DNA of 40,078 nt from an uncultured bacterium. GTDB taxonomy: Bacteria > Cyanobacteriota > Vampirovibrionia > Gastranaerophilales > Gastranaerophilaceae. Of the stretch, positions 1 to 40,078 are shown piece after piece (the first letter of the stretch is position 1; each line of letters starts with the position of its first letter). Made by a program: the position numbers and the translations under genes. The DNA is taken from positions 1-40,078 of the forward strand of contig CACXCI010000053.1 of the NCBI GenBank assembly GCA_902766105.1, given 5' to 3'. The notes under the pieces are model-generated. The model ran no database searches. It was not told where the DNA came from and saw only the letters and a program-made list of their open reading frames with translations.

Positions 1-20
1 ATAAATAAGGAGAATGAATA

Positions 21-1115
21 ATGAAATCATTTACAGTAGATGAAATTACGCAAATCACAGGCGGTATGTTAACTAAGGTCGAAAGTCCTGAAATTACTCA
101 TATTGCGCCACCATTATTGAGTGATGAAAATACTCTTGCTCTGGCTCTTGGAGAAGAAGAAATTGCAAACTTGGCTAAATCAAAAGCAAAAGCAGCATTA
201 GTGCCTTTAGGAGTTCAAATTGACGGTTTCACTACAATTGAGGTTGAAAGACCAAGACTTGCAATGATGAAATTATTAAATCTTTTTTATGTTCCTCCTG
301 TTGTCAATAAAGATGTTCACCCATCTGCAGTTGTTGATCCGAGTGCAAAGTTAGGGCAAAATGTTTGTATCGGTCCAAATGTTGTGGTTGGAGCTAATGC
401 GGTTATCGGGGATAATACAAAAATTTTGGCAAATGTTTATGTTGGAAGCAATGTAAACATTGGTACAAATTGTTTCTTCCACGCAGGTGTAAATATTGGT
501 GACAGGGTTCAAATAGGTAATGATGTAATATTGCACCATGGTGTTTCGTTAGGTGCTGACGGATTTAGTTTTGTTACGGAAAATCCGAATAATATTGAAA
601 ATGCCAGACAAGATGGTGAAATTAAAAATAATAATGTAGAACAGGTTATTTTTAAAATTCCGTCAATCGGTTCTGTTGTAATTGGTAATAATGTTGAAAT
701 CGGTGCTAATACAACAATTGACCGTGGAACAATTGAAAATACTACAATAGGGGATAATACAAAAATAGATGATCTTGTTATGATAGGTCATAATTGTAAA
801 GTAGGTAAAGGATGTTTGATTGTATCGCAAGTCGGCATAGCGGGTAGCTGTGTGATTGGAGATAGAGTTGTAATCGCAGGTCAAGCAGGTCTTGCAGATC
901 ACATAGAAATTGGTTCAGATACAATTATTACAGCAAAGGCAGGTGTTACAAAATCATTCCCTGAAAAATCAATTATTGTTGGTATTCCTGCTCTTCCAAG
1001 AAAAGATTTCATCAAACAGATGAAAACAATGAAAGATGCCGGAGAAATCGTTACAAAATTTAAAAAGTACGAACCATTGTTAAAAGAATTTGAAGATAAT
1101 ATTAATAAGGAGTAA
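21..1115 (+). CDS. lpxD: UDP-3-O-acylglucosamine N-acyltransferase LpxD
   Basis: LpxD transfers a hydroxyacyl chain from acyl-ACP to the 2-amino group of UDP-3-O-acylglucosamine, the third step of lipid A synthesis, in the cytoplasm. The 364 residues show an N-terminal uridine-binding domain (about 1-95), a long left-handed beta-helix of hexapeptide repeats (about 100-330) and a C-terminal helix, the usual LpxD architecture and length. His257 in IGHNCKVG matches the catalytic His of E. coli LpxD (H239), and His294 in LADHIEIG matches its second conserved His. AAGGAG lies just upstream of the ATG. It begins an lpxD-lpxC-fabZ series; the window edge hides what precedes it, so it may be internal to a longer operon. 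Confidence 0.96.
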
Positions 1116-1119
1116 TAAG

Positions 1120-1140
1120 TTTGGGGAAATCTTCTCCAAA
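1120..1140 (+). other. Hairpin in the lpxD-lpxC gap
   Basis: A 9-bp stem with one G-U pair (TTTGGGGAA / TTCTCCAAA, 3-nt loop) sits between lpxD and lpxC. It is followed by CCGGTAAT rather than a T-run, so it is not a typical terminator. The only good Shine-Dalgarno nearby, AAGGAG at 1107-1112, lies on the far side of the hairpin from the lpxC ATG. The hairpin could therefore influence lpxC translation or mRNA stability; this is inference. Confidence 0.45.
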
Positions 1141-1154
1141 CCGGTAATATAACG

Positions 1155-1973
1155 ATGACAACAATAAAAAAAGAAATTAAAATAAAAGGCAACGGCTTGA
1201 TGAAAAACAAGCCATGCGAATTAACATTATTTCCGTCAAATTCAGGCAAAATAAGATATTTTGTTAAAGACAGAGATTCTTTTACTGCTGATGTCGATAA
1301 TGTATTATCTACTGATCATTGTGTTGTTATGGGGACAAAAAGAGCAAGAGCAATGCTGACAGAACATTTGTCTGCGGCTTTGGCATTTTGCGGAGTTGAT
1401 TCTGTAGATATATGTATGGATGAAGAAGAAGTTCCAATTTTGGATGGAAGTTCTTTAGAATGGGTAAAAGCCATAAAAGAGGTTGGTACTGATAAGCCGT
1501 TTTTTGCAAAAGACAAATATTATACGGTATCAGAGCCTGTTTATTATCTGAACGGAAAAACGAGTCTTGTGGTTTTGCCAAGTGATAATTTGTTTATTTC
1601 TTATGCCGTTAATTATGACCATCCGGATTTGACTAGAAAATTTGTAAATTATAACCCTCGTAACAAATATGAAATTATTGAGGCAAGAACTTTTGGCTTT
1701 TATCGTGATTTGAAAAAATTTCAAATGCTTGGATTTGCTCAAGGGGTTACTCAGGATAATACTGTAGGTTTGACGGATGATGGCGGTTATACTACAAAAC
1801 TGCGTTCTGAAAATGAACAAATTAAGCATAAAATGCTCGATTTAATCGGAGATTTTTATTTAACGGGTGTAAACCCACTAAATATGAGATGTCAAATTTT
1901 AGCAAAAGAAGCAGGTCATGCAGTTCATGTTAAAGTTGCAAAAATGTTAAAAGATAAGTTGATAGAAATATAA
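1155..1973 (+). CDS. lpxC: UDP-3-O-acyl-N-acetylglucosamine deacetylase LpxC
   Basis: LpxC is the zinc-dependent deacetylase that commits UDP-3-O-acyl-GlcNAc to lipid A synthesis in the cytoplasm. At 272 residues it is slightly shorter than E. coli LpxC (about 305). Recognisable elements are EHLSAAL (Glu70 general base and His71 zinc ligand), KHKMLDLIGD (His225 and Asp229, zinc ligands), AGHAVH (His255, catalytic) and RTFGF at 178-182. The usual N-terminal GxGLHSG motif reads GNGLMKN, so the conserved His there is Met16. No good Shine-Dalgarno lies directly before the ATG; the next one upstream is about 42 nt away across a hairpin. It is followed after 10 nt by fabZ, an order also usual in Cyanobacteria. 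Confidence 0.94.
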   Translation: MTTIKKEIKIKGNGLMKNKPCELTLFPSNSGKIRYFVKDRDSFTADVDNVLSTDHCVVMGTKRARAMLTEHLSAALAFCGVDSVDICMDEEEVPILDGSSLEWVKAIKEVGTDKPFFAKDKYYTVSEPVYYLNGKTSLVVLPSDNLFISYAVNYDHPDLTRKFVNYNPRNKYEIIEARTFGFYRDLKKFQMLGFAQGVTQDNTVGLTDDGGYTTKLRSENEQIKHKMLDLIGDFYLTGVNPLNMRCQILAKEAGHAVHVKVAKMLKDKLIEI

Positions 1974-1983
1974 GGAGAGAAAA

Positions 1984-2436
1984 ATGACAGAAGAAATTAA
2001 AGAAGAAATTATAACCATGGATATTCAACAGATTATGGAAATGCTTCCTCACAGATATCCGTTTTTGCTTGTGGATAGGATTACAGAGTGTATCCCGGGT
2101 AAATACTCAAAAGGCTATAAAAATATGACAATGAATGAAGGCTTTTTCCAAGGACACTTTCCTAATAATCCTATTATGCCTGGAGTTTTGCAATTGGAAG
2201 CCTTGGCTCAATGCTCAGCGCCCGTTTTATTAACTTTACCGGAAAATAAAGGAAAATTAGCTTTATATGCAGGTGTAGATGGTGTAAGATTTAAAAATAT
2301 CGTAAGACCGGGTGACAGATTCGATATGGAAATTGAATTAACAAAAATAAAAGGACCTATCTGTAAAGCGCACGGTATCGGCAGAGTTGACGGTAAGATT
2401 TGCGTTGAAGCAGATATGACATTTGCTTTGACATAG
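1984..2436 (+). CDS. fabZ: 3-hydroxyacyl-[acyl-carrier-protein] dehydratase FabZ
   Basis: FabZ dehydrates beta-hydroxyacyl-ACP to trans-2-enoyl-ACP in type II fatty acid synthesis. The 150-residue hot-dog protein has LPHRYPFLLVDRI (21-33) and the hallmark GHFPNNPIMPGVLQLEAL, giving catalytic His58 and Glu72. Length is normal. An AAGGAG Shine-Dalgarno lies directly upstream and the gene follows lpxC by 10 nt, so the two are probably co-transcribed. The pair balances lipid A and fatty acid flux in many bacteria because both enzymes draw on hydroxyacyl-ACP. lpxA, which commonly follows in such clusters, is absent: a terminator comes directly after fabZ. Confidence 0.96.
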   Translation: MTEEIKEEIITMDIQQIMEMLPHRYPFLLVDRITECIPGKYSKGYKNMTMNEGFFQGHFPNNPIMPGVLQLEALAQCSAPVLLTLPENKGKLALYAGVDGVRFKNIVRPGDRFDMEIELTKIKGPICKAHGIGRVDGKICVEADMTFALT

Positions 2437-2452
2437 TTCTAAAATAGTAATT

Positions 2453-2491
2453 AAAAAGTCATTCCGGGGAATTTCCTCAGAATGGCTTTTT
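2453..2491 (+). terminator. Intrinsic terminator after fabZ
   Basis: AAAAAGTCATTC pairs with GAATGGCTTTTT (12 bp with one G-U) around a loop containing GGGGAATTTCC, and the 3' arm ends in a T-run. It ends the lpxD-lpxC-fabZ unit. The A-run on the 5' side means it could also act on the other strand. Confidence 0.8.
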
Positions 2492-2556
2492 ATTGTTCTT
2501 ATTAATTATTAAGTAATGTAACAAAATATAGTAACTCTGAAATATATAATTGAGTA

Positions 2557-2707
2557 TATACTTTATATATATGAGAGCATTAAATAAACACGAGAGATAT
2601 TAAAAGAGAGATTTCAAAATTCCGTTTAAATAAAAGCGAAGAGAGTCAAATATTCCTATTCCTAATTCCTAGAAAAATTTTACCCCGCAAAAGCGGGGTT
2701 TTTATTT
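2557..2707 (+). ncRNA. Candidate small RNA of about 150 nt
   Basis: The sequence shows a TATAAT box (2545-2550), then about 150 nt without a useful ORF (the only one, from ATG 2571, is 10 codons), then a clean GC-rich intrinsic terminator. The body carries GAGAG four times (2573, 2592, 2606, 2641). No good -35 is visible. I do not recognise an RNA family; a leader peptide or a decayed gene remains possible. Confidence 0.3.
2682..2707 (+). terminator. Intrinsic terminator (ACCCCGC stem)
   Basis: A perfect 7-bp stem ACCCCGC/GCGGGGT with an AAAA loop is followed by TTTTATTT. It is not adjacent to a plus-strand gene, which is the main argument for a small transcript upstream. The A/T flank on the left could also let it work weakly for dapB transcripts. 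Confidence 0.75.
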
Positions 2708-2802
2708 GGGGTAAATATATATTAGAGTATTATGTGCAAATTTATTTTAGGTAATTATGTACAAAGCAACAAAAAACAATGACTAAACGATTTTGAAAGC
2801 AT

Positions 2803-2945
2803 AAAGACGATAAAAAGCTAAGTTGTTAAGTTTTTTACGATAATTTTGTTAATTCAAGACAAGGATTAATTTAATCAATAAGCTTTATTGAACTTAACGT
2901 CTTATCGTCTTATCGTCTTTACGACTTATGGACGTAACAACTTAA
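2803..2945. repeat. Composite inverted repeat of degenerate 8-bp units
   Basis: The right half, read on the minus strand, is a run of 8-mers: ATAAGTCG, TAAAGACG, ATAAGACG, ATAAGACG, TTAAGTTC. The left half, read on the plus strand, has matching units (ATAAAGACG, CTAAGTTG, TTAAGTTT). The arms pair in several registers: 2803-2813 with 2910-2920 (11 bp), 2819-2827 with 2936-2944 (9 bp), and 2826-2832 with 2891-2897 (7 bp). I do not recognise it as a known element. Confidence 0.6.
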
Positions 2946-2988
2946 ATAACATTTTGTGTTACATTGTATATAAATTCCTTATTTTATT

Positions 2989-3738
2989 CTAATCTAATAT
3001 TTTATCCAGTCCATAGATAAAATCGTTTTTATCATAGACATGTCTTACACCCAGTAAAACTCCATCCATATAGCATTTTCTGTCGGTTGAATCGTGTCTG
3101 ATTTTGAAAGTTTGACCTGAGGATCCAAAAATTACCTCTTGTGATGCCATAAAGCCCGGCATTCTAACCGAATGAATCTGTATATCAGAATATGATGTTC
3201 CCCCTCGAGAACCTTTTATTGTTTCAGTTTCGGGGCAATTCCCTTTTTTAAATGAGTCTTTAGCTTCTGCCATCATTTGAGCGGTTTTTATGGCTGTTCC
3301 TGAAGGTGCATCTTTTTTCTGGTTGTGATGAAGCTCTATAATTTCAGCATTATCAAAATATTTTGCTGCCATTTGAGAAAACTTCATCATTAATACTGCT
3401 CCTGTTGAAAAATTAGGAGCAATAAGGCAACCGGTGTTATTATTTTCTGAAAGGTGTTTAAGCGTTTTTATTTCTTCATCCTTCAAACCTGTTGTTCCTA
3501 TAACAATTTTTATACCGTTATTCAAGCAATACAGCGCATTTTCATAAATTGATTTTGGCTGGGTAAAATCAATTAAAACATCAATTTTGCAGGCATTATT
3601 TGCTTCTGCAATTGTTCTGTAAGCTTCTCCTTGAATATCAATTTTAGCCGCAAGCTCCATATCTTCTGCCATATTTACAGCTGAGCAAACCTCTTGTCCC
3701 ATTTTTCCGTATGCACCGCATACTGCTATTTTTATCAT
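2989..3738 (-). CDS. dapB: 4-hydroxy-tetrahydrodipicolinate reductase DapB
   Basis: DapB reduces the DapA product to tetrahydrodipicolinate with NAD(P)H in the lysine and meso-diaminopimelate pathway, and so supports peptidoglycan synthesis. The 249-residue protein has the N-terminal nucleotide-binding motif GAYGKMG (8-14), GTTG at 81-84, and the signature ELHHNQKKDAPSGTA (135-149) with catalytic His137/His138 and Lys142. A GAGGAG Shine-Dalgarno precedes the ATG. Length and motifs are normal. No other dap gene is adjacent. The pentapeptide gene lies 57 nt upstream in the same direction and might be co-transcribed. Confidence 0.96.
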   Translation of the reverse strand: MIKIAVCGAYGKMGQEVCSAVNMAEDMELAAKIDIQGEAYRTIAEANNACKIDVLIDFTQPKSIYENALYCLNNGIKIVIGTTGLKDEEIKTLKHLSENNNTGCLIAPNFSTGAVLMMKFSQMAAKYFDNAEIIELHHNQKKDAPSGTAIKTAQMMAEAKDSFKKGNCPETETIKGSRGGTSYSDIQIHSVRMPGFMASQEVIFGSSGQTFKIRHDSTDRKCYMDGVLLGVRHVYDKNDFIYGLDKILD

Positions 3739-3795
3739 ATTTTCTCCTCGATTTTAGTGCAATCAATTATCATTTATAATTTATTATAATTATCA

Positions 3796-4326
3796 CTAGT
3801 ATTCTTCAGATGGCAAGTCATCATCATCTTTTAATGAAGACAAATCATCTTTTCCGTTTGTATCAAATTCTTCAGGCAGCATATCATCATCAGGGAATAT
3901 TGTATCACTGTCATATCTTGCAGAGCTCAGATTTTCTGCTGCTGACAGGTCAGAATTAGATAAATCAGTTTCAGATAGAACTGTTCCTGCCATATCGCAA
4001 TCGGTAAAGTTGCAATATGTCATTTGTGCATAGCTGCAATCAGCACCGGTTAGGAGGCTTTCTGAAAAATCACACTCGGTTACAACAGCTCTTGTAAAAT
4101 CTACGGCAGTTAAATCTGCACCGCTAAAGTTTACCAATGTCAAATTACAATCTGAAAATGAGCTTGAATTTAGGTCTGTATCTGAAAAATCGATATCTCT
4201 CAATGTCATATTGGAAAAATCTGTTTCGCTTAAATCAATATCTTCTTTTCCGACCTTCCATTCGTTAAACTTTTCAGGGGTGCGCTCTATCATAGACAGT
4301 AATTCTTCTTTTGTGTAATCTAACAT
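3796..4326 (-). CDS. Pentapeptide-repeat protein
   Basis: The 176 residues contain a run of pentapeptide repeats of the A(D/N)LXX type (about residues 28-135, with units such as TDFSN, IDFSD, ADLTA, CDFSE and CNFTD), expected to form a right-handed quadrilateral beta-helix. An N-terminal helical segment (1-27) precedes it, and a very acidic tail (Asp/Glu-rich, about 140-176) follows. No signal peptide is visible, so it is probably cytoplasmic. Some pentapeptide proteins mimic DNA and protect gyrase, but most are of unknown function and nothing here assigns a role. AAGGAG precedes the ATG, and a TTGACG-N18-TATTAT promoter lies about 55 nt upstream. Confidence 0.85.
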   Translation of the reverse strand: MLDYTKEELLSMIERTPEKFNEWKVGKEDIDLSETDFSNMTLRDIDFSDTDLNSSSFSDCNLTLVNFSGADLTAVDFTRAVVTECDFSESLLTGADCSYAQMTYCNFTDCDMAGTVLSETDLSNSDLSAAENLSSARYDSDTIFPDDDMLPEEFDTNGKDDLSSLKDDDDLPSEEY

Positions 4327-4381
4327 TCTTATCTCCTTAATATGCTTTCATTTCTATCATATAAAATTTGTTGCGAATTAC

Positions 4382-4411
4382 ATAATAAAACACATTTTCC
4401 ATCGCCGTCAA
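4382..4411 (-). promoter_or_regulatory. Promoter of the pentapeptide gene
   Basis: On the minus strand, TTGACG (4406-4411) and TATTAT (4382-4387) are separated by 18 nt, close to the sigma-70 consensus. The position gives a 5' leader of about 50 nt for the pentapeptide gene. Confidence 0.5.
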
Positions 4412-4427
4412 GGGGGTGTAACATATT

Positions 4428-5075
4428 TTATACAATTTTGTATTTTAAAGCCTTTAGGGCTGCTTGTAATCTGTCGTCAACTTCTAATTTTTGCAGGATA
4501 CTTGCAACGTGGGCTTTTGTTGTATTGACGCTGATTACCAGATGTTGTGCAATTTCCATGTTGCTGTATCCTTCTGTCATAAGTTTTAATATTTGCGCTT
4601 CTCTTGCTGTCAGGTCATAATCCTTGTAATTTGTATTTGGCTCTCCTACATCTGATTTTGCCGTTGCTTGCAAGACAATATGTGCAATACTCGGGTCAAA
4701 CCATGCTGCGCCATCGGCAACTGATTGGACAACATTAACTAATCTTTGTAAGTTTATTTCTTTTGAGCAATAAGCATTTGCTCCTGCTTTCAGGCTGTTA
4801 AGCACTTCTTTTTCATCATTATGAGAGGTTAATATGATAATTTTTGTTTCTTTATTTATTTCATGAATAGCTTGTGTTGCATCAATTCCGTTCATATTAG
4901 GTAAACCCAAATCCATTATTACTATATCAATAGAATTGTTTTTGAAAATCTCCAGTGCTTCTTCTGCTGAGGCTGCTTCGTATATTACGCCGACAAAATC
5001 AACATCTTCAAAGGTTGTTTTTAGCCCAAATCTTGTTAATTCGTGATCTTCAACAATTAAGATGTTTTTCTTCAT
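4428..5075 (-). CDS. NarL/FixJ-family response regulator (orphan)
   Basis: A two-domain transcription factor of 215 residues. The receiver domain (1-120) has the acidic pair Glu9/Asp10, phospho-acceptor Asp55 in VIMDLGLPNMNG, Thr83 and Lys105, so it looks phosphorylatable. A LuxR-type HTH follows (about 150-215: LTAREAQILKLMTEGYSN, then NTTKAHVASILQKL). No histidine kinase gene is in the window. The start overlaps the stop of the TPR gene by 4 nt (ATGA), implying translational coupling in a three-gene operon with the TPR and HD-GYP proteins. Targets are unknown. It probably dimerises on DNA when phosphorylated, as family members do. Confidence 0.92.
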   Translation of the reverse strand: MKKNILIVEDHELTRFGLKTTFEDVDFVGVIYEAASAEEALEIFKNNSIDIVIMDLGLPNMNGIDATQAIHEINKETKIIILTSHNDEKEVLNSLKAGANAYCSKEINLQRLVNVVQSVADGAAWFDPSIAHIVLQATAKSDVGEPNTNYKDYDLTAREAQILKLMTEGYSNMEIAQHLVISVNTTKAHVASILQKLEVDDRLQAALKALKYKIV

Positions 5076-6610
5076 ATCTTTAACTCCTCTTTTGCCGGTT
5101 CAAATTCAGGATTTATATTTAAACTCATTTCAAAACTTTTCTTGGCTTCTTCTGTTAAACCCTTATTTTTTAATATTAAACCATTATAATAATAATATTT
5201 GTAATTATTTTCGTCAATATATTTTGCAACACTTAAATAATCTAATGCTTTGTCGTAAACTCCTCTGTCAATTTCCATTTTTGTTAATTCAAGCCAGCCG
5301 TTCTCATAATCAGGATTTATTGCAACTGTCTTTTTTAGGTAAGCTTCTTTTCTGTCATTTTCCAATAGTGCCATTTCATAATATGCTTCGTATGCTTTTG
5401 AGCTTACTTTCAAAATTTTAGAATATATCTCTTTAGCTTTTTTTATATTATTTTGAGTTTGATAAATCTGAGCAAGTTTTATGTTTGCAGTATAGGTTTT
5501 ATCTTTAGAAGAAGCTTTTTTGAAATATGTTTCTGCATTTTTCAAGTTTTTATTTCTTAATTCAATATTACCAAGTACTATTAACGCTTCAGGGTTACCC
5601 GGTTCTATATCAATAGCTTTAAGCGCACAATCTTGAGCTTTTTCGAACTCTTTCATATCGTAATAAACTTTTGCGCTCAAGGCAAAAACATCTTTATTTA
5701 TGCTTTTCTTACCCGAAATGGCTGTTTGAAGAACCCTTAGGGATTTATTCAATTCATTTTCATCATAATAATAATATGCAAGGTGGTATTTTTTCAAATA
5801 ATCATTTTTGGCTGCTTTGTATAATATATATTGTTGTGATGAATGAAGCTCTCTATCAAATATTACGGTTTTTATATCAGAAGAACTCAGGTCATTCAGA
5901 TATTTTACACCATCTTTTGGTTTGTTAGTTTGAGAATGAATTTCAGCTTTCAACCTTTTATAGTTAATATTTTGGGGATTTTTATCAATTGCGGTATCAA
6001 TGGATTTTTCTGCTTGTTTTATATCCCCGTTTTTCATGCTGCCAAAAGCCGCAAGGTAATTTGCATAATCAGACTCGGTTAAAAGTGATGTTTGTTTCAA
6101 CAATTCTCCGGTTGCCTCTCTGCTTTGGTCATTGTACATAATATTTGAATAAATTTCTGCCAAATACATTTGATCCTTATGTGTTAACTTTGAATTTGGG
6201 AAATAGTAATTTTTTACATCTTCTTCTAAAAGACCGGAAATTTCATCATCTTGAATTTTTGACATTGATAATTCAGCCAGTGAGAAAAATCCAATAGAAG
6301 CCATTTCTTGTGTCAATTTCATATAAACATAGTCGCTTGGCATAACATTTTCAATCAAAATTTTAAAATCTTGATATGATGAACGGACATTACTTTGCAT
6401 AAATTTGTCCATAGCAATTTTGTATTGGTTTTTGACAGAATTTCGAGTTAAAGAGCCTCTTTTTACGCTATATGTCGGCTGATTTGGTGTAAATATTGCA
6501 GAATTACTATCCAGGGGATTTATTAATTTAACATTTCCCATATCAAATGCCAAAACAGAATTTGAGCATAACGAAGATATTAAAAAAGTTATGGTTAATA
6601 GTTTTTTCAT
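5072..6610 (-). CDS. Exported TPR-repeat protein
   Basis: The 512-residue protein starts with a classic signal peptide (MKKLLTITFLISSLCSNSVLA, likely cleaved after Ala21), so it should act in the periplasm or cell envelope. The C-terminal half (about 285-512) is a series of tetratricopeptide repeats, for example a unit ending KAIDIEPGNPEALIVLGNIE and one ending SLNINPEFEPAKEEL. The first half is helical and probably contains degenerate repeats. There is no catalytic motif, so scaffold or adaptor is the reasonable role. Its start overlaps the HD-GYP stop by 1 nt (TAATG) and its end overlaps the response regulator start by 4 nt, so the three products are probably made together. Confidence 0.8.
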   Translation of the reverse strand: MKKLLTITFLISSLCSNSVLAFDMGNVKLINPLDSNSAIFTPNQPTYSVKRGSLTRNSVKNQYKIAMDKFMQSNVRSSYQDFKILIENVMPSDYVYMKLTQEMASIGFFSLAELSMSKIQDDEISGLLEEDVKNYYFPNSKLTHKDQMYLAEIYSNIMYNDQSREATGELLKQTSLLTESDYANYLAAFGSMKNGDIKQAEKSIDTAIDKNPQNINYKRLKAEIHSQTNKPKDGVKYLNDLSSSDIKTVIFDRELHSSQQYILYKAAKNDYLKKYHLAYYYYDENELNKSLRVLQTAISGKKSINKDVFALSAKVYYDMKEFEKAQDCALKAIDIEPGNPEALIVLGNIELRNKNLKNAETYFKKASSKDKTYTANIKLAQIYQTQNNIKKAKEIYSKILKVSSKAYEAYYEMALLENDRKEAYLKKTVAINPDYENGWLELTKMEIDRGVYDKALDYLSVAKYIDENNYKYYYYNGLILKNKGLTEEAKKSFEMSLNINPEFEPAKEELKI

Positions 6611-8328
6611 TACGCTCCTTTAACGTCTTTTTCTTTGTGGTAATAATAATTGAATAAATCAAATATATTCTGTTCTTCTTCGGTTTTTGTATCTGCAGCT
6701 CCAATTTTGTAAATATCAATCAAACCGAGTTTGTTAAACATATTTTCATCATCAGTGGTCATTTTACTGTTCGTTTCAGATAAAAATACTTTGATAATTT
6801 TAGTTACTGGGATAGATAAGAAGGTGTCTACAAGCTCCGGTTGAAAATGTGAGCCTGAACCTTTTAACAAAATATCAATAACATTGACTATAGGCATTTT
6901 ATCACGGTAGTGTCTTTTTGATGTGATAGCATCAAACACATCCGCAACTGCTAAAATTCTTCCACCCAGGGTAATCTCTTCCCCTTTCAGATGCCTGTAG
7001 TAACCTGAGCCATCCCATTTTTCATGGTGTGAACAAGCCATTTCAGTTATCATCCGAAAATCGGAGGACATATAAATTCTGTTTAAAATATTATGTGTAA
7101 TTCTTACGTGTTCCTGAATGTGTTTGTATTCATCATCGGTCAACTTTCCGTCTTTTTGAAGCACCGAATCTCTAATACCTATTTTTCCGATATCATGAAG
7201 GGTTGCAGCTTTTTCAAGTAATGCAACCTCTTTTTTATTCATACCCACTTCTTGTGCCAATAAAGTTGAATACATGCGAACCCTTGCTGAATGTCCGGCT
7301 GTAATCTTATCTCTGGCATCTATAGACATCGCAAGTGTATCAATAAAACTTTCAAACAAAAGTTTTTGTTCATGATACATTTGGAGCTGTTTATCAAATA
7401 ATTGAGCATTCTCTAATGCAATACTTGCACTTCCTCCGATTGCAATAAGTAAATCTTCATCATTTTTGGTAAATACTCCGTCAATTTTGTTTAACACTTG
7501 AAAAGCTCCTATAATCTCACGATTATTATTCATTATAGGCATACAAAGTATTGTTTTTGTTTTATAACCGGTGTTTTTATCAACTTCTGGGTTAAAACGG
7601 GGGTCTGAATACGCATCAACAATATTTAAAGCTTCTCCGGTTTTTACGACATATCCGGCTAACCCTTTATCCGCAGGAAAACGGATTTCTTTACTTTCAT
7701 CAATGCCTAATGCGACTTTTGACCATAATTCATCAGTGTCTTTGTCCCACAAAAAGACGGTACATCTGTCTGCTTGTATCGCATTCTTTGTTTCTTCCGC
7801 AATAACTTTCAAAAGTTCATCAACATCAGTGAGGGCTGTAATAGAACGACTGATTTTTACTAATGATACCAAAGGATCACTTTTTGTCGGAAGAGAATAA
7901 TCCATGTTGTTTTGCAGCTGTCTGATACGAGTATTAATATTATCCGCAAGATGATATTTATCATCTTCTGCAGCAAGTTTAAGGGCATTGTTGTAATGTA
8001 TAAGAGCTACATCTTTATTATTTTCTGAAAAATTAACATTTCCGAGAGCAAGTTCATTTATAAGAATTGCGGTTGTACTGTCTGCTCTTTGAGCCATATA
8101 TTTCGCATCATCAAGCATTGCTGTTGCTGATTCGTATTTAGACTTGTCCTCAGAATAATTAATAAATGCCATTAAACTTAGAGTTATGGAAATTCCTTCA
8201 CTATATTTTTCAGATCGGCTTATATCGTAGACACTGTTTAATATTTTACGTGCCTTTTTATAATCTTTTTCATCTATGGCATTTAACGCTTTTGTAATTA
8301 TTTTTTCGGTCTCTGATACTTGAACCAT
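6610..8328 (-). CDS. TPR-GAF-HD-GYP protein, putative cyclic-di-GMP phosphodiesterase
   Basis: A 572-residue soluble signalling protein with an N-terminal helical TPR-like region (about 1-140), a GAF sensor domain (about 150-310) and an HD-GYP domain (about 335-510). HD-GYP enzymes hydrolyse cyclic di-GMP. Metal-site residues are visible: His346 (AGHSAR), His378-Asp379 (HDIGKIG) and His434-His435 (SHHEKWDGSG). The GYP motif reads GYY (442-444), which could change activity or partner binding. I start at ATG 8328, with GAGAGG upstream; a longer frame from TTG 8376 adds 16 unconvincing residues. It heads an operon with an exported TPR protein and a response regulator. Confidence 0.88.
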   Translation of the reverse strand: MVQVSETEKIITKALNAIDEKDYKKARKILNSVYDISRSEKYSEGISITLSLMAFINYSEDKSKYESATAMLDDAKYMAQRADSTTAILINELALGNVNFSENNKDVALIHYNNALKLAAEDDKYHLADNINTRIRQLQNNMDYSLPTKSDPLVSLVKISRSITALTDVDELLKVIAEETKNAIQADRCTVFLWDKDTDELWSKVALGIDESKEIRFPADKGLAGYVVKTGEALNIVDAYSDPRFNPEVDKNTGYKTKTILCMPIMNNNREIIGAFQVLNKIDGVFTKNDEDLLIAIGGSASIALENAQLFDKQLQMYHEQKLLFESFIDTLAMSIDARDKITAGHSARVRMYSTLLAQEVGMNKKEVALLEKAATLHDIGKIGIRDSVLQKDGKLTDDEYKHIQEHVRITHNILNRIYMSSDFRMITEMACSHHEKWDGSGYYRHLKGEEITLGGRILAVADVFDAITSKRHYRDKMPIVNVIDILLKGSGSHFQPELVDTFLSIPVTKIIKVFLSETNSKMTTDDENMFNKLGLIDIYKIGAADTKTEEEQNIFDLFNYYYHKEKDVKGA

Positions 8329-8401
8329 ACAAATCTGCCCTCTCGTACATTGTACAACATATTTGGAATAATACAAAATATATTAATAAAATATAATGTA
8401 G

Positions 8402-8429
8402 TTGTATGATTAAAAAATACTGCTATAAT
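8402..8429 (+). promoter_or_regulatory. Promoter of the zinc-ribbon gene (extended -10)
   Basis: TGCTATAAT is a perfect extended -10 (TATAAT at 8424-8429), with TTGTAT at 8402-8407 as the -35 (16-nt spacer). The leader is about 30 nt and contains GAAAGG. The interval is divergent, so the HD-GYP operon promoter must lie here or just inside. Confidence 0.6.
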
Positions 8430-8467
8430 AATAAACTATAAGATGTAATTAAATGAAAGGTTAAATT

Positions 8468-8983
8468 ATGGCAGATACTCAGAAAACTATTAATTGTCCG
8501 GCATGCGGAAAAGAAATGGAGAAAGTTTTTATTCCTTCACAAGGAATAAATCTTGATATTTGTACAGAAGGCTGCGGCGGAATATTCTTTGATAACAGAG
8601 AATTTGACAGCTTTGATGAAAAGGATGAAGATATTTCAGCTATTGTAGAAAAATTAGAAGGTAAAAAATTCACAAAACAAAGTGAGAATATTACCAGAAT
8701 ATGTCCGAATTGTGGCGCTAAAATGGTTAAAAATCATTCTAGTATCCACAAAACAATTGAAATTGATGAATGTTATTCTTGCGGTGGAAAATTTTTAGAT
8801 AATGATGAGCTTGTTAAAATAAGGGAAGAATATGATAATAATGAACAGCGTGATGAAGATATTATGCGTTATTTGTATAAAGAAGTCGGTCAAGAATTGG
8901 CAGCTCAGGAAAAAGCTTATTCAGAGATTGTGCCACACAGAACTTATGTGAGAAAATTGTTCTATAAATTAACTGGACTATAA
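8468..8983 (+). CDS. Double zf-TFIIB-type zinc-ribbon protein
   Basis: The 171-residue soluble protein has two similar zinc-ribbon units. The first has Cys10, Cys13, Cys32 and Cys36 (CPACGKEMEKV, later CTEGCGGIFFDNREF). The second has Cys79, Cys82, Cys102 and Cys105 (CPNCGAKMVKN, later CYSCGGKFLDNDEL). The pattern CPxCG...CxxCGGxxxDxxEL is typical of the bacterial zf-TFIIB family, of unknown role and possibly nucleic-acid or protein binding. A charged helical tail follows. It has its own extended -10 promoter and a GAAAGG Shine-Dalgarno. Its last 22 bp overlap the 3' end of the convergent HExxH gene. Confidence 0.8.
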   Translation: MADTQKTINCPACGKEMEKVFIPSQGINLDICTEGCGGIFFDNREFDSFDEKDEDISAIVEKLEGKKFTKQSENITRICPNCGAKMVKNHSSIHKTIEIDECYSCGGKFLDNDELVKIREEYDNNEQRDEDIMRYLYKEVGQELAAQEKAYSEIVPHRTYVRKLFYKLTGL

Positions 8984-9780
8984 AATTTTTCAATAAATTT
9001 TGGTAAGTCATTTTTGTAATACCCGGAATATAAAAGTTCAAAAAATCGTTTATAAGTATTTGGGGCTGTATGTTGAACCTTCTCAGGACAGACGTACAGT
9101 CCTTCTACAAATCTGGCAAATAATTCGGTTGGTTTTGAATAATATTTTTTTGCTTTATTAATTCTTGCACTTACTCTCGCTTGACGCTTTTGACAAGATT
9201 TTAGTCTTATGTATGCTGCAAATTCTTTTGGCATATCTTCAAAATCTTTTTCTATATTATCGGTTGACAAAATTACGTATTTTTTAAATAAAAAGCCTTT
9301 TAGAAGTTTAACTCTGTCATATTTTAAAAGATATCTGGCATCTGATTTTTTTATGTATCTGTCAAATTCCTTAAAATCTTTAGAGCGTTGAAATGCCGGA
9401 TAAGTGACTTTTATTATATTTTCGTAGTCCTGAATTTTATTTCTTATAATACTTTTATGTTCTTCAAGTTTATAACAGGTGGAATTTTTATCAACAATAT
9501 TTGTTACAAGCTGAAGTTCTTCTGCATATATTGAAACATCTACATCATCAAATAAAATTTCAAGACTGCCACCGTTTTTTTCCATACGTGGTTCAATTTG
9601 TGAGTGGATGTAGTGCGCAAATTCGTGAATTAGTGTAGGAATAATCCTGTCAGGTGTAACGTTTCTGGAAATATCAATTCTGCGTCTCATATAAAACCCT
9701 TGATAACCACGAGCTTTTGTAGTTGTATTTACCTCTACTCCCAAAGATTTTATGTATTTTATTAACTCCTGTGCTTCCAT
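8962..9780 (-). CDS. Putative HExxH zinc metallopeptidase (zincin-like)
   Basis: The 272 residues contain TLIHEFAHYIH with the zincin motif HExxH at 52-56 (His52, Glu53, His56). Downstream, KPTELFARF (217-224) offers Glu219 as a possible third ligand. That spacing and motif recall ImmA/IrrE-like or phage-associated zincins, but I cannot assign a family. There is no signal peptide and the C-terminal half is Lys-rich. I start at ATG 9780: the frame could extend to TTG 9816, but those codons are the rubredoxin terminator hairpin. A good promoter ends a few bases before the ATG and no Shine-Dalgarno is present, so the mRNA is probably leaderless. Confidence 0.6.
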   Translation of the reverse strand: MEAQELIKYIKSLGVEVNTTTKARGYQGFYMRRRIDISRNVTPDRIIPTLIHEFAHYIHSQIEPRMEKNGGSLEILFDDVDVSIYAEELQLVTNIVDKNSTCYKLEEHKSIIRNKIQDYENIIKVTYPAFQRSKDFKEFDRYIKKSDARYLLKYDRVKLLKGFLFKKYVILSTDNIEKDFEDMPKEFAAYIRLKSCQKRQARVSARINKAKKYYSKPTELFARFVEGLYVCPEKVQHTAPNTYKRFFELLYSGYYKNDLPKFIEKFYSPVNL

Positions 9781-9786
9781 AGTTTG

Positions 9787-9816
9787 ATTATACAAAATAA
9801 AAAGCACCTTTTTCAA
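9787..9816 (-). promoter_or_regulatory. Promoter of the HExxH gene, giving a leaderless mRNA
   Basis: On the minus strand TTGAAA (9811-9816) and TATAAT (9787-9792) are 18 nt apart. Transcription should start about 7 nt downstream, at or within 1-2 nt of the ATG at 9780. The -35 box is the loop of the rubredoxin terminator hairpin. Confidence 0.55.
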
Positions 9817-9826
9817 GGTGCTTTTT
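9799..9826 (-). terminator. Intrinsic terminator of the rubredoxin gene
   Basis: A perfect 12-bp stem (AAAAAGCACCTT/AAGGTGCTTTTT) with a 4-nt loop begins 3 nt after the rubredoxin stop codon and runs into TTTTTATTTT on the minus strand. It is near-symmetric and could also stop plus-strand read-through. Confidence 0.85.
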
Positions 9827-9829
9827 ATT

Positions 9830-9967
9830 TTATGCTTTTGAAAATTGGTCTTTTCCTACACCACAAAGCGGACAAGTCCAATCATCAGGTAAATCTTCAA
9901 ATTTTACACCGCCGTTTTCTTCCGGATCGTACTCGTATCCGCATACATCACAAACCCATTTTTCCAT
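9830..9967 (-). CDS. Rubredoxin (short, 45 residues)
   Basis: Rubredoxin is a small one-electron carrier with a single Fe(Cys)4 site, typical of anaerobes, where it serves oxygen and peroxide reductases. The 45-residue product has both knuckles: [13 protein letters not shown] (Cys6, Cys9) and [13 protein letters not shown] (Cys32, Cys35). About seven residues of the loop between the knuckles are missing compared with the usual 52-54-residue form, as in the 45-residue rubredoxin of Desulfovibrio desulfuricans. Start: AAGGAAAGG upstream of the ATG. It has its own promoter (TTGACA-N17-TAAACT) and terminator, so it is monocistronic. Confidence 0.93.
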
Positions 9968-10024
9968 AATGTTTCCCTTTCCTTATTTGTGTCGGGAGAT
10001 TAACTCCACTAATTTAATAGTATA

Positions 10025-10053
10025 AGTTTATCTTTTATACAGCATTTTGTCAA
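10025..10053 (-). promoter_or_regulatory. Promoter of the rubredoxin gene
   Basis: On the minus strand TTGACA (10048-10053) and TAAACT (10025-10030) are 17 nt apart. The -35 is perfect and the -10 matches four of six bases. It gives a leader of about 50 nt ending in AAGGAAAGG before the ATG. Confidence 0.55.
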
Positions 10054-10061
10054 TTGTCAGA

Positions 10062-11405
10062 TTATGCGTTTTGTTCAAGCTTTGCTTCAATATCTTTTTT
10101 TACCTGATATTCAGAATCTGAACCGAATTTTCTCAATACAAGCATAATACATGGTGCAATTACGCCTAATGCTCCAATACATGCTCCCATATTTTTTAAT
10201 ACGGATGCTCTTTTTAATTTTCTGACCTGTTTAAAGAAATCATCAATATTTTCACCTGAAGCTTCGTATTGTCCAAACAATTTTTCAAGCTTAGATGCAA
10301 CACCTTTTAAGTCAGAAATGTCTATATATTTTCTTGTATCAATTTTATCGGTTTTATTTGTAAATATTTCTTTTAATATTGGGATATTAAATTTTGGTGT
10401 TTTGAGCATTGATATAATATCCGATTTTTTTGCCATTTCAACCACTAAATTCTCGGTTTTTGGATTTACCGCAAATTTATATAATTCAACTTCGGATTTG
10501 TTAGCTTTAAATATTTTAAGATGCTCTTTGATAGAACCTGTTTTAAATGCTTCTTTGAGTTCATCACATTCAATTACCCTTGCATCAAGGTCAATTGATT
10601 TGTTATATTTATTTTCAGCGTGTTTTTCAAGCATTTTGGATATTTTTTGTCCCGCATAGTACATAAAGAACCAAAAACTTCCTTCTTTTATGGCATATCC
10701 CATAAAATCCTGCTTGTTTCTTGCGTGAGTAAATCTTTCGCCTGTTATAACGCCGTCTACAAGCATCAGATTTCTTACAGGGTCAAACATAAAGCTCTGT
10801 AATCCAGTGAAGGAAACATTTTTGTTTCCTTTTATATTGTGAACGTTTGAAAATGATGAAGAAAAAGGAATTTGTGAATCTTCGTACTCTTCTACTTTTT
10901 GCATTTGGGCTTTTTTAGCCATATATTCTTTTTTGATTTGATTTTCTGTATAATTGTGTCTGAATTTTGTCAGACCAAAATATGATGCCGCAGTCAAAAC
11001 TGTTGCCCCAATAAATTTAGCCATTGTAATACCTTTATAAGTTTTGGCATTTTGGGCAGCATGTTTAATACTGTTTTTTATCTGTTCTGTCGGTGCAAAC
11101 TCTTGTGCGGCTTTCAAAATATCTTTGTTGTTTAAAATTCTTGCATCAATATTTGAATCAAGCTTTTTGGGAGCGCATAAAACTTTACCTAAAAGATACT
11201 TATAAGTAGGCAAACCGCCAAGCCAAATTGCTTGAGTTCCAAATTCATCTATAAATCTGTCTTTACCCTCTAACTTGTCGCCTGCAAGGTAAGAAGCTGT
11301 TGTAAGACCACAGCTGTTAGCGACATCTTTAATTCCTAACGGGATAAGTGAGCTATTATTTCCTAATGTTGAATATATTGCACTTGCTGTTAATTTTGGT
11401 ATCAT
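10062..11405 (-). CDS. Hypothetical protein with two hydrophobic segments
   Basis: I do not recognise this 447-residue protein. It has a hydrophobic segment near 129-147 (IGATVLTAASYFGL) and another near 403-424 (GACIGALGVIAPCIMLVL), so it may be membrane-associated; there is no classical signal peptide. The middle contains KNVSFTGLQSF (about 197-207), a short motif resembling one in the hypothetical protein at 22342-23073 (LNFTGIRK). The rest is Lys-rich and helical. AAGGAAAAGG directly precedes the ATG. Downstream lies the rubredoxin gene; upstream are 456 bp without a gene. Probably a lineage-specific protein. Confidence 0.75.
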   Translation of the reverse strand: MIPKLTASAIYSTLGNNSSLIPLGIKDVANSCGLTTASYLAGDKLEGKDRFIDEFGTQAIWLGGLPTYKYLLGKVLCAPKKLDSNIDARILNNKDILKAAQEFAPTEQIKNSIKHAAQNAKTYKGITMAKFIGATVLTAASYFGLTKFRHNYTENQIKKEYMAKKAQMQKVEEYEDSQIPFSSSFSNVHNIKGNKNVSFTGLQSFMFDPVRNLMLVDGVITGERFTHARNKQDFMGYAIKEGSFWFFMYYAGQKISKMLEKHAENKYNKSIDLDARVIECDELKEAFKTGSIKEHLKIFKANKSEVELYKFAVNPKTENLVVEMAKKSDIISMLKTPKFNIPILKEIFTNKTDKIDTRKYIDISDLKGVASKLEKLFGQYEASGENIDDFFKQVRKLKRASVLKNMGACIGALGVIAPCIMLVLRKFGSDSEYQVKKDIEAKLEQNA

Positions 11406-11423
11406 TTTTCCTTTTCCTTTTGG

Positions 11424-11502
11424 AGACCCTTTCCCTCTACCTTTGGGAGAGGGTAGAATTTCAACACGAATTTATGAGTGTTAGAAATTCGAGAGAGGGT
11501 CT
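11424..11502. repeat. Nested palindromic intergenic repeat
   Basis: Outer arms AGACCCT...TCCCTC and GAGAGAGGGTCT enclose two hairpins: CCCTCTACC-TTT-GGGAGAGGG, and GAATTTCAACAC...GTGTTAGAAATTC (one bulge). The CCCTCTCC/GGGAGAGG core is like short palindromic repeats scattered in many bacterial genomes. It lies just upstream of the start of the 447-residue hypothetical. Confidence 0.65.
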
Positions 11503-11715
11503 TTGCCTCAACTTGTGTACTACAAGCCCCAAACTAAGTTCATTAATCTAACGATTGGAGCATTCGCCTTTACTATTGAGTTTCGTCGGATATTATGTTT
11601 TTTCATCATTCCTACCTTCACTTTGCTTTTAAGTTACATCAATATAATTAATTGCCATATTTACAATCATTATTTACATTTGTTGACATTAAAAAAGACC
11701 CTGAATATTTTTTCA

Positions 11716-11778
11716 AGGCCTTGTTTTAAAAACTTTATTCCAACGTCAGCAAAAACGTCTTGTTATTAAAACAAGCCT
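11716..11778. repeat. Imperfect inverted repeat downstream of priA
   Basis: CTTGTTTTAA (11720-11729) is the reverse complement of TTAAAACAAG (11766-11775). The flanking GGC/GCC extends the pairing with one unpaired base, around a 36-nt loop. It might act as a terminator for priA on the minus strand, but it lacks a T-run. Confidence 0.4.
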
Positions 11779-11861
11779 TTCAAAAATCGTCTGCTACGTC
11801 GGATAATATAATACATTAATTTTCCCTTATATTTGTTACAAGTGTAAGATTAACACGAATT

Positions 11862-14183
11862 TTATAATATGTCAAGCGGATCAACGTCTATTGTCATTCT
11901 TATATCTTTTGGTGCTGAAACTTTATTTAAAAAACTTGATACAAACTGATGCCCTTTTTCTTCCAATCTATTTTTAATAAGTATTTGAAAACGATAATAG
12001 CTGTTTATTCGCTCAATTACACAAGGAGTTGGTCCAAGAACCTCTAATCTTTCTCCAAATCCGAATTTTTCTATCATTGTACAAAGTCTTAAAGCTATTT
12101 CTTGAGCTGCTTTTTCTGCCCTAAACTTGTTTTGAGAGCTTAGAATAAGTCTTATAATTTGACTAAACGGGGGGTAATCAAAATCCTCGCGAGATTTGAT
12201 TTCCTGTTCAAAGAATTTTGAATAATTTTGTGCTTTAGCGCTTTCCAAAGCGTAATATTCAGGGTTATACGTCTGAAATAAAACTTTTCCGGAAAATTCG
12301 CCACGTCCTGCTCGTCCGGCAACTTGTGTCAAAAGCTGAAATCCACGCTCTGAGGCTCTAAAATCAGGTAAATTAAAGCTTGCATCTGCCGAAATTACCC
12401 CGACAAGTGTTACATTAGGATTATCTAACCCTTTTGCAATCATTTGAGTTCCGACTAAAATATCAATTTCACCTTTTTGGAATTTTTCTAAAAGTCTTAT
12501 GTGTTCGCCTTTTCTGATTAAAACATCACTGTCAATCCGTTCAACAACATTATTTGGAAACAAATCCTTTATATATTGTTCAACTTTTTGCGTGCCTGTT
12601 CCTGAGGTTTTTATTCCGTCAAATCCGCAATTCGGGCATACATCAGGGAAATATTCAACATGGTTACAGTAATGGCACTTTAACATGTTATCTTTTGAAT
12701 GATAAATCATTGGAATTGCGCAATTCGGACATTCTATAACATGCCCGCAGCCTTGACATTGGGTGTATGTTGAAAACCCTCTGCGGTTTATTAGTAAAAT
12801 CACCTGCTGTTTATTATCCAAAGTTTCCTGAATAGCAAGCTGTAACGGTTTAGAAATCAGACTTTTATATGCGGCTCTGCCATATTCTTGCATATTTATA
12901 ACTGTTACCGGTGCAACTTTTGCATTGTTATAGCGAGTTAACATTTCATAAAGATGATTTGAGTTTACGGCTTTATAATAGCTTGAAATATCAGGAGTTG
13001 CAGAACCCAAAATTAGCGGGCAATTATTAAATTCAGCCAATTTCCTTGCAACAAGTCTGGCATCATATCGAGGAGCAGGCGAAGTTTGTTTATATGCACC
13101 TTCGTGTTCTTCATCAATTATGATAAGTCCTATATTTTGTAAAGGTGCAAAAACAGCTGATCTTGCGCCAGCAAGTATTTTTATTTCATTTTTATAAAGC
13201 TTTTGCCAAACATCATAGCGTTCCCCTTCCGATATTGAGCTGTGCCAAATGGCAACATCTTTTGTCCCGAATTTGCGAGCCAAACGCTTGGTAAGTTGTG
13301 ATGCCAATGCAATTTCGGGCGCTAAAAACAGCACATTTTTTCCGGATTTAATCGTATCGTCAATCAGTTTGAAATAAACTTCTGTTTTGCCGCTTGCTGT
13401 TATTCCATGAAGCAATATTTGAGGGGATTTTTCTTCTTTTATTTGTTTTGTTATCCCATCATATACTTTTTGCTGAGTATCTGAAAGTTTGAATAATTCT
13501 TCTGTTTTTGTAATGTTTAAAATGTCCAAAGGATTGCGGTAAATTTCTTCTTCTGATATTCTGACACAACCTAAAGCTTCTAATTTTTTCATTGTGGCAC
13601 GTGTTGTTTTGGCAAGTTTTTCAAACGAAACAAGGTTCATTTTGCCTTTCTGTTTTAATAGTTCAAGAATTTGCAATTGTCTTTTTGTTGCGCCAAAATC
13701 TCTTACATACTCAATTGACAATTCTGTTTTTAATGATTTTTCAAGCAATTTTAAAGGAATTGCCGCATTTAAAACAGTAACCAAATCTGTACAATAATAA
13801 TTTGCAACCCATTCCAAAAGTTTTAGGTATTCAGAGGTAAATAACGGTGTTTCCTCAATAATTTTTGTAATAGGTTTTGCTTTAATATCTTCAGGCAGAT
13901 AATCACTAAATCCGACACAAAAAGCATTTATCATACCCTGCCTGCCGAAAGGTACTAATAAAGCCTGACCGATTTTGATTTTTGACTGCATATAATCAGG
14001 AATTAAATAGCTGAAGGTTTTTACACCCAAAGCTTTTATGTTGACAAGGCAAACAGCGTATTTTCGGTGGGGCAGGTACCCCATCTTATCTTTGTCGGGA
14101 TAGCAATCCTGACCTACATTATTGTCGTGTTTTTTTAATTTTAATTTTTGTTCAAATAGTTTGTTCTGAATTACATCTGCCAT
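11862..14183 (-). CDS. priA: Primosomal protein N', replication restart helicase PriA
   Basis: PriA is the 3'-5' DNA helicase that recognises stalled forks and reloads the replisome. The 773-residue protein has the 3'-end-binding domain (about 42-140), Walker A GITASGKTEVY (260-270), DEEH (357-360), and eight zinc-binding cysteines (476, 479, 485, 488, 503, 506, 516, 519) in the CxxC pattern of the family, with helicase motifs after them. The usual start corresponds to KYAVCLVNIK at 41-50. The first 40 residues are an extra extension, partly encoded by two palindromic repeats. The ATG at 14183 has no clear Shine-Dalgarno; ATG at codon 34 (14084) is the only nearby alternative and lies within a repeat. 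Confidence 0.94.
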   Translation of the reverse strand: MADVIQNKLFEQKLKLKKHDNNVGQDCYPDKDKMGYLPHRKYAVCLVNIKALGVKTFSYLIPDYMQSKIKIGQALLVPFGRQGMINAFCVGFSDYLPEDIKAKPITKIIEETPLFTSEYLKLLEWVANYYCTDLVTVLNAAIPLKLLEKSLKTELSIEYVRDFGATKRQLQILELLKQKGKMNLVSFEKLAKTTRATMKKLEALGCVRISEEEIYRNPLDILNITKTEELFKLSDTQQKVYDGITKQIKEEKSPQILLHGITASGKTEVYFKLIDDTIKSGKNVLFLAPEIALASQLTKRLARKFGTKDVAIWHSSISEGERYDVWQKLYKNEIKILAGARSAVFAPLQNIGLIIIDEEHEGAYKQTSPAPRYDARLVARKLAEFNNCPLILGSATPDISSYYKAVNSNHLYEMLTRYNNAKVAPVTVINMQEYGRAAYKSLISKPLQLAIQETLDNKQQVILLINRRGFSTYTQCQGCGHVIECPNCAIPMIYHSKDNMLKCHYCNHVEYFPDVCPNCGFDGIKTSGTGTQKVEQYIKDLFPNNVVERIDSDVLIRKGEHIRLLEKFQKGEIDILVGTQMIAKGLDNPNVTLVGVISADASFNLPDFRASERGFQLLTQVAGRAGRGEFSGKVLFQTYNPEYYALESAKAQNYSKFFEQEIKSREDFDYPPFSQIIRLILSSQNKFRAEKAAQEIALRLCTMIEKFGFGERLEVLGPTPCVIERINSYYRFQILIKNRLEEKGHQFVSSFLNKVSAPKDIRMTIDVDPLDIL
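14066..14113. repeat. Two palindromic repeats inside the 5' end of priA
   Basis: GGTGGGGCAGGTACCCCATC (14066-14085) and GTCGGGATAGCAATCCTGAC (14094-14113) each form a 7-8-bp hairpin with one G-U. They belong to the GGTGGG...CCCACC/CTAC style of repeat found at 14196, 14231 and 14892. Here they are read in frame as part of the PriA N-terminal extension (GQDCYPD and GYLPHR). Confidence 0.7.
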
Positions 14184-14195
14184 AATTACTTTTTT

Positions 14196-14215
14196 GGTGG
14201 GATAGGTATCCCACC
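14196..14215. repeat. Palindromic repeat directly upstream of priA
   Basis: GGTGGGAT-AGGT-ATCCCACC is a perfect 8-bp palindrome followed by TTAC. On the priA mRNA it would fold 12 nt before the start codon. Confidence 0.75.
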
Positions 14216-14230
14216 TTACAATATTTCTTT

Positions 14231-14254
14231 GGTGGGGTTGGTACCCAACCCTAC
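14231..14254. repeat. Palindromic repeat between priA and the secreted hypothetical
   Basis: GGTGGGGTTGGTACCCAACC followed by CTAC contains the perfect arms GGGTTGG-TAC-CCAACCC. It is the same family as the copies at 14196 and 14892, with the arm sequence diverged but pairing kept. Confidence 0.75.
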
Positions 14255-14273
14255 GTTCTGCAAACTTTCATAA

Positions 14274-14858
14274 TTATTTACTTTCTTTATACATTGTCTT
14301 TCCTTCTTTTGGGAAGCGACTATATTCTCTTGCGTAATTAGGATTATACTTATTTAATCCTAAATTAACATGAAAGAAATACGTGTTTTTATCAGTGCCG
14401 TTTTTGAAATGAATACAAGCATCACTTGGTCTTTTGTTTTCTTCACAATAACTTTTTAAATGTTTTAAACGTTCATTAGGGTACTTTATTTCTTTTGCAA
14501 TAAGTTGTCCCAATTGTTTAGCGTATTCTTGCGGTAGTGCATACTCTGTGCTCTGCCATTTATTATTATCAAATTTCCATTCTTTAACAATACAATTACC
14601 TGTATTTAAACCAACAATTTGGGTTTTGAATTTGTGAATAGCTGCAAAAATTCCGTCACCCGTTACGGAAATTGGAGTTGTATAAGGGGTACATCTTGAT
14701 AAATTATAAAAGAAATTATAATCCATGTATCCAGCAAAATGTTCTTGGCTGCCAAAGTACAATCCGGAACCTTGTATTTCTTTTTCCGCAAAACATTCGC
14801 ATATGCCAAATACAACTAATATCGTTGCCATAATAAGTATAAATTTTATTTTATTCAT
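14274..14858 (-). CDS. Hypothetical secreted protein
   Basis: I do not recognise this 194-residue protein. It begins with a clear signal peptide (MNKIKFILIM, then a hydrophobic core, probable cleavage after CFA at 24), so it is exported. The mature part is mixed alpha/beta in composition, rich in Asn, Lys and Tyr, with several Cys (for example in RCTPYTTPI and DACIHF) that could form disulfides. No catalytic motif is visible. An AAAGGA Shine-Dalgarno precedes the ATG. The gene is bracketed by palindromic repeats at 14231 and 14892, which fits an accessory or shuffled gene. Confidence 0.7.
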   Translation of the reverse strand: MNKIKFILIMATILVVFGICECFAEKEIQGSGLYFGSQEHFAGYMDYNFFYNLSRCTPYTTPISVTGDGIFAAIHKFKTQIVGLNTGNCIVKEWKFDNNKWQSTEYALPQEYAKQLGQLIAKEIKYPNERLKHLKSYCEENKRPSDACIHFKNGTDKNTYFFHVNLGLNKYNPNYAREYSRFPKEGKTMYKESK

Positions 14859-14891
14859 TATTATTGTTCCTTTTGAGTATCAATCATGTAA

Positions 14892-14910
14892 GGTGGGGAC
14901 CTACCCCACC
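14892..14910. repeat. Palindromic repeat upstream of the secreted hypothetical
   Basis: GGTGGGG-ACCTA-CCCCACC has perfect 7-bp arms and is flanked by GTAA and ACTAC. It is the same repeat family as the copies at 14066-14254. Confidence 0.75.
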
Positions 14911-14982
14911 ACTACATAGAAAATTTTATATTGCCCTTATTCTTACAGCGTTATTATTGTTGCAAAGGATGGCACTTAATAT

Positions 14983-15216
14983 TTACCCCTCTGACATGAA
15001 TTCTTGTCTTGCTGCTTCAATTGCTTCTGTTAACAAATCAAGCTGATCAGGAGAAAACGTTACACCTTTTTTGGTAGGAAGCCATGTAGCACCTTCATCA
15101 GTTGTATAATATATTCTCATGTTAAGATAGCTTTTACCTTTATATTCGCTGACTGAAATTTGTAATTGTTCGGTGTCTGATCTTTCGATTGTTGCTAAGA
15201 TTTTTGCATCTGCCAT
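14983..15216 (-). CDS. PC4/p15-like ssDNA-binding protein
   Basis: The 77-residue protein matches my recollection of the PC4 (transcriptional coactivator p15) fold: QISVSEYKGKSYLNMRIYY (19-37), then WLPTKKGVTFSPDQLDLLTEA (45-65), that is a strand-rich half, the PTKKG(V/I)(T/S) turn and a C-terminal helix. Bacterial members bind single-stranded nucleic acid as dimers and may act in transcription or recombination; the role here is inferred. AAGGAG precedes the ATG. It lies 81 bp downstream of gyrA in the same direction behind a hairpin that may end most gyrA transcripts. Confidence 0.75.
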   Translation of the reverse strand: MADAKILATIERSDTEQLQISVSEYKGKSYLNMRIYYTTDEGATWLPTKKGVTFSPDQLDLLTEAIEAARQEFMSEG

Positions 15217-15241
15217 TTCTCTCTCCTTATATTTTGTAAAA

Positions 15242-15290
15242 GAAAAAATTTTGAAATCCTGAATAAAGTTCAGAATAACAAAATTTTCTC
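15242..15290 (-). terminator. Probable terminator of gyrA
   Basis: On the minus strand AAAATTTTG pairs with CAAAATTTT, with an inner TTCTGAA/TTCAGGA pairing, followed by TTTTTTCTTTT. The inner ATTCTGA-type palindrome is related to the one at 28184. Confidence 0.55.
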
Positions 15291-15297
15291 TATTTAT

Positions 15298-17859
15298 TTA
15301 TTCTTCTATATTATTATCATCAAGCAAGCTTGTTTGCTGAATATTTTCGGATATATTTTCAGAATCATCACTTGCACCGGTCTTTATTGTAACGTCGTTT
15401 TCATCAGGGTTAATGATTTTATTAACTGATACCACGTTATCATTATCGCCCAAGTTTTGAGCTCTAACACCTGTTGCAGGTCTGCCCTGTTGAGAGATTG
15501 AGCCTGCATTTAGTCTTGTTACAACACCATTTGCCGTAACAAGCATAATGTCATCTGAATCTCTAACAATAGTTAATGCGACAAGTCTTGATGAGCTTGA
15601 TTTGAATTTTGTTGCGATAAGTCCGATGCCACCCCTGTTTTGAGATCTAAATTCTGATAATTTTGTTCGTTTACCAAAACCGTCAGATGTTACAACCAAT
15701 AAATCAGCATCATAGTCTTGCGGAACAATATCGCATCCTACAATTTCATCGCCTGAACGTAATTTCATTGAAATTACACCTCTTGCACTTCTGCCCAAAG
15801 GTCTTAAATCTTGAATTGGGAATCTGATTGCCATACCGCAAGATGTACCGATAATAATTTCATCACGTGCAGTTGCAAGTTTTACCCAGTTCAAGCTGTC
15901 GCCTTCGTCTAAGCCGATAGCTATAATTCCGTTACGTCTGATATTTGAGAAATTATCAAGTTCAATTCTCTTTATGTAACCTTTTTGAGTTAACATAATC
16001 AAATTCAATTCTTTAGAGAATGAACTTACCGGAACGACTGCCGTAATCTTTTCATCCTGATCTATAGGTAATACGTTTACAATTGGTAAGCCTTTTGATT
16101 GTCTGCCACCTTCAGGGAAATCATATACATTTAAACTGTATACCGTTCCTTTTGATGAGAAGAACAACACTTTATCGTGCATCATTGCAGTAAAGAAATG
16201 TTGAATATCATCATCTTCTTTAGTCTTGATACCTGATTTACCTCTTGTTGCACGGTTTTGACGTTCAAAAGTATCTAATGATATACGTTTCAAGTACCCT
16301 TGATGAGTGATAAACACTGCCATTGGAGTGTTCGGTGTCAAATCTTCAATAGTAACTTCACCTTGTTCAGGTAAAATTTGAGTTTTTCTGTCATCGCCGT
16401 ATTTTTCTTTGTCTTCCAAAAGCTCTTTTTTGATGATATCAAGAATTTTTTGACGACTAGCCAAAATTGATTCGTATTCTGCAATTTTGTTTAACAAATC
16501 ATCATATTCAGCTTTAACTTTGTCTTGTTCCAATCCTGTCAAACGTCTTAATTGCATTTCAAGAATTGCATTTGCCTGATCAACATCAAGACCAAATCTG
16601 CTCATCAAACCATCTCTTGCATCATCTGTTGTTTTTGATTTTTTGATAAGCTCGATTACTTCATCTATTGAACCCAAAGCAATAATCAAACCTGCAAAAA
16701 TGTGAGCTCTGATTTTTGCTTTTTTCAAGAAGAAAATTGTACGACGAGTAACAATTTCTATTCTGTGCTCAACAAATTCGTTCAATACTTCGTATAAATT
16801 CATCAAACGAGGCTGTTTGCCGCACAATGCAACCATATTTACACCAAATGTTGTTGCAAGTTGAGTGTATTTGTATAAGTTATTGCGTACGACATCAGGT
16901 TTTGCATCACGTTTTAACTCGATAACAATTCTCATACCTTCACGGTCGGATTCATCACGAATATCAGAAATGCCTTTAATTCTTTCATCTTTAACAAGTT
17001 CTGCAATTTTTTCAATCAATTGAGCCTTGTTAACCTGATAAGGAATTTCCGTAATAACTATAGCTGTTCTTGCTTGACGTCCTGCTCCGCCTGCAATTTC
17101 TTCAAAACCTGAAACAGCAGACATTTTTATTGAACCTCTACCGGTTTCATAAGCCTGTTTAATATCGTTCAAACCGATAATTGTTGCAGCAGTCGGGAAA
17201 TCAGGGCCTTTAATGTATTCCATAAGTTCAGGAATAGTGATTTTCGGATTGTCAATCAATGCGATTGTCCCGTCAACTACCTCGCAAACATTATGTGGAG
17301 GAATGTTTGTTGCCATACCAACAGCGATACCTGAAACACCGTTTAGCAATAACATTGGTAATCTTACAGGCAAAACTGACGGCTCTTGTAATGAACCGTC
17401 AAAGTTCGGTTCAAATTCAACTGTCTCACAATCAATATCAGCAAGCATGGATTGTGTGATTTTGTGCATACGAGCCTCTGTATACCTCATCGCAGCGGCA
17501 CCATCACCATCAACCGAGCCAAAGTTTCCATGCCCGTCAACCATTAAATATCTGGTTGAAAAATCTTGAGCCATACGAACTAATGCTTCGTATACGGAGC
17601 TGTCGCCGTGAGGGTGGTATTTACCTAAAACCTCTCCGACAATTCTGGCACATTTTTTAAACGGTTTATCCGGATACATGCCCAGCTCGTTCATTGCGTA
17701 TAAAATACGTCTGTGAACAGGTTTTAAACCATCTCTAACATCAGGTAAGGCACGCCCTACAATTACACTCATTGCATAGTCAATATATGAGCGTTTCATT
17801 TCATTGGTTATATTAACAGGAACAATCTTCCCATGTTCAAACATATTTTGCTGAGTCAA
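15298..17859 (-). CDS. gyrA: DNA gyrase subunit A
   Basis: GyrA is the DNA-cleaving subunit of gyrase, which introduces negative supercoils with GyrB. The 853 residues comprise the breakage-reunion domain, with catalytic Tyr126 in AAMRYTEAR, and a C-terminal six-blade beta-pinwheel ending in an acidic tail. The quinolone region reads [10 protein letters not shown]: Ser87 and Glu91 match E. coli Ser83 and Asp87, so no classic resistance change is seen. In the first blade the GyrA-box position reads [10 protein letters not shown] (about 534-543); QNRGGIG occurs in a later blade (about 737). This arrangement resembles cyanobacterial GyrA as I recall it. The gene diverges from rfbC; gyrB is not in the window. 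Confidence 0.97.
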
Positions 17860-17979
17860 AACTCTACCTCCAATCCACTAAGTCTGTTTCCATGAGTATA
17901 ACATAAACATCCTTAATTCGCCTAATATCTTTACATAGAGTAAATTTTGTTACAAATAGTATATTATTGTAAAAAAATA

Positions 17980-18007
17980 TTGAACATGATTCTTTATTGA
18001 ATAATAT
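17980..18007 (+). promoter_or_regulatory. Promoter of the rfbCBD genes
   Basis: TTGAAC (17980-17985) and TAATAT (18002-18007) are 16 nt apart. The expected transcript starts close to the GAGGGAAG Shine-Dalgarno of rfbC, giving a very short leader. Confidence 0.4.
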
Positions 18008-18024
18008 GTAAAAAGAGGGAAGTT

Positions 18025-18582
18025 ATGCCATTCGAATTTGAAAGACAAAAAATTGAAGATGTAATCCTAATTAAACCAAAAGTGTTTGGTGATAATAGAG
18101 GATTTTTTATGGAAAGCTATAAAAAATCTGAATTTTTTGCCAATGGAATTGATGTTGAGTTTAATCAGGATAACCATTCAAAATCATCAAAAGGAGTCTT
18201 GAGAGGACTGCATTATCAAGCTGCCCCATACGGTCAAGCTAAAGTTGTTCGTTGTGTAAAAGGCAAAATCTATGATGTAGCTGTCGATATCAGGCAAAAT
18301 TCAAAAACTTTCGGACAATATGTAAAAGTAGAACTATCCGAAGAAAACAAGCAAATGCTGTATATTCCTGTCGGTTTTGCTCACGGTTTTGTAGCTTTAA
18401 CTGATGAGGTTGAAATTTTATATAAAGCAAGCGGTGAATATGCCCCTCAGGCTGACCGAGGAATTTTATGGAACGATCCTGATATAAATATAGATTGGGA
18501 AATTGATTTTGATCCCTTACTATCCGAAAAAGATAAGGTTCAACCGATGTTATGCAATATAAATAAAGAGGAAACAAAATAA
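18025..18582 (+). CDS. rfbC: dTDP-4-dehydrorhamnose 3,5-epimerase RfbC
   Basis: RfbC (RmlC) epimerises C3 and C5 of dTDP-4-keto-6-deoxyglucose, the third step to dTDP-L-rhamnose. The 185-residue cupin-fold protein has FGDNRGFFMES (21-31), RGLHYQ (60-65) with catalytic His63, QMLYIPVGFAHGF (110-122) and LYKASGEY (132-139) with the active-site Tyr region. GAGGGAAG precedes the ATG. Its stop overlaps the rfbB start by 1 nt (TAATG), so rfbC and rfbB are translationally coupled. The product feeds surface polysaccharide. Confidence 0.95.
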   Translation: MPFEFERQKIEDVILIKPKVFGDNRGFFMESYKKSEFFANGIDVEFNQDNHSKSSKGVLRGLHYQAAPYGQAKVVRCVKGKIYDVAVDIRQNSKTFGQYVKVELSEENKQMLYIPVGFAHGFVALTDEVEILYKASGEYAPQADRGILWNDPDINIDWEIDFDPLLSEKDKVQPMLCNINKEETK

Positions 18583-19577
18583 TGACAACAATACTGGTAA
18601 CCGGCGGCGCAGGGTTTATCGGGAGCTGCTTTGTAAGGCATATGCTTACAAAACATCCTGATTACAAAATTATAAACATAGATGCTTTAACGTATTGCGG
18701 AAATATTGAGAATTTAAAAGATATTGAACATAATCCAAACTATAAATTTGTGCATGGAAATATATGTGACAGGGATTTAGTTAGAGATTTAATAGCAAAA
18801 TCTGATTGTGTTGTTAATTTTGCTGCTGAATCCCATGTGGATAATTCGATAAAACATCCTGAAATATTTGTAGAAACAAATGTTCAGGGAACTTTGAATC
18901 TTTTACAAGCCTCAAAAGAATTAGGTATTGAAAGATATTTGCAAGTTTCTACAGATGAGGTATATGGAACACTCGGCAAAACAGGTTATTTTTATGAAAC
19001 AACACCACTTGCACCAAACAGTCCGTATTCAGCAAGTAAGGCAAGTGCAGATTTATTAGTAAGGGCATATCATGAAACTTATGGATTGCCGACACTTAAT
19101 ACAAGATGTTCAAATAATTACGGACCTTATCAATATCCGGAAAAACTTATTCCGTTTTTCATATCAAAATTGTTGAAGGGCGAAAAAGTACCGGTGTATG
19201 GCGATGGTTTGAATGTTCGTGATTGGCTGTATGTTTATGACCACTGTGAAGCAATTGATGTTGTTTTACATAAAGGTAAAATCGGCGAAATATACAATAT
19301 CGGCGGACATAATGAAAAAACTAATATGGAAATAACCCGTTTAATACTGGATGCTATGGGCAAAGATGAAACTTCAATAGAATACGTTCAAGACAGACTT
19401 GGACATGACAGAAGATATGCAATATCTAATGATAAAATAACATCAGAACTTGGCTGGAGTCCGTCTGTTACATTTGAACAAGGCATAAAAATGACTATTG
19501 ACTGGTACTTAAATAATTTGGATTGGATGAAATCGATAGAAGCCAAGAAGTCAAAAAGTCAGGAGGTCAAGAATTAA
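18582..19577 (+). CDS. rfbB: dTDP-glucose 4,6-dehydratase RfbB
   Basis: RfbB (RmlB) converts dTDP-glucose to dTDP-4-keto-6-deoxyglucose. The 331-residue extended SDR protein has the NAD-binding motif TGGAGFIGS (7-15), STDEVYG (123-129) with Asp125/Glu126, and the catalytic YSASK (Tyr149, Lys153). It ends in a short Lys-rich tail (KKSKSQEVKN) encoded by three tandem 8-bp units, a tail I would not expect in the family. The third unit also supplies AGGAGG ahead of rfbD. Confidence 0.96.
   Translation: MTTILVTGGAGFIGSCFVRHMLTKHPDYKIINIDALTYCGNIENLKDIEHNPNYKFVHGNICDRDLVRDLIAKSDCVVNFAAESHVDNSIKHPEIFVETNVQGTLNLLQASKELGIERYLQVSTDEVYGTLGKTGYFYETTPLAPNSPYSASKASADLLVRAYHETYGLPTLNTRCSNNYGPYQYPEKLIPFFISKLLKGEKVPVYGDGLNVRDWLYVYDHCEAIDVVLHKGKIGEIYNIGGHNEKTNMEITRLILDAMGKDETSIEYVQDRLGHDRRYAISNDKITSELGWSPSVTFEQGIKMTIDWYLNNLDWMKSIEAKKSKSQEVKN
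19545..19568 (+). repeat. Three tandem 8-bp units at the rfbB-rfbD junction
   Basis: AAGAAGTC, AAAAAGTC and AGGAGGTC follow each other without gaps. They encode the C-terminal tail of RfbB, and the last contains AGGAGG, the best Shine-Dalgarno for rfbD. As 8 is not a multiple of 3, a change in copy number would shift the RfbB tail. Confidence 0.6.
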
Positions 19578-19579
19578 TC

Positions 19580-20401
19580 ATGACAAAAATTCTTGTAACA
19601 GGTGCAAATGGAATGTTAGGGCAGGATTTATGCCCAATACTGGAAGAAAACGGTTATACCGTCATAAGAACTGACATTGATAATTTGGATATTACAAATT
19701 TTGATAGTGTCCAAAATGTACTAAATTCTGAAAAACCTGATATTGTAATTCATTGTGCTGCTTATACTAATGTTGATAAGGCTGAAGAAGATATTGAAAC
19801 TGCAAGATTAATAAATAAAACAGGGACAGAAAATCTTGCAAAAGTGTGCGGAGCAAAAGGAATTACATTGTTATATATTTCAACAGACTATGTGTTCCAA
19901 GGCAACGGAGATAAACCATACAAATCAAATGACAAAACTGCACCTTTGAATAATTACGGTTTAACAAAATTTGAAGGAGAACAAGCTGTTCAAAAATATT
20001 GCGAAAAATATTACATTTGCAGAACAAGCTGGTTATACGGAATAAATGGCAAAAATTTTGTAGAAACTATGTTGTCTTTAGCTGATAAGCCTGAATTAAA
20101 AGTAGTAGATGATCAAATTGGCTGCCCAACATGGACTTGCGAACTTTCAAATGCTATAATAAAAATTCTAAAAGATAAGCCTTATGGAATTTATCATACA
20201 TGCGGTACAGGTATTACAAGCTGGTATGGCTTTGCTAGAGAAATATTCAGACTGTCAAATAAAAATGTAAATCTTAAACCCTGTACAACATCAGAATTTC
20301 CTCGCCCTGCAAAGCGACCTGCATACAGCGTAATGGATAATGATAATATTTGCAGAGATTGGAAAGATGCTCTTGCAGCTTATATTAAGGCATATCATTA
20401 A
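19580..20401 (+). CDS. rfbD: dTDP-4-dehydrorhamnose reductase RfbD
   Basis: RfbD (RmlD) reduces dTDP-4-keto-L-rhamnose with NAD(P)H to dTDP-L-rhamnose. The 273-residue SDR protein has GANGMLG (8-14), STDYVF (101-106), the catalytic YGLTK (Tyr126, Lys130) and RTSWLYG (148-154). I start at ATG 19580, where the Rossmann strand begins; an upstream ATG at 19523 would add 19 residues that overlap rfbB and are repeat-encoded. AGGAGG at 19561-19566 is 13 nt from the ATG, rather far. The gene begins 2 nt after the rfbB stop. Confidence 0.95.
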   Translation: MTKILVTGANGMLGQDLCPILEENGYTVIRTDIDNLDITNFDSVQNVLNSEKPDIVIHCAAYTNVDKAEEDIETARLINKTGTENLAKVCGAKGITLLYISTDYVFQGNGDKPYKSNDKTAPLNNYGLTKFEGEQAVQKYCEKYYICRTSWLYGINGKNFVETMLSLADKPELKVVDDQIGCPTWTCELSNAIIKILKDKPYGIYHTCGTGITSWYGFAREIFRLSNKNVNLKPCTTSEFPRPAKRPAYSVMDNDNICRDWKDALAAYIKAYH

Positions 20402-20405
20402 CTTA

Positions 20406-21173
20406 TTATCGTTTTAAACCAAATTTGAATAACAATGCACTTACAACAGAACCTACAATAAGACCGCAGGCTGTACTTATTCCTTGCATAAAGATTGGTT
20501 TTATGTCGTTATTTACCACTTTTCCTCTTTTTTCAGCGCGCTTTTTAATATTTCTGATTGCACTTGCGGAAAATTTTAATGATTTAACCTCTCCGTTTAT
20601 TGTTTGTGCTTTCAAACCGTTATCTTCCAAAACCATTGTTAAAATATCTTTTAGTTCACTGTCTTGAGGAATTTTTGTATTTGGTAGTGTTATATTTATA
20701 TTTCGTTCTCCTATTTTCCCTTTAACAGTAAAATAGTCAGGAATAAATGATTTTCCTCTAATTTTTTGATTATAAAAATTTGAAATTTTTGAAGGCTCAT
20801 TATAATCAACAGTTAACTGAAAATCTTCACTACCATATTTACCTTTATAATTTCTGTCATTGCAATGTAACAAAACGTACTTTTTATCAATAACGCCTTC
20901 ATACCATTGCTCATTATCTCCGTTTGACACAGCCTTAAATGCAGCCTGTTTACCGTTGACATATCCTTCAACAATTGTTCCTAATGCGTCTTTATCTTTA
21001 TTATGTTTAAAATCGGCAATTAAATCTTTGTTTAACACAACTTTATCTTCAACCTGTTGTGTTGAAGGTTTTGGCATTTTGGTATTTGAGTCGTTTTGTT
21101 TATATTGTTCAATTAAATTTGACGACATTACCGTATTTTTAGAAATATTATCGATATTTGTGCCTGTAACCAT
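20406..21173 (-). CDS. Hypothetical protein with C-terminal membrane anchor
   Basis: I do not recognise this 255-residue protein. The first 60 residues are polar and low-complexity (Asn, Lys, Ser, Gln). A middle region (about 60-190) is strand-rich with blocks such as QWYEGVIDKKYVLLHCN and DFQLTVDY, a possible beta-sheet domain. A basic stretch (RNIKKRAEKRGK) precedes a hydrophobic segment (about 229-250, ACGLIVGSVVSALLFKFGL) at the very C-terminus, which looks like a tail anchor. It lies on the opposite strand between rfbD and rfbA. The start is uncertain: ATG 21173 is preceded by AAGGTAGG at a longish distance, and ATG at codon 16 is possible. Confidence 0.7.
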   Translation of the reverse strand: MVTGTNIDNISKNTVMSSNLIEQYKQNDSNTKMPKPSTQQVEDKVVLNKDLIADFKHNKDKDALGTIVEGYVNGKQAAFKAVSNGDNEQWYEGVIDKKYVLLHCNDRNYKGKYGSEDFQLTVDYNEPSKISNFYNQKIRGKSFIPDYFTVKGKIGERNINITLPNTKIPQDSELKDILTMVLEDNGLKAQTINGEVKSLKFSASAIRNIKKRAEKRGKVVNNDIKPIFMQGISTACGLIVGSVVSALLFKFGLKR

Positions 21174-21233
21174 ACCTACAAACCTACCTTATATATAGAT
21201 AAAAATTTTTCTCAGAAAAAATTGCTTATTTTA

Positions 21234-21261
21234 TTACAGTTTGTAACTTTTATGGTATAAT
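21234..21261 (+). promoter_or_regulatory. Promoter of rfbA (extended -10)
   Basis: TGGTATAAT is a perfect extended -10 (TATAAT at 21256-21261), with TTACAG at 21234-21239 as a weak -35. rfbA therefore has its own promoter, separate from rfbCBD. The leader is about 22 nt with AGGAG. Confidence 0.6.
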
Positions 21262-21289
21262 AATCACATAATAAAATAGGAGTTTAGAA

Positions 21290-22153
21290 ATGAAAGGCAT
21301 AGTACTTGCAGGCGGAAGCGGAACACGATTATATCCGAGTACGATAGGGGTTTCAAAACAGTTATTGCCAATATATGACAAGCCGATGATATATCATCCG
21401 ATTTCTGTTTTAATGCTTTCGGGAATTAAAGAAATTCTAATAATTTCAACTCCGCAGGATTTACCTAATTTTGAAAAACTGCTTGGCGATGGCTCTCAGT
21501 TTGGTGTAGAGTTTTCGTATAAACAGCAACCAAGTCCGGATGGTTTAGCACAAGCATTTATAATAGGAGAAGAATTTATAGCCGACGATAATGTTGCTCT
21601 TGTCTTAGGCGACAACATATTTTACGGCCCGGGGTTTTCAGGCATGTTAAAAAAAGCTGTTCAAAGAGCAGAAAATAATCAGGCAACTGTATTTGGCTAC
21701 AGAGTTAAAGATCCGGAAAGATTTGGGGTTGTCGAATTTGATGAAGCCGGCAGGGCAATTTCTATTGAAGAAAAGCCGAAATTTCCAAAATCACAATATG
21801 CGGTAACGGGTTTATATTTTTATGATAATCGGGTTGTTGAATATTCAAAAAGCCTTAAACCATCGGCAAGAGGCGAACTTGAAATAACAGATTTGAACAA
21901 AATCTATTTAGATAACGGTGAATTGAGTGTAGAACTTTTCGGGCGTGGGTTTGCATGGCTTGATACAGGAACACATGCATCTTTGTTGCAGGCAAGCCAA
22001 TATGTCAAAACAATTGAGGAAAATCAAGGAATAAAGATTGCCTGCTTAGAGGAAATCGCACTATTAAACGGCTTTATAACCAAAGATCAGGTCTTAAAAA
22101 ATATCGAAAAATATAAAAATAACGAATACTACAATTATGTAAGAAGCATATAA
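21290..22153 (+). CDS. rfbA: Glucose-1-phosphate thymidylyltransferase RfbA
   Basis: RfbA (RmlA) makes dTDP-glucose from dTTP and glucose-1-phosphate, the first step of dTDP-L-rhamnose synthesis. The 287-residue protein has LAGGSGTRL (6-14), [16 protein letters not shown] (22-37), LGDNIFYG (107-113, Asp109 for metal) and EITDLNKIY. Length is typical. AGGAG at 21278-21282 fixes the start. With rfbC, rfbB and rfbD it completes the pathway, but a minus-strand gene separates it from the others and it has its own promoter. Confidence 0.96.
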
Positions 22154-22233
22154 AATTTGTAATTATAAAAATTGTAAAATTTGCTTAATAAAAGTAGCAA
22201 AATATTAAAGTTTTGCGTTTTAAAACCGAGATA

Positions 22234-22317
22234 ACATGTAGAAAGTAAGGTATATATTTACAAACTCGGGTAAAGTTGCTATAATAATGGCGGGTTAATG
22301 GGGTTTGTAATAACCCG
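22234..22317 (+). promoter_or_regulatory. Promoter and 5'-terminal hairpin of the 243-residue hypothetical
   Basis: TTTACA (22257-22262) and TATAAT (22280-22285) have the ideal 17-nt spacer. The predicted transcript starts near 22291, where CGGGTTA...TAACCCG (22291-22317) forms a hairpin at the very 5' end of the mRNA, a position known to stabilise some transcripts. Upstream, ACATGTAGAAAGTAAGGTATATAT resembles the block at 23132. Confidence 0.6.
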
Positions 22318-22341
22318 AAAAGAAAATAGGAGTTAAGCAAA

Positions 22342-23073
22342 ATGGCAGTATTACCAATTAGTGCGGTAAAAGTTGATGGTCAAAATAATGGTTTAAATTT
22401 TACGGGTATCAGAAAGAATAAATATTCATCAGAAATAAACAATGACAGTGTAAAATCAAATGATTTGGCAAAAGTTCCGGTAGTTTTAATGATTGCAATG
22501 TCACCGACTATGATGAACGGAAAAACGCCGATACAATATATGCCGTTAGATGAGGGCAATATGACAGAAATGTTTGAGCAGGCACCTGTTGAATCCAATG
22601 ATGCAACCTACGTTGCAAAACCGGAAGAGTTCCAACAGTCAGATCCTTTGGGTGTTGCATATTTCAGATACAGCAGGATACAACAGATTAAACCTGCAAT
22701 AGCAAGTGGTCGTAAGGCTAATTTGGTGATGACAAGTTACAATCGTAATGATAACACGGTGAGTAAAGTATATCTAGTAAGAAATGATTACAAAAATTCT
22801 ATAGAAACCCAAGAACCTCCATATATAAGAGAATTAATATATCATGATTTAGGTCCTGATAAAGAATTTTTGGGTGTAAAAGTTATAGAAAGTGTATATG
22901 ATAAAAACACACAAAAATATAAAGGTACTATAGGGTATGAGGTAAAGTTAGATGATACATCTGCCCAATATCTACTTGACTTTAATGCAGGTTCAACTAA
23001 GTGGAAAGATATAACCGGAATAAAATTCCGAGAAACAACAAATCCAAATGTTGCACCGGTTAAGGAATATTAA
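22342..23073 (+). CDS. Hypothetical protein with NFTG motif
   Basis: I do not recognise this 243-residue protein. It begins MAVLPISAVKVDGQNNGLNFTGIRKNKY; the FTG block (residues 20-22) resembles SFTGLQ in the hypothetical at 10062-11405. A moderately hydrophobic stretch (about 45-55, VPVVLMIAMSP) is too short and polar to be a sure membrane span. The second half (about 120-240) alternates short strands and polar loops, including VSKVYLVRNDY and GTIGYEVKLDD. AGGAG lies upstream of the ATG and a near-consensus promoter precedes it, suggesting good expression. It sits just upstream of the giant LysM protein and may be related to it in function. Confidence 0.72.
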   Translation: MAVLPISAVKVDGQNNGLNFTGIRKNKYSSEINNDSVKSNDLAKVPVVLMIAMSPTMMNGKTPIQYMPLDEGNMTEMFEQAPVESNDATYVAKPEEFQQSDPLGVAYFRYSRIQQIKPAIASGRKANLVMTSYNRNDNTVSKVYLVRNDYKNSIETQEPPYIRELIYHDLGPDKEFLGVKVIESVYDKNTQKYKGTIGYEVKLDDTSAQYLLDFNAGSTKWKDITGIKFRETTNPNVAPVKEY

Positions 23074-23119
23074 ATTTAAGAAATGTAAAAATTTTTAATT
23101 TAGCTGAAATCAGAAATAA

Positions 23120-23155
23120 ATGTAAGTTTTACATGTTATAGAAAGAGTATATATA
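23120..23155 (+). promoter_or_regulatory. Promoter-like region with palindrome before the LysM gene
   Basis: ATGTAA-GTT-TTACAT (23120-23134) is a perfect 6-bp palindrome overlapping a possible -35 (TTTACA, 23128-23133). A TATATA box follows at 23150-23155 (16-nt spacer). The palindrome could be an operator; this is inference. The following ACATG...GAAAG...TATATAT block resembles the one at 22234. Confidence 0.4.
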
Positions 23156-23178
23156 AAGTATAGCAAAGAGTAAAGAAA

Positions 23179-26100
23179 ATGGCTTTAAACGTAGACAAAA
23201 ACAGGCAACTTGCCGGATATACAAATACCCCGACTGCTCAACCAAAAGCAGCCCAGCCTGCAACATCATCAAAGCCGATAGATTTTTCGAGTAAAAATAA
23301 TAATTATACTGTCAAAAAAGGGGATAATCTCTGGAATGTTGCAAAGAAGCAATTAATTGCATCAGGAAAAACAAATCCGACAAATGCTGAAATTATTCAA
23401 GCTATGAATAAAATTGCTGAGGCAAACGGTTGTGCAACACCTGATGAATGTCGTATTAAATGCTTTAGCAATATCGGAACAGATTTGATTATACCGGTTC
23501 TTGTAGAATCGACACAAACAACAGAGCCTGTTTCAGAAGAAAAGCCTGCAGAACCTGAACAACCTGTGTTAACTGAACAAGAAACCAAAATTAAGGAAGA
23601 ATTAAAAACAAAATTCCCTGATTTAGGTTTAAAAAATATGTCCGATAATGAGGTAAAAGCCTTTTTAGCTAAATTAAAAGAAACTAATCCTGAACTGTTA
23701 TCAGCTTTGGAAAAATCTGTTTCAACTCAGACAACTGAAGAAATCGCACCAACCGAAGGTATTGAAGAAGCCACTGCGCCGACAGCAGGTTTGACTGATG
23801 AGCAGGCACAAAACATAAAGGAACAACTAAATCAGTATATATCTGAGCATCCCGAAACTGTTACCGAGCATTCAGATTCTCCACAGTCAACCGTTGCTCA
23901 AAGTGAAATGGAACAGCTTGCTCAAAAAATTGGTATAGATAACGCCAGTATTGATGACATAATTGCTGATTTAAAAAGGAAACAACTGCAAGGAGATCAG
24001 CTGTCCGCTGATGAAACAAAGCTTGTAGAATTGTACGAAAAAAATATTAAACCGGAAACTGACAAATCAATTTCCGATGTTCAGGAACAAAAATTATCGA
24101 AAGAAGATTTGGTTGTAGATTATTCGGTGTTCTTATCCGATGAATTTACGAACTTATCTTCTGAAGAGAAATTAGCATATTTTACCGATAAATATTTGAC
24201 AAAAAATGATCCTAACTATTCAAAGTTATCTGCGCAGGAGCAAAAAGAATATGTAAATAAAACTCTTAATGATTTGATGAAGAACTTAAACAATGGTCAA
24301 ATTCCAAAAACAAAAGAGGAACAAGCAAAAGCCGGCATAAAAGCTGTAGCCTTTATGCAAACTGCTCATGCCAACCATTTATCGCTGGAAGAATTGGCAA
24401 AATCTCCGAAATGTAATGAAATGGTTGAGAATACTATTGATAATGTTATAAAAGATGTCATTAACATCGTCGATAAAAAAGAAATTGAAGGTAAAACTAA
24501 TATTGAAATTGCGCATACGTACGCAGATAAAATTCTCTCACTTACTGATGCTGATTACAACAAAATAACTGATGAAAAAGCTAAAGAAGAGTATAGACTC
24601 AATAAAATTGCAACTATTGTATCTAAATATACAGGAATGAACATTGATACTGCCAATCCTGAAGGTCAAAAAAAGCTTAACGAAGGTATTGATGAGTCAT
24701 TAAGTGTTTTTAAATATGTTATGGCAAATAGCGAAGGCGACAACAAGATTTCTATAACAAAATTATTAAATGGTGATGTTCCAAAATTAAAATTTGAAGA
24801 AGGTTATCAGGCGTGGTTAAAAGAACAACCTAAATCAAAAGCGAATGCTGTATTATGTGAAAAATCAGAGGCTAGAATAACTGTACTCAAACGTTTAAGC
24901 ACTAAAGGTATAGAAAATCCAACAAATGCTCAACAACTTGAAGAACTTGAAATCATGAGAAAAGAGCAGGGTGGCAAATTTAAAAATGAATATTTGGAAA
25001 GACAATACCAATATTTCAAAAGAATGGCTGCTGACGGAAAACTTGAAGAAGCTACTTTAGGTGATAGTGCCAATATGAAAGCTGCATCTAAAGATGGTAA
25101 AAATTTAGATGAATATTTTGCTTCTCAATTTGAAAATTTGGATACAAAACAACAAAAACTTGATAAATTAGGTGAGATGATTCAAGGGTGTAACGGTGAT
25201 CCTGATGAAATCTTCAAGTTAAGAGAAGCAGCATTAAAAGCAGGGTTTACAGAAGAAGAATTTAAAAACAATTTGGTTACTTATGGCGGAGATAAAGGCG
25301 GTATCTTAGAACAAGCTTATTATAAAGCTATTAACGCTGATGAATTTATTGGTGTTAAAAATCTTGATAAAGATGCAGTCAGAGCCGGAGGAAAAGTTGA
25401 AGTTGCTCAAGGCTGGTTTGATCACGAAAACTTGACTATAATTGATGCTGATGTATTGCAAAACAATCCTCAATACGTTGATAGAATGACAATAGGTATG
25501 CACAAATATGGTACCGAGGAAAGTAATACTGCATTGTGGGAATCTATTGCACAATCCGGAAAAGTAGCTGAAGCCAATTTGGCTCAAGGTGTTGATAATT
25601 TCATGAAAAATGCACCCAGCGATGAAGTAAGATTAAACTATTCGGAATCTTTATCAAATATTGACAATGCTGCTGTTTTAGAAGGTGTTGCAGCAGGTTC
25701 AAAATATGTATCCAGCCCACAGGTCAGACAACAATACAACACGACTGTTACGACAGCGGCTAAAAAATATCCGCCGGAATCACAATCTAATATAAATTAT
25801 GCGCTGGAAACAGGTAATGTTTCTCCAAGCACAAAAGCTAAAACAACACCACCTGTTTCATCATCTTCATCATCTTCTGCGTATAATTACAGTTCTGCTG
25901 CGACAACTTCTTCTCAAAAAGCTGTAAGTTCATCAAGTACAGCTAAAACAACAGCAGCAACAAGTTCTTCGGCTTCATATACGACCTCAGGATTAAGCCA
26001 ATCTTATACAGTAAAAAATACTGATTATAAAAGACAAGCTGCTATGGATAACGCAAAATCAACTGCTCAATCAATTGAGAAAGCTGTCAAAGATTGGGAG

Positions 26101-27198
26101 ACCAAACATTCTCAAAAGTTATCCGTAGATGATATCGATACGGTAAAAGCTGCTGCTGCGTTAGATGCTGCAAGAGAAGCTGTTGAATCTTCCGCAACCT
26201 CTGATTCTGAAAAAGAACGTATCTTAAAAGCCTTAGCTAACGCTACATCTGTTGGAGAAATTTACGACATCTTAGTTGGGGCTTTAGGTGCAGCAAGAGT
26301 TCAGGATAAATTTATTGAAGCGTTAGCAATGTCCGGCTCTACAACAAATATTAAAGCTTTTGTCGCAAGCAGAGCAGGCGATAACGACAGTTTGGTCAAA
26401 CAAATTTTCTTACGTACATCAAGCTCAAGTCTTAGAAAAGAACTTATCGGCATGATGTCATCCGATACAATTGCAGAATTACTTGCAAACAAACAAATTA
26501 CGGATTTGTCGACGGTTGATCAAAGAATTTTAATTCGTTATGCTATGAAAAACATCTTCCTGATGAGTAATACCGAGTTTGTAAGATTCTTAAATGCGAT
26601 TGCAGATCCTAATGAAAAAGAAAAACTTATTGCAATGCGTACAGGCGTAAATCAATTAAAAAATAATAAAAAACAAAGCTTAGCATCTTCGCAAAATGAT
26701 GGTACTTTAGCAGTCGAAACCGCAGGAACATCTGATGCCCCGACAGTTATGCCTTCAGCTCAGATTTTCGCCGCTGCAAGTGCTGAAAGTTCTGCTCCTG
26801 AGCAGGAAGAACCGTTAGTTCAGCCTACAGCACCTAACAGACTTGCCGCAGGTGAAATCTCAAGAGATTTGGGTAACGGTACTGTTTTAACCAGAGAAGG
26901 CGCAGGTTTTGGCGCAATAAGTAATGTTGATTTTGACTTGGCACATGTAGTGGAAAAACCAAAATCTAAAGACGGCGCTCCTATCGGCATGAACGATGAT
27001 ACTTTAACAGTCGGTTCTGCTGAGTGGAATAAAAAATATAATAAAAATAATGTTCAATCAACAGCATTTACTCTTGCATCTTTAGAAGAAGAATTTGGTG
27101 ATGAAGGATTTGGCGGCGTTTGGGGTGGCACCTCCGGTAACTTCAAAGGAAAAACGCCCGCTAAAAAATTACACAAAGGCTTAAAATTTAATGCTTAA
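23179..27198 (+). CDS. Giant LysM-domain protein (1339 residues)
   Basis: A single LysM domain (about 43-106: YTVKKGDNLWNVAKKQL, then GTDLIIP) should bind peptidoglycan or another GlcNAc polymer. It contains an insertion with three Cys (85, 91, 95), longer than the usual 45-50 residues. There is no signal peptide: the N-terminus is polar and Pro/Ala/Gln-rich. After it come an acidic Pro/Glu/Thr linker, a long helical region (about 240-860), a Ser/Thr/Ala-rich linker (about 890-945) and a second helical region. The C-terminus has Gly-rich FGDEGFGGVWGGTSG. I recognise no catalytic domain. The Shine-Dalgarno is weak (AAAGAG). Possible roles are cell-envelope scaffold or secreted surface protein by an unusual route. 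Confidence 0.8.
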   Translation: MALNVDKNRQLAGYTNTPTAQPKAAQPATSSKPIDFSSKNNNYTVKKGDNLWNVAKKQLIASGKTNPTNAEIIQAMNKIAEANGCATPDECRIKCFSNIGTDLIIPVLVESTQTTEPVSEEKPAEPEQPVLTEQETKIKEELKTKFPDLGLKNMSDNEVKAFLAKLKETNPELLSALEKSVSTQTTEEIAPTEGIEEATAPTAGLTDEQAQNIKEQLNQYISEHPETVTEHSDSPQSTVAQSEMEQLAQKIGIDNASIDDIIADLKRKQLQGDQLSADETKLVELYEKNIKPETDKSISDVQEQKLSKEDLVVDYSVFLSDEFTNLSSEEKLAYFTDKYLTKNDPNYSKLSAQEQKEYVNKTLNDLMKNLNNGQIPKTKEEQAKAGIKAVAFMQTAHANHLSLEELAKSPKCNEMVENTIDNVIKDVINIVDKKEIEGKTNIEIAHTYADKILSLTDADYNKITDEKAKEEYRLNKIATIVSKYTGMNIDTANPEGQKKLNEGIDESLSVFKYVMANSEGDNKISITKLLNGDVPKLKFEEGYQAWLKEQPKSKANAVLCEKSEARITVLKRLSTKGIENPTNAQQLEELEIMRKEQGGKFKNEYLERQYQYFKRMAADGKLEEATLGDSANMKAASKDGKNLDEYFASQFENLDTKQQKLDKLGEMIQGCNGDPDEIFKLREAALKAGFTEEEFKNNLVTYGGDKGGILEQAYYKAINADEFIGVKNLDKDAVRAGGKVEVAQGWFDHENLTIIDADVLQNNPQYVDRMTIGMHKYGTEESNTALWESIAQSGKVAEANLAQGVDNFMKNAPSDEVRLNYSESLSNIDNAAVLEGVAAGSKYVSSPQVRQQYNTTVTTAAKKYPPESQSNINYALETGNVSPSTKAKTTPPVSSSSSSSAYNYSSAATTSSQKAVSSSSTAKTTAATSSSASYTTSGLSQSYTVKNTDYKRQAAMDNAKSTAQSIEKAVKDWETKHSQKLSVDDIDTVKAAAALDAAREAVESSATSDSEKERILKALANATSVGEIYDILVGALGAARVQDKFIEALAMSGSTTNIKAFVASRAGDNDSLVKQIFLRTSSSSLRKELIGMMSSDTIAELLANKQITDLSTVDQRILIRYAMKNIFLMSNTEFVRFLNAIADPNEKEKLIAMRTGVNQLKNNKKQSLASSQNDGTLAVETAGTSDAPTVMPSAQIFAAASAESSAPEQEEPLVQPTAPNRLAAGEISRDLGNGTVLTREGAGFGAISNVDFDLAHVVEKPKSKDGAPIGMNDDTLTVGSAEWNKKYNKNNVQSTAFTLASLEEEFGDEGFGGVWGGTSGNFKGKTPAKKLHKGLKFNA

Positions 27199-27298
27199 AT
27201 GACATATAACTTGCTTTTAATTTTTCTTTATGCTGTAATAGACGAACAGGGAGTAAATAAATTTACCCCGAGTTCATTAGAAAGAAGACAATTACGAA

Positions 27299-28171
27299 TT
27301 GCCGAATAAAGAAATTACAGTAGCAAAGTTTGCAGGTTTCTGCTACGGTGTGAAAAGAGCCGTAGAAACCGTTAAAAAATTAAAAGAAGAAAACCCTGAA
27401 CGTAAAATTTGTGTATTGGGAGAGTTAATCCACAATTCGCAGGTTATTGACCAGTTAAGTTCTATGGGAATAGACTCATTATCCGAATTGCCCGAAAAAG
27501 GTGAAGGTATTTGTGTTGTCAGAAGTCATGGTGAAAGTCCGGAGGTTTTTGAACATATAAAAAATGCCGGATTTGAGGTTTATGATCTGACTTGCCCTGA
27601 TGTTAAAAAAGTTCAACAAAAAGCCGTTGAACTTGCAAAAGATGGCTATTTTGTCGTTATAGTTGGGAAAGCTATGCATCCGGAGGTGGTTGCAATAAGA
27701 GCAAATGCTCAACAGTATAGCGAAAAGGTGCTTGTAGCTGATTGTGTTGAGCAAATCAAGCCTTTTGAAAAAGAAATTATGGGACATAAAAAAGTTGGAA
27801 TTGTAGTTCAAACTACCCAAATGCTATCAACATTAAATGAAATCGTAAAATATTTAACATCAATAACCAAAGAGTTACACATAGCAAACACTATCTGCCA
27901 AAGTACTTCTATGCGTCAAACTGAAGCAAAAGAATTGGCAAAGGTAAATGATTTAGTGATTGTTGTTGGTTCCAAAAAAAGTGCAAATACAACGCATTTA
28001 GCAGAAATTTTAACGGATATAACACCGACAATTCATATTGAAACCGAAGAAGAACTCAATAATTATAAAAATCTTATTGATAAATCAAACAAAATAGCTA
28101 TAACAGCAGGAGCTTCGACTCCCCAAAATGTAATAGAAAGTGTGATTGAAACATTATCGCAAAAATATTAA
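27299..28171 (+). CDS. ispH: 4-hydroxy-3-methylbut-2-enyl diphosphate reductase IspH
   Basis: IspH is the iron-sulfur enzyme that makes IPP and DMAPP in the last step of the MEP isoprenoid pathway. The 290-residue protein has the three cluster cysteines Cys15 (GFCYGVKRA), Cys99 (LTCP) and Cys200 (TICQST), with His45, His77, His127 and Glu129 (HPEV) at the expected active-site positions. The start is TTG at 27299: an in-frame stop at 27278-27280 and no ATG or GTG before the first cluster Cys leave no other choice. Shine-Dalgarno is weak. A sequencing error that hides an upstream ATG is possible but not needed. Confidence 0.95.
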   Translation: MPNKEITVAKFAGFCYGVKRAVETVKKLKEENPERKICVLGELIHNSQVIDQLSSMGIDSLSELPEKGEGICVVRSHGESPEVFEHIKNAGFEVYDLTCPDVKKVQQKAVELAKDGYFVVIVGKAMHPEVVAIRANAQQYSEKVLVADCVEQIKPFEKEIMGHKKVGIVVQTTQMLSTLNEIVKYLTSITKELHIANTICQSTSMRQTEAKELAKVNDLVIVVGSKKSANTTHLAEILTDITPTIHIETEEELNNYKNLIDKSNKIAITAGASTPQNVIESVIETLSQKY

Positions 28172-28183
28172 TGTAAATAATAG

Positions 28184-28204
28184 ATTCTGAAACAAGCTCA
28201 GAAT
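28184..28204. repeat. ATTCTGA/TCAGAAT palindrome between ispH and rpsA
   Basis: ATTCTGA-AACAAGC-TCAGAAT is a perfect 7-bp hairpin, continuing GACA. It belongs to a short palindrome type common in intergenic DNA of many bacteria; a related, degenerate copy lies after gyrA (15257-15275). Confidence 0.6.
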
Positions 28205-28228
28205 GACATATAAAAAGGAGAAAATAAA

Positions 28229-29293
28229 ATGACAAATGCAACATTATCAGAATTTGAAAAACTGTTAGAAGAAAGTTTTTCAGGCAGCCATTCAGTGGCA
28301 GACATTGTAGAAGGTACTGTTTTAAGAAAAGAACAGGAAGGTTATCTAATCAGTGTTCGTGGCGCTAAAACAGAAGCATTCTTACCAAACAAAGAGATTT
28401 CATCATCAGAAGAAGAATCAACATTAGAAATTGGTGATGTAAAAGAGTTTTACGTATTAAAAGAAGAACAAGATGAAGAAGGAATGATATTATCATTGAA
28501 AAGACTTGCATTTGCGCAAGCTTGGGCTCAACTTAATGATGCTAAGGTTCAAGGTGATACTATCTTAGCAAAAGTTGTAAACGTCGTTAAAGGCGGTGTT
28601 TTGGTTGATGTAGCTGATTTGAAAGGTTTTATTCCATCATCTCAACTTAGAACAGGAACACCTTTTGATGGTTTAATTGATCAAAAAATTGAGGTTAAAG
28701 TTTTGGAAGCTGATCCTAAGAAAAATAAACTTATCTTATCTCAAAGACAAGCTGTTGCAGAACAAAGAGATCAGGTTGTTGATAACATCTTAGCTTCATT
28801 AGAAGAAGATCAGGTTGTTAAAGGTGAAGTAGTAAGAATAGCTGATTTCGGTGCTTTCGTTGATATTAACGGTATTGATGGTTTATTACCTATTTCAGAA
28901 ATTTCTTGGTCAAGAATTAAACATCCATCAGATGTAATTTCTTTAGGCGAAACTATTGAAGTTAAAATCATTAAAATTGATAGCGAATTAAAAAGAATTT
29001 CCTTGTCATTAAAGAGAATGGGTGAAGATCCATGGCAGCAAATCGAAGGACAATTCTCTGAAGGTCAGGTTATCACAGGAACTGTAAATAAAGTTACCGG
29101 ATTTGGTGCTTTCATTAATATCTTCCCGGGTGTTGAAGCATTGTTACCAGTTTCAGAAATGGCTGAAGAAAATGTTAATCCGTTCAACAAATTCAAAGTT
29201 GGTGATAGCGTTGAAGTCCTTATTAAGAAATTCACACCTCAAGAACATAGAATTGCCTTGAGTATAAAAGACATAAATAAGGAAGAAGCGTAG
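28229..29293 (+). CDS. rpsA: 30S ribosomal protein S1 (four S1 domains)
   Basis: S1-family protein that binds mRNA on the small subunit. The 354 residues contain four S1 RNA-binding folds at about 24-93, 108-174, 194-264 and 279-348; the last two are the best conserved (GEVVRIADFGAFVDING and GTVNKVTGFGAFINIF, each followed by GLLPISE or ALLPVSE). E. coli S1 has six domains and cyanobacterial S1 about three, so four is a mid-size form. AAAAGGAG precedes the ATG. The gene is behind ispH in the same direction and ends in a strong terminator. A non-ribosomal S1-domain protein is less likely. Confidence 0.9.
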   Translation: MTNATLSEFEKLLEESFSGSHSVADIVEGTVLRKEQEGYLISVRGAKTEAFLPNKEISSSEEESTLEIGDVKEFYVLKEEQDEEGMILSLKRLAFAQAWAQLNDAKVQGDTILAKVVNVVKGGVLVDVADLKGFIPSSQLRTGTPFDGLIDQKIEVKVLEADPKKNKLILSQRQAVAEQRDQVVDNILASLEEDQVVKGEVVRIADFGAFVDINGIDGLLPISEISWSRIKHPSDVISLGETIEVKIIKIDSELKRISLSLKRMGEDPWQQIEGQFSEGQVITGTVNKVTGFGAFINIFPGVEALLPVSEMAEENVNPFNKFKVGDSVEVLIKKFTPQEHRIALSIKDINKEEA

Positions 29294-29364
29294 TATTATA
29301 TAAGCTATTGCGAAGTGCTATAGCAATATAATAATCTCAAAATCTAAATTATGAGGCAAATAAT

Positions 29365-29400
29365 AAATGACTTCTGTTTTACACAGAAGTCATTTTATTT
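29365..29400 (+). terminator. Intrinsic terminator of rpsA
   Basis: A perfect 12-bp stem AAATGACTTCTG/CAGAAGTCATTT with a 7-nt loop ends in TTTTATTT. It isolates rpsA from the transporter gene downstream. Confidence 0.88.
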
Positions 29401-29491
29401 CTACCTTAATTCTTCAAATGTTTTGAGATATGATGAGAACCATAAATATTATAATTATTTAATCGTAAAATTTTTAAATAATGACAATTAT

Positions 29492-29521
29492 TTTACAAAA
29501 ATAGCATATTTACTCTATAAT
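29492..29521 (+). promoter_or_regulatory. Promoter of the CstA gene, giving a leaderless mRNA
   Basis: TTTACA (29492-29497) and TATAAT (29516-29521) are 18 nt apart, and only 6 nt separate TATAAT from the ATG at 29528. Transcription should begin at or next to the start codon, and no Shine-Dalgarno exists. Confidence 0.6.
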
Positions 29522-29527
29522 ATTAAT

Positions 29528-30970
29528 ATGATTACATTTATTTTAGGTATTTTAATTTTAGTTTTTGGTTATATTTTTTATTCTCGGTATGTAGATAAAG
29601 TATTTTCCCCTGATGACAGACTGACACCTGCACATACTCACAATGATGGTGTCGATTTTATACCTATATCAAAAAACAGAAATGCTTTGATACACCTTTT
29701 GAATATTGCGGGTATGGGACCTATAATAGGCGCAGTACAGGGAATATTATTCGGTCCGATTGCTTTTATTCTCATACCTTTAGGGTGCATTTTTGCAGGA
29801 GGGGTTCACGATTATTTTGCAGGAATGCTTTCTGTAAGAAACAGAGGAGTCCAAGTAACAGGACTTATACACAAATATCTTGGTAAAACTCCGTTTAGAA
29901 TTTTCATGGTTATTGTTTCAATAATGCTTCTGTTGCTAGCTACAGTATTTGTTTACACCTCAGGGGATTTATTTACGGAAAGATTTTTCGGGGTAAAAGA
30001 TTTTGCAATAACTAATCCAATTGTATTATGCAGTTATATTGTAATTCTTTTGTATTTTATAATTGCAACACTTTTCCCTATAGATAAAATCATAGGTAAA
30101 TTTTATCCGATACTTGGCATACTGTTGATATTAGGTACGGGACTTGTACTTGCAGGATTTTTTATAAATGGAGTAAATCTTGAAAATTTTTCATTCAAGC
30201 ATTTTAATATACACCCGCAGAATTTACCGTTAATTCCAATGTTTTTTATGACGGTAAGCTGCGGTTTGTTATCAGGATTTCATTCAACACAGGCAACAAT
30301 TATCTCTCGAACCATTGACAAAGAAACAGACGGCAAACGTATTTTTTACGGAATGATGTGTATCGAATCTCTGATTGCCATAATCTGGGCAGCGGCAGCA
30401 ATGGATGTTTACAGCACAAATCTTGTTCCTCAAAATCTTATCGGAACGGTTAATGTCGTCAATATTATCGCAAACAAATTTGTTCCGCTTAATTTGGCAT
30501 TTGCTGTTACGCTAGCGATAATAATACTCCCTATAACATCAGGAGATACCGCACTGAGAGGCTTGAGAATTACCATCGCAGATGCCTTAAACCTTGAGCA
30601 ACAGAAAATAGCAAATAGACTTATAATAGTTATTCCTATAGTTATCTGTGTTTTGGCAGTTTTAATTTGGGCAAAAATAAATGCGAACAGTTTTTCTATG
30701 ATTTGGAGATATTTCACGTTCTTTAATCAGCTTATAGCAATTCCAACATTAGGATGTGCAACTGTATATTTGGCTCTGAATAAGAAAAATTATTGGATAA
30801 CACTTCTGCCGGCATTATTTTATGTATTTATTACAATGTCGTTTATTTTTAGTGAAAAAATCGGTTTTAATCTTCCACTAAAGTATGCTCAAATAATTGG
30901 TTTTATCTTAACTCTTATTACTCTTATTTATCTGATAAGACATATTAAAAATACACACTTGCAAAAATAA
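29528..30970 (+). CDS. CstA-family membrane transporter
   Basis: CstA (carbon starvation) family proteins import peptides or pyruvate through the inner membrane. The 480-residue product is almost entirely hydrophobic helices and carries family blocks such as AGMGPIIGAVQGILFGP (61-77), GGVHDYFAGMLSVRNRG and SGFHSTQATIISRT. It is shorter than E. coli CstA (about 700), like the short members seen in other gut bacteria. I start at ATG 29528: the open frame reaches back to 29351, but that extension runs through the rpsA terminator and a Lys/Asn/Tyr-rich non-homologous stretch. It appears leaderless. Substrate not determined; pyruvate or peptides are the usual candidates. Confidence 0.88.
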   Translation: MITFILGILILVFGYIFYSRYVDKVFSPDDRLTPAHTHNDGVDFIPISKNRNALIHLLNIAGMGPIIGAVQGILFGPIAFILIPLGCIFAGGVHDYFAGMLSVRNRGVQVTGLIHKYLGKTPFRIFMVIVSIMLLLLATVFVYTSGDLFTERFFGVKDFAITNPIVLCSYIVILLYFIIATLFPIDKIIGKFYPILGILLILGTGLVLAGFFINGVNLENFSFKHFNIHPQNLPLIPMFFMTVSCGLLSGFHSTQATIISRTIDKETDGKRIFYGMMCIESLIAIIWAAAAMDVYSTNLVPQNLIGTVNVVNIIANKFVPLNLAFAVTLAIIILPITSGDTALRGLRITIADALNLEQQKIANRLIIVIPIVICVLAVLIWAKINANSFSMIWRYFTFFNQLIAIPTLGCATVYLALNKKNYWITLLPALFYVFITMSFIFSEKIGFNLPLKYAQIIGFILTLITLIYLIRHIKNTHLQK

Positions 30971-31015
30971 ATTCAGTACAATATCATAAATACAGTAAGG
31001 TATTTTTTACTATAA

Positions 31016-31029
31016 GTTCTTATTTGAAC
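31016..31029. promoter_or_regulatory. Operator-like palindrome upstream of the efflux gene
   Basis: GTTC-TTATTT-GAAC lies about 55 bp before the efflux transporter start and next to a TATTAT box (31033-31038). Such half-sites could bind a dimeric repressor, but no regulator gene is nearby and 4-bp arms are weak evidence. Confidence 0.25.
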
Positions 31030-31084
31030 AGCTATTATCGGTATTAAGCATTGTGCTGACATGCCCCTTACAGGAAGGAATTTT

Positions 31085-32641
31085 GTGGAAAACATCATAG
31101 CGGAAGAAAGGCAAGCGCCTTCTGTCAATCCGTGGCTTGTTACAATTCCTCTTATTACTGCGGCTTTTTTATTTGCATTAAATGAAACGATAGCAAATGT
31201 TGCTCTGCCTTATATTGCAGGGACAATTTCCATAAGCAGAAATGAGTCAACTTGGATAGTTACAAGTTATCTTGTTGCAAGTTCTGTTATAATTCCCGCT
31301 ATCGGATATTTTTGCAAGGTTTTTGGGCGCAAAAAATATTTTATTTTCAGTATACTTTTATTTACAGTAGCATCAATGCTGTGCGGACTATCTCGCTCAA
31401 TGCCTATGATTATTGTATCAAGATTTCTGCAGGGAATAGGAGGTGGTGCTATACTTCCATTAGTTCAGGCAATTATGATGGAAATATTTCCTCAAAAGGA
31501 ATGGGGAAAAGCAATGTCATTATATGGTTTTGCCTTCGTTATCGCCCCTATAATCGGTCCGGTCATCGGTGGATGGTTAACAGAAAACTGGTCATGGCCT
31601 TGGATATTTTTAATCAATGCACCTATAGGATTGATTTGTGCAATATCGTTAACAAAACTAATTCAGGATCCACCTTATGCAAAAAGACAAAAAGATGCAA
31701 AAATGGACTTTTTTGCCTTTGGAATGTTAGTTATCTGGATTCTTTTACTACAGGTTGTTTTAGATAAGGGTAACGACGCAGGTTGGTTTGATGCTTCATG
31801 GGTGTGCTGGCTTATGTCTATTTCGACAGGCGCTGGAATTTTGTTTTTCTACACTCAATTTAAAAATAAAAAAGATCCTTTACTAAATTTAAGATTATTA
31901 AAAGACACTAATTTTTTATTTGGAACATTGATTCAAATGGTGTTACTTTTTGTTTTAATAGCTTCTGCGATGCTTTTACCTTCAATGCTTCAGGGGTTGC
32001 TTGGTTACAGCGCATTTTTAGGCGGGGTTTCTATGCTACCCAGAGGTTTGGGTAGTTTGGCAGGTCTTATAATTCTTGTTGCTGTAACAGGTAAAGTTCC
32101 TGAAAAATTATCTTGTTTCATTGGACTGATACTGATTAGCATAGGGGGTTTGTTATTCGGTTTGTTAAATATGCAAATATCACTTATAAATGTATTTTTG
32201 CCAAATTTTCTATACGGGGCAGGTATGGTTATGTCTATGACACCTGTTATAAATTTGTCCTGCGCAACTTTAAGAAAAGAAGATTTAACAATGGGAAGCT
32301 CTTTGCAAAATCTTATGAAAAATCTTGGAGCTTCATTTGGCACATCAATAGCAACAACATGCCTGTCAAGATTTTCTCAAATGCACCAAAATATGATGGT
32401 CGGATACTTAAATGATTTGAATCCGGTATTTGCCGAGCGTGTCCATAATGCCACTATAAATTTATCCAAGTACGTAGATTTTGATACAGCACACTATATG
32501 GCATTAAATCAAATGCACTTTTCTTTACTTGAACAATCAACCCTGTGGGCATTTATAGACACATTTAGAATTTTTGCACTCGCAAGTCTTGTCATTGTAT
32601 TCTTATTATTTTTGATGAAAGAACAGAAAATAAACAAATGA
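31085..32641 (+). CDS. DHA2-family (EmrB/QacA-type) drug efflux transporter
   Basis: A proton-driven major facilitator of the 14-helix DHA2 family, which exports drugs and other hydrophobic compounds across the inner membrane. It has motif A-like GYFCKVFGRKKYF after the second helix, RFLQGIGGGAILPLVQA in the fourth, and GPVIGGWL (motif C-like) in the fifth. I start at GTG 31085, where AGGAAGGA lies 5-6 nt upstream, giving 518 residues; ATG 31061 gives 526 but has no Shine-Dalgarno. No EmrA-type membrane fusion partner is adjacent. The stop is 6 bp from the end of the convergent thioesterase gene. Confidence 0.9.
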   Translation: MENIIAEERQAPSVNPWLVTIPLITAAFLFALNETIANVALPYIAGTISISRNESTWIVTSYLVASSVIIPAIGYFCKVFGRKKYFIFSILLFTVASMLCGLSRSMPMIIVSRFLQGIGGGAILPLVQAIMMEIFPQKEWGKAMSLYGFAFVIAPIIGPVIGGWLTENWSWPWIFLINAPIGLICAISLTKLIQDPPYAKRQKDAKMDFFAFGMLVIWILLLQVVLDKGNDAGWFDASWVCWLMSISTGAGILFFYTQFKNKKDPLLNLRLLKDTNFLFGTLIQMVLLFVLIASAMLLPSMLQGLLGYSAFLGGVSMLPRGLGSLAGLIILVAVTGKVPEKLSCFIGLILISIGGLLFGLLNMQISLINVFLPNFLYGAGMVMSMTPVINLSCATLRKEDLTMGSSLQNLMKNLGASFGTSIATTCLSRFSQMHQNMMVGYLNDLNPVFAERVHNATINLSKYVDFDTAHYMALNQMHFSLLEQSTLWAFIDTFRIFALASLVIVFLLFLMKEQKINK

Positions 32642-32647
32642 TAAAAT

Positions 32648-33436
32648 TTATTTTTCATTTTTAACATCTAAGTTATAATTCACAATATCATTTGCAACCT
32701 TATTATCCGCCCACACAGTCAAAATATCACAAACAGAAACTCCGTCTTTTTCAATAACATGAGTATATGTATTTTCAGTATCGGTTTTATAGGTTGAACA
32801 AATTAAAGTGTCGCCTAAAAATGTTTCTCTGTTAAATCTTATATGCAGGCTTTTTAATGTATGTGTTTTTCTAAATTCGTTATTGAAGGTCATTTCTGCA
32901 AGGTTGATATAACTTTTATTATTTACGTGTTGATTAAAATCAAGATCTGACAAGTTATTTGTATGCTTAATTTCGCTCACTTTTTCTTTAGCCTCCGGAA
33001 GAATAAATTTTTTGTGTTCACCAAGAACCAAATCGTCAATAATATTAAACCTATCGGCTACAACATCTGTTTTTGCAGGGCGTTTGGATTCTTTATCAAT
33101 AATGAACCAAAGCGCATTCCCTTTTGCAAACGGTTTATTCTTATATGTAATTTCATAATCTGTATAGATTTTCAGTTTTGTAATCTCAGAAATCCAAATA
33201 TTTATACCTATTTCTTCCGACCAGAAGGGTAAATTATCAATAAAATCGATATTAAACTCAGCTACTACCCAATATTGATTGGTTGAAAACAAATCATAAG
33301 CTGCCATTTTCTTGGTTGCACAAAATCTTGCAAAAGCATCTTGTAAATACATTATTGCCGAAATTGGTCTTAGTCTGTATTCAAACAAATCCATATTATC
33401 AAGAATTATGTTATAAGTTTTTGTATATCTGTCCAT
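32648..33436 (-). CDS. Acyl-ACP thioesterase (FatA/FatB family)
   Basis: Acyl-ACP thioesterases release free fatty acids from ACP. The 262-residue protein has two hot-dog folds; the C-terminal one has DLDFNQHVNNKSY (164-176), giving the family Asp166-Asn168-His170 set, and the N-terminal one has the WVVAEFNIDF and WISEITKLKIY strands. Chain-length preference cannot be read. It is the last gene of a ten-gene minus-strand series, 14 bp after the FMN reductase-like gene. Its link to the redox genes is not obvious; supply of fatty acids for acylation or membrane adjustment is speculation. Confidence 0.88.
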   Translation of the reverse strand: MDRYTKTYNIILDNMDLFEYRLRPISAIMYLQDAFARFCATKKMAAYDLFSTNQYWVVAEFNIDFIDNLPFWSEEIGINIWISEITKLKIYTDYEITYKNKPFAKGNALWFIIDKESKRPAKTDVVADRFNIIDDLVLGEHKKFILPEAKEKVSEIKHTNNLSDLDFNQHVNNKSYINLAEMTFNNEFRKTHTLKSLHIRFNRETFLGDTLICSTYKTDTENTYTHVIEKDGVSVCDILTVWADNKVANDIVNYNLDVKNEK

Positions 33437-33450
33437 TTGTCTTTCCCACC

Positions 33451-34116
33451 CTAATTCATTTGTACCAATCGTTTACCCAAATCAAATGCTTTTTCTAAAT
33501 CTTTTGGAAATTGTGTCTGTTGAACTTCATTTTTGTGATTTTCGTCAAACAAATCACAATTATACTTTGAAAAATCGGCAAATTGTTTTGTATCATAAGA
33601 ATATAAACCTTCAGCATAACCCATAATGTGTTCAAAATTACTTACACTTTCTCCTAAAGTTATCGGGTAATTTATTTGTTTTGACAAATCTTCAGGACAA
33701 TTCATGGTAAAAATTACACCTGTCGGAATAATTCTGTCTAATCTTCTTTTCAAACCGCCATTTTCTCTATCCACCATATATGTGTGGTTAGCAAACAACA
33801 ATCTTTCTGCAAAGCTTCTGAAAACACCTGTCGGATAAGAAAAATACACAGGAGTTCCGATTATAATAGCATCTGCATTTATACATTTTTCCAAAATCGG
33901 TTTTATATCATCTCTTATTGCACAGACACCCTCAGTTGTGCTGCCTTTTCTCTGGCAGGCAAAACAACTCCTGCAACCTAGAAAGTTATAATCATACAGA
34001 TTAAAATATTCAACCTCAGCACCGACAGATTGCGCACCTTTTTGTGCTTCATTTAACAATTTTGCAGTATTAAAATTCTTTCTCGGACTTGCATTTAATA
34101 TAATTACTTTTTTCAT
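33451..34116 (-). CDS. Iron-sulfur/NAD(P)H:FMN reductase-like flavoprotein A
   Basis: A flavodoxin-fold protein of 221 residues in the NADPH-dependent FMN reductase superfamily. It has the N-terminal FMN phosphate loop (ILNASPRKNFNT, 6-17), a Cys-rich loop with Cys48, Cys51, Cys54 and Cys65 (GCRSCFACQRKG, then GVCAIRDD), and GTPVYFSYPTG (87-97). The CxxCxxC...C pattern is that of iron-sulfur flavoproteins, so a 4Fe-4S cluster is plausible. The C-terminal part (about 140-221) is longer than in its two paralogues here. AGAGGT precedes the ATG, 1 nt after the acetyltransferase gene. Substrate unknown (quinones, nitro compounds or oxygen species in relatives). Confidence 0.85.
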   Translation of the reverse strand: MKKVIILNASPRKNFNTAKLLNEAQKGAQSVGAEVEYFNLYDYNFLGCRSCFACQRKGSTTEGVCAIRDDIKPILEKCINADAIIIGTPVYFSYPTGVFRSFAERLLFANHTYMVDRENGGLKRRLDRIIPTGVIFTMNCPEDLSKQINYPITLGESVSNFEHIMGYAEGLYSYDTKQFADFSKYNCDLFDENHKNEVQQTQFPKDLEKAFDLGKRLVQMN

Positions 34117-34117
34117 T

Positions 34118-34678
34118 TTATACCTCTATCTTTCTTATTATTTTAGCAGGAACGCCGGCAATAACACAATTATCCGGAATATCAGACGCTACGACTGCAC
34201 CTGCACCAATAACAACATTATCTCCAATATTTACACCTGATAACACAGTTACACCCCCGCCAAACCAAACGTTATTACCAACTTTTATCGGTTTTGCATA
34301 CTCATAACCTTTGTTACGCACCTCGGGGCCTATTGGATGTTCTGCTGTGTAAAAAGAACAATTCGGACCAATTAAAACATTATCACCAAAAGTAACTTTT
34401 GCACAATCTAATATAGTCAAATTATGATTGGAATAAAAATTTTCACCTATTTCTATATTATACCCGTAATCACAAATAAAAGGCTGTTCAAACCAATACT
34501 TAACTTTAGTCTTGCCTACTATCTGTTTGATTAGATGATTTCTTTCTTCTGTTTTATCCGGTGAAAGATTGTTGAACTTATAACAAAGAGTTTTACACTT
34601 TATTCTTTCTCTAAATAAAGCCTCATCTTTATCAGCGAGATACAACTCGCCATTCAACATTTTTTCCTTCTCGCTCAT
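34118..34678 (-). CDS. Maltose/galactoside O-acetyltransferase family protein A
   Basis: Acetyl-CoA-dependent sugar O-acetyltransferase of 186 residues with an N-terminal helical maltose-acetyltransferase domain (MSEKEKMLNGELY, a typical family start) and a left-handed beta-helix (about 75-183). Catalytic His114 is in YTAEHP and the C-terminal block IAGVPAKIIRKI is conserved. I keep ATG 34678 because the family begins this way, although ATG at codon 7 has a better Shine-Dalgarno (AGAAGGA). Relatives acetylate maltose, galactosides or other sugars, often as detoxification. It is one of three such genes in this operon. Confidence 0.9.
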   Translation of the reverse strand: MSEKEKMLNGELYLADKDEALFRERIKCKTLCYKFNNLSPDKTEERNHLIKQIVGKTKVKYWFEQPFICDYGYNIEIGENFYSNHNLTILDCAKVTFGDNVLIGPNCSFYTAEHPIGPEVRNKGYEYAKPIKVGNNVWFGGGVTVLSGVNIGDNVVIGAGAVVASDIPDNCVIAGVPAKIIRKIEV

Positions 34679-34715
34679 ACTACTTATATTATTACAAAAT
34701 AAATTTTACTTAAAC

Positions 34716-35258
34716 TTATATATTTTTGCCCATGTTGTAAGCTTGCTCAAGCAAATCTTTTCTGTTCACAGCTTCATTAGATTCTTCAAGTCCGCCGGCT
34801 TCTACGTATCCTTTCAATTCCAAATTGTCAAAGCAAGCAATCCAACCGTTTATACCATTTAAAACAGTTTGTGCAACCCCTTTTGAGGTATCTGCTGAGG
34901 TTGTGATAACATAAGTTTCAGAAAAATTTTTTCCTGTTGCAAAAAGTGAATTTGCTCTGTCAATAAGTGTTTTCATCTGACCGGACATCTCGTAATAATA
35001 AACAGGAGTTGCCCAAACAATTACGTCTGCATCTTTCATTTTTAAAGTAATTTCGTTTGCATCGTCATTAATTACACATTTGCCTATTTTTTGACAAGCC
35101 ATACAACCTTTGCAGAAATTTATTTGCTTATCTTTTAAGGTTACAAACTCCACCTCGTGTCCTGCATCTTTAGCACCTCGTTCTGTTTCACGAGCCAGAA
35201 TTTCTGAGTTTGCATTGTTTCTAAGACTTGTTGATATTATTAAAACTTTTTTAGACAT
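34716..35258 (-). CDS. NAD(P)H:FMN reductase-like flavoprotein B
   Basis: A 180-residue flavodoxin-fold protein with IISTSLRNNANSE (7-19) as FMN phosphate loop, Cys49, Cys52, Cys55 and Cys61 (FCKGCMACQKIGKC) and ATPVYYYEMSGQMK (83-96). It is a compact member of the NADPH-dependent FMN reductase family with a potential iron-sulfur or redox-active Cys cluster. AGGAG precedes the ATG. It lies 9 nt after the hydrolase-cupin gene and 37 nt before the acetyltransferase gene, the largest gap within the operon. Substrate unknown. Confidence 0.87.
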   Translation of the reverse strand: MSKKVLIISTSLRNNANSEILARETERGAKDAGHEVEFVTLKDKQINFCKGCMACQKIGKCVINDDANEITLKMKDADVIVWATPVYYYEMSGQMKTLIDRANSLFATGKNFSETYVITTSADTSKGVAQTVLNGINGWIACFDNLELKGYVEAGGLEESNEAVNRKDLLEQAYNMGKNI

Positions 35259-35267
35259 AATTCTCTC

Positions 35268-36752
35268 CTATTTCAATTTATTGTATTCTTCATCTGTAAC
35301 CGGCTCCAGCCACTCATTAGAGGTTTCTACCCCATCAATTTCTACTGCCAAATGTGAAAACCACGAATCAGGAGCTGCTCCATGCCAGTGTTTTACATTA
35401 GCCGGAATATTAATAACATCCCCCGGTTTCATTTCAATCGGCTCTTTACCCCATTCCTGATAATAGCCTCTGCCACCTACAGCAATTAGCATTTGCCCTC
35501 CGCCTGATTTTGCCCTATGGATATGCCAATTATTTCTGCACTTTGGCTCAAAAGTTACATTATAAATCTTTACCTGAGATGTTGAAACAGGCGCTAAATA
35601 ACTTTGCCCGATAAAATATTTTGCATAAGCGTTATTGGGTTCACCTATAGGAAACATTACAGTCTGCGCATATCTGTCTTTTTCTGCTGATGGGAAATTT
35701 TTAATCTCTTTATTTGATTCGAAATTATTTCTGTAAAAACTTTCTATTTTATCAAACGGTATTTTCTTCATATTATCGTATAAATCAACATGATTAGCTC
35801 CTTTAATAATTAAAAGTTCTTTATTTTCACCTTTCAATTTTTTAAACGCATCTTCTCCAAAATATCTGCTGTGAGCTTTCTCACCATGTATCACAAGAAC
35901 CGCACTTCTAATTTCCGGAGAATACTGTAAAATTGGTTGATTTATTAAAGATAGTGATGATGTCATATTCCACTTGCCGTTAGAATTTATTGAGCGAGCG
36001 TGAAAACCTCTTTTTGTTTTGTAATATCCCCAATAATCTTTTACAAATTGAGGCTCATTGCCGGATAATTTTTCCGGTAAACCGTCAGCTCCTTTATATT
36101 TACCAATTTTGAAATCTTCAATTCTTTGTTTGTTTAAAATTTGCTTCATTTCATATCTTGCATTTTCATCAACAGAATCGTTATAACCCTTTGCACTTAC
36201 TCTTGTCATATCATACATTGTAGATGCAACAGTTGCTTTAATTCTTGTATCTATCGCCGCAGCGTTTATTGCAAATCCACCAAATCCGCAAATACCCAAA
36301 ATACCAATCTTATCTGAATCAACATTGATGTTGTTGCTTAAATAATCAACCGCAGCAGAAAAATCCTCGGTATTTATATCAGGACTTGCAACATTTCTTG
36401 GAGTTCCTGAACTTTCGCCGGTATAAGACGGGTCAAAAGCAAGTGTGATAAAACCACGTTCTGCCAATGTCTGAGCGTACAATCCTGAAGATTGCTCTTT
36501 TACCGCACCAAATGGTCCTGATATTGCTATTGCAGGAAACTTATCAGTTTTCTTCATTGTTTTTGGAGTATATAAATCTCCCGAAAGAGTAATTCCAAAC
36601 CTGTTTTTAAACTCAACTTTTTCAACATTGACCTTATCTGATTTTTGGAACACTTTATCCCATTTACAATTACAAGTTTTTGCATTCGCTATACTAAAAC
36701 AACCGCAAAATAATAAAAGAAATAAACTGCATATTAAAATATTTTTAATCAT
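35268..36752 (-). CDS. Exported alpha/beta hydrolase fused to a C-terminal cupin
   Basis: A 494-residue two-domain protein. A signal peptide (MIKNILICSLFLLLFCGCFSI, cleavage probably after ANA at 24, or lipidation at a poor lipobox) directs export. The hydrolase domain (about 40-350) has ISGPFGAVKEQ, DPSYTGES and the nucleophile elbow GICGFGG (153-159) with Cys155 in place of Ser, as in dienelactone hydrolases, plus a later GANHVDLYD for the catalytic His. The cupin domain (about 385-490) has WHIHRAKSGGGQ (His410, His412) and NVKHWHGAAPD, a metal-binding set. Start has AAGGT. Possible roles: hydrolysis of a lactone or ester followed by metal-dependent turnover. The fusion looks uncommon. Confidence 0.85.
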   Translation of the reverse strand: MIKNILICSLFLLLFCGCFSIANAKTCNCKWDKVFQKSDKVNVEKVEFKNRFGITLSGDLYTPKTMKKTDKFPAIAISGPFGAVKEQSSGLYAQTLAERGFITLAFDPSYTGESSGTPRNVASPDINTEDFSAAVDYLSNNINVDSDKIGILGICGFGGFAINAAAIDTRIKATVASTMYDMTRVSAKGYNDSVDENARYEMKQILNKQRIEDFKIGKYKGADGLPEKLSGNEPQFVKDYWGYYKTKRGFHARSINSNGKWNMTSSLSLINQPILQYSPEIRSAVLVIHGEKAHSRYFGEDAFKKLKGENKELLIIKGANHVDLYDNMKKIPFDKIESFYRNNFESNKEIKNFPSAEKDRYAQTVMFPIGEPNNAYAKYFIGQSYLAPVSTSQVKIYNVTFEPKCRNNWHIHRAKSGGGQMLIAVGGRGYYQEWGKEPIEMKPGDVINIPANVKHWHGAAPDSWFSHLAVEIDGVETSNEWLEPVTDEEYNKLK

Positions 36753-36753
36753 A

Positions 36754-37326
36754 TTAAACCTTCACCTTTCTCATAATTTTAGCAGGAACACCTGCGACTA
36801 TTACATTTTGTGGAACATCTTTTGTAACAACAGCATTTGCACCAATTATCGCACCATCACCTATTGTTACACCTGCCAATATTGTTGCATTAGAACCTAT
36901 CCAAACATTATTTCCGATTTTTATCGGTTGAGGATATATATTTTGTCTAAATTGCGGTCTTTCATCGTGATTTAGGGTTGCCAAGGTTACATTATGCCCT
37001 ATCAAAACCCCATCACCAATTTCTATACCACCTTGATCTTGAAATTTGCAGCAGGCATTTATAAAAACATTTTTCCCTACTTTTATATTCTTACCGCAAT
37101 CTGTATGAAACGGTGGAAAAAGCCTAAATGATTTATCAACCTGATAGCCTGTCAATTGAGAAAATAAATCAACAATTTCTTCTTCACTATGATATTTATT
37201 ATTTATTTCCATTGTTATTTTTAAGGCATCTTGCGACAATTTATGAAAGGTTTTCAACATTTGTCCTTCCACAAGCTTGCCTGTTGACATTATTTTACGA
37301 AATTCCGATAAATCAATATCACTCAT
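36754..37326 (-). CDS. Hexapeptide O-acetyltransferase B
   Basis: A 190-residue left-handed beta-helix acetyltransferase of the maltose/galactoside type, with an N-terminal helical part (1-75), catalytic His120 in [10 protein letters not shown] and the C-terminal [13 protein letters not shown]. Acetyl-CoA is the expected donor; the acceptor cannot be read. It starts at ATG 37326 behind GGAG and ends 1 nt before the hydrolase-cupin gene, so the two are closely coupled. It is clearly a paralogue of, but not identical to, the products of 34118-34678 and 37340-37885. Confidence 0.88.
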
Positions 37327-37339
37327 ACGCTACTCCAAA

Positions 37340-37885
37340 CTAGTTTTTAAATTTTTTAGCATCCAAATACCTTATAACTCTTGCAGGATTTCCTACAACA
37401 ACAGCATTATCCGGAACATCTTTTGTAACAACAGCACCTGCGCCAACAACAGCATTTTCCCCAATTGTTACCCCCGGTAGAATTGTTACGTTAACCCCTA
37501 TCCAAACATTTTTCTTTATATGAACCGGTTTACAGGTTATTACATATCTGTCATACATATCATGATTGTTTGTTGCGATAGTGCAATTCAGAGAAATCAT
37601 TGTATTATCTTCGATAGTTAAACCACCGGCAGACATACATTGAAAATTGTTCAGTATCGTAACATTTTTACCGATTTTAACCTTATCAGCTAAAATTGTA
37701 AAAATAGGAGGGTGCAAAACGGTGTTTTCCCCTAATGTATGATTAAACAGCTCATCAATCAAATTTTTACATTCGGGAGTTGTCGGATTGGTATGGTTTA
37801 TTCTGAAACATAAATCAGAACTCCTCACCGCTTCCGCAATCCTTTCAGGGCTTTGTGTTCTTACATCAATTCTAACTTCTTCCAT
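37340..37885 (-). CDS. Hexapeptide O-acetyltransferase C
   Basis: A 181-residue acetyltransferase of the same family as its two neighbours in the operon: N-terminal helices (1-55), hexapeptide beta-helix (about 70-170) with KIGKNVTI and ENAVVGAGAVVTKD, and catalytic His108 in IATNNHD. The C-terminus is VVVGNPARVIRYLDAKKFK. AGAGAGGT precedes the ATG, 12 nt after the aldo/keto reductase stop. Three members side by side suggest either different acceptors or assembly into mixed trimers; both are speculation. Confidence 0.88.
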   Translation of the reverse strand: MEEVRIDVRTQSPERIAEAVRSSDLCFRINHTNPTTPECKNLIDELFNHTLGENTVLHPPIFTILADKVKIGKNVTILNNFQCMSAGGLTIEDNTMISLNCTIATNNHDMYDRYVITCKPVHIKKNVWIGVNVTILPGVTIGENAVVGAGAVVTKDVPDNAVVVGNPARVIRYLDAKKFKN

Positions 37886-37897
37886 ATATTTACCTCT

Positions 37898-38752
37898 CTA
37901 GTCCTCAGGTGTCCATACACCAAGATTTTTTTCTTGTTCTTCCAACGTCATAAGGAAAAATCTTTTGCCACTATCAAGTTTTCTTATTTGCTCCATTTCA
38001 TCATGTGTCAGTTCAAAATCAAAAATTTCAAAATTCTCTTTGATATGAACAGGATTTGTAGAACGAGGAAAAACTATTGTACCTTCTTGAATATGCCATC
38101 TTAAAATTATTTGCACATTTGTTTTGCCGTACTTTTGTCCTAATTTTGTGAATAATGGCTCATTAATAAGAGCTTTATCACCGTGTCCGATTGGGTACCA
38201 AGCTTCTATGCGTGTATCATACTTTTCTACTCTTTTCTTTAATTCGTTTTGTTGATAATACGGATGGCACTCAACCTGCAATACTGAGGGCGGAATTTTT
38301 GCAATTGCAAGTACTTCTTCCAATCTTTCAGATTCAAAGTTGCTAAGCCCGATAGATTTTACTCTGCCGTCTTTTACGGCTTTTTCCATATCCTTGTATG
38401 CGCCTATATAATCCCCGAATTGCTGATGTAATAAAAGCAAATCAATATAATCGGTATCAAGTCTTTTTAGCATTTTATCTATAGCTTCAGATGTTTTACC
38501 TTCACCATATTCACTTGGCCAAAGTTTTGTCGTAATCCAGACATCTTTTCGAGGTATTCCGCTTTCTTTTACGGCTTTACCGACACTTCTTTCATTTTGA
38601 TAAGCATGCGCTGTATCAATATGACGAATACCAATTTCAAGAGCGTTTTTAACCGTACTGTAGGTAGCCTCACCCTCCGGTACTTGAAATACGCCAATAC
38701 CAAACTGCGGTATTTTATTTCCGTCGTTTAATGTAATATACGCTTGTGTCAT
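37898..38752 (-). CDS. Aldo/keto reductase
   Basis: A 284-residue NADPH-dependent aldo/keto reductase (TIM barrel) acting on carbonyl compounds such as aldehydes, 2-oxoaldehydes or diketo acids. The tetrad is Asp46 and Tyr51 (HIDTAHAYQNE), Lys76 (TTKLWP) and His109 (LLLHQQF); SIGLSNF and LRWHIQEGTIVFPRS are also typical. The next residues after the catalytic His are QQF rather than the common W-P. I start at ATG 38752 with AAAGGAG upstream; an earlier in-frame codon at 38794 adds 14 residues that overlap the flavodoxin gene. It sits between the flavodoxin and the acetyltransferases in the operon. Confidence 0.93.
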   Translation of the reverse strand: MTQAYITLNDGNKIPQFGIGVFQVPEGEATYSTVKNALEIGIRHIDTAHAYQNERSVGKAVKESGIPRKDVWITTKLWPSEYGEGKTSEAIDKMLKRLDTDYIDLLLLHQQFGDYIGAYKDMEKAVKDGRVKSIGLSNFESERLEEVLAIAKIPPSVLQVECHPYYQQNELKKRVEKYDTRIEAWYPIGHGDKALINEPLFTKLGQKYGKTNVQIILRWHIQEGTIVFPRSTNPVHIKENFEIFDFELTHDEMEQIRKLDSGKRFFLMTLEEQEKNLGVWTPED

Positions 38753-38769
38753 ATTTTCTCCTTTATTTA

Positions 38770-39378
38770 TTAAAATCCTAAACCTTTTAGCCATTCAGAA
38801 ACTTTTTTATCAGCTTCGGTTCTATCGTTTTGTGCGGTATGACCGTATATTGCAAGTCCTTTTAAAACTTTTGCTCCCGTTTTCTCCATTCCTTGTGTAC
38901 CGCAAAAACCGCTGCCTTCGTGAGTACAGAACGGTACAATGTTTTTTCCTTTGAAATCATAACTATCTAAGAATGTATAAACAGGCATAGGTTTATCCCC
39001 CCACCAAACAGGATAACCGATAAATATGGTTTTGTATTGCTCAAAATTTTCCACATTTCCAACAATTTCAGGTCTTTCGTTTTTCTGCATTTCTTTTTTG
39101 GCATATTCGGTTAATGCAGTGTAACCTTTCGGGTAATTGTCATTTTTAACTTTTATTTCAAACAAATCGCCGTTTGTCTTTTGGGCGATGATTTTTGCAA
39201 CAATTTCCGTATTTCCTTCTGTTATATTACCAACAGAATATTGTTCGCCTGTTCTTGAAAAATAAGCAACTAATACTTTATTCGACTCCATATTATTACC
39301 CTCACTTTTTAATTTACAACCCGTAAATATAACAACCGCAAATAACAAAAATACAGATAAAATTATTTTAAATTTCAT
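38770..39378 (-). CDS. Flavodoxin with lipoprotein signal
   Basis: A 202-residue flavodoxin: FMN phosphate loop VAYFSRTGEQYSVGNI (37-52), the FIGYPVWWGDKPMPV block near 120 and a CTHEGSGF turn. Unlike ordinary flavodoxins it starts with a lipoprotein-type signal (MKFKIILSVFLLFAVVIFTGC, Cys21), followed by a Ser/Asn/Glu linker, so it should be anchored to a membrane on the outer face of the inner membrane or beyond. The lipobox has Phe at -3, which is tolerated but not ideal. If the lipid anchor is wrong, an internal start at Met30 would give a plain cytosolic flavodoxin. It lies 3 nt after the first gene of the visible operon. Confidence 0.87.
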   Translation of the reverse strand: MKFKIILSVFLLFAVVIFTGCKLKSEGNNMESNKVLVAYFSRTGEQYSVGNITEGNTEIVAKIIAQKTNGDLFEIKVKNDNYPKGYTALTEYAKKEMQKNERPEIVGNVENFEQYKTIFIGYPVWWGDKPMPVYTFLDSYDFKGKNIVPFCTHEGSGFCGTQGMEKTGAKVLKGLAIYGHTAQNDRTEADKKVSEWLKGLGF

Positions 39379-39381
39379 AAG

Positions 39382-40020
39382 TTACTCCCTAATAAAATTT
39401 GTAAATACGATTTCTTCCTGTTTTGGCATTGGAACTCCTGCTTTTTGCCCCGCTTCTTTTAGTTTTAAAAACCAAGCCATATTTCGGGCAAGGATTCTCA
39501 TATTCTGCATACCCTCTAAATCTTGCTTAACCTCTTCAGCTACGGCACCATGAACCATGTTCCAATATCTCCCTGAAATTATAGGCATTTGCGATATAGT
39601 CATATACTTATTTAGTTGATCTAAAGTTGCAGTTGTACCGGCACGTCTTGCACTTGCCACAGCTGCCGCAGGTTTGTGAGAAAAAATTTCTCCCCTGCCT
39701 GACCTAATTGCAACAAAAAATGCCCTATCCAAAAATGCAGTAATTCCACCACAAGCAGAACCATAATGAACAGGCGAGCCAAAAATAAAGCCGTCAAAAT
39801 CTTTTGCTTTTTCAACAAAATTATTTACATCATCATCAATAACACATTTACCAAGTTTACCACAGGCATAACACCCCCTGCAAGGGGTAATTGATTTCAT
39901 TCCAATTTGATAAATTTCAGATTCAATACCTTCTTCTTGTAGTGTTTTTGCAATTTCTTCTAATGCGGTATATGTACAACCGTTTTTGTGTGGTGAACCA
40001 TTAAATAACAATACTTTCAT
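39382..40020 (-). CDS. NAD(P)H:FMN reductase-like flavoprotein C
   Basis: A 212-residue flavodoxin-fold protein with NGSPHKNGCT (7-16) as FMN phosphate loop, Cys47, Cys50, Cys53 and Cys59 (PCRGCYACGKLGKC) and GSPVHYGSACGG (81-92). It is a third member of the Cys-cluster NADPH-dependent FMN reductase family in this operon, the longer type with a C-terminal helical part (about 150-212). AAGGAGAATATT precedes the ATG at 40020. It is the first gene of the series within the window. The 58 bp beyond it hold no obvious promoter, so the operon may start outside. Confidence 0.88.
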   Translation of the reverse strand: MKVLLFNGSPHKNGCTYTALEEIAKTLQEEGIESEIYQIGMKSITPCRGCYACGKLGKCVIDDDVNNFVEKAKDFDGFIFGSPVHYGSACGGITAFLDRAFFVAIRSGRGEIFSHKPAAAVASARRAGTTATLDQLNKYMTISQMPIISGRYWNMVHGAVAEEVKQDLEGMQNMRILARNMAWFLKLKEAGQKAGVPMPKQEEIVFTNFIRE

Positions 40021-40078
40021 AATATTCTCCTTACATTAAATTATGCTTCGTCCTCGCCTTAAATGCCACCGCCTCCAA

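Follow-up and report, generated by a model that had tools for sequence, protein, structure and literature searches.

The priA gene of an uncultured bacterium of the lineage Candidatus Gastranaerophilales carries palindromic repeats both within and just before the 5' end of its reading frame. The gene lies in a 40,078-nucleotide stretch of DNA (the window), and its arrangement raises the question of how repeats came to stand at the start of a PriA protein. A first-pass annotation proposed that mobile repeats had been absorbed into the gene as an N-terminal extension, or else that the true start codon lies inside a repeat, at codon 34.

The extension beyond ordinary PriA is real. The Pfam PriA 3'-binding domain aligns to residues 54–143, from profile position 9, and the best match among solved PriA structures begins at query residue 47. 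In an AlphaFold model of moderate quality (mean pLDDT 69.1, pTM 0.54, built from 26 sequences), residues 1–37 have pLDDT below 50, indicating predicted disorder, and the first strand of the core begins at residue 42. Table 1 lists the parts of the protein and the repeats. Directly upstream of priA, positions 14274–14858 encode a protein of 194 aa that matches no Pfam family and whose N-terminus looks, by eye, like a signal sequence; in several relatives the end of a different gene lies directly upstream of priA.

Table 1 Features of the priA locus (positions in the window).
Feature	Position	Strand	Basis or remark
priA, 773 aa	11862..14183, stop codon included	-	ORF; PriA domains in Pfam
Conserved N-terminal peptide MADVIQNKLFEQKLKLKK, codons 1-18	14130..14183	-	Genus conservation, pN/pS, pLDDT
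QNKLF, codons 6-10, sliding-clamp-motif-like	14154..14168	-	Consensus from available sections of PMC11139829
Variable linker, codons 19-40, 22 codons (9-22 in genus)	14064..14129	-	Genus comparison
PriA core, residues 41-773	11865..14063	-	Pfam and model; first strand at residue 42
In-frame REP 1, GTAGGTCAGGATTGCTATCCCGAC	14094..14117	-	Codons 23-30 (VGQDCYPD); decayed counterpart in G008
In-frame REP 2, ATAAGATGGGGTACCTGCCCCACC	14066..14089	-	Within codons 32-40 (DKMGYLPHR); remnant in G008
Near upstream REP	14196..14219	-	Ends 12 nt before ATG; same place in G008
Outer upstream REP	14231..14254	-	Not seen in G008

Four similar hairpins span positions 14066 to 14254, each a 24-nt GTAG-type REP or a decayed copy of one. 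On the priA strand, each consists of GTAG or a decayed form of it, followed by a 20-nt stem-loop. Aligned in register, the four copies occupy 14057–14089, 14085–14117, 14187–14219 and 14222–14254 of the window. When up to 3 mismatches are allowed, GGTGGGNNNGGTANCCCAHC is matched 4 times in the window (three places, one matched on both strands), compared with an average of 0.10 matches and never more than 1 over 100 shuffles; in-frame REP 1 belongs to another subfamily and stands outside this count. The outer upstream REP and in-frame REP 1 start with an intact GTAG, so that a short palindrome with a GTAG end is present; the tag is decayed to GTAA in the near upstream REP and to ATAA in in-frame REP 2. 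The first-pass annotation was thus correct in seeing four hairpins, in assigning two of them to the translated frame and in placing one 12 nt ahead of the start codon. We regard it as almost certain that these repeats are GTAG-type REPs.

Counting copies across the genome, a check that the first-pass annotation had suggested, gives 102 matches to GTAGGGTN{8,30}ACC (nested matches counted) versus 16 for the reversed control. Of 65 hairpin REPs in 40 stretches that were selected around REP matches rather than at random, 64 are not within any ORF of 90 or more residues; the scan misses long-loop REPs such as one in the RAYT gene on contig C69. In-gene copies are therefore uncommon in this genome. 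As a type, GTAG REPs are present here in many, mostly intergenic copies, and the priA subfamily itself is low-copy. Distinct priA-type sites, hand-counted from per-strand matches, number 5 in this genome, 9 in G008, 13 in G021 and 1 in G057, and none was found in the remaining 6 of the 10 genomes scanned.

The genome contains three Y1 transposase (RAYT) genes, with REPs beside them. RAYTs with cognate REPs do occur. Among 16 of 17 RAYT loci, some of them clipped, none has a RAYT with REPs of precisely the priA subfamily on its flanks. A count of in-gene REP copies in relatives at RAYT loci was set aside, the clipped loci not being REP-centred. The C69 RAYT gene (locus L007, about 1720–1750) has an in-frame REP of its own, translated as GGHADALPTL. 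In addition, GTAGGGTGCATCGTTTGATGCACC and GTAGGGTGTGGTTTTAACCGCACC face each other at a distance of about 11 nt to form a composite element that is found at many sites in this genome, for example at L255 690–749.

To decide how much of the extension is protein in origin, we compared it across the genus. The PriA N-terminus was recovered from 44 of 46 genomes (G043 and G056 have no PriA match) and, with two sequences from G003, the set comprises 45 PriAs; loci L012, L023, L031 and L037 stand outside the alignment (A2). The arrangement [IV]QxxLFx...K[LI]x[LV]K[KR], followed by a linker of 9–22 codons, occurs in 44 of the 45. The pN/pS is 0.172 for the QxxLF block and 0.126 for the KLxLKK block, compared with 0.183 for 100 core codons; rows were chosen by motif, which biases the block values slightly downwards, and G007, having no motif, was omitted. 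In three loci (L016, L025 and L026) an in-frame stop lies one to three codons ahead of the conserved start. The only genus PriA without QxxLF is that of G007 (L024), the tail of which is shortened to MENKLILKKRE and retains KLILKK.

To judge from these comparisons, codons 1–18 are translated and under selection as protein. This excludes a start at codon 34, and that proposal of the first-pass annotation does not hold. The corresponding alternative, an untranslated leader that contains the REPs, with a start of translation at codon 34 or at the core, has some points in its favour: the ATG at codon 34 lies inside in-frame REP 2, the PriAs of several other genera begin at the core, and the available sections of PMC3733652 warn that a REP placed at the N-terminus of an ORF may in fact be extragenic. 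Set against the conservation and low pN/pS of codons 1–18 and the stops that closely precede the conserved start in relatives, it is very improbable. The first-pass annotation had named conservation of the extension as protein in distant relatives lacking the repeats as the observation that would refute it; for residues 1–18 such conservation is found, in 44 of the 45 genus PriAs. An extension made of repeats is accordingly rejected for these residues and retained for the linker.

In the linker, the repeats have a history that can be read in a relative. In G008 the near upstream REP occupies the corresponding position, and both linker REPs are traceable, REP 1 as a decayed copy and REP 2 as a remnant; the outer upstream REP is absent. 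Between the window and locus L009, the near upstream REP differs by an A-T to G-C change on both arms, and its loop is inverted (ACCT to AGGT). The PriAs of the window, G008 and G057 form one clade with SH-aLRT 98, the order within it unresolved, in a tree of 41 rows under a simple model; no REP was seen by eye in the G057 linker. Comparison of the priA 5' end among relatives, as the first-pass annotation had recommended, thus bears out homologous REPs in the linker and speaks against repeat-made residues 1–18. The absorption of repeats into priA stands as in-frame insertion into the linker, and falls as an account of the extension as a whole. Since the genome is a draft assembly in 110 contigs, repeats might have been stitched into priA by misassembly. 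That explanation is hardly credible, because homologous REPs, differing by point changes, stand at the same positions in G008, a separate genome. We conclude that the REPs were very probably inserted into the linker behind the conserved peptide.

The REPs are not the only palindromes in this linker. Four other genomes (G002, G004, G016 and G046; loci L023, L016, L032 and L137) have priA linkers with an unrelated perfect palindrome of 11–12 bp, AAATGACGGAG...CTCCGTCATTT (elsewhere written ATGACGGAG...CTCCGTCAT), which is translated in frame. Among the 354 loci examined it is confined to these four linkers. Perfect linker stems of at least 7 occur in 4 of 45 linkers, compared with a shuffle mean of 0.38 and a maximum of 3. 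This strict scan (perfect stem of 7) flags neither the present genome (G000) nor G008, because their REPs are mismatched. Weaker linker stems, as in G014 and G006, are at chance level (6 seen with a score of at least 6; shuffle mean 1.99, maximum 6). Since the palindrome in the four linkers is unrelated to the REPs, palindromes have entered the linker at least twice. In G016 (L032), PriA contains a 42-residue in-frame insert around residue 252, which is based on a GC-rich palindrome and separates the N-terminal part from the helicase domain. Taken together, the REPs, the linker palindrome and the G016 insert indicate that palindromes have entered priA in frame in at least three ways.

The REPs could also have been retained as RNA or DNA elements that control priA through translation, mRNA stability or supercoiling. 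As RNA, the upstream REP pair is more stably folded than its shuffles (z -2.97, with none of 200 equalling it), and the near upstream REP, 12 nt ahead of the ATG, folds well. Its copy in G008 is changed on both arms with the stem preserved, and a perfect stem of at least 7 lies within 100 nt upstream in 10 of the 45 genus PriAs, a scan without shuffle control. The remaining observations point the other way. The other 35 of the 45 genus PriAs have no such upstream stem, and G008 has decayed linker REPs and lacks the outer upstream one. An Rfam search found no family at the repeats, and the single terminator-like call there (14066–14085) is on the + strand, opposite to priA, so that neither a structured RNA family nor a terminator is adopted as a reading. 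We therefore consider a control function unlikely. Folding is less clear for the in-gene pair (z -1.95; 8 of 200 shuffles as good), and the outer upstream REP folded alone is unremarkable (z -0.94). Outside the repeats, the Rfam search returned just a sub-threshold folP match at 14672–14776 (E 0.21, 20 bits versus 99).

In the explanation that we prefer, PriA of the genus has a conserved peptide, predicted to be disordered ([IV]QxxLF ... KLxLKK), ahead of a variable linker and the ordinary core, and GTAG-type REPs entered both the linker and the 5' flank before this lineage and G008 diverged. Their mobilisation was presumably due to RAYT (Y1) transposases. The priA-type REPs are open (no stop) in 4–5 of the 6 frames, and their length of 24 nt preserves the reading frame. 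Very weak constraint on the linker, together with an element that leaves the frame intact and in most frames brings no stop, may explain why the REPs were retained; inserts in the linker would then be nearly neutral, and the linker would be a repeated target of palindromes. The conserved peptide in front of it could most readily serve to dock PriA on the sliding clamp DnaN, which would take replication restart to clamp-bearing forks. As a whole, REPs in a tolerant linker behind a conserved peptide with putative clamp docking is the likely explanation of the locus.

The suggestion of clamp docking comes from the QxxLF block. According to the available sections of a review, the consensus of the sliding-clamp motif is Q-aliphatic-x-[L/M][F/L], and position 2 is called tolerant (PMC11139829). 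Gln at position 1, Leu at position 4 and Phe at position 5 are present in the QxxLF of 44 of the 45 genus PriAs, and the predicted disorder of residues 1–37 is consistent with an accessible position. Position 2 is N, T or K in the genus rather than aliphatic; I at this position is found in the QINLF of G097, from another genus. We therefore term the PriA sequence motif-like rather than a member of the motif. At the DnaE site of the genus, which from its position we take to be the internal clamp motif, the sequences are QGSLF (25), QASLF (3) and QGNLF (2) at all 30 loci from genomes with a dnaE match, so that position 2 is G in 27 of 30 and A in 3 of 30. A full dnaE was not found in G000, G013 and G045 (G000 has just a 44%-identical piece on C108); strong matches are present in the other 43 of the 46 genus genomes, and the three absences are probably assembly gaps.

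QxxLF also occurs outside the genus. It is present in 5 of 50 PriA N-termini from other genera of the family (g17, g18, g22 and g25) and missing in the other 45, compared with a shuffle mean of 0.12 and 0 of 5000 shuffles with as many as 5; for the other two frames the count is 1 of 100. In a tree of 82 rows, all rows with QxxLF fall in one group of 60 (SH-aLRT 98), with none among the 22 rows outside, and the trait changes at least seven times; the tree includes 29 genus rows and 130 columns and was built by a quick method, with 44 of 79 inner branches open. Among the open-access literature matches listed, by title and abstract opening, there is no report of PriA binding to the clamp. On this sequence evidence, binding of the conserved peptide to DnaN is about an even prospect. 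The fuller proposal, that the PriA tail of this lineage tethers the helicase directly to the clamp through a tether repeatedly rebuilt by palindromic elements, comes just short of even.

Alternatively, the peptide may be genuinely conserved for a partner that is not the clamp, be it a different protein of the replisome, DNA contacted through KLxLKK, or PriA itself. Position 2 is off the clamp consensus, KLxLKK is constrained at least as much as QxxLF (pN/pS 0.126 versus 0.172), and KLxLKK is kept in G007, which has lost QxxLF. Against this, QxxLF is found without KLxLKK in the shorter tails of other genera (for example QINLF, QNTLF and QNKLF). Such a partner is quite conceivable, if somewhat on the doubtful side. 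Two SSB-like proteins were found in G000 (L167 and L173); the best SSB match has KRDVDDAA at its end and no acidic-Phe tail, and the weaker match ends in DEEIPF, and the same two-protein split is present in G008, G007 and G013. Because one of the two retains DEEIPF, recruitment through SSB is possible and the clamp is not needed, and loss of the SSB tail is unsupported as a reason for a clamp tail.

REPs within genes are already known, and priA adds an example with a readable history, in that the insertion is shared with a close relative and decaying there and an unrelated palindrome has entered the same linker in other genomes. What is new is a PriA tail, specific to one lineage of gut Melainabacteria, that is under selection, predicted to be disordered and clamp-motif-like at its core. 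If DnaN binding is true, the tail would provide a clamp route for PriA recruitment alongside the known SSB route, and would illustrate gain and loss of a replisome contact between close relatives.

The REPs resemble the known GTAG-type REP and RAYT/TnpA-REP systems, as described in the available sections of PMC3733652 and PMC8266576, in being 24-nt GTAG-tagged hairpins with many, mostly intergenic copies and in the presence of RAYT genes with adjoining REPs. They differ in that a RAYT matching the priA subfamily was not found at 16 of 17 loci. The available text of PMC3733652, which contains no occurrence of priA, already reports intragenic REPs, some of them in genes for replication and repair. 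The same text cites the Rickettsia palindromic elements (RPE), which are likewise palindromes in frame in protein genes; these have other sequences and occur in other bacteria, whereas here only single or paired 24-nt elements are found, in one tolerant linker. Insertion of the REPs is thus an already known kind of event, and the putative clamp-tethering tail is plausible and new. For the tail, the nearest comparison is Hda, which has a clamp motif in a disordered N-terminus (PMC11139829, available sections, where PriA does not occur). The PriA tail, likewise N-terminal and predicted to be disordered, shares Q at position 1, L at position 4 and F at position 5, but differs in having N, T or K at position 2 in the genus. 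SSB also brings PriA to forks, as described in the part of PMC10804225 available, through SSB rather than the clamp.
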